From Pirellula staleyi DSM 6068 (GTDB lineage Bacteria; Planctomycetota; Planctomycetia; Pirellulales; Pirellulaceae): 64,000 bases of DNA. This document shows, in pieces, positions 1 to 64,000 of this stretch. The translations under genes were made by a program, and so were the position numbers. The stretch lies in assembly GCA_945875845.1 (NCBI GenBank), contig CAMCMB010000003.1, positions 1 to 64,000 of the forward strand. The letters run 5' to 3'. Each line of letters opens with the position of its first letter. Position 1 is the first letter of the stretch. The notes below the pieces were generated by a model that searched no databases, was not told the origin of the DNA, and saw nothing but the letters and a program-made list of their open reading frames with translations.

Positions 1-2
1 CA

Positions 3-308
3 GACTTCGTGACCCATTACAACGACCATCGGCTTCACAGCGCGATTGGCTACGTAACACCACGCGACATGCTCGAAGGTAGGCAAGAAGTAATTCACGC
101 AGAGCGGGATCGCCAATTGGAACTTGCTCGCGAAGAACGTGCACGACAACGAGCCACGCAACGAAATGTGAGCTATGATAAGAATACTTGCCCGGAGGAT
201 AGGGCAATGCTGGGAAGCAACCCGAGCGCCGAGTCGACGTCGAAGGCAAGTTTAGTGGACGTCGTAAGCAGCCCGTTTAGGGCGTCCACTCCTTTAACTT
301 GCCTTTGA
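3..308 (+). CDS. IS3-type transposase (integrase core), C-terminal fragment cut by the window edge
   Basis: The reading frame is open at the left edge, so the true start lies outside the window. The first ~50 visible residues (HYNDHRLHSAIGYVTP, then DMLEGR and a charged ERDRQLELAREERARQR tail) match the end of the rve/integrase core of IS3-family OrfB transposases, where the last DDE glutamate lies just upstream of this 'YN..R.HSA.GY.TP' motif. The final ~45 residues look unlike the family and probably read through past the original end. Assignment to IS3 rather than the related IS481 group is a family-level judgement from this short tail. It is probably the end of an insertion sequence whose body lies upstream. 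Confidence 0.75.
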   Translation, partial: DFVTHYNDHRLHSAIGYVTPRDMLEGRQEVIHAERDRQLELAREERARQRATQRNVSYDKNTCPEDRAMLGSNPSAESTSKASLVDVVSSPFRASTPLTCL

Positions 309-312
309 CCAC

Positions 313-353
313 AATGCGACAAATCCCGGGGGTTTGGGGGCTGGCCCCCAGTG
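313..353. repeat. GC-rich palindromic repeat, copy 1 (opposite copy at 40129)
   Basis: The core ATCCCGGGGGTTTGGGGGC is followed by TGGCCCCCAG, giving a short GC-rich stem. The reverse complement (CCCCCGAACCCCCGGGAT) recurs near 40140, so this is a dispersed intergenic repeat in opposite orientation, not a chance GC run. It lies directly after the IS3-type fragment. Confidence 0.55.
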
Positions 354-437
354 AGAACAAACAGCCTTTAGTCCATTCATCACTAAGCTAAACTCGAACA
401 CCGTTTACGCCACTCACGCTGGGCCAAAACACGAGCG

Positions 438-986
438 GTGAACTATTCGATCGAGGAACGTCACGCACATAGGCAGCGTGAATCGATTCCGGTGCTGAAT
501 GCAATACGCAGGCATCTGGATCTTACCGATCAGAGCCAGATCTTGCCAAAATCGGACTTCGCAGGGGTGGTTCGTTACATTCATGGCAATTGGCCAGCTT
601 TGATGAGCTATGCATCGACCGGCTTTGTACCTATTGATAACAACGCAATTGAGCGCCTCATGAAGCAAGTGGCTTTGGGGCGCAAGAATTGGCTATTCGT
701 CGGAAACGTTGCGGCAGGAGAGCGAGGTGCAATGCTGATGAGTTTGGTCAGCAGTGCAAAGCGTCACGATTTGGACGTATGGAAGTACGTGAAGGACGTG
801 TTAGACCAACTGTTGGCCGGTGAAACGGACTACCACAAGCTGCTTCCAGACGTGTGGAAGCAATCGCACCCGGAGGCAGTACGAACGCACCGAGTCGAGG
901 AACGACGGGACAAAGCAGAGCGAAAGCAATACGACCGGGCCAAGCGGTTGCTTGCCGCAAAGGAAAAGCGGAACGCGACCGCCTAG
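438..986 (+). pseudogene. IS66-family transposase, C-terminal fragment
   Basis: This encodes only the C-terminal third of an IS66 transposase. Visible hallmarks are VLPKSDF-like ILPKSDFAGVVRYIHGNW, then IDNNAIERLMKQVALGRKNW with the catalytic glutamate, then WLFVGNVAAGERGAMLMSLV, KRHDLDVWKYVKDVLDQL and an Arg/Lys-rich tail. Full IS66 transposases are about 500 residues; the zinc finger and the first two catalytic aspartates are missing, so the fragment cannot be active. The 3' end abuts, and antisense-overlaps, the broken 3' end of the secreted gene on the minus strand, so this insertion probably disrupted that gene. Confidence 0.85.
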
Positions 987-1763
987 GCCGACGCGAGCCC
1001 AAAAACCGACTGGCTGTCGTGTGCGCTTACGTTCAAATGGCTTTACCTTGATACCCTTGAGTAACGCTTCGAAGTCTTCAGGCTTCATTGGCTTGGTAGG
1101 CCTTACTACGCCATGTGTCTTCAAGCTGCCGTCGGGATTGACACCCTGCTGAATGATCTCAAGTCCTTCTGGAATGCTAATGACTTGATGAGGACCATTT
1201 TTCTTCACGTTTGGATCGGCTGGGTTGGGTTTGATGGAAGGCCCTTTTGTATTGATCTTCACGTTTTCATTTTCGTCTACTTCGATTTCCCCTTTCTTTA
1301 GTGGAAGAAACGATTCCCCTCCGCGAAACACGGGAACTTTTGTGGGATCGTATGGTTCATTCGCCTTTTTGGGCTGATGCGGAGTACCTGGGTACACGGG
1401 AGGATCAGCTGCGAAAACCAAAAGTGAAACAAATGAACTGTAAGAATCATCCGAGTGCACGTTCATTTGCATTGGTGTTCCGTCGTTAGGTATCAATGCA
1501 CTGGGGATGTATCCGAAAACCGTATTCAAATCCCCATCAACCTCGACATCGATGACCGCAAGAAAGCCATTCACATCCTCGATCGTAGCTGGATACACAC
1601 CACTAGGAATTTCTCCATCGAAGCTTCCAATTACTATAGCTTTGTCCTCTACCGCACCAAAAACTGCATCTACCGATCCAATCGGGTCCGCCTCCTGTGC
1701 CGAAGCATGTGGCTGGAAAAAGGCGGTCGCGAACAAAAGAAATACAAGATATGCAAATCTCAT
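801..1763 (-). pseudogene. Secreted protein of unknown function, 3' end replaced by IS66 DNA
   Basis: From the ATG at 1763 the product begins with a clear Sec signal peptide (MRFAYLVFLLFATAFF...ASA|Q). About 225 residues follow without a family I recognise. They include a Ser/Pro-rich middle (PPVYPGTPHQPKKANEPYDP) and a lysine/proline-rich stretch ending near LLKGIKVKPFERKR. Beyond about position 1020 the frame runs antisense through the IS66 fragment and becomes low-complexity read-through, so the native C-terminus is lost. The longer frame starting at 1835 adds 24 residues ahead of the signal peptide and is less likely. The truncated product could still be made and exported. Confidence 0.55.
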
Positions 1764-1999
1764 TGTAAAAACTACACGAATGTTGTTCACGCTCATCGAG
1801 AAGTTGCAATGAGCCATGAATACCAAAGCAACCAACTGTGATTCGACAAGTCCGAGTCTACAACAATTCAGGTCTAGGAGCGAAAGACCCGCATCACGGG
1901 GCGGCGGGAGTTGACATTGATTTCAAAATCCGCTGGCCACCGCCGCTCCCGTGCATGCGATGGTTCGGCCTATATGAAATCCCGATGAGCGAACAACGA

Positions 2000-3064
2000 T
2001 CAGTAAATACTGGCCTTGATGACACCGATCTCGGAGTCCTCGTAAGCTGGCTTGCCTCGCGCCACTCCCGGAATAGCTGGATCACCAACGTAGCCGTAAC
2101 CAACGTCGAGATAGATGGCGCTTTCTCGCTGATGTGAAATCCACCCGTCTCCGTTTCCAAGCAAAGAGGGCTTGGAGACACTGCGGTGATACGGAGAGCT
2201 AGTCAACCAGGCCATCGGCACGCGCACAGGCGCAGAAAAATTAAGACGGTCCTCTGACACACAGAACAGCAAGTAGCCTTCTCGCGGTGCTGGAGGGTCA
2301 CCCGGCCAAGCAGCGAGAAAGATAATCCTGTTTTCGGTGTTTCCGTTTGGCCGTTCGCGGATGAAAAGGCGTGTGTCGAATTCACCGACATCAAGATTGG
2401 TTGCGAACGATTCCTGCGTTGGTGCCCAACCACCAGGGGCCATATAGGTGGCTCGAAGATGACCAAGGCCATTGGTCCCAAGTTGAGTCCAATCGAGGTA
2501 ATACGCAAGAAAACCTTCAGGAGTGTGGATAACGGATTGAATAGCAGCACCGTATCTACCACCAGCAACATCAATCCTGTCAGGATATTTCACTTGGATA
2601 ACAGGGTAAGGTGTAGGCTTTCCAGAATTGGTGCCGTCCTTCTTGCTCCAATTTAGCCCGTCCCCTGAATCCGCAAAGAAGATCGAGTTGTAGATACTTC
2701 CGTGAAAAGTTCCGTTGTAATACATAAAGTAGCGATGCCCTTGGCCATCTGGGAAGGGAACTTTTATCACAGTCGGATCAGCCGCAAGTAAGCTGTCTCG
2801 TGTGGACGGGATGTCTCCGTCTCGGGGATCAGCTGGCAATCTGTCATACCGACATGCAGCGTTCTGTATTCCAGAAGGAACAAGGATGGGTGTAAAGTCT
2901 GTCGGAAATCGCTCAAATGGAGTAGGCGAATGGGCATAGTACATAAAGTCACCAGGCCAGCCTGCAAACCACATCTTGACTCTTGACTGGCTCGAAGCCG
3001 ACTCTGCGGAATCCAGCATTACCGACGAGCATCCCAGATAGCCGAAATCGCCATTGCATTGCAT
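2000..3064 (-). CDS. Five-bladed beta-propeller protein, glycosidase-like (GH43/GH32/GH130-type fold)
   Basis: The 354-residue product has repeated propeller motifs typical of the beta-fructosidase-like superfamily: KMWFAGWPGDFMYYAHSP, RYFMYYNGTFHGSIYNSIFF then DSGDGLNWSK, and IIFLAAWPG...LLFCVSEDRLNFS. Such domains bind or hydrolyse glycans, but I cannot assign catalytic acids or a specific GH family. No signal peptide follows the chosen start at 3064. That is unusual for this protein type, and an upstream start or lost N-terminus is possible. A 21-22 bp direct-repeat array lies 130-260 bp upstream, in the probable promoter region. The sulfatase and sialic-acid genes nearby fit a glycan-use role, which is inference. 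Confidence 0.55.
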   Translation of the reverse strand: MQCNGDFGYLGCSSVMLDSAESASSQSRVKMWFAGWPGDFMYYAHSPTPFERFPTDFTPILVPSGIQNAACRYDRLPADPRDGDIPSTRDSLLAADPTVIKVPFPDGQGHRYFMYYNGTFHGSIYNSIFFADSGDGLNWSKKDGTNSGKPTPYPVIQVKYPDRIDVAGGRYGAAIQSVIHTPEGFLAYYLDWTQLGTNGLGHLRATYMAPGGWAPTQESFATNLDVGEFDTRLFIRERPNGNTENRIIFLAAWPGDPPAPREGYLLFCVSEDRLNFSAPVRVPMAWLTSSPYHRSVSKPSLLGNGDGWISHQRESAIYLDVGYGYVGDPAIPGVARGKPAYEDSEIGVIKASIY

Positions 3065-3194
3065 GGTTTTTGATCGTTCCCGGTTACAATCCCCTTGTAC
3101 CTAAGCCAGAGTTCAACTTCCTAACTGTCAGCTTCGCAACTCCCTTACGCTTTCGCTTCTGTGGCCGAACTTGGTTATATCCCCGGTTGGGGTC

Positions 3195-3320
3195 AAATAT
3201 CCAATGATGGTTCCAAGATATCCCCTGTTTGTCAATTAAATATCCCTCGTTGGCAAGTTTATATCCCTTGTTGGTCCACGACTCGCCAACAAGGGATATT
3301 TCCTTTATCCCTTGTTGATG
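3195..3320. repeat. Iteron-like array: four 21-22 bp direct repeats plus inverted and direct extra copies
   Basis: The motif ATATCC(C/A)..TG(T/G)TTG starts at 3197, 3218, 3240 and 3261, giving steps of 21, 22 and 21 bp. The last copy (ATATCCCTTGTTGG) is mirrored by CCAACAAGGGATAT ending near 3299, and a further TTATCCCTTGTTGA begins at 3305. Spacing of two helical turns puts all copies on one DNA face, as in operator or iteron arrays. It lies upstream of the propeller gene that starts at 3064. An open minus-strand frame crosses the array and reads as heptads, but I do not believe it is a gene. Confidence 0.5.
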
Positions 3321-3630
3321 GGAGATGTGGACAGCCGAGGAGAGCCCCCCCAATCGTAGCTGGTGAATTGCACGTACTTTGCCCAATTTGGGGCTGGGGT
3401 AGTTGACTGGCCACGAATCTGGTGCCGGTTTGCAAGCTTTTGCAAATTCCACATCATTCCCGATAACGAGTCGCAGCAGTGGAATTTTGATGAGAAGCAT
3501 GTCCTCGCTTCCTTGCGTCAACCCGTGGGGCTATTCACACACAAACGAATCGAGAACTTTCCAGGGAGGCCCTCCCCACATCATAAGCACATCGGTATGA
3601 GTCTTCGAGTGAAACAAACTGATAGCCAAA

Positions 3631-3689
3631 GGGCGATAGCCCCGGTTCTCGACGAATGTCGAGCAATTGGAAAACCGGGGCTATCGCCC
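3631..3689. repeat. Strong hairpin between the propeller and sulfatase genes
   Basis: GGGCGATAGCCCCGGTT (from 3631) pairs with AACCGGGGCTATCGCCC (ending 3689), a 17 bp perfect stem around a ~25-nt loop. It lies about 100 bp past the stop of the minus-strand sulfatase gene, so it could end that transcript or be a dispersed palindrome. There is no clear T-tract, so a simple intrinsic terminator is not established. The rest of 3321-3788 shows no gene I can support. Confidence 0.55.
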
Positions 3690-3788
3690 AACGGCTCATT
3701 GGGATGAAAAACAGTTGCGGATGTGCTTAGCAATGTCCCACGGAGTGACAAACAATCGGAGAGCAAGGCTTCTGCCGAGCTCGAGATA

Positions 3789-5102
3789 TCATTCCGACTT
3801 CTTCTTTTTGGCTTTGTTCGCGTGACGGCCTGTGCCATCGCCGTCGTCAAGGATTCCCCCTGCGGGGTTTAACTTCGCTAGGGCAGCAGCAAGACGAATG
3901 CGGGCGGCGATGGCGATTGGATCTAAGCTCTCATTCGGTACTAGCTTTTCGGAAAAAGGAGAATCGCTCATGTCGTAGAGTTCACCCGCTTGATTGAGCT
4001 TCCAGCCAGCGTCGCGGACATACCACATGCGTGCTAGCTGATTGAAGATCCACTGGCGAGGTTGACCGAGTTTGTCGAGTAGTTGCGGGACGAAACTTTG
4101 GCCGTCGAAAATTGTTTTTTCGGGAAGTTTGCCACCTGCAAGTTCCGCAAACGTGGGAAGAAAGTCGGTGGAGTCCACGAGGTCGCTGCAAACCTTGCCG
4201 CTCGGCGAGTGTCCAGGCCAGCTAACAATCAGCGGAACGAGGCCGCCACACTCGAGCATGCTCCCTTTGAGGCCGGAGAGTTCACGCCCACGAACCGTCG
4301 CGCTCTGGGATTGTCCCTTGGCTGAGCCATTGTCTCCCATGAAAAGGATCAACGTATTGTCTCGCAGCTTTTGGCTGTCGAGTTCAGCAACCAGTTTGCC
4401 TACCAGTTTGTCCATATAAGCAATGTTGTCCGCGAAGAGATCCTTGCTATCCTTGGGACTATCAGGCGTCGGCTGTATCTCACCGTGGACATGCGACAGA
4501 CTATAGTAGATGAAGAACGGGTCCGTCCGGTGTTTCTGGATGAATTCGACCAGATGGTTATGCATGAGATCAGGCATGTATTCTTGATTGCCAAGCTTTT
4601 TGTCCGTTCCATTCTCTTTGTAAGCGATGCCTTTGGTCGGATCTTGATTCCAATAAACTCCGCTGCCATTGTATCGCAGAAAATCGTCAAATCCTTGATC
4701 GCCTGGATCACCCGGTAGTTGTCCCCATTTGCCAATGCATGCGGAGACATATCCTGCGGACTTGAAGAGCCTTGGGAGTACGATTTCGTCGGTCGACATT
4801 TTACCGCAGGCATCTTGATTGCTCGATCCGTTACGGAAAGCATAGCGCCCGGACATGATCAACGCCCGCGACGGACCGCACAACGCTGCCGTGTAGCTGT
4901 GAGTAAATCGAATACCCGAACTCGCCAGCTTGTCGATGTTGGGAGTCTTGCAGTTGTCCGCACCGTAGCAACCCACATTTCCGATGCCGAGATCGTCGGC
5001 AAGGATGAAGATGATATTGGGCCTTTGCGGCGAGTCGGCCGCAACCAAAGCGGAAAGCGGCAAGAGTAAGAAAGCGAAGATGGGGAGTTTGATAAGTTTC
5101 AT
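3789..5102 (-). CDS. Secreted formylglycine-dependent sulfatase (arylsulfatase family)
   Basis: The 437-residue protein starts at ATG 5102, which gives a good signal peptide (MKLIKLPIFAFLLLPLSALVAA). The frame is open further upstream, to 5189, but that adds a proline-rich leader unlike a start. PNIIFILADDLG (Asp36-Asp37) supplies calcium ligands. CGPSR at residues 75-79 is the C-x-P-S-R site whose cysteine is converted to formylglycine. GDNGS is a later metal-site motif. It should hydrolyse sulfate esters on extracellular polysaccharides; the substrate cannot be read from sequence. The tail is unusual: an acidic DDGDGTG segment followed by KAKKKKSE. Planctomycetes encode many such enzymes. 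The sialic-acid genes next door suggest host or algal glycans as substrate, which is inference. Confidence 0.9.
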   Translation of the reverse strand: MKLIKLPIFAFLLLPLSALVAADSPQRPNIIFILADDLGIGNVGCYGADNCKTPNIDKLASSGIRFTHSYTAALCGPSRALIMSGRYAFRNGSSNQDACGKMSTDEIVLPRLFKSAGYVSACIGKWGQLPGDPGDQGFDDFLRYNGSGVYWNQDPTKGIAYKENGTDKKLGNQEYMPDLMHNHLVEFIQKHRTDPFFIYYSLSHVHGEIQPTPDSPKDSKDLFADNIAYMDKLVGKLVAELDSQKLRDNTLILFMGDNGSAKGQSQSATVRGRELSGLKGSMLECGGLVPLIVSWPGHSPSGKVCSDLVDSTDFLPTFAELAGGKLPEKTIFDGQSFVPQLLDKLGQPRQWIFNQLARMWYVRDAGWKLNQAGELYDMSDSPFSEKLVPNESLDPIAIAARIRLAAALAKLNPAGGILDDGDGTGRHANKAKKKKSE

Positions 5103-5245
5103 GATTGATACAAATGGTTTGCGGAGTTTACCGTTGGAGGTTTGTGTTCCGTTTCGATTTATTCTTATCCATGGGGGGGGCGGTGACAACTAGTTGTGCG
5201 GCGTACTACAATAAATGATCATTACGTCGAAACCCGACGCTATCG

Positions 5246-5366
5246 GGCTTGTTGATTTAGTGAAGTCCTTATTGGTGAAGGGCGATATGACGGACTTCCA
5301 AGTCCGTCAATGGGGAATTCGACGGACTTGGAAGTCCGTCGTACCATTAAATTAAATCAACAAGCC
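5246..5366 (+). repeat. Twin-palindrome element (family A), copy A1, 121 bp
   Basis: Perfect terminal inverted repeats GGCTTGTTGATTTA / TAAATCAACAAGCC bound the element. Inside are two 20 bp palindromes, GACGGACTTCCAAGTCCGTC and GACGGACTTGGAAGTCCGTC, separated by AATGGGGAATTC. This copy has an extra TTAAA near the right end. It has no coding capacity. Size, terminal repeats and copy number fit a MITE- or REPIN-like non-autonomous element. It sits between the sulfatase and the divergent nanA-like gene. Confidence 0.85.
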
Positions 5367-5416
5367 GTATCGAGTTCGGTTCAAGACTATTTACTCGAAA
5401 CCCCAAAAAACTATCC

Positions 5417-6328
5417 ATGAAAAAAACCGAAGGCCTTATCGCGGCTCCTTTCACCCCCATGAACGTTGACCGTTCCGTGAACTTCGAAGCGATCCATGGA
5501 TATGCGAACTGGTTGCATACGAAGGGAGTCGTGGGTGCGTTTATATGTGGTACAACCGGTGAAGGATTGTCGCTCACGATCGAGGAACGAAAGAAAATTG
5601 CCGAACATTGGATGGAGGTTGCTCCCGCGGGGCTGCGTATCATCGTCCACGTTGGACATACAACCCTGGCGGATTGCATTACCCTTGCGCGACATGCGGC
5701 TTCCATCGGGGCGGATAGTACATCCTGTCTAGCCCCTTTTTTCTTTAAGCCACATGGTATTGAAGGCCTTGTGGATTGGTGCGAACAAGTAGCTTCCGCC
5801 GCACCCGATTTGCCGTTCTATTTTTATCACATACCCTCGATGACCGGCGTGACGCTGCAAGTCCACGAGTTTTTGCGTTTGGCATCCAAACGCATCTCCA
5901 ATCTTGCGGGTGTCAAGTTCACGTACGAAGACATTGAGGATTGCGAGCAATGTTTTCGAATGGAGGGGGGGCGATTTGATATCCTTTTCGGTCGCGACGA
6001 AAAATTGCTTTCTGCTTTAAGCTTCGGTGTTCGCGGCGCCGTTGGGAGTACCTACAATTTCGCCGCTCCGATTTATCAAGAGATCATCCGCGCGTTCGAT
6101 GTTGGCGATCTGTTGCTCGCTAACGAGATGCAAACGTTAGCCATTCGAATGATTGACACCCTCGTCCAAGGGGGCGTCCATCCTGTTGCGACATTTAAGT
6201 GGTTTATGGGTCGAGTGGCTATCGACTGCGGTCCAACGCGTCTGCCACTCGTGGGCTTAACTCCAGAACAGATGCTTGCACTAGAGTACAAACTCGAAGC
6301 ACTCAAGATCTACGATTGGGTCAAGTGA
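5417..6328 (+). CDS. nanA: N-acetylneuraminate lyase (DapA/NAL aldolase family)
   Basis: This 303-residue class I aldolase of the DHDPS/NAL superfamily has the expected length. Visible motifs are GTTGEG (45-50, carboxylate binding), Tyr137 in FYFYHIPSMTGV and the Schiff-base Lys167 in LAGVKFTYED. The YHIP..TGV pattern is typical of N-acetylneuraminate lyases rather than dihydrodipicolinate synthases. It should cleave N-acetylneuraminate to N-acetylmannosamine and pyruvate in the cytoplasm. The next gene begins 4 bp after the stop and encodes a Kelch protein of the sialate mutarotase type, which strongly supports the sialic-acid assignment. No N-acetylmannosamine kinase or epimerase gene is visible here. 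Confidence 0.85.
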   Translation: MKKTEGLIAAPFTPMNVDRSVNFEAIHGYANWLHTKGVVGAFICGTTGEGLSLTIEERKKIAEHWMEVAPAGLRIIVHVGHTTLADCITLARHAASIGADSTSCLAPFFFKPHGIEGLVDWCEQVASAAPDLPFYFYHIPSMTGVTLQVHEFLRLASKRISNLAGVKFTYEDIEDCEQCFRMEGGRFDILFGRDEKLLSALSFGVRGAVGSTYNFAAPIYQEIIRAFDVGDLLLANEMQTLAIRMIDTLVQGGVHPVATFKWFMGRVAIDCGPTRLPLVGLTPEQMLALEYKLEALKIYDWVK

Positions 6329-6332
6329 GAAT

Positions 6333-7391
6333 ATGCAGATGATGCGGATGCTTTTGCTCATGCTGACGACCTGCTGGCCGCCGAGTTGGGTGATGGGACA
6401 AACGGAGAGCGCTTTGCACTGGAGTGAGCTTCCGCCTTTACCCGGCAAGCTTGGCTTTGCGGGACCGTTTGCGGGTGCGCACAACGGCGTGCTGATCGTC
6501 GGAGGTGGAGCTAACTTTCCAGACAAGATGCCGTGGGAGGGTGGCAACAAAGTTTGGCATGAAGATGTCTACGTATTGGACAAGCCAGATGGAACTTGGA
6601 AGGTTGTGGGGAAATTGCCACGTAGGCTAGGGTATGGCGTTTCACTTTCGACCGACCAAGGACTTGTTTGCCTTGGAGGGAGTGATTCCCAACAGCACTA
6701 TCAAGAGTGTTTTCTCTTGCGATGGGAGGATGGCACTCTGAAAACCTCGGCGCTTCCGTCTCTTCCAAAAGCTTGTGCGAATTTCTGCGGAGCCATATTG
6801 AGCAACACGTTGTATGTGGTGGGCGGGATCGAAACACCCACTGCTACCGTCGCAATGAAAACGTTTTGGTCTCTTGACCTTCGCGATTCCTCCGCGAGCT
6901 GGAGAGAACTGGAAACTTGGCCCGGTCCCCCCAGGATGCTAGCTGTTGCCGCTGTGCAAGACAACTCGTTCTACATGGTTGGCGGTGCGTCGCTCTCTGA
7001 CGATGGTCAAGGCAAACCTGTGCGCAAATACGAGAAGGATGCGTACCGCTATAGGCCAGAACAAGGCTGGACTCGCGTCGTGGATCTGCCCCACCCCGTA
7101 GTTGCTGCTCCGACGCCTGCGCCTACGCTAGGGCTCACGCAATTTTTCGTCATCGGCGGCGATGACGGTATGCATGTGAATTTGATATCACCAGCATTGC
7201 ATCCTGGGTTTGCGAAATCGATTTTTGCTTATGACACGACCCTCGATGCATGGAGAGCGAACGGTCAAGTTCCAGCCTCGCATGTCACAACTACCGCCGT
7301 TCCGTGGCACGGAGGCTTCGTCGTTCCAAGTGGGGAAATACGGCCCGGTGTTCGATCGACAACGGTTTGGATCGGTCAGCCGCGAAGATAA
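6333..7391 (+). CDS. nanM: Kelch-repeat N-acetylneuraminate epimerase/mutarotase-like protein
   Basis: The product has 352 residues, beginning with a signal peptide (MRMLLLMLTTCW...VMGQ). A six-bladed Kelch propeller follows, with repeated glycine pairs: LIVGGGANFPD, LVCLGGSD, LYVVGGIET, FYMVGGASL and FFVIGGDDG. The early segment (LPPLPGKLGFAGPFAGAHN) and GGGANFPDKMPWEGG match the cyclically permuted mutarotases related to E. coli NanM, which interconvert alpha and beta N-acetylneuraminate in the periplasm. It follows the lyase gene by 4 bp and is surely co-transcribed. The signal peptide implies sialic acid is processed outside the cytoplasmic membrane before uptake. Confidence 0.8.
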   Translation: MQMMRMLLLMLTTCWPPSWVMGQTESALHWSELPPLPGKLGFAGPFAGAHNGVLIVGGGANFPDKMPWEGGNKVWHEDVYVLDKPDGTWKVVGKLPRRLGYGVSLSTDQGLVCLGGSDSQQHYQECFLLRWEDGTLKTSALPSLPKACANFCGAILSNTLYVVGGIETPTATVAMKTFWSLDLRDSSASWRELETWPGPPRMLAVAAVQDNSFYMVGGASLSDDGQGKPVRKYEKDAYRYRPEQGWTRVVDLPHPVVAAPTPAPTLGLTQFFVIGGDDGMHVNLISPALHPGFAKSIFAYDTTLDAWRANGQVPASHVTTTAVPWHGGFVVPSGEIRPGVRSTTVWIGQPRR

Positions 7392-7462
7392 CGGATCCAA
7401 TGTTCTTATAGCGGAGTGCCGCAAGCCGTCCGGTGAATCGATCAGCTGCTGCCCACTAGCGC

Positions 7463-7578
7463 GGCTTGTTGATTTAATGGTACGACGGACTTCCTAGTCC
7501 GTCGAATTCCCCATCGACGGACTTGGAAGTCCGTCTTACCACCCTTACCGAATAACGACTTCATTAAATCAACAAGCC
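7463..7578 (-). repeat. Twin-palindrome element (family A), copy A2, inverted
   Basis: GGCTTGTTGATTTAATGG at the left and AACAAGCC at the right bound 116 bp. The internal order is the reverse of A1 (GTACGACGGACTTC first, GGTAAGGG complement last), so this copy is inverted. The first inner palindrome carries the ...TTCCTAGTCCGTC variant. It lies about 70 bp past the nanM stop. Confidence 0.85.
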
Positions 7579-7580
7579 CC

Positions 7581-7620
7581 TAGCGCGGCAGTTGATTTAA
7601 TGGTACGACGGACTTCCTAG
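7581..7620 (-). repeat. Truncated family-A copy next to A2
   Basis: TAGCGCGGCAGTTGATTTAA then TGGTACGACGGACTTCCTAG repeats the left end of A2 together with its TAGCGCGG flank, with one small deletion at the terminus, and stops mid-palindrome. The shared flank suggests local duplication after A2 inserted, rather than an independent insertion. Confidence 0.7.
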
Positions 7621-7624
7621 CAAG

Positions 7625-7730
7625 AAGGGAACGATCCCCTGGGATAAACCCAGTGGCATTCGATGCATGCCATCTGGCTTTACGCGTCTCGCCCATGAAC
7701 ATAAAGCAAGCGCGCTCGTGCCACGCGAGT
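7625..7730. repeat. Dispersed repeat with GGGATAAACCC motif, related to 34890-34985, plus degenerate family-D end
   Basis: GATCCCCTGGGATAAACCCA is the reverse complement of a segment near 34897-34920 (TGGGTTTATCCCAGGGGATC). In both places it is followed or preceded by a GGCATTC...CTGGCTTTA segment. The right part (TCTCGCCCATGAAC...AAGCGCGCTCGTGCCACGCGA) resembles the family-D hairpin. So two repeat types are fused here. No coding sequence is visible in 7391-7923. Confidence 0.55.
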
Positions 7731-7934
7731 GCTGTCATACTTGGGCAGGGCAAAGAACAAAAATCTACCTAAAAACTACTTCGTCCCCGCGAACCTTTCT
7801 TTTCATAGATCGTCTTCTGGAACTAGTACCATTGCCGGTGTGGCTCGACTAAGAAAGGCACCTGTCTTCAAAACCAGGTCGATGTTGGTGCGATATTCGT
7901 TAGCACAAAGAGATAGACCGAAATGCGTTCTGAC

Positions 7935-8636
7935 ATGGCCAAAGTAATCGTTGAAAGACCTAGGGTTGGGTCTCGAAGTCCTTCGCGCAAGAAAGGGTAT
8001 CGTAAATACTTGCAGTCCATGCCTATCGATGAACTTCCACGGAACGAACCGATGCTTGGGCGGTGGAAAGGTCGGGAAAAATGGCTCAACGAGCATCTCG
8101 GGCCGATGCGCCGTTTCTTGCGATCGAACGTTGGCAGACCATGGAACAAAGTCCATCGAGACTTGTGCGAGCATGTGTCGTTTGACAATGCTGTTCAAGG
8201 GCACGTACTATCGCATATTTATGATTATGTTCATCTGCATGTGGAGGTTGAAGATAGTGCGACGGTCTATTCCAGACCGGGCTTGCGGCAGCGACGCAAG
8301 CTCGGCAAAAACACAATGTATGTTTGCCCCAACTCGGGAATTCTAAAAGTAGTGCGAGCCAACTTACGACGTCATCCGAATACACGTATCTCCAGTAGTG
8401 AACACACACAATATTTATATCGAGACAAAGTCTGGTGGGAAGTGCAGCTTCGAAGCACGCAAAATGTCGCCGGCGATCGTTGGGATGTCTGGTTAGAACG
8501 TGATGTGTCGCAATTGACGGAACAGGATTGCATCCTGAGCTATGGCGACAATCTCTTTGCCACGTCCAAACGCCCTCTTTCACCGGAAGAAACGCGACAA
8601 CTCCATCGCGGACTCCGACAAAGCAAGGGTAAATAG
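7935..8636 (+). CDS. Conserved hypothetical protein (planctomycete type)
   Basis: About 233 residues from ATG 7935; an ATG four codons upstream (7923) is also possible. It is basic, rich in Arg/Lys and Trp, and has no signal peptide or membrane segment. Distinct blocks are MAKVIVERPRVGSR, PIDELPRNEPMLGR, LNEHLGPMRRFLRSNVGRPW, then NKVHRDLCEHVSFDNAVQGH and HIYDYVHLHV. I recall similar uncharacterised proteins in other planctomycetes but know no domain name or function. It stands alone among repeats on both sides. A nucleic-acid-related role would be a guess from its charge only. Confidence 0.6.
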   Translation: MAKVIVERPRVGSRSPSRKKGYRKYLQSMPIDELPRNEPMLGRWKGREKWLNEHLGPMRRFLRSNVGRPWNKVHRDLCEHVSFDNAVQGHVLSHIYDYVHLHVEVEDSATVYSRPGLRQRRKLGKNTMYVCPNSGILKVVRANLRRHPNTRISSSEHTQYLYRDKVWWEVQLRSTQNVAGDRWDVWLERDVSQLTEQDCILSYGDNLFATSKRPLSPEETRQLHRGLRQSKGK

Positions 8637-8757
8637 GTTCTCCAACGCATGCCATCGCTTCGCGACTCTGAGCAATGGTTTAGGAACCATTCGCTATTCG
8701 GAAGCTAGTCGGAGTTGCGCCGCAATGCTTTAGTCGCAAAGCGACGGAATTTGATAG

Positions 8758-8795
8758 CCTGGGGTGAAGCGAGCGAAAGCGAACGAAGCCCCAGG
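8758..8795. repeat. Hairpin CCTGGGG...CCCCAGG
   Basis: CCTGGGGTGAAGCGAGCGAA followed by AGCGAACGAAGCCCCAGG forms a stem (CCTGGGG/CCCCAGG) with an AGCGAGCGAAAGCGA-type loop. It lies ~120 bp past the preceding gene. It looks like an extragenic palindrome; only one copy was seen in the window. Confidence 0.5.
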
Positions 8796-8861
8796 ATCGC
8801 TTTGGTTTTTTGGTTTCACAACCACGGTGGTTAATGGAATTGAACCCAATGGATTTTGAAA

Positions 8862-8910
8862 GTGGCATGGGCGTGTCGCCCGTGAAATCACGAGCGCGCT
8901 CGTGCCATGC
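8862..8910 (+). repeat. Double-hairpin repeat (family D), copy D1
   Basis: GTGGCATGGGCGTGTCGCCC is followed by CGTGAAATCA and CGAGCGCGCTCGTGCCATG. Outer arms GTGGCA/TGCCA(C/T) enclose two small palindromes, GGGCGnnTCGCCC and CGAGCGCGCTCG. The same structure recurs at 52076 (inverted) and 54636. Confidence 0.75.
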
Positions 8911-8959
8911 GATGGACCGCAATGATTCCGGTAGTCGATTAAGCCGAAGCAAGTAGAAC

Positions 8960-9072
8960 GGTTTGTCTACATCTCTTCCGAATTGGGTAAGGGCAGTATG
9001 ACGGACTTCCAAGTCCGTCAATGGGTAATTCGACGGACTTGGAAGTCCGTCGTACCATTAAAGCAACAAGCC
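8960..9072 (+). repeat. Twin-palindrome element (family A), copy A3, left end decayed
   Basis: Both inner palindromes and the right terminus (GCAACAAGCC, ending 9072) are intact. The left terminal repeat is degenerate (GGTTTGTCTACATC). It is followed at once by a GTGAGCGAGG...CCTCGCTTAC palindrome (family B, to ~9102), the same neighbour seen beside the copies at 51785 and 54741. The rest of 8637-9231 shows no gene. Confidence 0.75.
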
Positions 9073-9231
9073 GGTGAGCGAGGGGTTGCAGTCGGCTCCT
9101 CGCTTACGGGCACGGGTTGTCAAACTGCCGCCAAAAGTGGTCTATCCATAAAATCACAGCCTATCCGCGAAAGAACGCGTCATCATCGCTACTTTTGCGG
9201 AGCAAAAAGCGACTATCACAGCCTCACGGCG

Positions 9232-11469
9232 TCACTGCGTCAAACGTGTACTGATGATGACCGTGGTCTCCGATACGACTGGATACTCCTCGTCCTTCAT
9301 TAAGGTCGCGCGAATCGTAATCGCATACTCCTTATTCGTGACCCGTCGCATATCCACATCGATACCAAACTCACATCGAGACGCGTCTTGGGGATAGTTT
9401 TGCGTTGCAGCAGAGAATGGGGACGGTTCATGCCCTTGCGAAACGAGAGTCAACGTCAGCGACTGGTTCAAGGACGCGTCACGATGGATCGAAACAGGAA
9501 TCGCCAGGGTGGTCCCAGGTTCGTATATAATCTCGGGTTCTGTCGAGATCTTCAGCAATGCACCTGTTGGAAGAAAGCCCATTCTCGTTTTTTGTCGTGA
9601 GAGACTGTAACGCAAATTGCCTTGTGGGTCAGCAACTTGAGCGACCCCGTTCACGACCATCCGGGAAGTCCGAGTTGTTTCCAACCACTCGGGCAAAAAA
9701 ACGGGATACAGTACGCGACTAACAGTCGGCCCCACTTTTAACTCTGGCCCCGATATCCCCTGGATATGCCTGCCTTGTTCTGAAGTCATTTCCAATAAAA
9801 TTTCCCCCTTGAATTCTGGATTGCGAGCGATCAAGACGGGTGCTGGAAATGTGGTTCCGCGTGGCCATTTGGTGACATCGTCTTGGCCTTCGGCATCAAT
9901 CTCGAACGGCGGTTTAATCGTTGTGCACATCAACATCGGGGCAGTGGTTCGTTGGACTGATCGCTCATTGATCACGGCCTGTCCCTCGACCGATACCATC
10001 GCGGCAGTTGCAGCTGATTTGTCATCGACCTTCACTTCCACCTTCAGCGAATTCTGTTTCGCGGCTAACTGCAGTTTCTCGGCAACGTGCATCCCAGGGG
10101 GCAGCCCAACAAATTTGACATCAATCGGATCCGTAAAACCACCCTGACGAGTCGCCTTTAACTCCATGGTTGCTGTACCACCGATTCGAACAGCGAGCAA
10201 CTCTGCGATTTGCAATTGAAAGTCGGGCGCTGAACGCTGAATCGACAACTCGTACGTTGCCGCTAAGGAACCGCTAGAGCCTGACAAATCGGATACAACG
10301 ATTTCATAGTCACCGGCCGTTGGCGGGCTGAACTCGAATCGGGCATCCGTCGAACCCTCCGAATCATCGCTGCTCTGTAATTCTTTTCCCGTAGCGTCCA
10401 ACACGGTGACAGTAGGATCAACGTGCGAGCCCGTTTTCTCGCCCGAAACGGAGATCGCCCAAATCTCTCCAACTTGGCTAAACATACGATATCGGTCCGC
10501 GACATGCTTTGTCTCTAGGACCCCTGCGACGACGGCAGGCGCACTTAACGTGCTCGTCAAGTCCGACGGAACCGTCACCGTTGCTTCCGCATTCTCCGGT
10601 TGGGGCGCAATGCTGAGTTGATAGACGAAAGAGCCGTCTCCAGAGAAGTCGAGATCGTACACGGCAGCGATATAGCTCTCTCCAGCGCGAGCTCGAAAGG
10701 CAAGGTTCAAGTCACCACCCGCCGTATCGGCCGCTTCTGCAACCAATTTACCAGTTGCATCCCGCACTTCGACCACTGCCCGCAAAGGCGATGCGATCGA
10801 TGAGGCAACCAACGCGCACTTCACCGTGCTATCCGTCTTTACCAAGAATTGAAATCGATCGACTTCCCGAATTCGTTTGATTTGACCGCTTATACAAACC
10901 GGTAATGTCTCAATGACATTTACGGCCGCTGTGGACTCCAACTGATGAGGGGCAGCGGTGACCGAAAATCGACCAGAGGCTGTCGCGCCGTTGGCATTGG
11001 CTGCTTGCCATTTATAAACTCCTGGTGGAACGTCTGCGGGGATGGTCAGTCTTGCTTTTGTTTCCCGCGGCAGTTTGTAGGGGGAGCGACGCGCTTTCTT
11101 GCCGAACCAATACGGCGGCTCGGGTACAACAACTGGACCGGGCTTGCCGACGATCTCCAAATGAATGCGTTCATGACGCACGAAAACCTGCATATCAGGC
11201 GTCCAATCGTAGCCGCCTAAAGATACCTCGACCGTTTGCCCTGCTTGTCCACCTGGTGGATACATATAACCGATCGACGGCGGGAGCTGGGCATTTGCCG
11301 AAAACGGAAATATCGAATACCCGACGACGACAGCAACCATTTTGACGACAGCAACCATCTTCACGTGTCGCAGGACATTAGCAAGTGAGTCAGTGATGGA
11401 TGACATTGTGTTCAACTTCCTCGCCTTTTGGCTGCGGGGGTAAACGATCTGGGCAAACAGTCTACGCAT
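9232..11469 (-). CDS. Secreted PPC-domain (pre-peptidase C-terminal type) protein, third gene of the minus-strand DUF1549 operon
   Basis: The 745-residue predicted exported protein has starts possible at 11469, 11406 or 11361; the last gives the neatest signal peptide (MVAVVVGYSIFPFSANAQ). The mature part opens with SIGYMYPPGGQAGQTVEVSL, a planctomycete beta-sandwich motif. Two PPC-like domains follow (DRFQFLVKTDSTVKCAL...; DRYRMFSQVGEIWAIS with VTVLDATGKELQSSDDSEG), then Ig-like beta domains to the C-terminus. An 18 bp tandem duplication gives MVAVVKMVAVV in the leader. It lies 41 bp after DUF1501. It is paralogous in position and domains to the gene at 22937, though 240 residues longer. Function is unknown; binding to surface polymers or a cell-envelope complex is inference. 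Confidence 0.7.
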   Translation of the reverse strand: MRRLFAQIVYPRSQKARKLNTMSSITDSLANVLRHVKMVAVVKMVAVVVGYSIFPFSANAQLPPSIGYMYPPGGQAGQTVEVSLGGYDWTPDMQVFVRHERIHLEIVGKPGPVVVPEPPYWFGKKARRSPYKLPRETKARLTIPADVPPGVYKWQAANANGATASGRFSVTAAPHQLESTAAVNVIETLPVCISGQIKRIREVDRFQFLVKTDSTVKCALVASSIASPLRAVVEVRDATGKLVAEAADTAGGDLNLAFRARAGESYIAAVYDLDFSGDGSFVYQLSIAPQPENAEATVTVPSDLTSTLSAPAVVAGVLETKHVADRYRMFSQVGEIWAISVSGEKTGSHVDPTVTVLDATGKELQSSDDSEGSTDARFEFSPPTAGDYEIVVSDLSGSSGSLAATYELSIQRSAPDFQLQIAELLAVRIGGTATMELKATRQGGFTDPIDVKFVGLPPGMHVAEKLQLAAKQNSLKVEVKVDDKSAATAAMVSVEGQAVINERSVQRTTAPMLMCTTIKPPFEIDAEGQDDVTKWPRGTTFPAPVLIARNPEFKGEILLEMTSEQGRHIQGISGPELKVGPTVSRVLYPVFLPEWLETTRTSRMVVNGVAQVADPQGNLRYSLSRQKTRMGFLPTGALLKISTEPEIIYEPGTTLAIPVSIHRDASLNQSLTLTLVSQGHEPSPFSAATQNYPQDASRCEFGIDVDMRRVTNKEYAITIRATLMKDEEYPVVSETTVIISTRLTQ

Positions 11470-11510
11470 CGTGCTTAGTTACGAATCGAATTGACGATAA
11501 TTTGGTTTGA

Positions 11511-12851
11511 TCAAATCAAACCTGGGATAACTTGGCCGCCGTCGACGATCGGAACTGGACGTCCCAAAGGGCTTAGATAGCTTCGGTCGGGATCGATTCC
11601 CATCAACACCGAGATCGTTCTTAAAAGGTCGTTGACACCCACCGGCGCACCGATGGTTGCTGACGCGTGTTTGTCCGTTGCACCGATCACTTGTCCCGGG
11701 ATCGTACCGCCACCAGCAAATACAATGGTTTGAGCCATAGACCAGTGATCGCGTCCCGCTTGAGCATTGATCCTCGGTGTGCGCCCCATCTCACCCATCA
11801 TGATCACCAACGTCTCATCCAGCAGTCCACGCTGATCCAAGTCGGTGACCAAGGCGCTGAAGGCTTGATCGGCATATGGAATCAAATCGGTCTTCAGACT
11901 TGGAAAGCAATTGAAATGAACATCCCACCCCGGAGCGTCGACACCGACGAACCGGCAGCCAGCTTCCACTAACCTTCGAGCTAGCAATGCGCATTGGCCA
12001 AGTTGCGTGCGCCCGTAGGCATCGCGGACCTTCTCTGGTTCCGAGTGGATGTCAAAGGCGCGGCGGGCGGCTTGGGACGCGACCAGTTGATACGCTTTTT
12101 CATAGTAGGTGGTCATCGCTTGACCCGTCGCCTGTTGATGCTGGCGCTCTAGCGTGTCCAAGCCAGCAAGCAAACGCTTGCGAAGTCCCAGTCTGGCCGC
12201 ACTCAACCCCATAGGTGGTTGCAAGTCTTTGACGTCAAAGTCGGGTTGGGAAGGATCGGCTTCGATCACAAACGGCGCATGCTCGGCACCGTAAAAGCCT
12301 GGACCGCCGCCTTGCATCGGGTGAGGCAGATTGATGTAGGGCGGGAGCGATCCTTGTGCTCCTAACGAACGAGAGACGGCCGAGCCAAACGATGGATAGA
12401 ATTCGTTATTTGGAATCGGGTTGTCACCGTCTGCAAAACTGGCGCGACGTCCAGTCATCACGTAATGATAGCCAGTTGAATGACCGTTATCATTGTGACC
12501 ATGGTTGCGCAGAATCGTGTACTTGTCCGCCATCGTCGCGCACAGCGGCAATTGGTCGGTAACGAATGTACCGGGTACATTTGTCCTGATGGCTTGAAAT
12601 GGTCCGCGAATCTCAGCCGGGGCATCGGGTTTGGGATCCCACATGTCCTGGTGCGGTGGCCCACCTTCGAGAAACAAAAAGATACAGGACTTTGCTTTCG
12701 GCCCCTTGGGACCAGCGGCTTTGGCTTGCAATTCTATTAACCGAGGTAACGTCATACCGCCGATCAAACCACAGCTTCCAAGCCGCAACGCATGACGTCG
12801 AGAAATGCCGCGACAATTCTGGGATGGACTGCCCAAAGATAATTTCAACAC
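11511..12851 (-). CDS. DUF1501 protein with twin-arginine signal, operon copy 1
   Basis: The 446-residue product has the usual DUF1501 length. The N-terminus SRRHALRLGSCGLIGG is a Tat-type leader (RR then a hydrophobic stretch). The body shows the family pattern, related to the alkaline-phosphatase/sulfatase fold: CIFLFLEGGPPHQDMWDPKP, LRNHGHNDNGHSTGYHYVMTG, RRLVEAGCRFVGV, then LVIMMGEMGRTPRIN and GRDHWSMAQTIVFAGGG. The enzymatic role of DUF1501 is not established. It lies 11 bp after the DUF1549/1553 gene and 41 bp before the PPC gene, so the three form one transcription unit. The pairing with DUF1549/1553 is a classic planctomycete association. Confidence 0.9.
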   Translation of the reverse strand: MLKLSLGSPSQNCRGISRRHALRLGSCGLIGGMTLPRLIELQAKAAGPKGPKAKSCIFLFLEGGPPHQDMWDPKPDAPAEIRGPFQAIRTNVPGTFVTDQLPLCATMADKYTILRNHGHNDNGHSTGYHYVMTGRRASFADGDNPIPNNEFYPSFGSAVSRSLGAQGSLPPYINLPHPMQGGGPGFYGAEHAPFVIEADPSQPDFDVKDLQPPMGLSAARLGLRKRLLAGLDTLERQHQQATGQAMTTYYEKAYQLVASQAARRAFDIHSEPEKVRDAYGRTQLGQCALLARRLVEAGCRFVGVDAPGWDVHFNCFPSLKTDLIPYADQAFSALVTDLDQRGLLDETLVIMMGEMGRTPRINAQAGRDHWSMAQTIVFAGGGTIPGQVIGATDKHASATIGAPVGVNDLLRTISVLMGIDPDRSYLSPLGRPVPIVDGGQVIPGLI

Positions 12852-12862
12852 GTTGCGGCTTC

Positions 12863-15310
12863 CTAATGGTTAAAGAGAAACTCTTTCGAGTTCATTAGCG
12901 ACCACAAAACGTCTTCCGTCGCGGCCCGTCGGTCGAGCTCAGTAAACGCATGCAGCATCAAGTCGCGTTCCGCAGAATTGGGCATGCGAGAAAGCGTACT
13001 AAGGTACAGTTCGTCAATCACCTCGGTTGGCGCCAGATTTGAGTTGCTCAAGCGACGCGAGCGACCGTGGCGGTGCGATAACTTTTGAAATAACTCGGGC
13101 GCGTTCAGTAGATGCAGCGCCTGGGCGATACTCGGTTCGTCACTCCGCTCACACTCGCATACGGTCGCTCGCACCGGACGACCAAAAATGCGAAAGAAAT
13201 ACGAAGGCATATGGTTGTCCCAAACTTGAATGGCGCGGTAACCCGTTGGCCAGCCATTAAAGTCTTCTACAACATCCGCACTCTGATTGATTGCATCCAA
13301 CAACACTTCCGCCTTGAGCGGTTTTTGCAAGTAATGCGAAAAGTTTTGTTCGTCATCCGCGTTGGAAGGCAATGTTCGTGAACTGGATTGATACACCCGT
13401 GAGTTTAACAAACTGCGTGTAAACGCTTTGAGATCGTAGTCGAGGTCCCGCATGTGATTTGCCAACGCGGTTAAAAGAGCCGGGTTGGTCGCGGGATTCG
13501 TTTCACGGATATCGTCAATCGGCTCGATCAAACCACGACCGAAGTAATGAGCCCACATGCGATTGGCAATCGCCTTGGCAAAGAATGGGTTTTGCTTCTC
13601 AGTCAGCCAAGCCGCGAACACTTGCCGACGGTCTGTGACGTTGGAAAAATCTGCCGCCTTACCACCCAAGACACTTGCTGGAACCAATTCACCGCTCCGC
13701 GGATGCGGCAAGTCCTTTCCACCGCGTGAAATCAGTGCCTGCTCGCCATTAGGAAGTTTCTTCAGCGATAAACCGGTAAAGAAACCGGCCAACGCAACAT
13801 AGTCGGACTGCGACCAGCGTTCTGACGGGTGATGATGGCACTGAGCGCATTCGATACGAACGCCCAGCAGCAATTGGCTGACCGAACGCGCCGCCTCGTC
13901 GGGCTTGTTGAGAACTTTGTAAAAGGAGCCTGGTCCTTCCGCGGACGTGTTACCTTGAACGGTCAGCAATTCCGACGACCAATCATCATACGCGCGGTTT
14001 TCAGCAAAACAGCGGTGCAGCCAACGTTGCATCGCAACCGCACCCTGCGGCGAAATCGTCAGTGCATCGGCTCGCAGAATATCCAACCACTTCATCGTCC
14101 AGTAGTCTGCGTATTCGTTGCGTTCGAGCAAATCGTCGATCAGTCGTTGGCGTTTGTTGGTAGCTGGATCATTCAAAAACGATTTCGCCTGGTCAACCGT
14201 CGGCAGCGTCCCGATGACATCGAGTGACACGCGCCGCAAAAAGGTTGCATCATCGCAAATCGGACTCGGTTGAATCCCTAATACTTGGAGTTTCGCCCAC
14301 GCTAGAGTGTCAATGAAATTGTGTTCGATCGGTCGTTCAATAGTCTGCCCGAGACGTGGCAGAGTAATGCGGCATGTCGTGACATGGCCGAGATGACGCA
14401 CGAGAATAGCGGCTTCACCGGGAATCGAACTTGCCTGAATCAATCCTCGTGCATCCACGTGCGCGATCGAAGCCGCATTGGATTCAAATTCGCACTCGCT
14501 GGTAACACATTGCCGTTGGCCCAAAGAGTTGACGGTGCTGACTCGCAGTTGCTGAGTTTCGGCAGCCAGTAGCACCTGCTCGTGAGGCTCCACTTCGATG
14601 GAAATGATTTCGGCAACCGGAGCATCTTGGGACTGGATATCTTCGGATTGATAATGTGCGCCCTCGGCGACCCAACGCACCAACCGCCGCTCGCGCTGGC
14701 TGTCGGGGAGAAGTGCCTCGGCACCGCCGTGAGGAATCAGCGCCGTAGCCTTCTGAATCAAAAGGCTGTTGATCGGACTAGCTAACGCGACACGCCGCCC
14801 ACGACTCGCGCTAACGATCGAGTCGAAGTCGGCCTGAGCATCGAAACCAAAGATACTCAGTTTGAATCCGTTTTGACCTTCGGCTTTTCCATGACAGCCA
14901 CCTGAGTTGCACCTTGATTTTGTGAGGATAGGGATAATTTCGTGGCGAAACGAAATTTTCTTTGGGTTGTCCAACCGAGTGACGGAAATAGCGATCGACG
15001 TACGCAGTTCGCCGACGGAAATCAGCAATGTGGCCGAGCCATTCGCAAGAGGGCGGACCAAACCGCGTTCATCGACGCTCGCGACATGCGGAGGTTCAAC
15101 GCGTAGCGTGGCTGTTCGCGTGACGTCGATTCGACGATTGTCTGAGCCAGAGCCCCATATAATTAGTTGCTGGGACGCTTCAGGTTGCTCCAAAGCGATT
15201 GTCGAGGGGCTGACATGGAGTTCACCCGCAATTGAAACTAAGCCTCCACTGATCGTGAGAGCGATCACTGTGCAAACATTCAGGATATAGGGGCGGGAGT
15301 AACGATTCAC
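12863..15310 (-). CDS. Planctomycete cytochrome-type protein, DUF1549/DUF1553, operon copy 1
   Basis: The 815-residue exported protein has a signal peptide at residues 1-29, then a Big_2-like beta domain (~30-110). Next is CNSGGCH (134-140), a C-x4-C-H motif instead of the usual CxxCH, and a second Ig-like region (~230-320). DUF1549 (~330-505) contains the canonical heme-binding CAQCH (488-492), and DUF1553 spans ~560-800. CxxCH suggests covalent heme and redox activity at the cell envelope; the substrate is unknown. It is the first gene of a three-gene unit. The plus-strand copy at 19362 has the same CNSG.CHGKA.GQNGF block, so the two operons share ancestry. Confidence 0.88.
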   Translation of the reverse strand: MNRYSRPYILNVCTVIALTISGGLVSIAGELHVSPSTIALEQPEASQQLIIWGSGSDNRRIDVTRTATLRVEPPHVASVDERGLVRPLANGSATLLISVGELRTSIAISVTRLDNPKKISFRHEIIPILTKSRCNSGGCHGKAEGQNGFKLSIFGFDAQADFDSIVSASRGRRVALASPINSLLIQKATALIPHGGAEALLPDSQRERRLVRWVAEGAHYQSEDIQSQDAPVAEIISIEVEPHEQVLLAAETQQLRVSTVNSLGQRQCVTSECEFESNAASIAHVDARGLIQASSIPGEAAILVRHLGHVTTCRITLPRLGQTIERPIEHNFIDTLAWAKLQVLGIQPSPICDDATFLRRVSLDVIGTLPTVDQAKSFLNDPATNKRQRLIDDLLERNEYADYWTMKWLDILRADALTISPQGAVAMQRWLHRCFAENRAYDDWSSELLTVQGNTSAEGPGSFYKVLNKPDEAARSVSQLLLGVRIECAQCHHHPSERWSQSDYVALAGFFTGLSLKKLPNGEQALISRGGKDLPHPRSGELVPASVLGGKAADFSNVTDRRQVFAAWLTEKQNPFFAKAIANRMWAHYFGRGLIEPIDDIRETNPATNPALLTALANHMRDLDYDLKAFTRSLLNSRVYQSSSRTLPSNADDEQNFSHYLQKPLKAEVLLDAINQSADVVEDFNGWPTGYRAIQVWDNHMPSYFFRIFGRPVRATVCECERSDEPSIAQALHLLNAPELFQKLSHRHGRSRRLSNSNLAPTEVIDELYLSTLSRMPNSAERDLMLHAFTELDRRAATEDVLWSLMNSKEFLFNH

Positions 15311-15780
15311 GCTTGAACCGAGCGGGAGAGTAAACAGGTAGGAACGTCACCCGATTCTAACACACTTCCCATTGCACCTGTTCCATTACCGCATTTTTCT
15401 TCGAAATTGCCGATTCGGTTTCCTAGAACGTGTTGGGGTTAAGTTGAACACATCCCCAAACGGGCTCCTCTTCGAACCCACGGGAGAGACTCACGCTTGG
15501 AAAACCATAAAAACCAGTGAGCATGCACTTTTGGAATTTGTGAGTCCGAGAGCCCCGAGGCTCGCTTGGCCGTTCAAGTCCTCGTTTCCTGCGTTCCTTT
15601 GCGTCCTTGGATTATGATTTTACCCCACATGATTTTGTCTTAATACGGCCATTCCAAGCACTTGGCGATCGATCGGGTTATCTCGGTTCAACGTAATGGA
15701 ACGCAGATTTGGGCTCCACCATGAATAAGGGATAACGGGGCGGAATTAGGAATAATGGCAGAAGCCAAGGGAAAAAGAAA

Positions 15781-15822
15781 TTCGGGGACATTCGGGGACA
15801 TTCGGGGGACATTCGGGGGACA
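15781..15822. repeat. Tandem ATTCGGGG(G)AC repeat, about four units
   Basis: Units of 10-11 bp (TTCGGGGACA twice, then ATTCGGGGGAC twice) run head to tail and end in CACCACTTATTTTTTGG. Part of the purine-rich strand is G-rich. Its function is unknown. Confidence 0.7.
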
Positions 15823-15989
15823 CCACTTATTTTTTGGGGGGGTAGTCAAAGAGAATGCAAAAGTGGTGTGTCCCCTCGCCCCCCCTCCTCGCAGCGAGAA
15901 CAACCAGCATGAATTCCCACGGCTCGTGCAGGGCTGACAAATAGAGTGAAGGGGCAGGCAGGAATCGGCTATACTCCCAGCACGGTTGT

Positions 15990-16010
15990 CTTCAGCCCTC
16001 CGGGCTGAAG
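15990..16010. repeat. Short perfect hairpin
   Basis: CTTCAGCCC pairs with GGGCTGAAG around a TCC loop, a 9 bp perfect stem. There is no adjacent T-run and it is not clearly linked to a gene, so an extragenic palindrome is more likely than a terminator. Confidence 0.6.
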
Positions 16011-16187
16011 ACCTGCGTTCGGCTGAACTGAATGCCCTGGCCAAGACTGGCAAAAAGAGCCGCGAACAAAGGAATGCACCGAAGTGCTCGGCAATCCTGT
16101 TTTTACATCCCACATCACCCCCTCGGACTGCGGTGATGCCAAACGTTAGACCAGAAGAAGCCATAGACGAATGAGCAAGGTCACTAA

Positions 16188-16690
16188 TCAACTGACAGGA
16201 AAGTCCCACGAACAGTAATACCGCACCTTCGGAGTTAACGCTTTGATCGCTCGAGCTGCGTTCAATGCCCCGGTCAGGCTGGCGCTGGTTTCATACCGTA
16301 CTCGGTACCCCAACGCACAACATTTTCGTGCAACACTTTGCATCAGATGGGTTTTCCCTAGACCGCATTCACCCACAAAGGCTGCGTTTTCCTTCCTGCG
16401 TATGAACTCACCTGTGGCCAGTTCTAGGAACGGCTCTTTCACAATCGTCGTCGGATTGCGACTCCAATCATAAGATTCAAGCGTCGCCTCGGTTGGGAAT
16501 CCTGCTCGCTTGATCCGATAGGCAACTGCCGTTTCTTGACTCGCATGGGCGGGAATCTCTAAGAACTTGACTAGGCTCTCTCGGAGAGATTTCCAAAGAG
16601 ATGAAACAACAAACGATCTGCGTGGCTGTGTTGCCAAGTCGCTGCAGGCAACTCGACAACATCAACATTCTGAGCCTTTCAAGTTGCTCA
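16188..16690 (-). pseudogene. IstB-like ATPase (IS21 helper) remnant, frameshifted and truncated
   Basis: An open segment of 149 codons carries the IstB signature: RIKRAGFPTEATLESYDWSR, LATGEFIRRKENAAFVGECG and Walker A GECGLGKTH with LMQSVARKCCALGYRV. Upstream, matching N-terminal sequence lies in another frame (near 16640-16690), so there is at least one frameshift. Downstream, the Walker B region and the final third are missing. IstB assists the IS21 transposase as an AAA+ ATPase; no IstA gene is visible. It is a dead IS21-type relic. Confidence 0.75.
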
Positions 16691-16780
16691 AAACTGTCAA
16701 CGGTTAGACACTAGGGGAATTAGAGTATACGACCAAGGTAAAGTGGCGATTCTCCAATGCTCTCAGCCTCTCATCCCCAG

Positions 16781-16810
16781 CCCTTCTCCCCGGAGTACCA
16801 GGGAGAAGGG
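16781..16810. repeat. Hairpin CCCTTCTCCC...GGGAGAAGGG
   Basis: A 10 bp perfect stem surrounds a CGGAGTACCA loop, between the istB remnant and the HEAT/TPR gene (both minus strand). It could end transcription of the HEAT/TPR gene, whose stop is at 16889, but there is no obvious T-tract. Confidence 0.55.
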
Positions 16811-16845
16811 AGCAAGAATCTATTTCATTAATGGTCATGTAAATA

Positions 16846-16873
16846 GCTCGGCAGGAGCCTCGCTCTCCCATTT
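16846..16873 (-). repeat. Family-E repeat (GGCTCCTGCCGAGC), copy E2
   Basis: GCTCGGCAGGAGCCTCGCTC then TCCCATTTT is the reverse complement of the sequence found at 24561, 57520 and 60593. It lies just past the stop of the HEAT/TPR gene. Confidence 0.75.
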
Positions 16874-16888
16874 TCCCCAGTGCCTTCG

Positions 16889-17545
16889 TTATTCGTTGGT
16901 GAGCATCTGCAATGCAGCTTTTGCGGGTACCCAATCGGGGTAAATCCGAGCCGCCTCGCAGTAGCATTCACGGGCGGCTAGGTCGCGGCCCAAATGCCAC
17001 AAACATTGACCAAGCGCTACACAGGCTCGATAACAAAATGGGTCCAAGGCCAAGGTTTTCTTGCAATCCACGATGGCGGCTTCAATATCACCGTCGCTGA
17101 ATCGAACCCAAGCGCGAAGCATGTAGACATCCCATCGAGTATCCGCTTCGTCGACGAGATGGGTGGCGAGTGCAGTCGCTGAGGAGTACATGCCGTCTGC
17201 TAGCAATTGCTCAACATGAAGCGCCGTCTTGCGATGCCAAGGGCTCTGCGTTCGAAGGGCAATAGCGCGGCGAGCATCGTCTGCGCAAGTGCGAACTTTT
17301 CTCGCCGAATCGCGAAGCAACAATCCAAGTGAGTTGGAATGCGATTCATCTCCCAAATAGCTTAAGGCCCAAGCTGCGGCTTGACGCACATCGCATTGTT
17401 GCGAAGCTAGCAATCGCTTAAGCGTACTGGGAGCATAGTTTTGACTGACTGCTGTGATCCACTTCGAGGCATCGCTGGACAATCCGTGGACTTGCGAACC
17501 GCTTTGCGTCATGTGGTTTTCGAAGAATCGAAGCAGCTTTGCCAT
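16889..17545 (-). CDS. HEAT-repeat plus TPR protein
   Basis: The 218-residue, probably cytoplasmic protein has no signal peptide. Residues ~25-95 resemble HEAT-like helical repeats (LKRLLASQQCDVRQAAAWAL, YLGDE...LGLLLRDSARKVRTCADD). Residues ~105-218 contain about three TPRs, with WDVYMLRAWVRFSDGDIEAA, IVDCKKTLALDPFCYRACVA and REC YCEAARIYPDWVPAKAAL-type helices (alanines and the D-P turn are visible). Such proteins are protein-binding scaffolds; no partner can be named. It diverges from the STN-like gene at 17631, leaving an 85 bp shared promoter region. Confidence 0.6.
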   Translation of the reverse strand: MAKLLRFFENHMTQSGSQVHGLSSDASKWITAVSQNYAPSTLKRLLASQQCDVRQAAAWALSYLGDESHSNSLGLLLRDSARKVRTCADDARRAIALRTQSPWHRKTALHVEQLLADGMYSSATALATHLVDEADTRWDVYMLRAWVRFSDGDIEAAIVDCKKTLALDPFCYRACVALGQCLWHLGRDLAARECYCEAARIYPDWVPAKAALQMLTNE

Positions 17546-17630
17546 TCTAATTCGACTTAGGAAATCAGGTTGAGGGAACTAAGCTATACTCACGATATGC
17601 TCCCATCCAGGATGCAAGGCAAACGTTCCT

Positions 17631-18842
17631 ATGGCTCTACTAAGGCCTACTCTAATTGCTACTCGATCATTACGCAATCAAATCGTGCAACAAGAATCCA
17701 TTCGAAATAAACCACTGCAATCAAGCTTGACAACAGCCCCTATCGCAACTCTTGCCTGGATCGCTTTGCTTGTTTTGCAATCACACGCATGCGGGCAGAT
17801 AGTACCTAATCATCCCAGCATGACAGCAGCCTCCGTAGCGGTGCAGCAAAGACTTCAATCTCCGTGCCGAGCGTATGTTGCGGCCCCACTCGAGTCGCTG
17901 CTGGAAGTCATTTCAATAGAGCAAGGGATTCCAATTTGGATCGATCGACGAATTACGAAGGACACTAAAATAGAAATCGAGAAGCAAGAAGAGACGTTAG
18001 AAACGTATCTGACTCGCGTTTCGGAAAGCGTCGGTGGCGCACTTGTTCCTGTGGACGGAGTGTTAATGATCGTCCCTAAACCAAAACAAGCCAGCATCGA
18101 AGCAGCCTATTGGCGACTCGCCGTGTCTCGCGTTGGTAGCGCACTGACACGCACGGACTCAACACCGTTTGGTTGGCCAGATGCATCTGTACCATCTAAA
18201 ATTTTTGACGCATTTGTTCACCGCTATGGTCTGCAAGAGTTGAACGAAGCGCCTCTGGAATACGACTTGTGGAAAAAGTTTGAGTTTCGGAAATCGTCTC
18301 CCGCTTCGATCAGTGTCTGTTTGCTCAGCGGTTTTGATTTGTGCTTGGCCGACGAAAACAATCAACTAAAAATCGTTTCGCTGGAAAGGTCTGGGGATAG
18401 TGCATTCGACGTAAATTGGTTGTACAAGGCAAGTGAAGTAAAGCGAATTGGCGAAACATACTGGCGCGACTGGCGAACGCGTTGGCCTGATGCCGATAGC
18501 AAAGCAACCAAAACGGGTGACTACCATATTCAAGCCCAGGTCGCTGCTCATCGCGATCTGCTGCAGCCACTCTTTCCCGTGAAGAAGCCGGACACAAAGA
18601 AACAAGGCATTTCTGTTTTCTCGGGACCTCTGAAAGGGGAGTTGGAGATTGTCCTCCGTTCTCTTGCGGTTCAAACGCAATTGGAATTCGCCCCGCTCCC
18701 TTTGCCACCCAAACTCGGTTCAAAATCCATTGATGTCACCCTTACCAATTCAACCATCGAAGACATTTTGAAGCTGATTGGCAACGAATCGGGCCTGGAA
18801 TTCCGCAAGTTGGGACAACGCGTGGAAATCATTTTGCCCTGA
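17631..18842 (+). CDS. Exported protein with two STN-like (secretin/TonB short N-terminal) modules
   Basis: The 403-residue product has a hydrophobic segment near residues 40-58 (ATLAWIALLVLQSHACGQ) that may be a late signal peptide; a downstream start would bring it to the N-terminus. Two beta-alpha modules look like STN domains. One is near residues 80-145 (LESLLEVISIEQGIPIWIDR, then TYLTRVSESVGGALVPVDG and VLMIVPK). The other is the last ~65 residues (LEIVLRSLAVQTQLEFAPL, IDVTLTNSTIEDILKLIGNE, LEFRKLGQRVEIILP). STN modules occur in secretins and TonB receptors, but no secretin or barrel domain follows. The role is unknown. Confidence 0.5.
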   Translation: MALLRPTLIATRSLRNQIVQQESIRNKPLQSSLTTAPIATLAWIALLVLQSHACGQIVPNHPSMTAASVAVQQRLQSPCRAYVAAPLESLLEVISIEQGIPIWIDRRITKDTKIEIEKQEETLETYLTRVSESVGGALVPVDGVLMIVPKPKQASIEAAYWRLAVSRVGSALTRTDSTPFGWPDASVPSKIFDAFVHRYGLQELNEAPLEYDLWKKFEFRKSSPASISVCLLSGFDLCLADENNQLKIVSLERSGDSAFDVNWLYKASEVKRIGETYWRDWRTRWPDADSKATKTGDYHIQAQVAAHRDLLQPLFPVKKPDTKKQGISVFSGPLKGELEIVLRSLAVQTQLEFAPLPLPPKLGSKSIDVTLTNSTIEDILKLIGNESGLEFRKLGQRVEIILP

Positions 18843-18844
18843 GT

Positions 18845-18991
18845 GGGGCAGCAACATTTTAGCCCAGGGCAGAGCGCAGCGACTCAACGTCGCGAAGCGC
18901 CGCCCTTGGTAATATAAAACGCGTCAACGTTGCCCTGAAGTTTACCCGGGGCGGCGCTTCGCTCTGCCCTGGGCTAAGCTGTGGCTGCCCC
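18845..18991. repeat. Long imperfect inverted repeat (~147 bp)
   Basis: GGGGCAGC...TAGCCCAGGGCAGAGCG at the left is mirrored by CGCTCTGCCCTGGGCTA...GCTGCCCC at the right; the inner part also pairs (AAGCGCCGCCC / GGGCGGCGCTT). It starts 3 bp after the stop of the STN-like gene, so it may fold at the end of that transcript. It could also be a dispersed extragenic element. Confidence 0.7.
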
Positions 18992-19031
18992 ATTCGGGGC
19001 GAAATGCAAAAGCCAAACCAAATTTGTCTCC

Positions 19032-19119
19032 AAGCCCGTAGGGCCAATTGTTTGGTAGCCCGCAGGGCCAATTGTTTGGTAGCCCGCAGGGCTAGGTTGT
19101 GTAAGCCCGCAGGGCTATT
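19032..19119. repeat. Tandem ~24 bp repeats built on AGCCCGCAGGGC palindromes
   Basis: The unit AGCCCG(T/C)AGGGCCAATTGTTTGGT occurs twice in full and then twice degenerate (AGCCCGCAGGGCTAGGTTGT, AGCCCGCAGGGCTATT). Each unit holds the palindrome GCCCGCAGGGC. It lies 240-330 bp upstream of the predicted start of the next operon, beyond the normal core-promoter distance. Confidence 0.7.
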
Positions 19120-19361
19120 CACTCTGGATCTAGAACGGCCCAAATGAGTTGTTGGGTCCAATAACGCGAGGATATGCAATTCCTCACCGGACAGCTTCCG
19201 CTGTTCCGCTACCAAATGAGTGCCAACGCGAGAGATCGAATTATCACGTTTTTACCAGAATTGCTTCCCGAATCGATTTTCGTTATACTTGGTTTGTTTG
19301 GTATTCCAAATCGACCTGCATCCCATCCCACCTACGCCATCTCTTGGCACTCCCATCCTTT

Positions 19362-21611
19362 ATGCGTTCGCGGTTTTTGTCACCCCATCCGTCATTCAAA
19401 TGGGTCTTTCTCCCTGGTGTGTTATTCATCTTGGGCAGGACTTCCACGGAATGCTGCGCAACGGAGCCAACGAACAATAACGATCCAAACGCCAGCCTCG
19501 TTCGCAAATTCGAATTAGATATTCAGCCTATCTTGACCGCTCGCGGGTGCAATTCGGGCCCTTGTCATGGTAAGGCTCGCGGTCAGAACGGGTTTGCGTT
19601 GTCACTGCTCGGCTTCGATGCCAACATGGATTTCGAAGCGATTGTCAAAAACTCCCGAGGGCGTCGTTTATCGATCGCCTCGCCCACCGAGAGCCTCTTG
19701 CTCACCAAAGCGACGGGTAAGCTGCCGCACGGAGGTGGCATTCGGTTTACGGAAGCGGATGACGACTATCGACTGCTCTTGCAATGGATAGAATTCGGAG
19801 TTGCTAGGACCACCGATGCCGATCCTAAATTGCTTAGCATCCACTTATCTCCTGAGCCGCATTCGTTGGTCGCGGGCCAATCCGAGTTGCTTGCCGTGAC
19901 AGCCAAGTACAGCGATGGAACCGTTCGAGATGTTACCCGAATGTGCGCCTTTCAATCCAACGAACCAGCCGTGGTTTCGATCGCTACGGACGGTCGCATG
20001 CAAGCAGGGAATCTACCCGGCGAAGGCACGATCATGGCACGCTACATGGGCATGATTGCGACATGGAGTACAGCAGTTCCGCGACCTGAAACCGTACCGG
20101 CTGAGAGATACGTCGCGCTCCCCCGCAATAACTTTATTGACGAACTCGTCTACAACAAGTTGGCTACGCTCAACATCTTACCCAGCGAACCCTGCAGCGA
20201 CACACAGTTTTTGAGAAGGCTCTTCTTGGATGCGATAGGGCGCATTCCTTCGCTGGACGAGGTAAACCGCTATTTGCGCGACGACGAGCCGGACAAACGC
20301 TCCAGATGGGTGACTGAAGTACTTGATCGACCCGAGTATGCGGATTACTGGGCAAACAAGTGGGCGGATCTCCTTCGTCCTAATCCCTATCGCGTCGGTA
20401 TCAAGACGACCTATAGTCTCGATGCATGGATACGCGAAGCATTTCGTAAGAATATTTCCCACGATCAATTCACTCGCCAATTGGTAACGGCGCAAGGCAG
20501 CACCTGGCGTAACGGCGCAGTGACCATTTTCCGTGATCGACGTGAACCCGCCGAGATCACCACCATGGTCAGTCAGTTGTTTCTAGGCTTGAGGATGGAG
20601 TGCGCGAAATGTCATCAGCATCCTTTCGAGGTCTACGGTCAGGCGGACTTCTATGGAATGGCCGCCCACTTTGCACGCGTTGGCTACAAAGGTACAGGTC
20701 TATCTCCGCCGATATCTGGCAGCGAAGAAATCGTTTTTACCAAAGCCAAGGGTGAAGTTCGACATCCGCTTACAGACAAAGTCCTACCGCCGAAAACTCT
20801 CTTCGGTGAGGCTCGCGAGACGGCAACCAACGAGGATCCTCGCGAGTCGCTTGCCGATTGGATGACATCTTCGGATAACCCCTATTTTGCCCAAGTGGCC
20901 GTCAACCGACTTTGGGCCGAAGTGATGGGATTAGGGATTGTGGATCCAGTCGATGATTTGCGAGCGACCAACCCCGCCAGCAATGAAGCGTTACTGGCCG
21001 CTCTTGCGGAGCACTTTCGCAAAGTCGGCTTCGACAACAAAAAGCTCTTACACGCTATTTTTACGAGTCATGTTTATGCATTGTCTTCGCGGCCCAACGA
21101 AACCAACGCATCCGACAATCGCAATTTCTCACGGCATTACCGAAAACGCCTCCGAGCGGAAGTCCTTTCGGATGCGTTGTCGGACATCACTCAGCAAGAC
21201 GAGGATTTCGAAGGGATGCCGAAGGGCACCCGTGCGATGCAGCTTTGGACGGTCCGAACGAATTCGGAGTTACTCGATGCATTCGGACGCCCCGATCCAA
21301 ATCAAGATCCCCCGTGCGAACGGTCTGCATCGGCCACCATGACGCAAACGTTGCACTTAATGAATGCAGCCCATATTCAGCGCCGCATTACGGCCGACGG
21401 TGGACGCTGCCAAGCATTGGCAGCCACGAGTCGCGATTCCGCATCCATCATTCAAGAGCTTTACTTGGCCATCTTCAACCGTCAACCGGAGGAGAGCGAG
21501 TTAAAGACTCTTGAAACAGAATTTGCACAACCCAATGGTGACCGTCGGCGGTTGATTGAAGACATAATGTGGTCTATGGTCAATTCGCCGGAATTTCTTT
21601 ATCTCGATTAG
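19362..21611 (+). CDS. Planctomycete cytochrome-type protein, DUF1549/DUF1553, operon copy 2
   Basis: The start at ATG 19362 gives a basic N-terminus and hydrophobic signal (FKWVFLPGVLFILGRTSTECC), for a product of about 749 residues. The frame is open further upstream, to 19149, but without homology. Blocks in order: CNSGPCHGKARGQNGF (C-x4-C-H), an Ig-like region (LSIHLSPEPHSLVAGQSELL), DUF1549 with the heme motif CAKCH in LRMECAKCHQHPFE, and DUF1553 to the end. It is paralogous to the 12863 gene but lacks that protein's N-terminal Big_2-like domain. It heads a three-gene unit: DUF1501 begins 12 bp downstream. Envelope redox function is inferred from CxxCH; no substrate is known. Confidence 0.88.
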   Translation: MRSRFLSPHPSFKWVFLPGVLFILGRTSTECCATEPTNNNDPNASLVRKFELDIQPILTARGCNSGPCHGKARGQNGFALSLLGFDANMDFEAIVKNSRGRRLSIASPTESLLLTKATGKLPHGGGIRFTEADDDYRLLLQWIEFGVARTTDADPKLLSIHLSPEPHSLVAGQSELLAVTAKYSDGTVRDVTRMCAFQSNEPAVVSIATDGRMQAGNLPGEGTIMARYMGMIATWSTAVPRPETVPAERYVALPRNNFIDELVYNKLATLNILPSEPCSDTQFLRRLFLDAIGRIPSLDEVNRYLRDDEPDKRSRWVTEVLDRPEYADYWANKWADLLRPNPYRVGIKTTYSLDAWIREAFRKNISHDQFTRQLVTAQGSTWRNGAVTIFRDRREPAEITTMVSQLFLGLRMECAKCHQHPFEVYGQADFYGMAAHFARVGYKGTGLSPPISGSEEIVFTKAKGEVRHPLTDKVLPPKTLFGEARETATNEDPRESLADWMTSSDNPYFAQVAVNRLWAEVMGLGIVDPVDDLRATNPASNEALLAALAEHFRKVGFDNKKLLHAIFTSHVYALSSRPNETNASDNRNFSRHYRKRLRAEVLSDALSDITQQDEDFEGMPKGTRAMQLWTVRTNSELLDAFGRPDPNQDPPCERSASATMTQTLHLMNAAHIQRRITADGGRCQALAATSRDSASIIQELYLAIFNRQPEESELKTLETEFAQPNGDRRRLIEDIMWSMVNSPEFLYLD

Positions 21612-21623
21612 TGGAAGTTTGCC

Positions 21624-22937
21624 ATGCAACGACGGACGTATTTGCAACTTGGGCTAGCAGGACTAGCGGGCGGCAGCTTTCTGGACTTGCTCGCATTGCG
21701 GCAGTCCTCAGCAAGCGAAGGAACGAACACCAAGCCCAAGTCCAATTGCATTTTGATTTGGATGGATGGCGGTCCGACACACCTTGAGACATTTGATCTC
21801 AAACCGGAAGCGCCTGTGGAAATTCGTGGGGAGTTCCGTCCCATTGAGACCAACGTGTCGGGCATGCGGATCTGCGAGCACATGCCGAAATTGGCTAAAA
21901 TTGCAGACAAGTACTCGATCATTCGATCGGTGTGTCACAATCAAGCCAATCATGGTGCCGGCAATCATTACATGATGACAGGTGCACCGCCACGTATTCC
22001 CGTCGGCTGCGGTGCCTTCGTCAGTTTTCATCCGAGCCTCGGTTCGGTCGCAGCCTACGAGAGGTCCGCACCACACGGCTTGCCTAGTTATTTTTCGATG
22101 CCCAGCATGTCGAGATCGGGCGGTCCCAATTTTCTAGGAGCCAAGTATGCTCCCTTTGTGGTCGCCAACGATCCAAACAAGGATAATTTTCGTGTTCGAG
22201 ATGTCGAGTTGCCTCGCGAACTACCTTTTGAGCGATTCCAGTCACGACGGGATCTTCGTAAGCTTGTCGACCGCTTACCTCGATTCGAAGAACCACAAGT
22301 CGGCGATCCTGTTACCGCGTACGATGAGAACATTCAGCAAAGTTATGACCTTGTCTTAACACCAGCGGCTCAAAAAGCTTTCGATATTCATAGCGAGCCT
22401 GCAGAGCTTCGCGAAGCCTATGGGCGGAATAGTTTCGGTCAACGGGCTCTGATGGCGCGACGACTGGTTGAGTCGGGCGTTCCGTTTGTGACCCTTTATG
22501 ATGGCGGTTGGGACCACCACTCCGATTTGTTCGGAGCCCTCAAGACGCGATTGCCAACCTGGGACCAAACCGTTGCAACCTTGATTAGCGATCTCGATCA
22601 ACGCGGTTTACTTGAGACGACCATGGTCATCGCCTTGGGTGAATTCGGCCGAACACCCAAGATCAGTACGCTTTCCGGTCAAGCCAAGGCGGGACGCGAT
22701 CATTGGGCCAATGCCATGTCCATTCTATTTGCCGGCGGTGGCAGTCGAGGTGGGCAAGTCATTGGGGCAACCGACCGACAAGGGCACTCCGCCTTTGAAC
22801 GCGTCTTGTCCCCAGAAAACTATGTCTCCACTGTGTATCGAAAACTAGGCATCGACCCGAGCAAAATTTACTATACCGCATCGGGCCGCCCAACACACTT
22901 GGTCAGCGATCACACTCCTATCCACGAGTTAATGTAG
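21624..22937 (+). CDS. DUF1501 protein with Tat-type leader, operon copy 2
   Basis: The 437-residue product begins MQRRTYLQLGLAGLAGGSFL, a short twin-arginine leader. Family blocks are CILIWMDGGPTHLETFDLKP, the VCHNQANHGAGNHYMMTG histidine-rich segment, MARRLVESGVPFVTLYDGGW, LVIALGEFGRTPK-type VIALGEFGRTPKIS and AGRDHWANAMSILFAGGG. The stop codon TAG overlaps the GTG start of the next gene by one base, implying translational coupling. It matches the 11511 gene in position and architecture. Biochemical activity of the family is not known. Confidence 0.9.
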   Translation: MQRRTYLQLGLAGLAGGSFLDLLALRQSSASEGTNTKPKSNCILIWMDGGPTHLETFDLKPEAPVEIRGEFRPIETNVSGMRICEHMPKLAKIADKYSIIRSVCHNQANHGAGNHYMMTGAPPRIPVGCGAFVSFHPSLGSVAAYERSAPHGLPSYFSMPSMSRSGGPNFLGAKYAPFVVANDPNKDNFRVRDVELPRELPFERFQSRRDLRKLVDRLPRFEEPQVGDPVTAYDENIQQSYDLVLTPAAQKAFDIHSEPAELREAYGRNSFGQRALMARRLVESGVPFVTLYDGGWDHHSDLFGALKTRLPTWDQTVATLISDLDQRGLLETTMVIALGEFGRTPKISTLSGQAKAGRDHWANAMSILFAGGGSRGGQVIGATDRQGHSAFERVLSPENYVSTVYRKLGIDPSKIYYTASGRPTHLVSDHTPIHELM

Positions 22938-24442
22938 TGTCATCGATTGCTACAACACAAGGATGGAATGTCCTTCTTTGGTCCTTGTGGGCCCTAGCAT
23001 ATGCATGCTCACTTACGCAAACCGGTTACGCGGCCGAGAAACCCGAGTTAACTCGGCTGTTTCCCGCAGGTGGGCAAATGGGCACGACGGTAGACGTAGA
23101 AGCCACAGGCAAGTTTCCTGTGTGGCCCATGCAGGCTTGGTCCGACACGCCTTCGATTGAATGGACGTTCCTCAAAGATTCCGGAAAACTACAGGTAAAG
23201 ATTGCGGCCAACGCGACACCTGGATTGCATTGGCTCCGACTGCATCATGAAAATGGCGCAACCGCAGTTCGGCCGTTCTTAGTTGGAGAGGGACCGGAAC
23301 GCAATGAAGTTGAGCCCAATGATCGCCCGACTGAAGCCAATAAGATCGAATCATTACCTCAAACGATTCAAGGCATTTTGAACAAGCGAGCCGACGTCGA
23401 TCTGTACGCGGTCTCACTTGAAAAAGGACAGGTGTTGGTCTCGACCATCGACTCGGCTAAATGGCTTCAATCCCCTGCCGATGTCAATTTGCAAATGCTT
23501 GACACCAAGGGATTCGTGCTGGCGGAAAACTTGGATCATGCTGGGCTTGATCCGTATCTTGAGTTCACCGCTCCACGTGCCGGCACGTATGTCGTTCGGG
23601 TATTTGGGTTTCCCGCAACTCCGGATAGCACTGTGGCTTTCAGCGGCGGAAACGACTGGATCTATCGGCTGCGTATGGATTCGAAGCCTTCTCCATTTGG
23701 CAGTTGGCTTGATTTCCAAATGCAGTCGGAATTGGTGGCGGACCGAATCGAGTCCGTGCCTGGAGCACATGTCAGCTACGAAAAAGCCCTTGCGATCAAG
23801 CTGCCTGCCAAGATCGGTGGGACGCTCACGGAGGCAAAGCAATCCAACTACCTCGGGTTTACAGCGCGAGCGGGGGTGCAACATCGCATTCGCGTTTTCG
23901 CCAGGGAATTCGGTTCGTCGCTGGATCCGAACCTTGCGATTCTAGACGCCAAGGGAAAGCAACTGGTTCAGCAAGATGATGTTGCGAACGACCGCGATCC
24001 GGACCTGCGTTGGAAAGCGCCCTCAGATGGTGAATACCTGATTGAGATCAATGATTTCCATCGATTAGGCGGTGCCAACTATCGTTTTCTTGCCCTGATT
24101 GAAGAGCGACCGGCCAACTTCTCATTGTCTATTGCGAGCGATTTGATCGCCTCGACCATTGGGAAAGAGACCGAGATCACGGTCAATATCGAACGCGAAA
24201 GTGATTTCAAAGGGAGCATCAACATTACGGCTGAGGGGTACCCCACGACAAGCGAATGCTCCGTCGCCGAATCCAAAGATGGAAGCGATACGAGCAAAAA
24301 GGTAACGCTCAAGCTGAAGTCCACTGCAGCATTTCAAGGCCCGATTCGGATTGTTGCCAAAGCGACCGAACAGCCGGAGATGGTTCGTCAAGCGGAAGTC
24401 CCCAAAGGAAAGACAGTGTGGCTGAGCGTCACCGCGGATTGA
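22937..24442 (+). CDS. Secreted PPC-domain protein, operon copy 2
   Basis: The GTG start at 22937 overlaps the preceding stop by one base. The 501-residue product has a signal peptide (VLLWSLWALAYACSLTQTGYA|A). An opening beta domain (LTRLFPAGGQMGTTVDVEA) parallels the YMYPPGGQAGQTVEV start of the 9232 protein. Two PPC-like domains follow, the first with VEPNDRPTEANKIESLPQTI, VDLYAVSLEKGQ and YLEFTAPRAGTYVVRVFGF. An Ig-like C-terminus ends the protein. PPC domains are beta-sandwiches common in secreted proteins, often next to catalytic domains, but none is recognisable here. It probably works with the two upstream products at the cell surface; that is inferred from operon structure. Confidence 0.75.
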   Translation: MSSIATTQGWNVLLWSLWALAYACSLTQTGYAAEKPELTRLFPAGGQMGTTVDVEATGKFPVWPMQAWSDTPSIEWTFLKDSGKLQVKIAANATPGLHWLRLHHENGATAVRPFLVGEGPERNEVEPNDRPTEANKIESLPQTIQGILNKRADVDLYAVSLEKGQVLVSTIDSAKWLQSPADVNLQMLDTKGFVLAENLDHAGLDPYLEFTAPRAGTYVVRVFGFPATPDSTVAFSGGNDWIYRLRMDSKPSPFGSWLDFQMQSELVADRIESVPGAHVSYEKALAIKLPAKIGGTLTEAKQSNYLGFTARAGVQHRIRVFAREFGSSLDPNLAILDAKGKQLVQQDDVANDRDPDLRWKAPSDGEYLIEINDFHRLGGANYRFLALIEERPANFSLSIASDLIASTIGKETEITVNIERESDFKGSINITAEGYPTTSECSVAESKDGSDTSKKVTLKLKSTAAFQGPIRIVAKATEQPEMVRQAEVPKGKTVWLSVTAD

Positions 24443-24559
24443 AACCAAACAGGCCCGAGTACCCTGATTACAGGGGGCGAGCCGAGCAAGGATCAACCTA
24501 GGCCCCGCTCCGTGTGGAGGCCATCTCGCTACCCATTGGAATTGCTTGAGTGCTTCATC

Positions 24560-24609
24560 GGGAGAGCGAGGCTCCTGCCGAGCTTCATGCGTAAATAGCT
24601 CTCCCATTT
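24560..24609 (+). repeat. Family-E repeat, copy E3
   Basis: GGGAGAGCGAGGCTCCTGCC and GAGCTTCATGCG...AGCTCTCCCATTTTC form a loose inverted repeat, with arms GGGAGAGC/GCTCTCCC. The pgi-like frame stays open through it and reads GERGSCRA, but that is a read-through upstream of the likely start. Confidence 0.7.
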
Positions 24610-24671
24610 TCTCGGATGATTTGTCCTGCTCCTCCATTCCACGCATCCGTCCGTCGCCAGTTAGCAATTCA

Positions 24672-26030
24672 ATGAAACTTAGACGCAATTCGATGAGTCC
24701 GCTCCGATTCGATAGAACCGGAGCCGTGAACCCTGGCGAAGGTGTTGGTTCCGAACAGATAAACGCCGCAGCGATTCAGCTTGCGAAAATTCGAGACGAG
24801 ATGACGTCGTCCGCACTCGATTTGAAAGTGGGCAATGCGTTTGTGCGTGGCCCAGAAGAGTTGTTAACGGCGTACGCCGCCGATCGGCGTGGGAGCGTTC
24901 TGGGGCGACTGTTCAAGTGTGCATCCCACATGCATACGATCGTCGATCGGGTCGTCGTGCTTGGGAGCCGTGGTTCCTGCACGGGGGCCCAAGCCATTCT
25001 CGAATCTTGTTGCCAGCCCTTTTGGAACGAACTGTCTCGGGCCGATCGGGGGAGCAAGCCTCGGCTGTACTTCGGCGGCAACAGCTTCGATAATGATTCA
25101 ACGCAGGGCTTGTTGCATCTGCTCGATGCCCATAAAGGGAAACCGGCTGCAAGCGAATTGGAACGATGGGCGCTTGTGGTCATCGATAAAAAGGGCGAGA
25201 CCCCGGAAACCTCGTCTGCTTTTCGACAGTTTCTTGCCGCTCTTCAGATGAGCACCGGGTCTGATCGCGCAAAGCTCCTCGAACTCCTTATCCCGGTAAC
25301 CGACCAAAATAGCAGACTGCACGAATCCCATACGCAACTAGGCTCAACCGAAATCTATTCCATTCCCGATGGAGTGGATGATCCATTTTCGGTTCTTTCT
25401 GTTGCTGGCTTAGTACCGGCAGCGATGTTGGGCGCAAATGTCATCGAGCTTCTGCAAGGGGCTGTGGCCATGACCGAACATTTTGCAACTGCCCCACCTC
25501 AGGAAAACGTCGTTCTGCAATACGTTGCGACCAACCATTTGGTGGAAAAGCATCGCGGCATACCTCTTCGGGGCTTGAGACTGTGGAGCAAGGCACTGGA
25601 GCCATTCGGTTTATGGTACGACCAACTCGTCACGGAGAGCTTAGGCAAAGAACTTGCGGGCGACAAAACCCTCTCGATGGTTAAAACAAGTGATTTGTCT
25701 TCGCGTCCTCAACAGCATCTCCACGGCAAGTGGGACACAGTCGTGAACAACATCTTTGTCGAAGAGGTTCGATTCGACGCGTTGCCGGTCCAAAGGGGGG
25801 AAAATGACATGGATACTGTGTGTGATGCATCCAAGGAAACCTTGCCGGAAGCGCTGAAACGGGTCATGGTCGCGGCGAACGACGAGCTGAAACGCGCGGG
25901 TCGCCTGTCGACCAATCTCTCGGTGCCGCGCGTCGATGAGCTGCACATGGGCCAACTTTTTCAAATGATGATGTTGGCAACTCAACTCGAAGGTCAATTC
26001 ATGAGCGTTGCGTCAGCGGCAAATATCTGA
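24672..26030 (+). CDS. pgi: Glucose-6-phosphate isomerase (divergent Pgi)
   Basis: About 452 residues from ATG 24672; 24693 is an alternative. The open frame back to 24546 crosses a family-E repeat and is not likely coding. The SIS-fold arrangement is recognisable: VVVLGSRGSCTGAQAILESC is the sugar-phosphate loop (usually GIGGSYLGA), SFDNDSTQGLLHLL follows, and LLIPVTDQNSRLH, VLSVAGLVPAAMLGANV and SRPQQHLHGKWDTVVNNIFV match later Pgi regions. It interconverts glucose-6-phosphate and fructose-6-phosphate in glycolysis and gluconeogenesis. The altered loop (SRGSCTG) is odd but retains the serine/glycine pattern. It appears monocistronic, with hairpin F1 right after the stop. Confidence 0.75.
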   Translation: MKLRRNSMSPLRFDRTGAVNPGEGVGSEQINAAAIQLAKIRDEMTSSALDLKVGNAFVRGPEELLTAYAADRRGSVLGRLFKCASHMHTIVDRVVVLGSRGSCTGAQAILESCCQPFWNELSRADRGSKPRLYFGGNSFDNDSTQGLLHLLDAHKGKPAASELERWALVVIDKKGETPETSSAFRQFLAALQMSTGSDRAKLLELLIPVTDQNSRLHESHTQLGSTEIYSIPDGVDDPFSVLSVAGLVPAAMLGANVIELLQGAVAMTEHFATAPPQENVVLQYVATNHLVEKHRGIPLRGLRLWSKALEPFGLWYDQLVTESLGKELAGDKTLSMVKTSDLSSRPQQHLHGKWDTVVNNIFVEEVRFDALPVQRGENDMDTVCDASKETLPEALKRVMVAANDELKRAGRLSTNLSVPRVDELHMGQLFQMMMLATQLEGQFMSVASAANI

Positions 26031-26038
26031 TTTGTAGG

Positions 26039-26096
26039 GTGGGATAGGCTTCCCGCCTGTCATTTTCAGCTTGACAGGCCGGAGGCCAATCACACT
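26039..26096. repeat. Family-F hairpin repeat, copy F1 (terminator-like position)
   Basis: GTGGGATAGGCTTCCCGCCT then GTCA...TGACAGGC and GGAGGCC form a stem that begins 9 bp past the pgi stop. A closely related hairpin at 61434 has longer perfect arms. Position suggests a role in ending pgi transcription, but dispersed copies show it is also a repeat family. Confidence 0.6.
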
Positions 26097-26254
26097 AATG
26101 GACCGATGAAAAAACCATTTTGAATGCCGGTGCAGTTACGATACTTCTCTGTTTCCAGTTCCAAGCGTTGTGATTGGTGGATAAACTGCTTCTTTCATCG
26201 CGCACCCCACGTGTCGGATCCTACACTTAATAAGTCAACGCAACGGAGTTTTAG

Positions 26255-27592
<1,338 letters not shown>

Positions 27593-27734
27593 GGGATAGA
27601 CACATCTTTTGTTCTAGCGTGGAGGGCTGAAAATCGGCTTTTCAAGGCACTTAAAACTTGTATCTCCCCCAAAAAACTGCTTCAATAGGATCGGTAACGA
27701 ACCCGGACATCCGTTCACGTTGGAGTCGTAAGGT

Positions 27735-30032
27735 ATGCTAGTTCGGTTTTTTGAAATTGCCTTGTTCCTTGCTTTCCTTGCTTTCGTTGTTTTCTTACGT
27801 GCAGCGCCCTGCAGCGGGGCGAACGAAGCCGACGATGCTTTCTTCGAAACGAGAATCCGCCCCGTACTGGCTAGCTCCTGCATCGAATGTCATGGCCCCA
27901 AGAAAGCCAGTGGAGGATTGAGACTCGATTCGCGAGCGGCCATCCTTCAAGGGGGCGATAGCGGTTCGGCCATCGAGCCTGGAAACCTAGACACGAGCCT
28001 GCTGGTGCGAGCGATCCGCCGAGATGTTGACGCCGAAATTAAGATGCCTCCAGAGAAGCCTCTGTCAAAACAAGCTGTCGAGGACCTTACCCGGTGGATC
28101 GAAGCGGGCGCAAAGTGGCCAGAGTCCTTTACTGCCCCGATCGCAAGCGACAATCGGCATTGGGCTTTTGAACCCCTAAAGTCGGTTGCAATCCCCGAGG
28201 ATCCAACAGGTTGGTCCAAACAACCGATCGACCGGCTTATCGCAGTTGCTCGAATGGAAAGCGGACTTAATCCGGTACCGCCTGCGAGCAAACAATCGTT
28301 GCTGCGTCGCGCTTATTTTGATCTCATCGGTCTGCCCCCGTCTCCCGAACAAGTCGACGCGTTTTTGGCAGACAACTCTCCAATCGCGTTTGAGAAGATT
28401 GTCGATGAATTATTGAGTTCACCACGTTACGGTGAGCGCTGGGCCAGGCATTGGCTCGATCTGGTTCGCTACGCAGACACGGCAGGGGACAACTCGGATT
28501 ACCCTATACCTCAAGCCTACTTGTATCGGGACTATGTGATCGATGCGTACAACGCGGACCTGCCCTACGATCGCTTTTTGCACGAACAATTGGCGGGCGA
28601 TCTCATCGCCAAGGATGCATCGGAGACCGATTACGCGCGTTTGGTGATCGCCACCGGCTTTATCGCGCAATCGAAGCGCATTGGGACTCGCGAGCTAGAA
28701 GATATGCACTTGATTATCGAGGATACGCTCTCGACGCTTGGGCCTGCGATCATGGGTTTGTCGATCCGTTGCGCCCGTTGTCACGATCACAAGTTCGATC
28801 CGCTGACGATGGAAGATTACTATGGAATGTATGGATTCTTTGCAAGTACACAATATCCATTTGCAGGCGCTGAGGAAGTGAGGAAACAAACCAAATTCGC
28901 ACCTTTGATTTCCCCGAAGCAGGCCAGTGAAAAGCAGGCCAGTGAAAAGCAGGCCAGTGAAAAGCTTGCAAACGTTGATAAAGCGGACTCCGTCTCAGCA
29001 GTAGCAACAGCGTACGCGGTAGGAGAGCTCCAGCCGGTCGACGTCCCAATACAGACCAACGGAAATCCCCACACATCCAGTGGCGTGACCGCCCGTCGCG
29101 GCGTTCCCAAAATCCTCGACGATCGTCCGCTGGAGATTCCAACAGGGGCTGGCGGACGACTGGAACTGGCTCATTGGTTGACGGGAAGAGGAAGTTTCTT
29201 GACCGCTCGCGTAATGGCCAATCGCATTTGGCAAAATCATTTCGGCAAGTCGATCGTTCCGACCCCATCCGACTTCGGATTTCGGGGCACGCCTCCAACG
29301 CATCCTGATTTATTGGAGTGGTTGGCAAACGAATTCGTCGCATCCGGTTGGTCCGTGAAGTCGCTGCACCGGAAGATCATGTTATCGAAAACGTATCAAC
29401 TTTCCACGCAGGGAGATCCGCACAATTCCCAGGTCGATTCTGGAAATGCTCTGTACTGGCGGTTCGATCGTCGCCGATTGGATGCCGAGTCGTTGCGAGA
29501 CACGCTATTGATGCTTGGCGGTTCGCTCGATCTGAACCGACCTGGTCCGCATCCATTTCCCGAGCCTTCCAAGTGGCGGTACACGGCTCATCATCAATTC
29601 AATGATGTATGTTATCCATCGGACCACAGAAGTGTTTACTTGATGGTTCAGCGATTGCACGCTCACCCGTATCTATCGCTGTTCAATGGAGCGGATGCCA
29701 GTCTCTCGACCCCTATGCGGGACAATTCGATCGTTTCGACGCAAGCTCTTTTCCTGCTTAATAATTCATTGGTTCATGAAAAGGCGACCGGTTTCGCAGT
29801 CAAACTTTTGGATCATTCGAGCGTCACGAATGACCGAATTGAGTCCGCCTATTTGCGAGTTTTCGGTCGCCGTCCAACGGAGGTGGAATTCGCAAAGTGC
29901 TCCACATTTATAGACCAGTATGTACGGTCGCTCGAGGCGGAGGGAGTCGCTGCGGATAGTCGCGAACGGGAGGCGTGGTCTAGTTTGATACGCGCGCTGT
30001 TCGCTTCAAACGAGTTCTTTTATGTGGATTGA
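27735..30032 (+). CDS. PSCyt1-DUF1549-DUF1553 planctomycete cytochrome protein
   Basis: The 765-residue product has a signal peptide (VRFFEIALFLAFLAFVVFLR). A PSCyt1 domain contains the heme motif CIECH (49-53), with the downstream GGLRLDSRAAILQGG and IKMPPEKPLS motifs typical of these cytochromes. DUF1549 (~155-370) carries a second CxxCH, CARCH (346-350). DUF1553 spans ~455-760. The linker carries a perfect 15 bp tandem repeat (KQASE three times, ~395-410). It is a different subtype from the two other DUF1549 genes here, which have C-x4-C-H. DUF1501 follows 42 bp after the stop, from ATG 30075. Predicted to be a diheme envelope protein of unknown substrate. Confidence 0.9.
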   Translation: MLVRFFEIALFLAFLAFVVFLRAAPCSGANEADDAFFETRIRPVLASSCIECHGPKKASGGLRLDSRAAILQGGDSGSAIEPGNLDTSLLVRAIRRDVDAEIKMPPEKPLSKQAVEDLTRWIEAGAKWPESFTAPIASDNRHWAFEPLKSVAIPEDPTGWSKQPIDRLIAVARMESGLNPVPPASKQSLLRRAYFDLIGLPPSPEQVDAFLADNSPIAFEKIVDELLSSPRYGERWARHWLDLVRYADTAGDNSDYPIPQAYLYRDYVIDAYNADLPYDRFLHEQLAGDLIAKDASETDYARLVIATGFIAQSKRIGTRELEDMHLIIEDTLSTLGPAIMGLSIRCARCHDHKFDPLTMEDYYGMYGFFASTQYPFAGAEEVRKQTKFAPLISPKQASEKQASEKQASEKLANVDKADSVSAVATAYAVGELQPVDVPIQTNGNPHTSSGVTARRGVPKILDDRPLEIPTGAGGRLELAHWLTGRGSFLTARVMANRIWQNHFGKSIVPTPSDFGFRGTPPTHPDLLEWLANEFVASGWSVKSLHRKIMLSKTYQLSTQGDPHNSQVDSGNALYWRFDRRRLDAESLRDTLLMLGGSLDLNRPGPHPFPEPSKWRYTAHHQFNDVCYPSDHRSVYLMVQRLHAHPYLSLFNGADASLSTPMRDNSIVSTQALFLLNNSLVHEKATGFAVKLLDHSSVTNDRIESAYLRVFGRRPTEVEFAKCSTFIDQYVRSLEAEGVAADSREREAWSSLIRALFASNEFFYVD
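28916..28968 (+). repeat. Intragenic 15 bp tandem repeat (KQASE)
   Basis: AAGCAGGCCAGTGAA is repeated three times in the DUF1549-DUF1553 linker, followed by a partial fourth unit (AAGCTTGCA). Length change here would stay in frame and simply alter linker length. Confidence 0.85.
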
Positions 30033-30074
30033 TTCGAACGAACCCTTTTGCATGGAATTGGAATACGATTCACT

Positions 30075-31451
30075 ATGATTGGAGCAAATTTGTCGAACCG
30101 CCGCGTTTTTCTAAACCAAGCAGCAGCCCTTACAGCCACGACGGGAGTGTCCATTCAAAATCGTTTGGCGTACGCGGCGACCGTCCATGGCGGTCATCCG
30201 TTGGAGCCCAAACTCGGCCACCACGCCGCCCGAGCCCAGCATTTGATCCAGTTCTTTTTCACGGGTGGCCTGTCGCATGTCGATACGTTCGACTACAAAC
30301 CCAAATTGCAGCAGGACCACGGAAAGAAACTGAATCCGCAGGTTAAACCACTCAAAGCATCGCCATGGAAATTCCAGCCCTACGGTGAGTGTGGCAAGAT
30401 GGTCAGTGAATTGTTTTCGAATGTCGGCTCCGTCGTCGATGAGATCTGTTTTTTGCACACCGTGCGTGGTGATTCTGCCGGCCACTCCGCAGCAACATTA
30501 GGGATGTTGACAGGTTCGATCACGATTCCGATGCCCAGTCTTGGATCGTGGTTGAGCTATGGACTGGGCACGCTGAACACCAATCTACCCCCCTTCGTCG
30601 TGTTGGCGGCCAAGGAACCCTACAACGCGTACTTAGCATGGGATGCTAGTTTTTTACCCGGTTACCACAAAGGGACGAGGTTGTTTCCTGGGTCGAATCC
30701 TTTACCCAACGTAGAGAGTCCGGTCGCATCGGTAACGCGTCGCGAGTTGGAGAGTGTTATGCTGCGAGACTTGAACCTAGAGCACTTTGAGCGACACGGG
30801 CGAGAACTCGATCTTCAGTCCAGGATCACTTCCATCGAAACAGCTCAGGGTTTGATGCGTGAGGCTCCGGAAGCGTTTGATATTCGCCAAGAGCCGCAAC
30901 ATGTTCTCGATCTTTACGGCAGCAACACTTCCGATCCAGCTTCGTTTGCCGCCCAGTGCCTGATGGCTCGACGTTTGGTAGAACGTGGGGTGCGAGTTGT
31001 CAATTTGTTCGATGTTGGATCCAATTCGAACTGGGATCATCACGGTGATATTACACAACACGCAGGCTTGGCGCGAAATGTCGATCGTCCGATCGCCGGA
31101 TTGATCAAGGATCTTCGTCAGCGTGGAATGCTCGACGATACACTCATCGTTGGATGTTCCGAGTTTGGTCGTACGCCGTGGGAGGACGCAGATCCGAAGG
31201 GTCGCGGCCACTTCAATTCCAATTTCACCTGCTTTCTTGCTGGTGGCGGCGTGAAAGGGGGAACGAGTCATGGAGTGTCCGATGATTATGGAGCCACAGC
31301 TATTGAAAATCCGGTGCATACGCACGACTTCCACGCGACCCTATTGCACCTCATGGGACTAGACCACACCCAGCTTACGTATCGATACTCCGGCCGTGAC
31401 TTCCGATTGACCGACATCCACGGCAATGTCATTCACCAAGTATTCGCTTAA
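30075..31451 (+). CDS. DUF1501 protein with Tat-type leader, third copy
   Basis: The ATG at 30075 is preferred over 30048 because it places NRRVFLNQAAALTATTGV near the N-terminus as a Tat leader, giving 458 residues. Family motifs: LIQFFFTGGLSHVDTFDYKP, VRGDSAGHSAATLGMLTG, LMARRLVERGVRVVNLFDVG, NWDHHGDI, LIVGCSEFGRTPW and RGHFNSNFTCFLAGGG. It belongs to the subtype that normally accompanies PSCyt1-DUF1549 genes, as here, and is more distant from the other two copies. Likely exported folded through Tat. Activity is not known. Confidence 0.9.
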   Translation: MIGANLSNRRVFLNQAAALTATTGVSIQNRLAYAATVHGGHPLEPKLGHHAARAQHLIQFFFTGGLSHVDTFDYKPKLQQDHGKKLNPQVKPLKASPWKFQPYGECGKMVSELFSNVGSVVDEICFLHTVRGDSAGHSAATLGMLTGSITIPMPSLGSWLSYGLGTLNTNLPPFVVLAAKEPYNAYLAWDASFLPGYHKGTRLFPGSNPLPNVESPVASVTRRELESVMLRDLNLEHFERHGRELDLQSRITSIETAQGLMREAPEAFDIRQEPQHVLDLYGSNTSDPASFAAQCLMARRLVERGVRVVNLFDVGSNSNWDHHGDITQHAGLARNVDRPIAGLIKDLRQRGMLDDTLIVGCSEFGRTPWEDADPKGRGHFNSNFTCFLAGGGVKGGTSHGVSDDYGATAIENPVHTHDFHATLLHLMGLDHTQLTYRYSGRDFRLTDIHGNVIHQVFA

Positions 31452-31482
31452 GTGTCTTAAGGGATGGTTTGAACGGATAAAC

Positions 31483-31803
31483 ATGTCTTCATTCGAAAAG
31501 ACCGCGAACGTAGTTCCGCATTTGCTCAGTTTTGTCTCGAATCCAGAAGGGGACATGGTCACAGTCCATTTGGACGCAGATGGTTTGGACTTCCTCATCC
31601 AACAACTAACTATTTTAAAACAGCTTCTACATGACGGGCAATGCGAGCACATTCACTTATTCACGACCGATTCCATCGGTGCAGAACTAAGTTCAACGAG
31701 GATCAAGTCAAATCCAGCCGAATCGACTGTCATCCAACACGTTAAGCTGAACTGCTGGACGAGAGAATGGGCCGAAAAGCATATGCTTATTAAAACATCT
31801 TGA
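31483..31803 (+). CDS. Small Imm32-like protein
   Basis: 106 residues from ATG 31483, beginning 31 bp after the DUF1501 stop. There is no signal peptide or membrane segment. The segment VTVHLDADGLDFLIQQLTIL, then KQLLHDGQCEHIHLFTTDSI, follows the pattern of the Imm32 immunity-protein family (a 'G..GL..L...L..L......HxHL' arrangement). That resemblance is from memory and weak. No toxin gene (RHS, polymorphic toxin) lies nearby, so an immunity role is unsupported by context. It may be a solitary housekeeping relative of the family. Confidence 0.45.
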   Translation: MSSFEKTANVVPHLLSFVSNPEGDMVTVHLDADGLDFLIQQLTILKQLLHDGQCEHIHLFTTDSIGAELSSTRIKSNPAESTVIQHVKLNCWTREWAEKHMLIKTS

Positions 31804-31972
31804 CTGTGAGTTCAAAGGTTCGTTGGCGGGCAAAATGTGTACGGAGTATGATACAATCCCCCATTCGGTGTAACGACGGGTCGGGACCGTGAACCACAAG
31901 GCGAGCACTCGTCGCGTGCCATTGATTCGCACGCAATCGCAACTCCAATTCCAACAAGAGCTGGCAATCTAT

Positions 31973-34804
31973 ATGATCCAAACGTCGTGGCGCATGTTTG
32001 CATGTTGCATTGTTGCACTGGTTGCCGTCGGGCTGATGTCCCATTGTGACGCGGATGACTGGCCAATGTGGCGTCAAAATGCTGGACGAACCGGCACCAC
32101 TGTGGAAAGCCTTCCCGAAACACTTGTTTTAAAATGGGTGAGACATCTGCCACCGATTGAGCCAGCGTTTCATAGTCCGCGATTGCAGTTCGATGCTGGC
32201 TACGAACCGATCGTGGCCGATGGCAAGTTGCTTATCGCATCCTCTCGCAATGATTGTGTGACTGCCTACGAGGCGGCGACCGGACGTGAACTATGGGTGT
32301 ACCGCACAAATGGACCGGTCAGGTGCGCTCCTGCCGTTTGGAAACAATTCGTTTGCTTTGGATCGGATGATGGTTGCCTAGTCTGCGTCGAACTCGACAC
32401 AGGCAAATTGCTTTGGAAGCATCAAGTGGTACCGAATGATCGCCGGTTGCTCGGCAACAAACGACTCATATCGGTTTGGCCGGTGCGTGGCGGAGTTGTC
32501 GTTGACGAAGGCATCGTCTACTTGGCAGCTGGCGTGTGGCCTTTCGAAGGCGTCTTCGTCTGTGCCATGGACATTTTATCCGGCAATGTCCTTTGGCGAA
32601 ACGAACGTCTCGGGTACATCTTTGGACAACAGCCACACAATACCCAAGCCATCGGCGGACTTGCCCCCCAAGGGTACCTGATCGTCAACGACACAGAATT
32701 AATTGTCCCATGCTCGACGGCTTACCCCGCAAGATTGAATCGAAAAACGGGGGAGCTGATCGATTTCGCACTTCCTACCCCAGGACGTTTTCCGGGCGGG
32801 TGGTTTGCGACTCTCGATCCTCAAACTTCGAAAGATATACGCCGAGGTAAGCTCACTTTCGACGATCTCGTCAATCAGCAACAACACGAGGACAAACTGA
32901 ATAAGGGCTTCGGTGATTCCGGAATCAGTCGAAAAATTCGCGTTGGCGATCAAACCTTAAAATTCGACGATGGACTTAACGAGGTAGATGGAACGATTCA
33001 TTCGATGATTGTTGCCGATGCACAGCTCATTGTTTCGACTCGAGAGGGCAAAATATTCTGCTTCGGCGCCGCGGTCGCCGGCCAGAAAACGGCTGCGCAA
33101 TTGTGGCAAAACACAGTTACCGATTTCTCGGTGACCGATGCCGATAGTGCATATGCTAAACGTTTGGTTCTAGAGACCGGCAGTCCATATGGAACCGCCA
33201 TCGTTGTTGGACTCACCGATGGTCATCTCGTAAAGGCACTCGTCAAGGAGTCCAAGTATCATGTGATTGCTTTCGACGACGACGCGAGCAGGGTCGAAGA
33301 GCTTCGGCTCAAACTGCAGAATGCCGGTGTCTACGGCGATCGCGTTGCCGTGATTCACAGTGACCTGAAGCAGTTGTCACTGCCTCCCTATCTGGCGAAC
33401 CTCATGGTAACGGAGTCGATAAAGGGCCTGCCGGGTCCATCCACCGACCTGCTGCAGTCCCTCAGACCTTTTGGTGGCATCGCAGTGCTAGGCAACAGTG
33501 TCCCAGATGGGCAATTAAGTCAGTCACTGGTTCCCGGCACTTTTGAATTTTCTACGTTGGATGGGAAGCAAATGGTACGTCGCGTGGGAGCCTTGCCGGG
33601 GAGCGCTGATTACCAAGGGAACTATGAATACTGCGATGACACGTTGGTCAGGTTTCCGCTTGGCGTGCTGTGGTTCGATGACACCCTCGCCCATTTCAAG
33701 CGTTCCCCGCAACCTGAGTTCAAAGATGGCATCATGGTTTCTCGACCTAAGGATTGGCGTGCCGAGAGAGTCAAAGGCGATAACACTCGCGACTATCCAT
33801 TGCTTCGTCCGGTGTTCTCCGACATTTATACCGGGCGTGTCCTGGACGCATTGGAGTATCCAAGTGTGCGTGCAAGGTTCAAAGACTTCGGGCTCAATGA
33901 GCGTCAACAAAGTTACTACCATGCACCACATCAGAAGACGGCACTGAATCCGCTACCGCCCATAGCAGGAGAAAGGATCAACCCGATGACGGGCAAAAAG
34001 GAACCTCGCGTGTTTCCGAAAACATACGGCTGTGATGGCGGTGTGGATTATGGATTCCTCTATACACTGAGAAGTGGAACAGCCGCTTTCTACGACAAGA
34101 CACTCGAAAGCGGAACCGTCTTTATCAGTGGCCCCCGCAGTGGTTGTACGAACAGTATCATCCCATCCGGCGGATTGCTCAACGTACCGTATTTTTACGA
34201 GGGATGCACTTGCAGCTATCCCTTGCCGACGGCGTTGAGTTTGGTTGCGATGCCGGAATCTCACGAGCAATGGTCATCTTGGGGCGATGACCCAATCGAG
34301 CCGGGCTCCATTGAACGGATCGGCGTGAACTTTGGAGCTCCCGGAGATCGGAAAACTCGAGATGGAACCTTGTGGTTGGATTACCCATCGGTTGGCGGAC
34401 CGTCGCCCAAGATTCGAATCGAAATGGTTCCAGAAAATCCGACGTTCCACTATCGACATAGCCACTGGATCAAAGGAGGCACAGTTTTGCCCTGGGTTGC
34501 AGCGTCTTCCGTGGAAGGTCTCAATGAATTAAAACTACAAGACCTTAAGCCGGGAATCTATACAGTCCGACTCTATTTCGCTGAAAGCAATCCACTTCGT
34601 CCGGGAGACCGCATCCAGAATGTTTTTGTCAACGGCCAACTGGTCCTTAGCGACTTTGATATTCTTGCGGAAGCGAAGCAACCGATGTCGGGGATCGTGC
34701 GCCAGATCGATGGAGTCATGATCGACGAAACATTTGCAATGCGGTTGCAGGCCGTCGTCGGCCAATCCCTCATCAGTGGGTTTGAGCTCATACGCACCAA
34801 TTAA
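31973..34804 (+). CDS. PQQ-type beta-propeller with inserted Rossmann/methyltransferase-like domain and C-terminal malectin-like domain
   Basis: The start at ATG 31973 gives a signal peptide (RMFACCIVALVAVGLMSHCDA|D); the product has ~943 residues. After DDWPMWRQNAGRTGTT come propeller blades (LLIASSRNDCVTAYEAATGR, ELWVYRT; FVCFGSDDGCLVCVELDTGK, LLWKHQ). In the middle, ETGSPYGTAIVVGLTDGHLV then YHVIAFDDDASRVEELRLKL and VAVIHSDLKQLSLPP look like a SAM-methyltransferase Rossmann half. The segment up to GGIAVLGN completes it. Propeller sequence resumes, and the end (GIYTVRLYFAES...QNVFVNGQLVLSDFDILAEA) is malectin-like. The Rossmann glycine motif is weak (VVGLTDG), so catalysis is doubtful. It is a stand-alone gene. 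Confidence 0.75.
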   Translation: MIQTSWRMFACCIVALVAVGLMSHCDADDWPMWRQNAGRTGTTVESLPETLVLKWVRHLPPIEPAFHSPRLQFDAGYEPIVADGKLLIASSRNDCVTAYEAATGRELWVYRTNGPVRCAPAVWKQFVCFGSDDGCLVCVELDTGKLLWKHQVVPNDRRLLGNKRLISVWPVRGGVVVDEGIVYLAAGVWPFEGVFVCAMDILSGNVLWRNERLGYIFGQQPHNTQAIGGLAPQGYLIVNDTELIVPCSTAYPARLNRKTGELIDFALPTPGRFPGGWFATLDPQTSKDIRRGKLTFDDLVNQQQHEDKLNKGFGDSGISRKIRVGDQTLKFDDGLNEVDGTIHSMIVADAQLIVSTREGKIFCFGAAVAGQKTAAQLWQNTVTDFSVTDADSAYAKRLVLETGSPYGTAIVVGLTDGHLVKALVKESKYHVIAFDDDASRVEELRLKLQNAGVYGDRVAVIHSDLKQLSLPPYLANLMVTESIKGLPGPSTDLLQSLRPFGGIAVLGNSVPDGQLSQSLVPGTFEFSTLDGKQMVRRVGALPGSADYQGNYEYCDDTLVRFPLGVLWFDDTLAHFKRSPQPEFKDGIMVSRPKDWRAERVKGDNTRDYPLLRPVFSDIYTGRVLDALEYPSVRARFKDFGLNERQQSYYHAPHQKTALNPLPPIAGERINPMTGKKEPRVFPKTYGCDGGVDYGFLYTLRSGTAAFYDKTLESGTVFISGPRSGCTNSIIPSGGLLNVPYFYEGCTCSYPLPTALSLVAMPESHEQWSSWGDDPIEPGSIERIGVNFGAPGDRKTRDGTLWLDYPSVGGPSPKIRIEMVPENPTFHYRHSHWIKGGTVLPWVAASSVEGLNELKLQDLKPGIYTVRLYFAESNPLRPGDRIQNVFVNGQLVLSDFDILAEAKQPMSGIVRQIDGVMIDETFAMRLQAVVGQSLISGFELIRTN

Positions 34805-34889
34805 GTCTACTAGCTAATTGATTGTGCTTCAGATTCACTTGACGTATTCAAATTGGGCTCGCTTGCGCGGCAAAGTACGTGTCCGGATC

Positions 34890-34985
34890 GAATGCCGCTG
34901 GGTTTATCCCAGGGGATCGTTACCTTCACGCTAGGGCGAAGGTCAGATACCACTGGCATAAAGCCAGGTGGCATTCGTGCTGAAT
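34890..34985. repeat. Dispersed repeat with TGGGTTTATCCCAGGGG, related to 7625-7690
   Basis: GCCGCTGGGTTTATCCCAGG then GGATCGTTACC, and the later ACTGGCATAAAGCCAGGTGG, are two small palindromes (CTGGGTTTATCCCAG and CTGGCATAAAGCCAG). The first recurs inverted near 7633. The rest of 34805-35355 shows no gene. Confidence 0.6.
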
Positions 34986-35355
34986 TGCCATTGTTTAGTC
35001 TCTCCCTTGCATGGAGTGAATGGTTCGTCAATCTTGTGCAATCGTTTTGTCAATTCAAGCTAGATCCTATTGACCGAGCCCGTGGAGTTGAATCAACGTA
35101 AGTCAAAACGGCCGATCCACAACATCGTCTGCTGGATACTTCCTTCTGGAAAAAATCGTCGCACCTATTTTCTAGAGAAATTAAATGGCAAGAAGTTTTG
35201 CAAAAGGAATTTGATCGTTTTGTCCTTTTTAGGAAATTTTCGGATGCTCATTCTCAAGTGAATGCGGTTTACTTGCGGCCCAGCCCGTCTACCGATACGA
35301 TAAAAACGCTGAGATGATTCCCACCATTTTGTTCCTCTAGAATTGAATCCATTCG

Positions 35356-35568
35356 ATGCGACTCCTTATTCTGGCAACGCTGCTGTGCCTGTCTCAAAGT
35401 GTTCAAGCAGGCGACAAGGTCTTTTCTGGCCCACAGGTTGGCGAAAAGCCTCCCGTATTCAAAGTGCGAGGCGTCTTCGACACAGACGCTGGGACAGAAA
35501 CGGATTTCGTGGCCAAGTCCAACGGCAAGCCGATCGTTTTGATCTTTGTGCATGATTTGAATCGCTAG
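35356..35568 (+). pseudogene. Truncated exported redoxin/thioredoxin-like protein
   Basis: Seventy codons encode a signal peptide (MRLLILATLLCLSQSVQA|G), then DKVFSGPQVGEKPPVFKVRG, VFDTDAGTETDFVAKSNGKP and IVLIFVHDLNR. This is the first strand-helix portion of a planctomycete redoxin-like protein that normally runs to about 190 residues. An in-frame TAG at 35566 is followed by SISITKR, which still resembles the next family residues (PSISMTR), so the stop arose within the gene. Downstream similarity then ends. No active-site CxxC is present in the remaining part. Nothing else is recognised up to 35922. Confidence 0.6.
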
Positions 35569-35922
35569 TCCATCAGCATAACCAAACGGAAAAAACGCTG
35601 GCAAAACACATACTTTTGTCGGCTGTGTCACCTGGCACCTACCGAAGGGCCACAGGCTCACGTCAGTGAGGCGCAAAACATCTCACCTGAGGAGCTGTCC
35701 TTGCCGAAAAATATTCGTACTGCAAAAAAGCAAATGGCTTCGCTATCTGTTTTTGTCCCCGCAGCGAAAACCGCAGACCTTATCTCGCTCTCCCATTGAG
35801 CTTCAATTCGTTCGACATTGCAATGAGGTTTTCCCAGTGACTTGGTACAGCGGAATTAGTACTGTATCACTGCAAAGAATTACGGTTGGCCATGTAAGGG
35901 TTATTTGCAAGCGCGGAGAGCA

Positions 35923-36720
35923 ATGGTGAACGAGCTAGAAAACAAACACGTGGTATGGGGCGTTTGCCCGTTTCTTGTCATTGGTTTCGTCTGCTTGGCC
36001 GCTTGCTCGCAACGACCATCATCCGCTCTGCCCGTGGGGACAGTGAAAATTGTTGCCGTGTACCCTCATGATCCCAACGCATTCACTCAAGGTTTAGCGA
36101 TCGAAAAAGGACAGATGTACGAAGGAACCGGACAGAAAGGTGTATCCGCGTTGAGAAAAGTGGATTTCAAAACCGGCAAAGTCGAAGTGAGCGTTCCATT
36201 GGACGATCGCTTCTTCGGTGAAGGAGTCACCATTCTCGATGGAAAGATCTATCAACTAACATGGCAGAACAACATCGGTCTGGTCTACGATCTAAAAACA
36301 ATGCGACCCGAATCGACATTCCGATATACGGGTGAAGGGTGGGGGCTTACCAACGATGGGAAGCAACTTATTCTCAGCGATGGCACTCCGTCTATTCGAT
36401 TTCTAGATCCAGTCACGTTCAAGGTGGTTCGCCAGATCGAAGTCCGCGACGCAGCGAAAAATCGAATCAAGTCGCTAAACGAACTCGAATACATCAGGGG
36501 CGAGATTTGGGCCAACATTTGGTACGAAGACCGCGTCGCTCGGATTTCCCCAGTCGATGGACGAGTCCTTGGTTGGGTCGACCTTAGCAACCTTATACCT
36601 CAAGCGACTCGTGGTCGAGAAGCAGTCCTCAACGGCATCGCCTATGACACCGAGTCCAAAAAAATCTATGTCACCGGCAAGAATTGGCCGAAACTGTTTG
36701 AGATCGAATTACAAAATTGA
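35923..36720 (+). CDS. Glutaminyl-peptide cyclotransferase (bacterial/plant beta-propeller type), lipoprotein
   Basis: About 265 residues from ATG 35923. The leader FLVIGFVCLAAC has a lipobox cysteine (LAAC|S), so it is predicted to be lipid-anchored at the envelope. The five-bladed propeller of the glutamine cyclotransferase family (PF05096) is clear: YPHDPNAFTQGLAIEKGQMY, EGTGQKGVSALRKVDFKTGK, FFGEGVTILDGKIYQLTWQN, GEGWGLTNDGKQLILSDGT, LNELEYIRGEIWANIWYED and VLNGIAYDTESKKIYVTGKN. It converts N-terminal glutamine of peptides to pyroglutamate. Catalytic Glu in FTQGL..E and LNELEY-type positions are present. It stands alone and converges on the DUF4159 gene. Confidence 0.9.
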   Translation: MVNELENKHVVWGVCPFLVIGFVCLAACSQRPSSALPVGTVKIVAVYPHDPNAFTQGLAIEKGQMYEGTGQKGVSALRKVDFKTGKVEVSVPLDDRFFGEGVTILDGKIYQLTWQNNIGLVYDLKTMRPESTFRYTGEGWGLTNDGKQLILSDGTPSIRFLDPVTFKVVRQIEVRDAAKNRIKSLNELEYIRGEIWANIWYEDRVARISPVDGRVLGWVDLSNLIPQATRGREAVLNGIAYDTESKKIYVTGKNWPKLFEIELQN

Positions 36721-36748
36721 GTGATTACGAGGCGGTGAATCGATTCGA

Positions 36749-37594
36749 TCAGTGAGACATCGCATAGGTCAAAATGTTGATGGCTAGCGCGTAGGCATCG
36801 ATCGAGAAGCGTTGGAAGAACTCTTCGTCATCGCCTTCGCGTTCCCATCCGTCCGCGATGTCGGTGTTGTGCGTGGCGACGGCGACTAAACGACCGTTAT
36901 CATCCGAGAGGCCTCGAAAATGAACTTGAGCCATATCGTCTTCGCCACCATTCGGGCGTTTGTGAATCCAAGCTGGGTCATAACTAACTCCGTTGTGTCG
37001 ATAAAATTGAATCGCAGTGACCTGTGGGCATTTTTTGAGCGGATAGACCGTCGATAGGATGGGATGGTTGTTAGGAATGTCGAACCATTTCCATTTCGGA
37101 GCTACGCCCCTCATGTTACTTTCAAAATGATCCCACTCCGCCTGCCCCCAAAAATCGTCAACCCACAAAAAACCGCCCTTGTCCAAGTATTTTTTCAATG
37201 CCTTTTGTTCGGATCCCGTGAGGAGTTGCCAGCCCGGATCGCTCATGAAAATAAACGGATGCTGGAAGAGTCTCTCGTCGGTAAGTCGCAGTAGCAACGT
37301 GCCTTGATTGGCTTGGATCGTTGTCAATTGATTCAGCCGAAAAGTGAGATTCCTTGCCGCCACGGGATGATCGGTCGCCCATCTCGGTATCCAGCCAGCA
37401 TCTCCGCGATAGTACGCTTCGCCATTACCGCCGACGCTGTCGTACATGATTCGTACGAAGGTTAGCTTGTCAGGATCGTAGTTCTTTAAATCGAGATCTG
37501 AATCTTGCGGAATGGCGCAAGGAGAAAGGGCAACCAATGCGGTCGTAAAAGCTAACAAGCGAGAGAGGCACCACAAGATCGAGTTTAGTTCCAT
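36749..37594 (-). CDS. DUF4159 exported protein
   Basis: The 281-residue product has a signal peptide (LAFTTALVALSPCAIPQ). DUF4159 pattern: LTFVRIMYDSVGGNGEAYYR, WATDHPVAARNLTFRLNQLT, HPFIFMSDPGWQLLTGSEQK, LKKYLDKGGFLWVDDFWGQA and HPILSTVYPLKKCPQV. The fold resembles a glutamine-amidotransferase-like beta-alpha sandwich, with no established activity. DUF4159 genes often sit near MoxR/vWA modules in planctomycetes; none is adjacent here. It faces away from the Tad genes, with ~240 bp between. Confidence 0.85.
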   Translation of the reverse strand: MELNSILWCLSRLLAFTTALVALSPCAIPQDSDLDLKNYDPDKLTFVRIMYDSVGGNGEAYYRGDAGWIPRWATDHPVAARNLTFRLNQLTTIQANQGTLLLRLTDERLFQHPFIFMSDPGWQLLTGSEQKALKKYLDKGGFLWVDDFWGQAEWDHFESNMRGVAPKWKWFDIPNNHPILSTVYPLKKCPQVTAIQFYRHNGVSYDPAWIHKRPNGGEDDMAQVHFRGLSDDNGRLVAVATHNTDIADGWEREGDDEEFFQRFSIDAYALAINILTYAMSH

Positions 37595-37835
37595 AAATTC
37601 AAGCGCATGGGAGTCACAGATCCTACAATCGGATTCTTCATTTCGTTACCTTAAGCGATTCATGCTCCAACCCGTTGAACTGTACGGATTGTAACGCCTA
37701 AGATTACGTCGCAACCGGGAAAAACTCAACTGAATATAGGATTCCTTTTCCTTTTTAAGCTAGGGTTGGATACGGGAACAGTACGCAGTGTGTGTCTCAG
37801 TCCGTGAGCGGCTGAGTCATTTGGGGAGGAGCACT

Positions 37836-38243
37836 ATGAGTATCAAGGGTCACTTGCGACGAAACAAGCGGGGAGCGGCCGTGGTTGAATTCGCGATCGT
37901 ACTGCCGGTCTTCATTCTGATCTTGATGGGCTCGATCGAGACCTGCTCGATGATCTTTTTGCAGCAGACTCTGGAAATGGCTGCATACGAGGGTGCACGC
38001 GTTGCCATTGAGCCTAAGACGACTTTCTTGAATGTCGAAAGTGCGGCGAAACAGATCTTAAAGCCACGCCGCATTCGAAACTCAAGCATAAGCGTTATTC
38101 CAAGCGACTTTCAGTCTGCACCCTATGGAACCTTTTTGCGAGTGTCCGTTTCGGTCCCCTGCAGCAGCAACTCCGTTATTGCGAGCCGTTTTTACAGTTC
38201 GCGAACGCTGACGGCGAACGTTGAAATGATGAAGGAATTCTGA
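37836..38243 (+). CDS. TadE-like pseudopilin, first copy
   Basis: 135 residues from ATG 37836, preceded by a strong GGGGAGGA ribosome site; the open frame reaches back to 37788 without a comparable site. The N-terminus RRNKRGAAVVEFAIVLPVFI is the classic TadE prepilin motif: G followed by a hydrophobic helix with Glu at +5, cut by prepilin peptidase. It continues ILILMGSIETCSMIFLQQTL and EMAAYEGAR. It should be a minor pseudopilin of a Tad (Flp) type IVc pilus. TadG is 6 bp downstream. No Flp, CpaF or TadBC genes are in the window. Confidence 0.85.
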   Translation: MSIKGHLRRNKRGAAVVEFAIVLPVFILILMGSIETCSMIFLQQTLEMAAYEGARVAIEPKTTFLNVESAAKQILKPRRIRNSSISVIPSDFQSAPYGTFLRVSVSVPCSSNSVIASRFYSSRTLTANVEMMKEF

Positions 38244-38248
38244 GTGGG

Positions 38249-39388
38249 ATGAAAACGAGCAGACTCACATTTGTATCGAAACCAAGGGTTCGCAATTGTC
38301 GCACGGGTGCGATCGTTCCCTTGTTCGCAATCATGCTACCGGTTGTTTTGATCCTATCCGCATTTGCAATCAACATTGCCTATCTGCAACTCAATCGAAC
38401 CGAGATTTACATCGCGGCGGATGCGGCATCGAGAGCAGCCAGCAGGGAATTTGCAAAAACCAACTCCTCAACGAGTGCAATTGCCGCCGCAAGGACCGCC
38501 ACAGCTCGCAATACGGTGGGTGGAAGACCATTGTTGCTGAGCCATGCGGACATCGTATTCGGTGAATCGTCTCGCGATAATCTTGAAAACCGGTACAGTT
38601 TTTCCGCGAGCAATCGAGTTCCGAACGCAGTTGAGGTGAGAGCGCGACGCGATTCTAGTTCCGTCAGCGGAGCGATCAAAATTCCATTGCCGCTCTTCTT
38701 TTCGTCCCCTACGATCAACGCGTCTCAGACTTCTCGTTCTAGCCGAATCGAACTGGATATTTCTTTGGTACTAGACCGATCGGGTTCGATGGCGTACGCA
38801 TCGAATGAGCGGGCCGTTAATCCACCGTTTCCAAAGGCAGCGCCGAACGGTTGGTCCTTTGGTAACGCCGCTCCGAATCCGAGTCGATGGCGTGATGCGG
38901 TTGCAGCGGTCAATGTTTTTCTCACGGAGATGAACAATTCTTCAGCCAAAGAATTGATCGCATTGACCACCTTCAACCATGCCAACAATCTCGATCAAAC
39001 GTTGACTACGGATTACAAAAAAATCACGGATGCACTCGACGCCTACACGAATCGTTGTAACTTGGGCAGCACCAACATCGCAGGGGGGATCGCCCGCGGA
39101 ATTGAGGCATATACGACCAACTCGAGGCCATTCGCATCCAAGGTCATGATTCTATTGACCGATGGTATCGATACCTCCAATGGCAACCTGATCCTTGCGG
39201 CAAAACGAGCCTCAGCCAATGGCATCATGATCTTTGCAATCACGTTTTCGAATGAAGCCGATCAAGCAACCATGAGACAAGTGGCCGCTATAGGCAACGG
39301 CAAGCACTACCATGCATTCCACGCATCCGGTCTCAAGCAGATATTCCAAGATATTGCAAGTCAATTGCCGATTCTGATTTCACGCTAG
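38249..39388 (+). CDS. TadG-like protein with von Willebrand factor A domain
   Basis: The 379-residue product starts with the Tad_N motif RNCRTGAIVPLFAIMLPVVL followed by one membrane helix. An extracytoplasmic region leads to a vWA domain with MIDAS motif DRSGSMAY (~residue 173). A second MIDAS-type position is in ALTTFNHANN, and LLTDGIDTSNGN (~305) completes it. VWA-containing TadG proteins are thought to anchor pilus components or help adhesion. It is flanked by TadE genes at 6 and ~17 bp, forming a clear three-gene operon. Confidence 0.85.
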   Translation: MKTSRLTFVSKPRVRNCRTGAIVPLFAIMLPVVLILSAFAINIAYLQLNRTEIYIAADAASRAASREFAKTNSSTSAIAAARTATARNTVGGRPLLLSHADIVFGESSRDNLENRYSFSASNRVPNAVEVRARRDSSSVSGAIKIPLPLFFSSPTINASQTSRSSRIELDISLVLDRSGSMAYASNERAVNPPFPKAAPNGWSFGNAAPNPSRWRDAVAAVNVFLTEMNNSSAKELIALTTFNHANNLDQTLTTDYKKITDALDAYTNRCNLGSTNIAGGIARGIEAYTTNSRPFASKVMILLTDGIDTSNGNLILAAKRASANGIMIFAITFSNEADQATMRQVAAIGNGKHYHAFHASGLKQIFQDIASQLPILISR

Positions 39389-39405
39389 TTCCCAAGTTGA
39401 TTTCT

Positions 39406-39936
39406 ATGCCCAGTATCCGACAACGACCACACCGATTCGACTCGCCAAAACTTCGCAAGGGTGCGCATACCGTAGAATTTGCGTTAGTCCTGCCGATTAT
39501 GTTGTTGTTGTTTGGAGCGGGGATTGAATTTGCACGAATGAACTTACTTCGGCATTTAGCAGAAAATGCATCGTATGAAGCAGCTCGTCACATCATTGTC
39601 CCAGGGGCAACGGTGAAAGAAGCTGAGGCAAAGGCGAACGCCATTCTGAGCGTGATGGGCGTAAAGGGGGCTACACTCACGGTATCCCCTAACCCCGTGC
39701 TTGAAACGACAGGGACAGTGAGTGTCAAAGTCGCTTTCCCGGCGAATAAAAACCTATGCATGATTCCGCTGTTTTCTGCGAACTTGAATTTCGAGTCCGA
39801 AACGAGTTTGTTGACAGAACGCTCACCCATGCAAAAGGCGAAAGCCATCAACGCGATCACGCCAGGTGCCGATCCGAACCCTCCCCCGCTACCTTCACCA
39901 AATCCAGGTCCTCCATCGGATCCCTTTGGGCTTTAA
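39406..39936 (+). CDS. TadE-like pseudopilin, second copy
   Basis: 176 residues from ATG 39406; a TTG at 39397 would add three residues. The motif KLRKGAHTVEFALVLPIMLL again shows the prepilin cleavage glycine and Glu at +5, then LLFGAGIEFARMNLLRHLAE. Compared with the first copy it has a C-terminal proline tail (DPNPPPLPSPNPGPPSDPFG) that may be an exposed linker. It ends the tadE-tadG-tadE unit. Confidence 0.85.
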   Translation: MPSIRQRPHRFDSPKLRKGAHTVEFALVLPIMLLLFGAGIEFARMNLLRHLAENASYEAARHIIVPGATVKEAEAKANAILSVMGVKGATLTVSPNPVLETTGTVSVKVAFPANKNLCMIPLFSANLNFESETSLLTERSPMQKAKAINAITPGADPNPPPLPSPNPGPPSDPFGL

Positions 39937-40128
39937 GGCAAGCGGTAGTAGGAGATATTCTCGTAGCACGGGCTGCTAATCTCAGGTTTACCCACATCTT
40001 TTGATCTTGCTCCCCTCGCCTGTACTCGGCTGTACTCGGAGAGATGCCGGGGTTGAGCGACCGTCTAAGGATAAGACAATAGAGTCGATTCGAAAATCTG
40101 AAAGTTTTCGAATTCAAGCAGTGCTCCT

Positions 40129-40168
40129 CAGGGGCTCTGCCCCCGAACCCCCGGGATTTTTCGAGGCA
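40129..40168. repeat. GC-rich palindromic repeat, copy 2
   Basis: AGGGGCTCTGCCCCCGAACC then CCCGGGATTTTTCG is the reverse complement of the repeat at 313-353. It contains the stem GGGGC/GCCCC and CCCGGG. The rest of 39937-40336 shows no gene. Confidence 0.55.
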
Positions 40169-40336
40169 TGGCACCGAACATCCTTTATTTGATTTATTCT
40201 TCGCGCAGCGTTAGGATGAACACCGTTGGGGGAAACGCAACGGAGCTCTGTGGGGACACTGTCTTCGCCAGGGATAACTCAGTCGCCGATAAGTCAAACC
40301 TTGTCGAGCACGTGAGCAGGTACTGGCACACTTCGA

Positions 40337-41481
40337 ATGACGTCGATCTTGGGATCCGTTTTTGCTTGCGACTCTAAGCATTTCTCGATTGCAGAATCTA
40401 CGGCTCGTCAGATCGATCTCGGTTCCCAACCCTCCGGAAAATTTGGGCTCACCAACACCGAACTTGATGGGATCACCGCCGCCACTCTACTAATTTGCAG
40501 TCCGACCTCAGGTGACCTGACGATCAGTAGCCCGATCTCCCGACCGAGTTCCACCGCGATGCAGCTAACGAGCGGCGGTGTCATCCTGTTTGGTAGCGGT
40601 GCCCAATCCACAAATGGTGCGATCAATACGCTCACCCTTACTCTTGACTCGGGTACCACCATCAGGCCCGTTACCCCAGGTGTCGAAGCGAACACCTTGG
40701 CATTTAGCTTTACCGCTGGGAATACGTTGCAGATGGACATAAATGGAGTGACGGTTGATTCTGATTACAGTCAGCTTTCGGTCGTCGGTCCAGTGACACT
40801 AACCGGTGTAACCCTTTCGCTCAACGTAAATTTCCCTGCGATGACCGGCACATAGACGTTCACCATCGTAAACGCCACAGGAGGTGTCACAGGTCAATTC
40901 TCTGGTTTGATTCAGGGTGGGGCAATCAGCGTTGGTAGTTTCACTTACACCGTCAACTACACTGCCAATTCAGTTGAATTAGTACCCGCCGCAATTGCTC
41001 CTGCAATCACGCAGCGTCCTTCCAACCAGACGGTGGTGACTGGCAACACAGCTACGTTTACCGCTGCGGCCACGGGCAATCCAACCCCGACCGTCCAGTG
41101 GCAAGTGGGAACGGCTCGCAGGATGTCCCACTGACTGGGTTCCTAAGTGCCAACGGGGCGAAGATTTCGGTCGACTTTGGTGCATCATGCATACAGAATA
41201 GCCGCAACACCAAAGGGGCCGACGGTTATTACACCTTTGAACTGGATCTGGATAACGACAATGTGTTTGAGACATCGCTGACGTTCTATCGGTTGCTCGG
41301 GGATGTCAACGGGGATGGGCAGGTCAATTCTGCGGACCAAACTGCGGTTACGGCTGCCATAGGCTCATCGAATCCGCAGTTGGATGTTAACGGAGATGGC
41401 ATCGTCAACAGCACCGACGCGCTGATGGTCCGACGCGCTCTCGGTCGCAGGCTTGCAAGCGGCCTCGCCGTGGATGATTGA
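40337..41481 (+). pseudogene. Remnant of a large secreted beta-helix/Ig protein ending in a type I dockerin
   Basis: The first part (KFGLTNTELDGITAATLLIC, then DLTISSPISRP...LTSGGVILF) is the autotransporter-like repeat seen in giant planctomycete surface proteins. An in-frame TAG at 40853 interrupts AMTGT*TFTIVNATGGVTGQ. The same frame then continues to an Ig-like segment (ITQRPSNQTVVTGNTATFTA). Near 41100-41134 the frame shifts. The last part holds a dockerin I pair of calcium loops, GDVNGDGQVNSADQTAV and DVNGDGIVNSTDALMVRRAL. With one stop and one frameshift, and no N-terminus found, it is a decayed gene. Dockerin-type ends are common in planctomycete surface proteins. Confidence 0.65.
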
Positions 41482-41502
41482 TCACGTGGGGAGCGAGATA
41501 CG

Positions 41503-41742
41503 TTGATGAACACTACTCCGGAGCAACTCTACGCAACAGGTCGCCTCGATGAGGCCCAGGCGGCCTGTAGGCAGCGGCTCGCAACGAATCCAACCGAGCA
41601 TGGAGCCATGCACCTGCTTGGAATCATCCTTATCGCCGATGGCAAACTCTGCTCAGGGTCGAATCCACCCTGTTCCGAGTGGGGGCGAATGGAGAGGATT
41701 GAATCCTCCACGCTCAGAAAATGGTCCTCTTCGCAATTTTGA
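41503..41742 (+). pseudogene. N-terminal fragment of a TPR protein
   Basis: The first ~45 codons (NTTPEQLYATGRLDEAQAAC, RQRLATNPTEHGAMHLLGII) form one and a half TPR motifs, as at the start of TPR glycosyltransferases. The remainder (GSNPPCSEWGRMERIESS) is unrelated and ends at 41742. A GGGAGCGAG site precedes the start. It appears to be a broken gene beside the dockerin remnant. Confidence 0.5.
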
Positions 41743-41870
41743 CACTTTCTTCGTTGAGAGACAATCTATATTGAAGTGTACTCCGCGACTTGTTACTTTT
41801 TGTCAAGAAGAAGGATAAATTCGAGGAGCTTTTCGGTATCCAATCACTCGAGCAGCACGGCAGTCCAAAG

Positions 41871-42806
41871 ATGCATCGATTCAAGAACATACTTATGATT
41901 TACAACCCAAATCAGCAAACTCTTGATCGGGCTGTCGGACTGGCAATGGAGAACGAAGCTCGCTTGACGGTAGTCGACGTGGTGAGGGAACTCGTTGGCG
42001 AAAAGCACTTGAAAGAACCAGGGCTAAAACCCTTGGATCTAGAGGCCCTTGTAAAAAAGGAATTTGACGAGCAATTGAAGCATTTCGTTTCTTCCGTAAA
42101 GCAGCAGGATGGTCTCCGCATCAATACCAAAGTCTTGGTTGGACATGCGTTCCTGGAGATCATACGAGAGGTGATCCGCAATAAACATGATCTTGTCATT
42201 ATGACCGCCGAAGGCAAGGATGGGTTCCGAGAACGGCTTTTCGGTAGTACGTCGATGCACTTGATGCGAGAATGCCCTTGTCCCGTATGGGTGATGAAAC
42301 CGACTCGCCGCAAGCGAATCGAGCGAATACTGGCCGCTGTCGATCCTGATCCACGGGACAAAACGAAAACTCTGCTCAATGAACACCTCTTGGAGCTCGC
42401 CGTCTCGTTGGCCCAATTGGAGTCGGCGCAGCTGCACGTCGTTCACGCGTGGAGATTGTATGGCGAGTCGTCGATGAAAAATTCGAACTGGATCCAAACG
42501 CCCAAGGTTTCGCTTTACCTCAAACAAGAAAAAGCGAAACAGGATCAATTGCTGAATTCCTTAGTCGCAAAATATCCTCTGGATAATCTCAAAGTGCATC
42601 TCGTGAAGGGAGAGGCTTACGATGTCATTCGACGGGTCGTGAAGAGGGAAAAGACGGATCTCCTAGTTATGGGTACGGTATGCCGAACTGGGATTGCCGG
42701 CTTCCTCATCGGAAACACTGCGGAGAACGTACTGAACGGCGTTGACTGCTCGGTGTTGACGGTCAAGCCCGAGGGATTTGCTTCGCCAATTACTGCATAC
42801 GCTTAG
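41871..42806 (+). CDS. Tandem universal stress protein (two UspA domains)
   Basis: 311 residues from ATG 41871; the frame extends to 41790 but lacks a better site. Two Usp domains are visible. The first (1-~150) has FKNILMIYNPNQQTLDRAVG and ends DLVIMTAEGKDGFRERLFGS with TSMHLMRECPCPVWVMKP. The second (~155-300) has RILAAVDPDP, DLLVMGTVCRTGIAGFLIGN and TAENVLNGVDCSVLTVKPEG. The ATP-binding pattern G-2x-G-9x-G(S/T) is present in the second domain (GTVCRTGIAGFLIGNTAEN) and near complete in the first. This is the E. coli UspE-like arrangement. A cytoplasmic stress role is inferred from family; an Hsp20 gene converges on it. Confidence 0.9.
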   Translation: MHRFKNILMIYNPNQQTLDRAVGLAMENEARLTVVDVVRELVGEKHLKEPGLKPLDLEALVKKEFDEQLKHFVSSVKQQDGLRINTKVLVGHAFLEIIREVIRNKHDLVIMTAEGKDGFRERLFGSTSMHLMRECPCPVWVMKPTRRKRIERILAAVDPDPRDKTKTLLNEHLLELAVSLAQLESAQLHVVHAWRLYGESSMKNSNWIQTPKVSLYLKQEKAKQDQLLNSLVAKYPLDNLKVHLVKGEAYDVIRRVVKREKTDLLVMGTVCRTGIAGFLIGNTAENVLNGVDCSVLTVKPEGFASPITAYA

Positions 42807-42942
42807 CGAAGCATTCCCATCTATCCAGGCCGGAATTCGTTGTGGCATAGTTTCGCTGGAAGCCAAATCTTGCTCAATCTACGGATGCGTCGAACGCACG
42901 ACCGAGGGAACTAGGCCACGACACGCGATTGGACGACCAAGG

Positions 42943-43401
42943 TTAGGTCTTGACCTTAATCTTCTTGGCAACGGCTTCCGATTTCGGAAGCGTCAATGTC
43001 AGGACGCCATTGGTGTACTCCGCTGCAACTTCGTCCTCGCTGATCTTGCATGGCAAAGTAATCGTTCGCGAAAAACTTCCCGAACGGCGTTCCATTCGAT
43101 GGTAGGTTGAGTCGTTCATGCTTTTTTCCTCCTTGTGTTGACCGCTCACGGATAACGTGCCTCCATCGACTTGTACCTGAATGTCCTTAGCATCCATCCC
43201 TGGAACGTCTAACTTGACCGTAAAGGATTTGTCTGATTCGACTAAATCTAGTGCTGGAGTCGACGCACCAGATAACCAATTCGGATTGCTCGTACCGAAG
43301 AATCCAGAAATCAAATCGTCCATCTCTTTTCGAAGAAGGGAAAAAGAATCTCGAGGTTTAGCCTGCGACTGAGAGCGGGGGGGGGTGAGAGTTGTAGCCA
43401 T
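42943..43401 (-). CDS. Small heat shock protein, Hsp20/alpha-crystallin family
   Basis: 152 residues from ATG 43401; the frame is open to 43713, but the upstream part is not Hsp20-like. The order is right for the family: an N-terminal arm with RKEMDDLISGFFG, then the alpha-crystallin domain (PALDLVESDKSFTVKLDVPG, KDIQVQVDGGTLSVSGQHKE, RSGSFSRTITLPCKISEDEV). The end carries the G-x-L motif in YTNGVLTLTLPKSE, followed by KIKVKT. It is an ATP-independent holdase chaperone. No CIRCE or ROSE-type element was evident upstream. Its partner in this region is the Usp gene, convergent at 42806. Confidence 0.93.
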   Translation of the reverse strand: MATTLTPPRSQSQAKPRDSFSLLRKEMDDLISGFFGTSNPNWLSGASTPALDLVESDKSFTVKLDVPGMDAKDIQVQVDGGTLSVSGQHKEEKSMNDSTYHRMERRSGSFSRTITLPCKISEDEVAAEYTNGVLTLTLPKSEAVAKKIKVKT

Positions 43402-43964
43402 TCCAAAATCTCCAAATGCGTGAAACCCTTGCGCATCAATTGGTATGCTGCAACACACAGCAAACCTGTAGCGCCCTGTTGTCTTGGATTCCGAAAAGCA
43501 AATGTAATACCAAATCATGACCTTCTGGAAAGCTTGAGCGAAGAAAAATCGCGTCGATGAGCTCTTGCCCTTTAGCCTCTGGGAAAGGAACTTCGTTCGT
43601 TTTGGGAGCCATGTCAAGGCAAATGCTATCTTCCCTTGCCACGCTCGATACGTGTGCCAATTTGATCCAGCCGTATGTTGCACTCGGCACAATTCCATTC
43701 GTCGATCGCCCATCCAGCATCATTCTTTTTCGGCCTCCCCTTTCCCATGCATACCGCTTGAGGATTCAGGCTGGCCAAAGCCGAACGCAGTAAGATGGTT
43801 TTCTGCGATCGATGCGATCTCTGCGTTGAGTGCATTTCAAAATGCCGGAAAACCGGAAACGCAGACGGCACAGAGAAGGAACAATTCGCACGAGTTCCGG
43901 CAGATTTATGTTACACTCTTCCCAGGCTCCTCAATGCCTTACTCCCTCAAACCAAGTCAAACCT
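43402..43964. other. Intergenic region between Hsp20 and a small membrane protein; no supported gene
   Basis: A 95-codon minus-strand frame (43436-43723) is open and reads ...EVPFPEAKGQELIDAIFLRS, but it has no ribosome site or family match and I do not call it. No repeat family seen elsewhere in the window occurs here. It presumably holds the hsp20 promoter. Confidence 0.4.
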
Positions 43965-44183
43965 ATGAATTCCTCGCTCTATAAGAATCTATCGACCCTT
44001 TGTTTCGTGCTCGGATTCGCATCCATTATTGGCTCAATTGCCATATGGTTCATGGCCGGAGGCCCAACGGCTGAGTCAACCGCTCATGCCGAACGGTTTG
44101 GAATTTTCGTTGGACTGTGGGCACCTACTTTTTTTGCACTTTCCGGTCGGCTAGAACGCTATTGCGAGACAGCCAAACCCTAG
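43965..44183 (+). CDS. Small two-helix membrane protein
   Basis: 72 residues from ATG 43965. Two hydrophobic helices are visible: LCFVLGFASIIGSIAIWFMA and FGIFVGLWAPTFFALSG, joined by a short polar loop (GGPTAESTAHAER). The end RLERYCETAKP is charged. I recall short proteins of this layout in other planctomycetes but know no function. It is a single gene facing the carotenoid operon. Confidence 0.55.
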   Translation: MNSSLYKNLSTLCFVLGFASIIGSIAIWFMAGGPTAESTAHAERFGIFVGLWAPTFFALSGRLERYCETAKP

Positions 44184-44310
44184 ACCCAACCTAGTGCGTG
44201 TGCGATTGCACTGCACCGCCGCCAGTAGAGCTATTTGCTCGCGTGAAATACGAGAAAACGCTGAGCACGCATAGGCCATTGATCATGGAATCGCTCTTCG
44301 AAAAATAGCG

Positions 44311-44556
44311 TTATTCACCCGGAGCGGCACTTGTTTGTATGATAGGCGACACCGTCGCGGGCATTGTTGGGCTCGCGGCTTTGCGTGCCAGCAGGTTCGT
44401 AACGATGCCAATCAGAAAACTTCCGACGGCGTAGATGACTGGCAAGGCCGAATAGGACGGGTCTTTTGGATTCATCGCTACCATAACGAACAGGGCGCTC
44501 GCCATAAACGAGGTCAAGGACAATCCGAGGTAAGCTAGATACTTTGCATCTTTCAT
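44311..44556 (-). CDS. Small two-helix membrane protein, last gene of the photo-operon
   Basis: 81 residues from ATG 44556 (the frame also opens at 44610). Two transmembrane helices (LAYLGLSLTSFMASALFVMV and LPVIYAVGSFLIGIVTNLL) are linked by AMNPKDPSYSA; the tail is Ala/Pro-rich (ASPTMPATVSPIIQTSAAPG). It starts 46 bp after crtB on the same strand with no terminator seen between. That places it at the end of the rhodopsin-carotenoid unit. The function is unknown. Co-transcription is an inference from spacing. Confidence 0.55.
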   Translation of the reverse strand: MKDAKYLAYLGLSLTSFMASALFVMVAMNPKDPSYSALPVIYAVGSFLIGIVTNLLARKAASPTMPATVSPIIQTSAAPGE

Positions 44557-44602
44557 CGCTAAATCTCCAGAAACAGTGGTGAGTGGGAACATAAAGACGG
44601 AT

Positions 44603-45574
44603 TCATCCATTTTTGCAATACAATTTCAAGGCTAGTGAGGGACCTCCTAACGAAACAAGGGAAGCGATCCACGCTATACGAACACGCGAGAGTGCTATCC
44701 GCCCCTCCATGACGTTCGCTTTTCGTCGCAGGATCTCTCTGCCAATTTCGCGATAGACAAGCGCCGCGAGGCAAATCGCCTTCCGGCATGAACTTGGCAA
44801 GTACTTTAGCCCGCTCAGCCCGCTTTGATAGTGACTTTCGGCCAAGTTCAACAATCGTTCGACGCACGAGCGAACGTCCTCGCTCGTGGGTGCCCTTGAG
44901 AAGTCAAGTGTTGTTAGGCTTTCTGGTCCTGCGGTCGTTCGAGGCAATTCGGATTCGAGCCAGCTTCTCGGCAAATAGCAGCGCCCGAGATGCCAGTCTT
45001 CCTTGACATCGCGAGCAATGTTGGTCAATTGCATGGCGATGCCAAGGTCCACCGCATGCCTCTCCGCCGCTGGATCACGAACGCCCATGACTCGGCACAT
45101 CATCAATCCGACAACTCCAGCCACGCGGTAACAGTAACGTAGCAACTCTTCTTCATCGCGAACCCACCACGATTTCAAGTCCATTTCCATACCGGACAAC
45201 AGTGCCAACGCGTCGACCTTTTGGATCCCTTTGGACTCGACTAAATCTGCCAACCATTGAGACGCCGGATGCTTCACCGGATGTCCGTCAAAGATACGTG
45301 TCACGTCCTCACGCAAATACGAAAGACGCGTTTGGGCTACTTCGAAGCTCGGCGCGGAGTCGACAGCTTCGTCACACCACCTGCACCAAGCGTAGAGTTT
45401 TTCGACATCACCTCGAACCGCCAATGGCAAACATCGCGAGGCCGTCGCAAAGGAGCGACTGTAAAATCGGATCACAGAGGACTCATCGGTGGGAACGTCG
45501 AAGAAATCATCCTTTGCGTCGACTTTAGAATCGGACCGATTGGATGTAATGTCGGGTTTTGCAGCAGTGCTCAT
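44603..45574 (-). CDS. crtB: Phytoene synthase
   Basis: 323 residues from ATG 45574, which overlaps the crtI stop as ATGA (4 bp); the frame opens 13 codons further upstream inside crtI. It belongs to the squalene/phytoene synthase family, condensing two geranylgeranyl diphosphates to phytoene. Both aspartate-rich sites are present: LYAWCRWCDEAVD (D-x3-D) and NIARDVKEDWHLGRCYLP. YCYRVAGVVGLMMCRVMGV is the family's middle signature. The N-terminal ~35 residues are a polar extension. It is the last carotenoid enzyme gene of the operon. Confidence 0.95.
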   Translation of the reverse strand: MSTAAKPDITSNRSDSKVDAKDDFFDVPTDESSVIRFYSRSFATASRCLPLAVRGDVEKLYAWCRWCDEAVDSAPSFEVAQTRLSYLREDVTRIFDGHPVKHPASQWLADLVESKGIQKVDALALLSGMEMDLKSWWVRDEEELLRYCYRVAGVVGLMMCRVMGVRDPAAERHAVDLGIAMQLTNIARDVKEDWHLGRCYLPRSWLESELPRTTAGPESLTTLDFSRAPTSEDVRSCVERLLNLAESHYQSGLSGLKYLPSSCRKAICLAALVYREIGREILRRKANVMEGRIALSRVRIAWIASLVSLGGPSLALKLYCKNG

Positions 45575-47142
45575 CCGACGAGTACTCCAAAATCGCGAGC
45601 GACCAAGGCGCAAGTCGCCTTGGCAGTATTGATGACTCCAGGAACGCCAGCACCTGGATGCGTTCCACCACCCACAATGTAAAGCCCCTCAATACTGGCC
45701 GATTTGTTGTGCGGCCGGAAGTAGGCACTCTGCGTCAGCGTCGGAGCGACCGAAAATGCGGAGCCATGAAATGCATTCAACTCACTTTGGAAATCGGCTG
45801 GCGTGAAGTGCCGACGCGTCACAATGGATTCGCGTAAGCCGGGCAGATGCTGTTCGAGTGATGCTAATATCGCATCGCCATAGCGACCGGCTATTGAATC
45901 CCAATCCACCTTGGCACGCCCCAGGTGAGGGACCGGACTTAAGACATAAAATGCTTCATTGCCCTCAGGAGCCAACGAAGGATCCGTAATAGAGGGAGCA
46001 TGCAAATAAAGGCTGAAATCGTCGGGTAGCGTATGCCCCTTGAAGATGTCGTTGAGTAAGCCTTTGTAGCGATTTCCAAACAGGATGGTATGGTGAGCCA
46101 ACTGGTCGAAGCGGCGATTCGTACCGAAATACATGACGAACAACGACATGGACCAATTCATGCCTTCTAAACGTTTGCCAGTGCGGATCGCGGATTTTTC
46201 CGATCGATACAGGTGTGCATACGTGTGGTGAATATCCGCATTCGATACGACCAAATCAAAGCATTGTCGAGCGTGGTTATCGGTTGAGACAAAATGCTTG
46301 ATTGAATTTCCAACTTGTTCCAATTGGATCTCTCGCACTGGCGAGCTCAATCGCAATTGCCCCCCCAGTTTTTCGAAGAGCCGAACCAGTCCTTTCACCA
46401 AAGCGCCGGTCCCCCCTTTGGGAAAGAAGACGCCCCATTGCCGTTCGATCCAGTGGATCAAGGTGTAGATTGCGCTTGTGCTATAGGGATTGCCACCCAC
46501 CAACAATGGATGGAAACTGAACGCTTGTCGCAGGTGCTCGTCTTTCATAAATCGAGAAACAGCCGAGTAGACACTGCGATCTGCTCTTAGTTTCATAAGA
46601 TCCGGAGCCACACGTAACATATCCCGAAAGTTCAGAAAGGGTACTGCTCCGAGTTCTTGGTAGCCCTTTTGAAACACTCGCTTGGAATACTCCGCAAATC
46701 TTCGGTACCCTTCGACGTCGGATGGGTTGATACGGCGTATTTGCTCCACTAGTCTCGATTCGTCGGAGACATAATCAAAACTCTGGCCGTCCGCCCACTG
46801 CAATCGATACATCGGATCGACGGGCAGAAGCTCGACATAGTCGTTCATGGATTCGCCAGCGACATCGAACAGCTCTTCGATGCAATGAGGTGCGGTGATC
46901 ACCGTCGGTCCAGCATCGAAAGTAAAACCCGAATCGTTGTAGACGTAGGCTCGACCTCCAGGCTTATCGCGTCCCTCGAAACAAACCGTATCAAACCCCA
47001 TCGCTTGCAACCTTATGGCTGCCGCCAGTCCACCAAAGCCGCTTCCGATGACCGCCGCTGAACCTCGCGAACCTTGTTGTCGCGGACGTCCCAAACGGGC
47101 CGCGGATTCGCGGTGGTCGATGGAACTAAGCGAAGTCGACAT
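45571..47142 (-). CDS. crtI: Phytoene desaturase CrtI-type
   Basis: 523 residues, typical for bacterial CrtI. AAVIGSGFGGLAAAIRLQAM near residue 30 is the FAD dinucleotide-binding motif, followed by GRAYVYNDSGFTFDAGPTVI. The C-terminus shows GLYIVGGGTHPGAGVPGVIN, the family signature. It should desaturate phytoene in four steps to lycopene. Lycopene as the end product is inferred because a beta-cyclase gene is in the same operon. The start overlaps the crtE 3' end by 17 bp and the stop overlaps crtB by 4 bp, consistent with coupled translation. The first ~30 residues are a polar extension. Confidence 0.95.
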   Translation of the reverse strand: MSTSLSSIDHRESAARLGRPRQQGSRGSAAVIGSGFGGLAAAIRLQAMGFDTVCFEGRDKPGGRAYVYNDSGFTFDAGPTVITAPHCIEELFDVAGESMNDYVELLPVDPMYRLQWADGQSFDYVSDESRLVEQIRRINPSDVEGYRRFAEYSKRVFQKGYQELGAVPFLNFRDMLRVAPDLMKLRADRSVYSAVSRFMKDEHLRQAFSFHPLLVGGNPYSTSAIYTLIHWIERQWGVFFPKGGTGALVKGLVRLFEKLGGQLRLSSPVREIQLEQVGNSIKHFVSTDNHARQCFDLVVSNADIHHTYAHLYRSEKSAIRTGKRLEGMNWSMSLFVMYFGTNRRFDQLAHHTILFGNRYKGLLNDIFKGHTLPDDFSLYLHAPSITDPSLAPEGNEAFYVLSPVPHLGRAKVDWDSIAGRYGDAILASLEQHLPGLRESIVTRRHFTPADFQSELNAFHGSAFSVAPTLTQSAYFRPHNKSASIEGLYIVGGGTHPGAGVPGVINTAKATCALVARDFGVLVG

Positions 47143-48202
47143 CGGCAGCCTCCGATGGTTTCTTTTGTGGTTCCTTGTGTGCTTCCTTCTTGCTCGGATT
47201 CGAGATGCGTTCCAAGACAGATCGCAAGAGGTTCATCGAGCTCAAATCGAGGACATGTTCTCCGACCAATCGAAAATGCCGTTCGACCCTGTCTCGGATG
47301 ACCTTGTCTCCCACTGAGCCTGTGTGATGGAGAAGCTGCTTTGCCAACGCAACCATGGCCATCCGATCGTCTTTTACTTCAGGCAATTGATGAACCAGTT
47401 TCGCGAACTCATCCCTTGTGCAATGCTGAAAGGCCAAAGCCCATGGCCAAGTGACTCGAGCGTTTCGCAAGTCGTCCGATCGTATAGCGAGGCCCTGCGA
47501 TGAGTCGGATATCATGGAGCGAAGCTCTTGAAAATCGTTGCGCATTTGAAGGGCAATGCCAACGTTCATTCCAAATTTAGAGAGTGCGTTTCTCAAGGTT
47601 CTGTTGGCACCCGCAGCCACCCCGCCAAAGGTTGCAGCCATGGCGACCAAGCTCCCCGTTTTTAAACGGCTAATTTCGCTGACGAGTGGTCCGATCGTTG
47701 CGGAATCGATTCGATCCACTCGGGCAGCCAGATCGAGCGATTGCCCTTGATGGCATCTCAGCCCCGTTGCGACCAGGAGCTGCAATAACTTGAGCTGAAC
47801 ACGTCGGTCCAACGACTTGTCAAATAGTTTGTCCAAGGCTTGAAAGTACATCCAGTTGCCCGCGTTTAAAGCCAACGGCATTCCAATTTCAACGTGCAAG
47901 GCGGGTAACTCGCGTCGCATGGTGGACGCGTCTTGAATGTCGTCGATGACCAACGAGCCCGCATGCAGCCATTCGATCGAGTCACCTAGGCATGCAGGTG
48001 CATCTCCCAGTCCTCCGGCCATCGAATACGCCAAATCAACGACGCACTTGCGAATCTGTTTCCCCGAGCGATCCAAGAACTGCTGCGCTGGATCCAATAA
48101 CGAGGCTCTTTGCCACGCTTCGCAAATCCTCGCACGATCCTTTGCTCGCTTCGCGTTGTGGTTGATGCTATTCGCGGTACCGAAGCTATGGACGATACTC
48201 AT
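47126..48202 (-). CDS. crtE: Geranylgeranyl diphosphate synthase
   Basis: 358 residues. The polyprenyl synthetase first aspartate motif is intact (LVIDDIQDAS, DDxxD), as are GKQIRK near the N-terminus and the LKTGSLVAMAATFGG helix. The second motif is altered: LQMRNDFQELRSM where most relatives have RDDxxD, so Asn replaces the first Asp and Glu the last. A C-terminal charged tail (SNPSKKEAHKEPQKKPSEAA) is unusual. Product assignment to C20 rests on operon context (crtB, crtI). The stop overlaps crtI by 17 bp and the start overlaps crtY by 4 bp. Confidence 0.88.
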   Translation of the reverse strand: MSIVHSFGTANSINHNAKRAKDRARICEAWQRASLLDPAQQFLDRSGKQIRKCVVDLAYSMAGGLGDAPACLGDSIEWLHAGSLVIDDIQDASTMRRELPALHVEIGMPLALNAGNWMYFQALDKLFDKSLDRRVQLKLLQLLVATGLRCHQGQSLDLAARVDRIDSATIGPLVSEISRLKTGSLVAMAATFGGVAAGANRTLRNALSKFGMNVGIALQMRNDFQELRSMISDSSQGLAIRSDDLRNARVTWPWALAFQHCTRDEFAKLVHQLPEVKDDRMAMVALAKQLLHHTGSVGDKVIRDRVERHFRLVGEHVLDLSSMNLLRSVLERISNPSKKEAHKEPQKKPSEAADVDFA

Positions 48203-49494
48203 ACCCCAATCTCCTCGTAGTCCGATTTTGAAATTTGCGTGAAATTGGAATTGGCAACGGTTGCGATGGTTCGTTTCGGTTGTCGAAACAAAGAGCGAGC
48301 GAAAACGATCGGTTGCAAACCTGCAGGAGGCAGTCCCACGACGATCCGAAACGCATCCCTCGCAGTAAAGCGATGCGAGTAAAATCGTGCAATGGAGTCA
48401 GTCGATAGCACTTGGTAAAATCGTCGAAAGATCTGATATCGCTTGGGCGGCTTGACCAAGCAAAACAGCAATCGGTTTAAGAATCGACTGAACTGCGAGC
48501 GAGTTCTATTGGAAACTGCCAGCGTTGTGACAGCAGCCGCAGCACGTTCCGGCGTGGTGCTGGCAACTGTTTCCGCGAAGTCCATGGCTAAAGGGAATGA
48601 ATAACCGGTGGCTGCATGAAACCAGCCACCGGCATAGCCGCCCGCCATGGCTTCGTCGGCTAGGGATTCACTACCTGGCTTATGCTCTCCGCTGATCGGC
48701 ATGGGAAGTAGTCCATGCTCCTCCCTGACGATCGACCATGCATTCACACCGCATGAACTCAGGTAATTTCCGACCTTCTGCAAACAGTCATTGCGGTCAA
48801 TGGCGGTATTATTCGAGAATCGCGTATCCTCCACGAGAACGCGTCGTCGCGTGAATGGCAAGCTGTAGATGAACCGAAAACCGTCGCACTGTTCGATTCG
48901 ATCGTCCATCACGATGGGCCCGTCAAACGGCCAATCGGATTGCAGTTCGATCTCGAAGCCCCAGAATTTCTGGTATCCGGTTTGGGAAAAGTGCGATTGG
49001 TTGGCGGGCTTCGCACCTCGACAGTCGATTACCAATCGACCTCGGTAAGATTGCCCGTTGGCGGTCGTGATCTCGTTCCGATGAACTTGTGTTACCTCGC
49101 TGCCCGTAAGTAAAACGCCAAACGGTTGCGACGACTCTCGATTCTCACCCGTAACTCGATTCTCACCCGTAAAACGAGCAAGCGTCTTCGCCACGATCTC
49201 AGCAAAATACGTTGATGAAATGGATGCGTACGACAGTCCAATCTGCTTTTCTAGCCCATGGATGCGAACTTGATAACTCGGCCAACGGTACTCGACGGCG
49301 GGAGAAACCCATGCGGCTGCGGATGTTGAAACGTCTCTAGGATGGAAGGACCAAGTGTGATTGCCGGCGATTGCGTCCTGTCTTTCCACGAGCAGCACCC
49401 TAGCCGACGGCTGGTGATGATACAAAGCCAGCACCAATAGCCCGCTTTGAAGGCCTCCCCCCACCAAGATGTAATCAAACTCGAACGAGTTCAT
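48199..49494 (-). CDS. crtY: Lycopene beta-cyclase, CrtY type
   Basis: 431 residues. The N-terminal FAD-binding motif YILVGGGLQSGLLVLALYHH and the CrtY signature AGNHTWSFH are present, then LVIDCRGAKP, FWGFEIELQSDWPFDGPIVM and PFTRRRVLVEDTRFS. The later AGGWFHAATGYSFPLAMDFA is the second family signature. It closes both ends of lycopene to beta-carotene, the substrate of the Blh enzyme next door. A short in-frame duplication (TGENRVTGENR, ~residue 109) lies in a loop. ATGA overlaps join it to blh upstream and crtE downstream. Confidence 0.93.
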   Translation of the reverse strand: MNSFEFDYILVGGGLQSGLLVLALYHHQPSARVLLVERQDAIAGNHTWSFHPRDVSTSAAAWVSPAVEYRWPSYQVRIHGLEKQIGLSYASISSTYFAEIVAKTLARFTGENRVTGENRESSQPFGVLLTGSEVTQVHRNEITTANGQSYRGRLVIDCRGAKPANQSHFSQTGYQKFWGFEIELQSDWPFDGPIVMDDRIEQCDGFRFIYSLPFTRRRVLVEDTRFSNNTAIDRNDCLQKVGNYLSSCGVNAWSIVREEHGLLPMPISGEHKPGSESLADEAMAGGYAGGWFHAATGYSFPLAMDFAETVASTTPERAAAAVTTLAVSNRTRSQFSRFLNRLLFCLVKPPKRYQIFRRFYQVLSTDSIARFYSHRFTARDAFRIVVGLPPAGLQPIVFARSLFRQPKRTIATVANSNFTQISKSDYEEIGV

Positions 49495-50432
49495 ACTGCC
49501 CTTTCAAGAGGCATGGGGGATTTTTCGCTGCGATAAACCCAATGACTTGTTATGGAATGCAAAGCCAGATGCGGGACCGCCATCGCGGACAATCCAATGA
49601 ATAATGTGCGAGTCAGCTCGACGCTTAACTCACGATCGCTAAACCAAAACCACATTCCTAATCCGATCAAAGCGATACCACCGACGGACATTGGCAACGA
49701 GGCCCACAGCAGCGCACCAAGTTTCATATTGTGCTCTTGCATTAGATCACGCAAACCTCGAATGGAATGCCAGCCGCAAAAGTAGATCGCAAAGGAAACG
49801 GGAATGGGCGTCAAAGCAAACAGTCCTATCAAGATCCCTTGCCGCACCAACCGTTCTACTGCATTTTTTGCTCGGAAGAAGTGTGACCACATGGGGATCA
49901 AAGCATCCAAAAATGCGATCGGCAACAAGAAAATCGCCAAGATTTGAGTCCAAAACACGATCGAGCCGCCCGACATGGACATCGATTCTGGGATAATCCC
50001 GTCGAGAATTCTCTGCATCTCCATAGGACGTGCGATCGCAGGTATCCAAATGACCAAACCTCCTGAAGCGACGTTAAACAAAATTTGAAAAGACGAAGCG
50101 GACGACCCAACTGCAGTGTCTTGCTGCCCGAAATGACCGGCAGACAAGACGAAAAAAACAATCGCTGTCATGAGCGGACTGACCAACCACCCGAAAACAG
50201 TGACCAAGCTAATCGTTAGATACAAGCCGAAAAACGGAAGCACCCAATAGCTACCCCATTGATCGACGAGCAGTTTCCGACCTGTCAGATGATCGAGCCC
50301 CCCGTGAGGAACACCGATCAAACAAACTGCCGCCAAAATCAAAATAATCGTCGTCAGGGAGTCAAACCGGTATCCAAGGGACGCTAGAGCGATGACACCA
50401 ACGCAACTAGCGCAAAACCATTTGTGATGCAT
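49491..50432 (-). CDS. blh: Beta-carotene 15,15'-dioxygenase, Brp/Blh family
   Basis: 313 residues with about eight to nine hydrophobic helices, as expected for this integral membrane enzyme. The iron-binding histidines are visible in conserved contexts: IGVPHGGLDHLTG, LSAGHFGQQD, FCGWHSIRGLRDL and AVPHLALHSITSHW. It splits beta-carotene symmetrically into two retinal molecules, the rhodopsin chromophore. The gene lies between rhodopsin (76 bp upstream) and crtY (4 bp overlap), so substrate synthesis, cleavage and apoprotein are encoded together. Confidence 0.94.
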   Translation of the reverse strand: MHHKWFCASCVGVIALASLGYRFDSLTTIILILAAVCLIGVPHGGLDHLTGRKLLVDQWGSYWVLPFFGLYLTISLVTVFGWLVSPLMTAIVFFVLSAGHFGQQDTAVGSSASSFQILFNVASGGLVIWIPAIARPMEMQRILDGIIPESMSMSGGSIVFWTQILAIFLLPIAFLDALIPMWSHFFRAKNAVERLVRQGILIGLFALTPIPVSFAIYFCGWHSIRGLRDLMQEHNMKLGALLWASLPMSVGGIALIGLGMWFWFSDRELSVELTRTLFIGLSAMAVPHLALHSITSHWVYRSEKSPMPLERAV

Positions 50433-50508
50433 ACCTAGGCTCCACCAACGAATTCCTACCGGGCCTCCAAAATCCTACTGCGAATCGGACGACCAAGCAC
50501 CCAATCAA

Positions 50509-51354
50509 CTATACCGATACTGGACTCAATCGGTCAGCAGAGTGCGAGGTACGAGTGCTCTTCGCCCGAGCGATGAAATAAATCAATATTCCAAAACCAG
50601 CTTTGGCGGTCATGTCGGCAATCGCGTATCCGACTTGCAGTCCAACCATGCCGGTTCCATCGACCAACCCACCCGCTTTGGCTGTCAATGCCTGAGGCGT
50701 TCCACCCATCGCATAGGCGATTGGGTAAACGGCCCAGGTCACCAAAAGTACCAATCGAGCGATTTCGATCAATCGTCGTGCGGCAACTGGTTGTGAATCA
50801 AGGGATTTCGTCAATTCCACCCATAAAACGTAGAGAATGTAGAAGAAAGGAATTGAGGATAACACTCCCCAAATCACTCTCGTAAGCCAACCGTCTGGAG
50901 TCGAAATCACTTCACCGGGATACCCAAGGGCAATCATCAACGCAGCCGCGATCACCAATCTGGTCAACAACGAAGTGGCCCTGTCTTTTTGCAATCGCAG
51001 AACGGCAATCAATTCGACCATAAGGAGCGGAACGGTCAGGATCCAGTCCGCGTACCGATAGAAATCGTTAAATGCGGTTCCCGTACCCTTGTAAGCGCCT
51101 CCCGAGAAGGCGTACGAGTCTTGCCAGGAATGTCGGATCATAAAGTAGTGGTAACATGCGATCGATACGACGATTCCCGAAATCAACAACGCTGGCCGAT
51201 ATTCCTCATCCACCGAGGACCGTGACAAAAACAAAAACAATGCTGCGGCGCCCATCGTCGCAACGGTCATCGAGAAAATATTATCCACAATACTATACTG
51301 AAATACCGACAGATCGGGCATCGCTCCAAAGAGGGATGGTATCCACAGATCCAT
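50509..51354 (-). CDS. Light-driven proton-pump rhodopsin, xanthorhodopsin-like (DTE motif, fenestration glycine)
   Basis: 281 residues from ATG 51354, with GGAG 8 nt upstream; an ATG at 51444 is in frame but adds a non-conserved leader. Seven helices are visible. Helix C YRYADWILTVPLLMVEL gives Asp103-Thr107-Glu114, the DTE triad of outward proton pumps. Leu111 is the proteorhodopsin 105 equivalent and predicts green absorption. His69 (CYHYFMIRHSW) matches the Asp-His pair of proteorhodopsins. Lys251 in DMTAKAGFG is the retinal Schiff-base lysine. In helix E, TRVIWGVLSSIPFFYILYVL aligns with bacteriorhodopsin so that Gly163 replaces Trp138, the opening that lets xanthorhodopsin bind an antenna carotenoid. 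It is the first gene of the operon. Confidence 0.95.
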   Translation of the reverse strand: MDLWIPSLFGAMPDLSVFQYSIVDNIFSMTVATMGAAALFLFLSRSSVDEEYRPALLISGIVVSIACYHYFMIRHSWQDSYAFSGGAYKGTGTAFNDFYRYADWILTVPLLMVELIAVLRLQKDRATSLLTRLVIAAALMIALGYPGEVISTPDGWLTRVIWGVLSSIPFFYILYVLWVELTKSLDSQPVAARRLIEIARLVLLVTWAVYPIAYAMGGTPQALTAKAGGLVDGTGMVGLQVGYAIADMTAKAGFGILIYFIARAKSTRTSHSADRLSPVSV

Positions 51355-51385
51355 AATGAATTCTCCATTACACAGAAACGCGTGG

Positions 51386-51417
51386 GCAATTGAGGGTCGA
51401 CGACCCTCAGTAATTGC
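51386..51417 (-). promoter_or_regulatory. Palindrome upstream of the rhodopsin start (candidate operator or 5'-UTR hairpin)
   Basis: GCAATT-GAGGGTCG-A-CGACCCTC-AGTAATTGC is an almost perfect inverted repeat: an 8 bp GC-rich inner arm, a 3-nt bulge and a 6 bp outer arm. It lies 31-63 bp upstream of the rhodopsin ATG (51354). A TTGACA hexamer on the minus strand (51465-51460) could be a -35 box, but the -10 at the expected distance is poor. If transcription starts between them, the palindrome would be in the leader RNA. Confidence 0.45.
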
Positions 51418-51749
51418 AGATCCGAGGTGCAAAACTCGATCCATTCCACTTTAGCCGTGTGTCAATGGGTGCCTTGCAAACAAAATAAGGAGTTGGTCGG
51501 CTAAATTGACCCCCTTAACGACTCTTCTCACTTGTTCTCAGCCCGTAACCCACCCATGGGGTCAACGCGGTGAAGGGTTTTTCAAGCCGTCGACAGTGCA
51601 AGGTCAACGTCGGCAAGCGTGACCTACGTTAGTTCGCATCTGGCTGATCAGCAACCTTCCCCTAGTGGCGGTAACAAACGACTGTAGCATTAGCTTCGCT
51701 AGTCGCACTCTAATTTTTCCGGATTGACGGCAGCTTGAAAACCCGACGC

Positions 51750-51784
51750 GTAAGCGAGGAGCCGACTGCAATACCTCGCTTACC
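51750..51784. repeat. Family-B palindrome GTAAGCGAGG...CCTCGCTTACC
   Basis: GTAAGCGAGG pairs with CCTCGCTTAC across AGCCGACTGCAATA. An almost identical copy (51901-51935) lies on the other side of A4, and related copies occur at ~9073, 52188 and 54703. The pair flanking A4 is like a 35 bp direct duplication around the inserted element. Confidence 0.75.
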
Positions 51785-51900
51785 GGCTTGTTGCTTTAGT
51801 GAAGTCGTTCTTGGGTAAGGGCGGTAAAACGGACTTCCAAGTCCGTCAATGGGGAATTCGACGGACTAGGAAGTCCGTCGTACCATTAAATCAACAAGCC
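51785..51900 (+). repeat. Twin-palindrome element (family A), copy A4
   Basis: 116 bp from GGCTTGTTGCTTTA to TAAATCAACAAGCC, same orientation as A1. The second inner palindrome is ACGGACTAGGAAGTCCGT, a variant shared with the copies at 7463 and 54741. Confidence 0.85.
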
Positions 51901-51936
51901 GGTAAGCGAGGAGCCGACCGCAATACCTCGCTTACG
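51901..51936. repeat. Family-B palindrome, second copy flanking A4
   Basis: GGTAAGCGAGGAGCCGACCG then CAATACCTCGCTTACG differs from the copy at 51750 by one base. It separates A4 from the variant element at 51937. Confidence 0.75.
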
Positions 51937-52052
51937 GGCTTGTTGATTTAATCACAACCCGAAGTGTAAACGAGGGACTCTTTGCCCCTCACTCACGTTT
52001 CGGGTTATGATAAAATCATAGCTCAGGTAAAGACTCATTAAATCAACAAGCC
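51937..52052 (+). repeat. Variant element with family-A ends and a different core (A5)
   Basis: The ends GGCTTGTTGATTTAAT / ATTAAATCAACAAGCC are those of family A, and total length is again 116 bp. The core is unrelated: AACCCGAAGTGTAAACGAGG then GACTC, followed by CCCTCACTCACGTTTCGGGT, an imperfect stem. Same ends with a swapped interior suggests ends-driven mobility. Confidence 0.75.
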
Positions 52053-52075
52053 CTTACGCGTCGGGTTACCAAAGC

Positions 52076-52142
52076 GTGGCACGAGCGCGCTCGCTAGTGA
52101 ATCCATGGGCGAGTCGCCCATGCCACTTTCGAATACCCCGTG
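52076..52142 (-). repeat. Double-hairpin repeat (family D), copy D2, inverted
   Basis: GTGGCACGAGCGCGCTCG at the left and CATGGGCGAGTCGCCCATGC then CAC at the right, with flank TTTCGAATACCCCGTG shared (as reverse complement) with copy D3. Orientation is opposite to D1 and D3. Confidence 0.8.
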
Positions 52143-52150
52143 TCACAGCC

Positions 52151-52215
52151 CATTAAAGCAACAAGCCGTTACGCGTCGGGTTACCATAGCCGACTGCAAT
52201 ATCTCGCTCACGGGC
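52151..52215. repeat. Fragment of family-A right end followed by a family-B half
   Basis: CATTAAAGCAACAAGCC (52151-52167) is an isolated right terminus of family A. After CGTTACGCGTCGGGTTACC comes CCGACTGCAATATCTCGCTC, half of family B. Region 51470-52266 has no gene, only repeats. Confidence 0.65.
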
Positions 52216-52266
52216 ACGGGTTACCCTAGCCAATCCGACCGAGACGCGTACTTTCGCGTAGGGCCA

Positions 52267-52692
52267 TCAACGAAGCATGCTGTAAAGCAAATAGGCGCCT
52301 AAAGCTGCCCCGAGGAGTGAAAGGCTGCCAGCTACTACCAAGCTGTATTGTGTCCAATAGTGACTCGGTCGTTGATCCGGCGAGAGAGTTCGGCCAAATT
52401 GGACGTGCTGTAATGCTGAACCTGCGATGACCAATGCGCCGAGCAAAACGAATCCCGTACCGATGACCGTCGAGCCTGTTATCGTAGGGGTGGTCTGCTG
52501 TGGATTGCGAGAAAGGGCAAGAAACAATCCGAATCGAGCGACGAGAAAGCCAAGGCCGATAATTGCAATACCCGTTCTCAACCAAGCCAGCAACGTTCGT
52601 TCCGCCGCAAAATAGATCCTAGGATCTACCGCTTCCATTTCAACTCCCTTGAACGATTCGACGTTTGGAAAGTCGGAGATGTTCTTGCTCAT
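52267..52692 (-). CDS. DUF202 (YidH-type) membrane protein
   Basis: 141 residues. RIYFAAERTLLAWLRTGIAI matches the DUF202 signature (the AERT.LAW.RT motif) at the start of the first helix. Three helices are visible: TGIAIIGLGFLVARFGLFLA, TVIGTGFVLLGALVIAGSAL and QYSLVVAGSLSLLGAALGAY. The function of the family is not established. The start overlaps the stop of the methyltransferase gene as ATGA, so the two are translated together. Confidence 0.85.
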   Translation of the reverse strand: MSKNISDFPNVESFKGVEMEAVDPRIYFAAERTLLAWLRTGIAIIGLGFLVARFGLFLALSRNPQQTTPTITGSTVIGTGFVLLGALVIAGSALQHVQFGRTLSPDQRPSHYWTQYSLVVAGSLSLLGAALGAYLLYSMLR

Positions 52693-53387
52693 TTGGTGGG
52701 CTCAATTCGTTCGAACTCGATGAAATAGTTTTCCTTCAGTAAGTCCGAATGCTCCCGTACCTTCTTAAAGCCACTGGACAGAACCTCCCCTTCAAAAACC
52801 TCTTGGCCAGCGCGAACATGTTTCATTGTCCAATCCGTGCTTTCGCCTTCGACGCGTTTGAAGTCGACGAGGAACAATCGCCCGTTTGGCTTGAGCGCCG
52901 CGTGAAGCGAACGCATGGTTTTCAGGGGAAACTCAAAGTGATGATAGGTGTCGCAGATATATGCAACATCCACGGTCGCTGGTTCCAGCATGGTTGAATC
53001 GGGAGTGCATTGAACCGTTTGCACGTTCTTGCGACCGGCTTGTCGGTTGGTATTGTTGATGTGCTCGAGGAAATTCGAAGCGATATCAACGGCGAGCACT
53101 TGTCCTTTGGGACCAACCGCGTCGGAGAATAGTCGAGTGAAAATGCCTGTCCCTGCCCCAATATCAGCTACGGTCATTCCTGGAGCGATCTTGCAACTTT
53201 CTAGAATCTCCTTCCGCTTCGAAAAAACCTCGCGACTCTCGATCTCAAATTTCTCTTGAAATTCGCTGACTTTTGGATCTCGAAAGGAGTCGTTGATACC
53301 CGGTCGAACACTCTTGTCCTGGGCCAGAACGGAGGACGCTAAGACGCAAAAACCCAAAAGCGCTGTTACCATTGCCGATCGCTGCAT
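52689..53387 (-). CDS. Class I SAM methyltransferase with an apparent signal peptide
   Basis: 232 residues from ATG 53387; the frame opens to 53474 but ATG 53387 gives a classic leader (RSAMVTALLGFCVLASSVLA|Q). Motif I VADIGAGTGIFTRLFSDAVG, motif II QVLAVDIASNFLEHI and motif IV VDVAYICDTYHHFEFPLKTM, then ALKPNGRLFLVDFKR, are intact. So it should bind SAM and methylate an unknown acceptor. A Sec leader on an SAM enzyme is odd because SAM is cytoplasmic, but secreted methyltransferase-like proteins of this sort recur in planctomycetes and proteobacteria. It is coupled to the DUF202 membrane gene. Confidence 0.82.
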   Translation of the reverse strand: MQRSAMVTALLGFCVLASSVLAQDKSVRPGINDSFRDPKVSEFQEKFEIESREVFSKRKEILESCKIAPGMTVADIGAGTGIFTRLFSDAVGPKGQVLAVDIASNFLEHINNTNRQAGRKNVQTVQCTPDSTMLEPATVDVAYICDTYHHFEFPLKTMRSLHAALKPNGRLFLVDFKRVEGESTDWTMKHVRAGQEVFEGEVLSSGFKKVREHSDLLKENYFIEFERIEPTK

Positions 53388-53518
53388 TGTTTGTTCTCGC
53401 TCGTTAAGTCGAAAAAAGGTTGGCTGGGACCAATGGTCGAATGACGGCCACAAGCTCCAAGCTGAATCGCCCATTGTAGCTCAAGTGCAATCGTTTCTGG
53501 AGCCCCAAAGGAATGCAG

Positions 53519-53584
53519 TGCTCGTACTCGTACTCGTACTCGTACTCGTACTCGTACTCGTACTCGTACTCGTACTCGTACTCG
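53519..53584. repeat. Hexanucleotide microsatellite (CTCGTA)10
   Basis: Ten perfect CTCGTA units fill 53521-53580 and a partial unit continues to CTCG. All frames across it are open, so spurious long ORFs arise (LV, YE or VR dipeptide runs). It lies in the ~420 bp gap between the divergent methyltransferase and SDR genes. Perfect units suggest recent slippage; length changes could alter spacing of shared upstream sequence. Confidence 0.95.
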
Positions 53585-53804
53585 AACCACTGTGTAGCTG
53601 TCTGACAGAGAAACCTAGCTCCCATCGCGCTGTACTCGGGTAGAGGGAGTAAATATTCGTGTTTAACAGCGTCCGCATAAGTAACGCCCCAAGCAGTTCG
53701 TTTTGCATTACTTCTGTTTTCTATTTTTGAGTATCATTACGCTTCTTAGTGGTGGCTGTCTTTGGGATGGTTACCGATTTATCACGATAAGAAAGCAGGC
53801 AACG

Positions 53805-54593
53805 ATGCACTACTCGTTTGAAGGCAAAAACGCCCTCGTCACTGGATCGTCTAAGGGAATTGGTAGAGCGGTTGCAATTGGTTTAGCCCGCGGGGGTGCC
53901 AACGTCACCATCAATTGTAGTTCCAGTCGAAGTGCCGCCGAGGAGGTTCAGCGCGAGATCGAGAAACTCGGGCGTAAGGCGATTATTGTTGCGTGCGACG
54001 TTTCGGATCAAGCGGCTGTCGACGCAATGGTAGCGCAAACAGTGGAGGCCTTCGGAAGTCTCGATTTGTTCGTCTCCAATGCTGCCTACAGCGACCGGCA
54101 ATTAATGCTGGAAGCCGACATGAAGGGGTTTCGACGCACAATCGATGTCAGCATGTGGGGGGCACTCCATGGATTGATCGCTTCCTCGAAACAGATGGTC
54201 AAGCAGGGCAATGGCGGGGCAATCACCATCGTCAGTTCCCCGCACTCGAAAATAGCCTTCCCAACCGCAATGGCTTACAACATGGCGAAAGCGGCCATTG
54301 ATCACATGGCTCGAACGGCCGCAATCGAACTGGTACATCTCGGCATTCGCGTCAACGTATTTCACCCAGGCTGGATCGATACGCCAGGTGAGCGGAAATT
54401 TTTCACCGATGAGCAATTGGAGGCAGGGGCCAAGAGTCTCCCTCTGAAACGACTGGGCACTTCGGAGGAAATGGCACACGGTATCTGCTTTACGCTCAGC
54501 AAAGAAGCGAGTTATATGGTCGGTAGTACGTTAACCATGGACGGTGGAGTTCAACTCCCTTGGTGGTCCAAGCGAACGGAAGGTGGTCAGTAA
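53805..54593 (+). CDS. Short-chain dehydrogenase/reductase
   Basis: 262 residues from ATG 53805; the frame reaches 53703 with a hydrophobic stretch (FCFLFLSIITLLSGGCL), but the SDR start MHYSFEGKNALVTGSSKGIG is normal. TGSSKGIG is the cofactor-binding motif and NAAYSD the NNAG-equivalent. The catalytic serine is in IVSSPH, and Y-x3-K is in AYNMAKAAIDH. DGGVQLPW ends the fold. INCSSSR after the second strand is an NADP-type pattern. It resembles FabG or glucose-1-dehydrogenase-like SDRs; the substrate cannot be told. It has no operon partner. Confidence 0.88.
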   Translation: MHYSFEGKNALVTGSSKGIGRAVAIGLARGGANVTINCSSSRSAAEEVQREIEKLGRKAIIVACDVSDQAAVDAMVAQTVEAFGSLDLFVSNAAYSDRQLMLEADMKGFRRTIDVSMWGALHGLIASSKQMVKQGNGGAITIVSSPHSKIAFPTAMAYNMAKAAIDHMARTAAIELVHLGIRVNVFHPGWIDTPGERKFFTDEQLEAGAKSLPLKRLGTSEEMAHGICFTLSKEASYMVGSTLTMDGGVQLPWWSKRTEGGQ

Positions 54594-54620
54594 GTCGTTC
54601 CGCGCTTCCGTTGTTGTAAC

Positions 54621-54690
54621 ACGGGGTATTCGAAAGTGGCATGGGCGTCTCGCCCATGGATTCACGAACGAGCGCGCTCGTGCCACGCGA
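54621..54690 (+). repeat. Double-hairpin repeat (family D), copy D3
   Basis: CACGGGGTATTCGAAAGTGG then CATGGGCGTCTCGCCCATGG and CGAGCGCGCTCGTGCCACGC. It is the most complete copy and shares the outer flank with D2. Confidence 0.8.
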
Positions 54691-54702
54691 TGGTAACCTG
54701 AT

Positions 54703-54740
54703 GCGTAAGCGAGGAGCCGCCTAAAATCCCTCGCTCACCG
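54703..54740. repeat. Family-B palindrome next to A7
   Basis: GATGCGTAAGCGAGGAGCCG then CCTAAAATCCCTCGCTCACC: the stem GTAAGCGAGG / CCTCGCTCAC lies immediately left of the family-A element, as at 51750. Confidence 0.65.
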
Positions 54741-54856
54741 GCTCGTTGCTTTAGTGAATTCGTTATTGGGTAAGGGCGGCACGACGGACTTCCAAGTCCG
54801 TCCATGGGGAATTCGACGGACTAGGAAGTCCGTCGTACCATCAAAGCAACAAGCCG
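54741..54856 (+). repeat. Twin-palindrome element (family A), copy A7
   Basis: GGCTCGTTGCTTTA ... TCAAAGCAACAAGCC; 116 bp, both internal palindromes present. It is flanked on the right by GTCACGCTTCGGGTTACC, similar to the sequence right of A5 and the fragment at 52151. Confidence 0.85.
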
Positions 54857-54993
54857 TCACGCTTCGGGTTACCCAAGCTTACCCAACGGAGAACGCATCT
54901 TTCGCGGACCGAAAGGCGACGATGAAAATTCGCAGCCTATTCGCGAACCCGGGCTTTGTGCCCCAGGTTCGCAACAAACTTGACGTGCACGAG

Positions 54994-57333
54994 TTATTCA
55001 TCGTCGTTCTTTTTGGTGCTTTGCTTCGTATCCTCCGACACGATCTCAAGTTCAGGCAATCGGATTCGGACACCGTTCTTTCCAAAAACGACTGGGATGA
55101 GTTCTTTGGAAACTCCGGCATCGTAGGTCAAACCATAGTACTTGTGAGCGGGCGCAGAGAGACGAAGCACCCACCGAAGCAGCTCAATGCGAACGGCTTG
55201 GAAGAATGGTAGGTCAGGTTGAGTGATGATTTCTTCCTCGCCTACCTCGACAATCCACCGCTCGGCTGCGATCTGCATTTTCCCACGCCTTTGCAGATCC
55301 TTGAGCGCACCGCGGATGTCGGTTTGTTCCATGTAGCCATAGGTCACGTTGACTGCGTAAATGTCGTTGCCAAGTTTGATGACTTCGTACCGTCGCTCGT
55401 CATCGTAGGTTGCGGTGGAGATTTGGTTGATATGAAAAAGAGTTACGTGCGAAGGCAATACACCATATTTTTTGAGAAAAACGCGTAGCGTAACGGGAGT
55501 GTAGTCGTCCAATGTACGGATGGGCTGCGAACATAAAAAGACCGCAGCGCGATCGCTCTCAACCAATCGGCGGCGGCCTTGGATAAGCGTTCTGGCAAGT
55601 GGTAAATTCTCATCGATGGCGAACTGAATCTCATCCACTTTCTCTCGCAACATGACGAGCCAGTCAATCTTCTTGCCTTCCCGAAATCCGAAGTCGTAGA
55701 ACGCTTTGGCCATTTGCGATCGGCCCCATTGCCATGTCAACATAATCAAAACCAGGACCGAGGCGATCGATATTGGGAAGTACCCTCCACTTGCGAACTT
55801 GGTCAGGTTGCTGGCGAAGAACATCAAATCGATGCACATGATCGGGGCACAGATAGCAAGGACTTGCCACAATCGCCAATTCCAACGATAAAATGCAACG
55901 TAGCCAAATATCAGAGTCGTAATGCCCATGGTGCCGGTTACTGCGATACCGTAGGCGGAGGCCAAATTGCCTGCCGTTCGGAAGCTGATCGTCGCTATGA
56001 CGCAACCGACAAACAACGCCCAATTCACGGATGGAATGTAGACTTGCCCTTCTGCTTCGTGGCTGGTGTAACGGACTAATTGTCGCGGTGCAAACCCAAG
56101 CGCAATCGCTTGCTTGACGATCGAAAACATACCCGTGATTAGGGCTTGTGAAGCGATGAAGGCTGCCAGCGCCGCAATGCACACGTCGGCGACGTAGATC
56201 ATGTAGCTCAGCGTTGGATAGTCCGGAAGTTTCGGTGTCAATGCAAAGAACGTATTGGCTCTTTCGGGGACGCCCTCGGCGATCAGATATCCGACTTGGC
56301 CCGCGTAATTGATGAGCAAACAGGGCATGACGATCGAGTACCAAGCAATCATGACAGGGCGTCGCCCCGAATCACGAGGGTCGACGCTCATACCCTCACC
56401 GACGCGCTTGCTCGTTCGACGCATGAAGTGACCTATGTCAGCGTACTTGGCTTCCCCACCCGTGATGGCCAAGACAACCACTCCAAAAATTGCCATCATC
56501 CCAAGCGTCGGAAAACTAAAAATGAACCGATACGCGTACATTGGATTGACAGCGTTGAAAACCTCGGGACTTCGAATAATCCACGGCAACCCCTTGATGG
56601 CAATCCAAGGGAACCAGACAAGCAACATGAACCAGCCAAACATGCCGCCTACTTTGCTGGTCCCACGCCACTGCGGTTTAAACAAAATAAACAGACTGAC
56701 AAGCGTCGCAATAATGGCCCACTGTTCCCCGAGTGGTTCGTAAGCACCCAACAAGCTGATCGCCGGCGTGATGATGCCGTCGGCTGCAAGCAAGCCAGCA
56801 GCGGACACGACGAGGAACCCAAGCAATCCCAGACCGAAGATCTTTCCGGAGTAACCTTTCAGCAGCCCCCATAGTGCAAAGTCGCCCCCTTCCCCTCGGT
56901 TGTCGGCTCGCATAATGAGCAGATCGTACTTGACGGTTAGGAAGACTAAAGCCCAAAAGATCAAGCTTAAACTGCCAAGGGACTCATTGGCAGTGACCAA
57001 ATTCGGCCCCCCTTCCCTTAGCATTTTGTCTAATACTTCTGCGGGCAAGCCATGGTTTTTGAGCTTGATCGTCTCGCGAGTTAACTCCATAACGGTATAC
57101 AATACCGACGTGCCAATGTCGCCATAAACCGTTCCGGATGCTTCGCGGATCTTGGTGAACAATCCCGAACCGTGCGAGTTAGAATGTCCATGCGATTCGG
57201 AAAGCTTCGACGACTCGGCGTCCCCGCTCTGCGATTGCTCTACCGAATAGGGTTCAGATTCATGTGGATTCGGTGTGTTTTTTGAAAGGGAAGCGTTCCC
57301 AACTGATCGAGGACTAACGTCCGATTCGCTCAC
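54994..57333 (-). CDS. kup: Low-affinity potassium uptake transporter Kup
   Basis: 779 residues, longer than E. coli Kup (622) mainly because of a ~60-residue polar N-terminus rich in Ser, Glu and His (SESHGHSNSHGS). The core has about 12 helices with family motifs ASGTVYGDIGTSVLYTVMEL, RGEGGDFALWGLL, SAAGLLAADGIITPAISLLG, LAITGGEAKYADIGHF and FIASQALITGMFSIVKQAI. A ~200-residue cytoplasmic C-domain ends at EDTKQSTKKNDDE. It imports K+ with protons. It is monocistronic. Its start region abuts repeats upstream, and its stop converges on the family A/B/D cluster. Confidence 0.96.
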   Translation of the reverse strand: MSESDVSPRSVGNASLSKNTPNPHESEPYSVEQSQSGDAESSKLSESHGHSNSHGSGLFTKIREASGTVYGDIGTSVLYTVMELTRETIKLKNHGLPAEVLDKMLREGGPNLVTANESLGSLSLIFWALVFLTVKYDLLIMRADNRGEGGDFALWGLLKGYSGKIFGLGLLGFLVVSAAGLLAADGIITPAISLLGAYEPLGEQWAIIATLVSLFILFKPQWRGTSKVGGMFGWFMLLVWFPWIAIKGLPWIIRSPEVFNAVNPMYAYRFIFSFPTLGMMAIFGVVVLAITGGEAKYADIGHFMRRTSKRVGEGMSVDPRDSGRRPVMIAWYSIVMPCLLINYAGQVGYLIAEGVPERANTFFALTPKLPDYPTLSYMIYVADVCIAALAAFIASQALITGMFSIVKQAIALGFAPRQLVRYTSHEAEGQVYIPSVNWALFVGCVIATISFRTAGNLASAYGIAVTGTMGITTLIFGYVAFYRWNWRLWQVLAICAPIMCIDLMFFASNLTKFASGGYFPISIASVLVLIMLTWQWGRSQMAKAFYDFGFREGKKIDWLVMLREKVDEIQFAIDENLPLARTLIQGRRRLVESDRAAVFLCSQPIRTLDDYTPVTLRVFLKKYGVLPSHVTLFHINQISTATYDDERRYEVIKLGNDIYAVNVTYGYMEQTDIRGALKDLQRRGKMQIAAERWIVEVGEEEIITQPDLPFFQAVRIELLRWVLRLSAPAHKYYGLTYDAGVSKELIPVVFGKNGVRIRLPELEIVSEDTKQSTKKNDDE

Positions 57334-57470
57334 GATGCAATTTTTCCGGGAGGAACGATGTACAAAGCCTTACGCTAACAGACCATCATTAACTTCCCAA
57401 GAATAAACGCAATAGCGCACCCCGCTGGAGGGGGTGGCGTTGTGCGTTTTGGACCGAAAAAAATAGTTAC

Positions 57471-57581
57471 GGGAAAAATGGGAGAGCGACGGTAAAAATG
57501 GGAGAGCGACGGTAAAAATGGGAGGGCGAGGCTCCTGCCGAGCTTACGAAACCATGGTTCGGCAGGAGCCTCACCCTCCCA
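57471..57581. repeat. Family-E hairpin, copy E4, with a triplicated leader
   Basis: Three tandem copies of GG(T)AAAAATGGGAG(A/G)GCGA precede the hairpin GAGGCTCCTGCCGA ... TCGGCAGGAGCCTC (14 bp perfect stem, loop with ACCATGG). Both E4 and E5 share the loop sequence CTTACGA.ACCATGG. No gene is visible in 57334-57696; the region is upstream of the M64 peptidase. Confidence 0.8.
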
Positions 57582-57696
57582 AGCAAGGAATGGATTGGGC
57601 AAAGTCGAGGAAAACATGTTTCGAGGGGTGGCCTCGCCCTCTCGGGGAAATCGTGAGCATTTCCAAGCGAATTGAGACAAACACATCGGAAAAAAA

Positions 57697-59082
57697 ATGA
57701 TTTTCAAAACAGCTTTTAAAACAGTTCTCGTACAAAACAGCATATTTGGGTTCATGACTTGTATTTGCGTGGCCCTCGCTCCGGCGGGATTTTCCTGGGG
57801 GCAAACGACTGCCAAGTCGCTTGGTACATCCCTCGACACTACGAGTATTTTCTTTGACGAGTACTTTGAGGATAAGGCGCTGAGAGTGGAGTTGTACCAG
57901 CGCGGTGACGCTCGGGAGTTGACAACCACCATCCACAGCCTAGCCGAAGAACCGATTTGGCCGGAGAGTCCAAAGAATCTGATTACTCCGTTTGCATACG
58001 GCAAGTACTCGGTCAAAGTCTTCGACCCGATGACCGATCGATTGATCTATTCGAAAGGCTTCGATACTTTCTTTGCAGAGTACGCGACGACCCAACCCGC
58101 CCAGTTGGGGACGAAGAAAACATTTGAAACTACGATTCGCATTCCAATGCCGAAGCAGCCAGTCAAGTTGAACATCGATCATCGGCTAGGTGACAATTCA
58201 TTGGTCACGGTTTTTACCGAGACGATCGATCCGAAGGGTTCTCGCATTCGCCGCGAAGCGACTGGAGAGACCGACAAGATCATGGAGTACCAAACGACGG
58301 GGCATCCACACGAACGCGTCGATTTGGTTTTTTTGTCCGAGGGATATATGGCGGCTGAGCAAGATAAGTTTCAGGCCGATTTGAAGCGCATGACGGATTA
58401 CTTGTTTTCGGTTGAGCCCTACCAGTCTGCCAAGAATCGATTCAACGTTTCTGGAGTTTTTCGGCCCTCAGAAGAATCCGGAACCGATGAACCTCGACAA
58501 GGGGTTTTCCGAAACACGGTTCTCAGTACCTCGTTCAACACTCTCGACATCGATCGCTATTTGTTGCTTGAAGACAACCATCGAATGCATCAGATGGCTG
58601 CACGAGTTCCATATGACACAATCGTCGTCTTGGTTAATACCACGAGGTACGGCGGCGGAAGTATCTGCCTGGACTTTTGTGTGGGCAGCACGGGCCATCC
58701 GTCCAGTCCTGCCGTTTTCGTGCATGAACTCGGACACGGACTGTCCTATTTGGCGGACGAATATATCGGTAACGTATCGTACAACGATATGTATCCCGAG
58801 GGTATTGAGCCAGTCGAGCCCAATATCACTCGCGAACTCAATCCCGAAAAAATCAAGTGGAAAGCGTTCCTAACCAAAGATGTTCAATTACCTACATTGT
58901 TTAGCAATCCAAGCTCCAACGAACGGGTTGTTGGCGCCTTTGAAGGTGGTGGCTACGTGGCAAAAGGCATGTATCGCGCCGAGAAGAAATGCGCGATGGG
59001 CAGTTCAGATGCGAAAGGATTCTGCGTTGCGTGCAACCGGGGGATTGAACGCATGATTGATTACTATGCGCCAAAACCTTAG
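57697..59082 (+). CDS. Secreted M64-family (IgA peptidase-like) zinc metallopeptidase
   Basis: 461 residues, starting at the ATG at 57697. The leader reads FGFMTCICVALAPAGFSWG|Q. Residues ~45-190 form a beta-rich N-domain (FFDEYFEDKALRVELYQRGD), as in M64 proteins. The catalytic domain has HERVDLVFLSEGYMAAEQDK, FNVSGVFRPSEESGTDEPRQ, and the zinc motif HELGH in PAVFVHELGHGLSYLADEY (~residue 343), with the Asp-Glu of LADEY supplying the third-ligand region. C-terminal cysteines (KKCAMGSSDAKGFCVACNRG) may form disulfides. It should cleave extracellular protein; the IgA specificity of the founding member does not transfer. Single gene. Confidence 0.9.
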   Translation: MIFKTAFKTVLVQNSIFGFMTCICVALAPAGFSWGQTTAKSLGTSLDTTSIFFDEYFEDKALRVELYQRGDARELTTTIHSLAEEPIWPESPKNLITPFAYGKYSVKVFDPMTDRLIYSKGFDTFFAEYATTQPAQLGTKKTFETTIRIPMPKQPVKLNIDHRLGDNSLVTVFTETIDPKGSRIRREATGETDKIMEYQTTGHPHERVDLVFLSEGYMAAEQDKFQADLKRMTDYLFSVEPYQSAKNRFNVSGVFRPSEESGTDEPRQGVFRNTVLSTSFNTLDIDRYLLLEDNHRMHQMAARVPYDTIVVLVNTTRYGGGSICLDFCVGSTGHPSSPAVFVHELGHGLSYLADEYIGNVSYNDMYPEGIEPVEPNITRELNPEKIKWKAFLTKDVQLPTLFSNPSSNERVVGAFEGGGYVAKGMYRAEKKCAMGSSDAKGFCVACNRGIERMIDYYAPKP

Positions 59083-59193
59083 CTTTTGCTCGTCCGGTTT
59101 AATCAACTTTGCAATGCATTCGACTCACACTTCGCCATCCTTTGCTACAATTTTCAATGACCTAACTTAGAACCCGTTCAACGAGCACCAAAC

Positions 59194-60519
59194 ATGAAAT
59201 TTCCGAAGTTCTTTTCCGCCCAGATGATTCTTGGTCTAGTCGCCCTTTCGCATGTGTCGGAGCGATCTATCGCCGAGGATTGGCCCAATTGGATGGGGCC
59301 CAATCGAGATAACGTTTGGAACATCGCCAAACCCCCGCAAAGCCTGCCAGCTGGCAGCCTCAAAGCAAAGTGGACGGCGCCAGTGGCGGGTGGCTATTCG
59401 GGACCTGCGGTTGTCGGCAATCGAATTTATGTGACCGATCTCGTCACGAAAGCCGATGCGAAAGTAGATAATTTCGGACGCAAATCGTTTGATGGCACTG
59501 AGCGCGTTCTGTGTTTCGATGCCAACACCGGAAAAGCGATTTGGAAACAGGAATACAATGTGACTTATGCCATCTCGTATCCCGCTGGACCGAGATGCAC
59601 GCCCGTCGTCGATGGGGACAATGTTTACACGCTTGGTGCGGAAGGTGACCTGCTCTGCCTGGAAGCACAGACTGGCAAAGTTGCTTGGTCTAGGAAACTC
59701 AAGGAAGACTACAAGACCAACTCGGCGCTATGGGGATATGCGGCTCATCCTTTGATCGATGGCGACAACTTGATCACCTTAGCTGGTGGTGATGGCTCGC
59801 ATACCGTTTGCTTGAACAAGAAGACTGGCAAAGAGGTCTGGCGTTTCGGAACCGCACCCGAACAAGGTTACTCGCCACCGAGCATTATTACGGCGGGTGG
59901 CGTCCGTCAACTTATTCTTCCAAATCCAGCAGCCATCAATTCGGTCGATCCTGCCACTGGCAAATTATTTTGGTCACTGCCATACGATGCCAGCAACGGC
60001 TCCATCATCATGGTCCCCCTTCAAGTGGGCAAGTACTTGTTCGTTGCTGGCTATTCGGACAAGAACATGCTGATCGAATTGGATGCGACATCGCCCAAAG
60101 CAAAAGAGGTATGGCGAAATGTTGCCAAGAAAGCCCTCTCGCCCGTCAACGTTCAGCCGATGGCAATCGGGGACGTTGTGTACGGCATGGATCAAAGCGG
60201 CGAAATGATCGCTTTCAAAATCGATACAGGGGAACGCTTGTGGGAAACCAGTAAGCCTCTCGGTCGGCGTCCATTGGGCAGCGGAACGGCCTTTCTTGTT
60301 CGAAGCGGTGATCTGTTTTATCTGTTCAATGAATTAGGAGAGTTGGTTGTGGCCAAAATGAATCCACAAGGCTTCGAAGAAATCTCGCGAGAAAAAATCA
60401 TTGAGCCAACGAACAACGCGTTTGGTCGCGAAGTAGTATGGTGTCCGCCCGCTTTTGCAAACGGATGCATTTATGTTCGCAATGATGAAAAACTGATCTG
60501 CGTTCCGCTGACAAACTAA
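59194..60519 (+). CDS. Exported PQQ-like beta-propeller protein
   Basis: 441 residues with leader MILGLVALSHVSERSIAE, then DWPNWMGPNRDNVWNIAKPP, the usual planctomycete opening. About seven blades carry the tryptophan docking motif: ANTGKAIWKQEY, AQTGKVAWSRKL, KKTGKEVWRFGT, PATGKLFWSLPY and IDTGERLWETSK. It lacks other domains, unlike the fusion at 31973. Proteins like this resemble BamB or PQQ dehydrogenases in fold, but catalytic residues are absent; a scaffold or binding role is likely. Function unknown. It stands alone, 111 bp after the M64 gene. Confidence 0.85.
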   Translation: MKFPKFFSAQMILGLVALSHVSERSIAEDWPNWMGPNRDNVWNIAKPPQSLPAGSLKAKWTAPVAGGYSGPAVVGNRIYVTDLVTKADAKVDNFGRKSFDGTERVLCFDANTGKAIWKQEYNVTYAISYPAGPRCTPVVDGDNVYTLGAEGDLLCLEAQTGKVAWSRKLKEDYKTNSALWGYAAHPLIDGDNLITLAGGDGSHTVCLNKKTGKEVWRFGTAPEQGYSPPSIITAGGVRQLILPNPAAINSVDPATGKLFWSLPYDASNGSIIMVPLQVGKYLFVAGYSDKNMLIELDATSPKAKEVWRNVAKKALSPVNVQPMAIGDVVYGMDQSGEMIAFKIDTGERLWETSKPLGRRPLGSGTAFLVRSGDLFYLFNELGELVVAKMNPQGFEEISREKIIEPTNNAFGREVVWCPPAFANGCIYVRNDEKLICVPLTN

Positions 60520-60592
60520 GCGTCACGATCAAGAATTTTCGTAGTGAAAGTCGCTAAGACTTTCGCCTCCAAAAAAATTGAGAGCATCGCTC

Positions 60593-60653
60593 GGGAGAGC
60601 GAGGCTCCTGCCGAGCTTACGACACCATGGTTCGGCAGGAGCCTCACCCTCCC
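60593..60653. repeat. Family-E hairpin, copy E5
   Basis: GGGAGAGCGAGGCTCCTGCC then GAGCTTACGACACCATGG and TTCGGCAGGAGCCTCACCCT; a 14 bp perfect stem as in E4. It starts 74 bp past the PQQ gene's stop. The gap to 60823 holds only this repeat and a C/T-rich run. Confidence 0.8.
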
Positions 60654-60823
60654 GAGCAATGAATGGGTAGGCGAAGCATATGAAAACATGTTTGAGGCAG
60701 CAGCCTCACCCCGATAGAGCAATGAATTTGCTGGTCCGAGCCATTGACTTTTCCTCGCATGTGTAGCGAGCCACGTTTATTTTCCCCTCCCTCTCTCTCT
60801 CACTCTGTCCCCCACAAATCAAA

Positions 60824-61403
60824 ATGCAAAACGAAAAAATCCCACCCCAAGACTCCATGTCGAGAAGGATTTTCGGACTCAACGCTGTCGGGACAGTCGC
60901 TGTTGGTTCGGCTGCAACCCTTTCCGCGACGAATGCGACCGGCTCACTCCAAGCGTCTGCTCCGGTGGATGCCAAAGCGGGGCGATTGAAGCAATCGGTT
61001 TGCAAGTGGTGCTATTCCAAACTATCGCTAGAGCAAATGTGCAAGGAAGCTGTCAAGCTGGGGCTAGTCGGAATCGACTTGCTTACGCCCAAGGACTTCC
61101 CAACCTTGAAGCAGCATGGGTTGGTGTGCACGATGGTCTCCTCTCATCCGCTGACCGACGGATTGTGCGACGAGAAGTATCACGAGGCCTCGTTGCAATC
61201 GATGAACGAAGCCATCGACGCGAGTTCCGCGGCTGGCTACCGCAATGTCATTTGTTTTTCCGGCAATGCAAGAGGAATCGACCGAAAGGCCGGGCTCAAG
61301 AATTGCGCTGCGGCACTTAAGAAGTTACTTTGCACATGAGTTTATCCCAACCGGCGATCCCATCGCAGGGCTGGCCGACGCAGTCAAGCAGTGCATCGTT
61401 TAA
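60824..61403 (+). pseudogene. Hydroxypyruvate-isomerase-like TIM-barrel protein with an internal deletion
   Basis: The open part (171 codons) has a Tat-type leader (SRRIFGLNAVGTVAVGSAA), then LKQSVCKWCYSKLSLEQMCK, LGLVGIDLLTPKDFPTLKQH and YRNVICFSGNARGI, the N-terminal half of this sugar-isomerase family. It stops at 61339. In another frame, from about 61330, FAHEFIPTGDPIAGLADAVK then QCIV and a stop (61401-61403) is the family's normal C-terminus. So roughly 100 or more codons, including the metal-binding middle of the barrel, are missing and the frame is broken at the join. The product cannot be a working barrel. Confidence 0.72.
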
Positions 61404-61433
61404 TGCGAGCGGCTTAGAGTGGGGTAGGCCCAA

Positions 61434-61492
61434 AGTGGGATAGGCTTCTAGCCTGTCATTCAGAAATTGACAGGCTGGAAGCCTATCCCACT
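61434..61492. repeat. Family-F hairpin repeat, copy F2
   Basis: AGTGGGATAGGCTTCTAGCC then TGTCA, and TGACAGGCTGGAAGCCTATC then CCACT: a ~24 bp nearly perfect stem. It lies between the broken isomerase and the kinase stop (61510) and could end either transcript. Confidence 0.75.
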
Positions 61493-61509
61493 GATTTCTC
61501 GATCGATCG

Positions 61510-62652
61510 TTACGGTTCGGGGTCCGGGGCCGAATTTTGTTGGTCGAGCAGCTTCAGTTCCTCGATCCAGACGCGGATATCATTTTCGTATTCGCTGGCA
61601 AGGTCACTCAGTACCAACTGTCGATGGAACGATGCAGCTCCCTCTTTGAGCAGTTCGGCTGCTTCTGCGCTCGGGAAGCGTTTGGCGGGGTCAGGAGAAA
61701 TCATGCCTCGACAAAAGTTCATGAGCAACGCGTTGCATGAGACCTCTTGCGGAAATATTTCGTGTAGTCGGTTTGGCAGGGATCGCTTTTGCTCTAGCAA
61801 TGTTCTGAGCGAATTGGTTTCCGCAAAGCAGGGTTGGCCGGACAAAAGTTCGATCAGGACATAACCTAGCGATGCCAAGTCACTACGTGGAGAAACCGGA
61901 GCGTTTTCGAGAACTTCCGGGGCAGCATAAGCTGGCGTACAAGTAAAAATCTGCGGCTGGTTTCCCATTTCAAAAGCCGACCCAATATCAATCAGCTTCG
62001 CGTGTCCACTCCGCTTGATCATGATGTTGGACGCCTTAATATCACCGTGGACGATATTTTCACGATGTAAGGCGGCAAGCCCGGTTAAACAGTCGCGTAC
62101 GATGGCGACCGCAACTCCCGCCTTGAAGCGAGCGTGCGCCGGGCCGGCCGTTATGATGACATTGTTGATATAATCCCATCGGCGCTGCGAAATTCGCCCT
62201 CGGATTTTTGATATTCGTTCTAACCTGAGGAGGTCGCGAAGGTCGAAACCGTCGATCCACTCCATGATTAGAATACGAATGCGGTTTCGATCGATGAAGT
62301 CAAGAACACTGAGCACGCTTTCGTGTTGAATACGGGCGACCGAAGAAGCGACTGCACCGATTCTAGACATGGCTTCGTCATAGCCCGCTTGGCTTCCAAA
62401 ACGTTCTGGCGAGAATACCTTCATGGCGACCGGCAACGCAAATCCATCGGCTCCGCGTCGGGTCGATAGAAAAACAACCCCTTGGCCACCGCTACCTAGG
62501 ACCCGATCTAGTTTATGATACGTCATCCATTGGAGTTTGCGTTCCTCGAGCACGACTTGGTAACGAGACATCAACTCTGGATTGCAAACCGCACCCGTCT
62601 CGCCCCCGAACGTCGGTGTTCGAAAATCGCCAGCAAAAGTTGTCGTCTCCAT
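61510..62652 (-). CDS. Hanks-type Ser/Thr protein kinase
   Basis: 380 residues from ATG 62652; 62730 is an alternative that would leave almost no promoter for the divergent gene. Kinase subdomains are in order: glycine loop VLGSGGQGVVFL, VAMK lysine (subdomain II), a long helical insertion with RGRISQRRWDYINN, catalytic loop IVHGDIKASNIM, LIDIGSAFE, PAYAAPEVLENAP, SDLASLGYVLIELLSG and RFPSAEAAELLKEG. The catalytic loop is HGD instead of HRD and the metal loop DIG instead of DFG. Catalytic Asp and Asn are kept, so activity is plausible. There is no membrane helix or sensor domain, so it is cytoplasmic, unlike most PASTA kinases. It diverges from the gene at 62767. Confidence 0.87.
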   Translation of the reverse strand: METTTFAGDFRTPTFGGETGAVCNPELMSRYQVVLEERKLQWMTYHKLDRVLGSGGQGVVFLSTRRGADGFALPVAMKVFSPERFGSQAGYDEAMSRIGAVASSVARIQHESVLSVLDFIDRNRIRILIMEWIDGFDLRDLLRLERISKIRGRISQRRWDYINNVIITAGPAHARFKAGVAVAIVRDCLTGLAALHRENIVHGDIKASNIMIKRSGHAKLIDIGSAFEMGNQPQIFTCTPAYAAPEVLENAPVSPRSDLASLGYVLIELLSGQPCFAETNSLRTLLEQKRSLPNRLHEIFPQEVSCNALLMNFCRGMISPDPAKRFPSAEAAELLKEGAASFHRQLVLSDLASEYENDIRVWIEELKLLDQQNSAPDPEP

Positions 62653-62766
62653 GAAATCGTCCACGAGGGGAAAATGAATCGCTTTATTATGATGCAGCTT
62701 ACTCCATGTCTGAAGTGTAGCCCATTGCATTTGCGCATCACTCCACTGCGGACGACTATTTCCTTT

Positions 62767-64000
62767 GTGTCCATAATTTTTTGTTTTTTTTTGATTTCAT
62801 ATGGAGGGCTAGTTGGTTATTTGCCTGCCCAAGATGCATCGGACGTATTTTCTCAGGCTTCGTTTGGTCCCTCCGCAACTGCCGAACACCCCGACATCGT
62901 ATTTATCGAATCGCTATTGAACGCGGGTTTCTTTGATTTATGTATCGAATCTTGCCGAAGCCGACAACAGGTTGCCAATGGGAAAGATTCGGATGCCGCA
63001 GCGCGTTGGACATACTTGTTGATGCAATCGATTGTTTCCAAAAACGCTTCGGACGCTGCGATCTTGGAAAAGCCGGAGGCGATGGAGTCGGTGCTAGCCG
63101 AAGTACGCGAATTGGCGGAATCCTTTGACGATAAGCCGCGGGCCTTGTGGTTGAAATATAGATATCAATGGTGTCGTTGGTTCCTACTGCGGCGAACGCT
63201 TGCCGCATATTTGGCGGTTCCCGCTCGACAAGCTCTTCGCGACTGGTCGCTTGAATCGTTGCGCAATGGTTTCGATGAGATAGAACTTCTACAGCTACAA
63301 ATTCAAAAAGCCCCGGGCCGCAGTGAAAAAAATCCCTCCAAAGGACTTCCGACTTCGTCGCAGTGGATTAGTTTGACCAACGATACTCATTTGCTTCAAG
63401 CGGACCTGTTCCTGTTGCAAGCATTGTTCTATCCAAGCAAAAGCACTCAGCGCATCGCGACCGCAACGCAAATGCTCGCCTCGCTTGACAAAGCCGCAAC
63501 GCAGATCAGTGAATCGTGGGTTGGTCGTCCCAATGTGGAGTTAGCGCGATGCAACGCCTTGATTCTTTTGGATCGCCCCGCAGACGCGCTATCCGAACTT
63601 GCCAAGCTTCAAAAACGCCTGCAGCAACCGACCGATGCCAATCGAAAACCGAGCGATCGCTGGAAACAACGCATCGCGACACTGTCCGCCGAAGCAAATC
63701 GAAATATGGGCAATCTCAGCGAGTCAAACCGTTGGCTCGAAAGTGTCGGTGGCTGGACTCAAGCGCCCGAAATCGCAATTGAGTATTTTGCAAACCTGAT
63801 CGAAGCCTCGCCTGGAAAAACGACAACTGAGACTCAATTGGCTCAGGCCATTCAAATCAAAAGCGAGATTGGTAAGCGATTCGGTACCTACTGGCAACAA
63901 CGCGCCGACGCCATCCTGTTGTCTAACCCTTTGTCTGGTTCGGATACGGTAAGCCGAAATCGTGAGCCCTCCGAATCTCCAACCTCGCGAATGCCATCGG
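62767..64000 (+). CDS. Exported helical-repeat protein, cut by the window edge
   Basis: The frame is open from ~62725 to the right edge. GTG 62767 gives a good leader (SIIFCFFLISYGGLVGYLPA|Q); TTG 62725 or 62734 are alternatives. More than 400 residues are visible, mostly alpha-helical and TPR-like: IESLLNAGFFDLCIESCRSR, DAAARWTYLLMQSIVSKNAS, FLLQALFYPSKSTQRIATAT, VELARCNALILLDRPADALS and RIATLSAEANRNMGNLSESN. No enzyme domain is seen so far. It shares its upstream region with the Ser/Thr kinase, so a functional link (for example a kinase substrate) is possible but only inferred. Confidence 0.6.
   Translation, partial: MSIIFCFFLISYGGLVGYLPAQDASDVFSQASFGPSATAEHPDIVFIESLLNAGFFDLCIESCRSRQQVANGKDSDAAARWTYLLMQSIVSKNASDAAILEKPEAMESVLAEVRELAESFDDKPRALWLKYRYQWCRWFLLRRTLAAYLAVPARQALRDWSLESLRNGFDEIELLQLQIQKAPGRSEKNPSKGLPTSSQWISLTNDTHLLQADLFLLQALFYPSKSTQRIATATQMLASLDKAATQISESWVGRPNVELARCNALILLDRPADALSELAKLQKRLQQPTDANRKPSDRWKQRIATLSAEANRNMGNLSESNRWLESVGGWTQAPEIAIEYFANLIEASPGKTTTETQLAQAIQIKSEIGKRFGTYWQQRADAILLSNPLSGSDTVSRNREPSESPTSRMPS

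Follow-up and report, generated by a model that had tools for sequence, protein, structure and literature searches.

A Pirellulaceae rhodopsin with a xanthorhodopsin-type fenestration glycine and a distinctive pocket floor, a candidate for a carotenoid antenna

Rhodopsins that bind a carotenoid antenna are recognized primarily by a glycine at the fenestration site (PMC12308411, with which PMC13093654 agrees), and further by a conserved helix-F tyrosine, which the carotenoid-binding rhodopsins in the table of PMC12308411 share. Kin4B8 no longer binds zeaxanthin when Gly153 is exchanged for a bulkier residue (PMC12308411), the G178W exchange abolishes canthaxanthin binding in Gloeobacter rhodopsin (GR; PMC9151804), and bacteriorhodopsin carries a bulky Trp at this site (PMC13093654; PMC8113403). 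A natural change of the glycine to Phe or Trp among homologs has already been described (PMC9151804). The floor of the site differs between binders of different carotenoids. At the positions of Kin4B8 residues 208-209, hydroxy-binders have Ser-Tyr (Kin4B8), Thr-Asp (KR1) or Thr-Glu (EinA), and keto-binders have Met-Ala (Salinibacter ruber xanthorhodopsin, SrXR) or Met-Leu (GR) (PMC12308411). Replacement of Ser208 by Ala cuts zeaxanthin binding by Kin4B8 to 2%, and beta-carotene fails to bind this protein (PMC12308411). In GR the 4-keto ring is critical for binding, zeaxanthin being counted, like beta-carotene, as lacking it, and exchange of T179 for Gly lowers canthaxanthin binding (PMC9151804). 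Planctomycetota are represented among the rhodopsin-bearing MAGs of a study that ran a G156 test on its whole set (PMC13043013, 2026), and none of the six planctomycete strains of another study has a rhodopsin gene (PMC11588811). Among the matches listed from the open-licence literature, the text available from these sources mentioned no planctomycete antenna rhodopsin, nor the operon described here, nor a Gly-Thr floor.

The window analyzed here, a 64,000-nucleotide stretch of DNA, belongs to a 7.0-Mb genome (149 contigs, 99.95% complete, 3.55% contamination) whose sole rhodopsin gene it contains. This gene is followed on the same strand by genes for retinal and carotenoid synthesis and by a small gene that we call HYP99:

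50509..51354, (-) strand: xanthorhodopsin-family rhodopsin, predicted proton pump, 281 aa (PF01036, 135.9 bits)
49491..50432, (-) strand: blh, beta-carotene 15,15'-dioxygenase, which makes retinal (TIGR03753, 156.5 bits; PF15461)
48199..49494, (-) strand: crtY, lycopene beta-cyclase, with a 4-bp overlap with blh (TIGR01789, 278.6 bits)
47126..48202, (-) strand: crtE-like polyprenyl (GGPP) synthase (PF00348; below the NCBIfam cut-offs)
45571..47142, (-) strand: crtI, phytoene desaturase (TIGR02734, 651.8 bits)
44603..45613, (-) strand: crtB-like phytoene synthase (PF00494, 241.7 bits; below the NCBIfam cut-offs)
44311..44610, (-) strand: HYP99, small hydrophobic protein without known family, last gene of the operon

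The rhodopsin start codon was set at 51354 rather than 51444, and the plus-strand homologs examined begin likewise. The blh gene lies 76 bp downstream, and from blh through crtY, crtE, crtI and crtB to HYP99 consecutive genes overlap by 4 to 43 bp, as judged by ORF ends. Because the genes share a strand and overlap in this way, those from rhodopsin to HYP99 are likely to be on one transcript. The predicted product of the operon is beta-carotene, which Blh would cleave to retinal, and no carotenoid-modifying gene is seen within it; the family assignments thus bear out the preliminary description, which had the operon making only beta-carotene, with no ketolase or hydroxylase visible. Among relatives, identity is much higher for rhodopsin (mostly 70-85%) and CrtI (mostly 66-82%) than for Blh, CrtE and CrtB (~30-59%).

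In sequence and in predicted fold the protein is a seven-helix microbial rhodopsin nearest the xanthorhodopsin group. Its PDB matches psXR (9wfa), SrXR (3ddl), GR (6nwd) and Kin4B8 (7ytb/8i2z) all have E values of 1.7e-64 or better, so that three antenna binders, SrXR, GR and Kin4B8, are among the best sequence matches. The AlphaFold2 model (mean pLDDT 83.6) has the expected helices, and the top of its structural list is Kin4B8 (Z 34.6, rmsd 1.3 Å over 249 residues); the corresponding values are Z 34.5 for GR and Z 31.1 with an rmsd of 2.0 Å over 248 residues for SrXR, and the best row outside the xanthorhodopsin group has Z 32.0. The nearest relatives among the best 80 of 585 pattern-search matches come from Pirellula and other Pirellulaceae genomes, and isolate names such as Lac Pavin and Erken suggest that several of them are lake-derived. 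The residues that matter for function were placed by alignment:

51013..51048, (-) strand: helix C proton-pump motif DTE, Asp103-Thr107-Glu114
50866..50868, (-) strand: Gly163 (GGA), the fenestration glycine, equivalent to SrXR Gly156 and Kin4B8 Gly153
50713..50715, (-) strand: Tyr214, equivalent to Kin4B8 Tyr204 and SrXR Tyr207
50698..50703, (-) strand: Gly218-Thr219, antenna-site floor, at the place of Kin4B8 Ser208-Tyr209
50602..50604, (-) strand: Lys251, the retinal Schiff-base lysine

With D103, T107, E114 and K251 the protein has both the DTE motif and the Schiff-base lysine of xanthorhodopsin-type pumps, and it is predicted to be a light-driven outward proton pump.

Positions 50863-50871 (-) read TGG GGA GTG and encode Trp162-Gly163-Val164. 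In the alignment to five reference sequences residues 157 through 185 are gapless relative to the query, with a 3-residue gap directly before residue 157 in three of the five. Gly163 aligns on SrXR Gly156 and Kin4B8 Gly153, as the preliminary description had proposed for the xanthorhodopsin glycine, and structure prediction sets residue 163 inside helix E (153-185) of a model that is closest to Kin4B8 and GR. Chance or misalignment as the source of Gly163 was considered and is ruled out by the gapless alignment together with the conservation described below. The protein therefore has Gly at the SrXR 156 position, and with Tyr214 it also has Tyr at the position of SrXR 207 and Kin4B8 204.

The pocket floor, which has a bearing on the carotenoid that can fit, was absent from the preliminary description and is new here. 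The Gly218-Thr219 floor is unlike those of all five rhodopsins tabulated in PMC12308411. Reading positions 208 and 209 gapless from the conserved Tyr, we find Gly at 208 in 46 of 55 Planctomycetota sequences versus 0 of 39 others, these others coming from the best 80 of 585 matches. Position 209 in the 46 Gly208 planctomycete rows is Thr in 38, Asp in seven, which correspond to Gemmataceae rows, and Phe in one. Of the 39 other rows (again from the best 80 of 585), Kin4B8 itself has Tyr there, and the remaining 38 all have one of Leu, Ile, Val, Ala, Phe or Trp. Set beside the polar floors of the 3-hydroxy binders Kin4B8, KR1 and EinA, the window protein is non-polar at 208 (Gly) and polar at 209 (Thr), and its Gly-Thr pair is not the hydrophobic floor of the 4-keto binders (Met-Ala, Met-Leu). 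This small polar floor would thus partly resemble those of 3-hydroxy-xanthophyll binders, more so than those of the 4-keto binders SrXR and GR. Because the floor is unlike the keto type and partly like the hydroxy type, 3-hydroxy-xanthophylls are favored, and the floor points to such an antenna with moderate strength. Two substitutions speak against an antenna: the Ser208 of Kin4B8 is replaced by Gly, and the T179 of GR is Val, as it also is in Kin4B8.

The best reading of these sequences is that the window protein would be a fenestrated xanthorhodopsin, a new member of a known group. For the fuller proposal, in which its antenna is a 3-hydroxy-xanthophyll either acquired or made by an unrecognized enzyme, we put the chances at about even; this estimate overlaps with that for a self-made antenna, which is a sub-case of it and is weighed below. 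We infer the whole course, from proton pumping and carotenoid binding to the kind of carotenoid, its source and energy transfer, as follows. Retinal would be supplied by the protein's own operon through CrtE, CrtB, CrtI, CrtY and Blh. A lateral fenestration would stand open between helices E and F, where Gly163 would open up a space next to the beta-ionone ring of retinal that a carotenoid's end ring could enter, with Tyr214 lining this space and Gly218-Thr219 forming its floor. The likeliest antenna would be a xanthophyll with a 3-hydroxy beta-ring, for example lutein or zeaxanthin, most likely obtained from nearby algae or cyanobacteria and otherwise from an unrecognized hydroxylase. We know of no route for xanthophyll uptake in these bacteria. 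Uptake would need one, since the native carotenoid of the actinorhodopsin ActR-13023 is reported to have barely crossed the cell membrane (PMC8113403).

The conservation of the glycine bears directly on this proposal. A rhodopsin match occurs in 31 of 241 genomes of the window's family, 14 of the 31 being in the window's own genus. Within a set of 29 close family sequences that counts the window's own and omits three matches of another rhodopsin type (in G050, G118 and a second copy in G052), the site is Gly in 26 and Phe in three (L041, L043, L044); the three omitted rhodopsins are 30-33% identical and have Phe in the glycine column. For a broader comparison 114 rows were deduplicated to 94, namely 55 from Planctomycetota and 39 others (34 loci and 5 references); these others were found with planctomycete peptide patterns, as the best 80 of 585 matches, and are no fair sample of all xanthorhodopsins. 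Gly occupies the site in 51 of the 55 Planctomycetota sequences and Phe or Trp in four. In all 94 sequences, with the others from the best 80 of 585 matches, there are 84 Gly, 7 Phe and 3 Trp. The glycine codons of the 51 Planctomycetota sequences are GGT (20), GGC (15), GGA (13) and GGG (3). Phe or Trp is found in relatives as close as 61-73% identity (L114, L120, L126), and on a quick tree of the 94 rows, made without the pocket columns and with long branches flagged, the site changes among Gly, Phe and Trp at least four times, three of the changes being forced by well-supported branches. Because Phe or Trp occurs repeatedly in this tree, bulky residues appear to be tolerated. That 51 of 55 Planctomycetota nevertheless have Gly, encoded by any of the four codons, argues that the residue is under purifying selection, which is not proof of an antenna.

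The glycine might instead be a legacy of the xanthorhodopsin ancestor in a protein that uses retinal alone and has its gap filled by lipid, an explanation that we hold to be the less probable one. Since Gly is also the commonest residue in the non-Planctomycetota rows (33 of 39, from the best 80 of 585 matches), and so is common across related groups, Gly163 could have been inherited rather than used. The serine that Kin4B8 needs for zeaxanthin binding is missing, and neither hydroxylase nor ketolase is recognized in the genome, both of which fit a protein without antenna. What such a protein would leave unexplained is that Gly is kept 51 times in 55, with free choice of codon, at a site where relatives tolerate Phe and Trp, and that the Tyr214 column is likewise held, with Tyr in 53 of the 55 Planctomycetota sequences and Phe in 2.

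Three Pirellulaceae rhodopsins (L041, L043 and L044; ~70% identical, and including the L114 and L120 sequences) combine Phe at the site with a Ser-Thr floor. Judged from these residues, Phe rhodopsins of this type should serve as natural controls, expected to be without antenna binding.

If the proposed 3-hydroxy-xanthophyll is bound, it has to come from somewhere, and a search of the 7.0-Mb genome recognized neither crtZ nor crtR, two of the genes for which the preliminary description had proposed a genome search. No CrtZ was found in the whole genome by tblastn. The Pantoea query is 69% identical to Comamonas CrtZ, and both exceed the PF04116 (FA_hydroxylase) cut-off; we take both to be CrtZ by gene order, their records reading 'sterol desaturase family protein'. 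Because both references exceed the cut-off, a CrtZ-like enzyme should have surfaced in the PF04116 search of the genome, which gave a single match, L002 (C71), and no recognized CrtZ. The Pantoea query likewise had no match in the 241 family genomes, a search run without a genome-level control. The CrtR model gave nothing in the window's genome at E 1e-10 and did give a match in a control cyanobacterium. The CrtW model gave nothing at E 1e-10 in the 241 genomes, nor in any control. No CrtO was recognized in the genome: of its 13 CrtI-family matches three are above cut-off, and the two of these that lie beyond the operon reach 93 and 81 bits with CrtO, against a cut-off of 1000. The PF00487 search of the genome returned three matches; in NCBIfam these come nearest to lipid desaturases, without reaching the cut-offs. 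Because no antenna-making enzyme is recognizable in the genome, the antenna is more likely to come from uptake, from L002 or from the genome's P450 than from a known enzyme.

That one of these two proteins, the lone FA_hydroxylase-family L002 or the lone P450 (L081, C121), hydroxylates beta-carotene so that the antenna is self-made strikes us as doubtful. Each family is found just once in the genome, and the two reference CrtZ share a Pfam family with L002. The nearest solved relative of L002 is, however, the lipid hydroxylase SCS7 (E 1.4e-4), and it resembles CrtZ only weakly (27.7 bits). The PDB matches of the P450 include CYP120 (2ve3), a retinoid hydroxylase, but the best are CYP51 types and the RiPP enzyme ApyO, and neither the best 60 of 184 PDB matches nor the 9 NCBIfam families matched, all below cut-off, are named as carotenoid hydroxylases. 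By eye, in the stretches listed, neither L002 nor the P450 adjoins a carotenoid gene. Saproxanthin has a 3-hydroxy ring. On the side of a self-made antenna, C40 and C45 carotenoids, of saproxanthin type by a cited title, are reported from two marine Pirellulaceae (PMC12078418).

Relatives offer some further candidates. The CrtR model matches in 15 of the 241 family genomes, five of which also have a rhodopsin match (G008, G043, G050, G091, G184); only G050, with a listed contamination of 9%, is above cut-off. The CrtR matches of G091, which belongs to the window's genus and has a rhodopsin, and of G065 reach 124 and 130 bits where the cut-off is 475; they lie in ORFs of 638 and 623 aa (L172 355-2271 (+) and L171 1474-3345 (-), respectively), whose last third looks desaturase-like by eye. 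These ORFs are possibly fusions of another enzyme with a carotenoid-hydroxylase-like desaturase, and such CrtR-like proteins may keep a self-made antenna open in relatives. A home-made filter for histidine-box ORFs, applied beside the rhodopsins of 109 loci (the overlapping sets L049-L077 and L085-L164), returned six candidates. One, an FA_desaturase gene of a Rubripirellula sp. (L092 6162-7196 (-), the same as L057), lies upstream of the rhodopsin on the opposite strand; its CrtR score is 62 bits (cut-off 475), and it may encode a carotenoid-modifying enzyme. Of the others one is lipid-desaturase-like, one is a hydroxylase resembling OlsE, one belongs to DUF2017 and one is without family.

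The operon's own beta-carotene might itself be the antenna, as the sole cyclic carotenoid predicted from the identified genes, and Gly218, a floor residue peculiar to the planctomycete group in a sample whose other members come from the best 80 of 585 matches, could give room for an unsubstituted ring. We nonetheless think it improbable. Blh, by its family function, consumes beta-carotene. Because beta-carotene does not bind Kin4B8 (PMC12308411), and with GR needing a 4-keto ring (PMC9151804), this third source allowed in the preliminary description is disfavored, being less likely than the other two. Its reading of the protein as an antenna rhodopsin accordingly stands in part: the glycine, the equivalence to Gly156 and the lack of a recognized hydroxylase or ketolase (for CrtW by a model that gave no match in any control either) are upheld, and the beta-carotene option is disfavored.

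The genome also contains a second carotenoid set, made up of a pair of neighboring SQS/PSY genes with a weak CrtI-family match, all on C85, and of two further CrtI-family genes, one adjoining an aldehyde dehydrogenase. The C30 product of a squalene route is acyclic. The set is read as probably a C30 pigment route because squalene-derived C30 carotenoids are reported for the planctomycete P. limnophila (PMC12078418). Despite these genes and that precedent, an acyclic C30 pigment is a most improbable antenna, as the described ligands put a beta-type ring in the pocket (PMC13093654, PMC12308411).

The last gene of the operon encodes HYP99, for which Pfam and NCBIfam gave nothing beyond single weak matches. 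Leu32, Leu40, Phe41, Val44, Pro48, Lys49, Tyr53, Pro57 and Tyr60 are invariant over 15 members, including the stretch PK-x(3)-Y-x(3)-P-x(2)-Y. Among 46 loci (L085-L130), crtB followed by over 500 bp of sequence is present in 32, and 28 of the 32 have an HYP99 match, counted if starting 70-250 bp after the crtB match (L123 by position only, E 2.2). HYP99 occurs in 35 of the 241 family genomes, and 28 of these belong to the 31 genomes in which a rhodopsin was matched. Of the seven without, three (G099, G141, G185) have it on contigs of 3.3-4.4 kb beside operon pieces, and four have broken operon remnants (G122, and G206, G208 and G211 of genus g60). HYP99 therefore looks like a dedicated part of the rhodopsin operon; a role in pigment loading or pump stabilization is a guess.

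In the remnants L191, L192 and L193 (g60) and L195 (G122), fragments of crtB, crtY, crtI or blh lie beside a near-full-length HYP99; perhaps these rhodopsin-less genomes have been caught while losing phototrophy. The rhodopsin of G118 is of a different kind (~30% identical, Phe at the site) and directly follows HYP99 in an operon that is otherwise similar; both rhodopsin kinds are found in G052. Because G118 has the other type in this place and G052 both (L077, L074), the rhodopsin type appears to have been switched within the operon.

Returning to the fenestrated xanthorhodopsin with a 3-hydroxy-xanthophyll, we mention a bolder version that we regard as unlikely: the planctomycete xanthorhodopsins would form a third specificity class with a Gly218-Thr/Asp219 floor and a scavenged pigment on which the pump depends. 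The ring could then be held differently from the keto site of SrXR and GR and from the Ser-anchored hydroxy site of Kin4B8, and HYP99 could help in loading. If the pigment is scavenged, light harvesting would depend on the pigments of neighbors. The present analysis would add a conserved planctomycete operon to the antenna-type rhodopsins; on phototrophy in this group the literature found says little. It also provides natural test material in the Phe-bearing close relatives, in a variant floor that tests the keto/hydroxy rule and in a named strain, Rubripirellula obstinata CECT 8602, whose rhodopsin (L093) is 83% identical.

Of the known systems, the freshwater Kin4B8 (7ytb, 8i2z), which binds lutein and zeaxanthin, is 46% identical to the window protein over the structural alignment. 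The two share the DTE motif, the glycine (Gly153), Tyr204, Ala205 and the block WGVLS-x-x-PF-x-YILYVLW, and differ in the floor, which is Ser-Tyr in Kin4B8 and Gly-Thr in the window protein. SrXR (3ddl), the salinixanthin-binding protein of Salinibacter ruber, is 50% identical over the structural alignment and shares Gly156, Tyr207 and DTE, but has a hydrophobic Met-Ala floor and a 4-keto carotenoid as its native antenna. GR (6nwd) and psXR (9wfa) are 50-51% identical. The Gly178 of GR is shared, and the helix-F Pro and Ile that have been mutated in GR are also kept, whereas its floor is Met-Leu, its Thr179 corresponds to Val and its ligands are echinenone and canthaxanthin. Thermophilic rhodopsin (5azd) has a near-identical helix E stretch (WGALSSIPFFYILYVLWVE) and the same helix-F Tyr-Ala, with a different floor, Thr-Trp. 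Among the actinorhodopsins (ActR-13023, RlActR 9hfk), ActR-13023 shares the glycine and, according to PMC8113403, takes up native carotenoid; the actinobacterial rows among the best 80 of 585 matches differ from the window protein in their hydrophobic floor.
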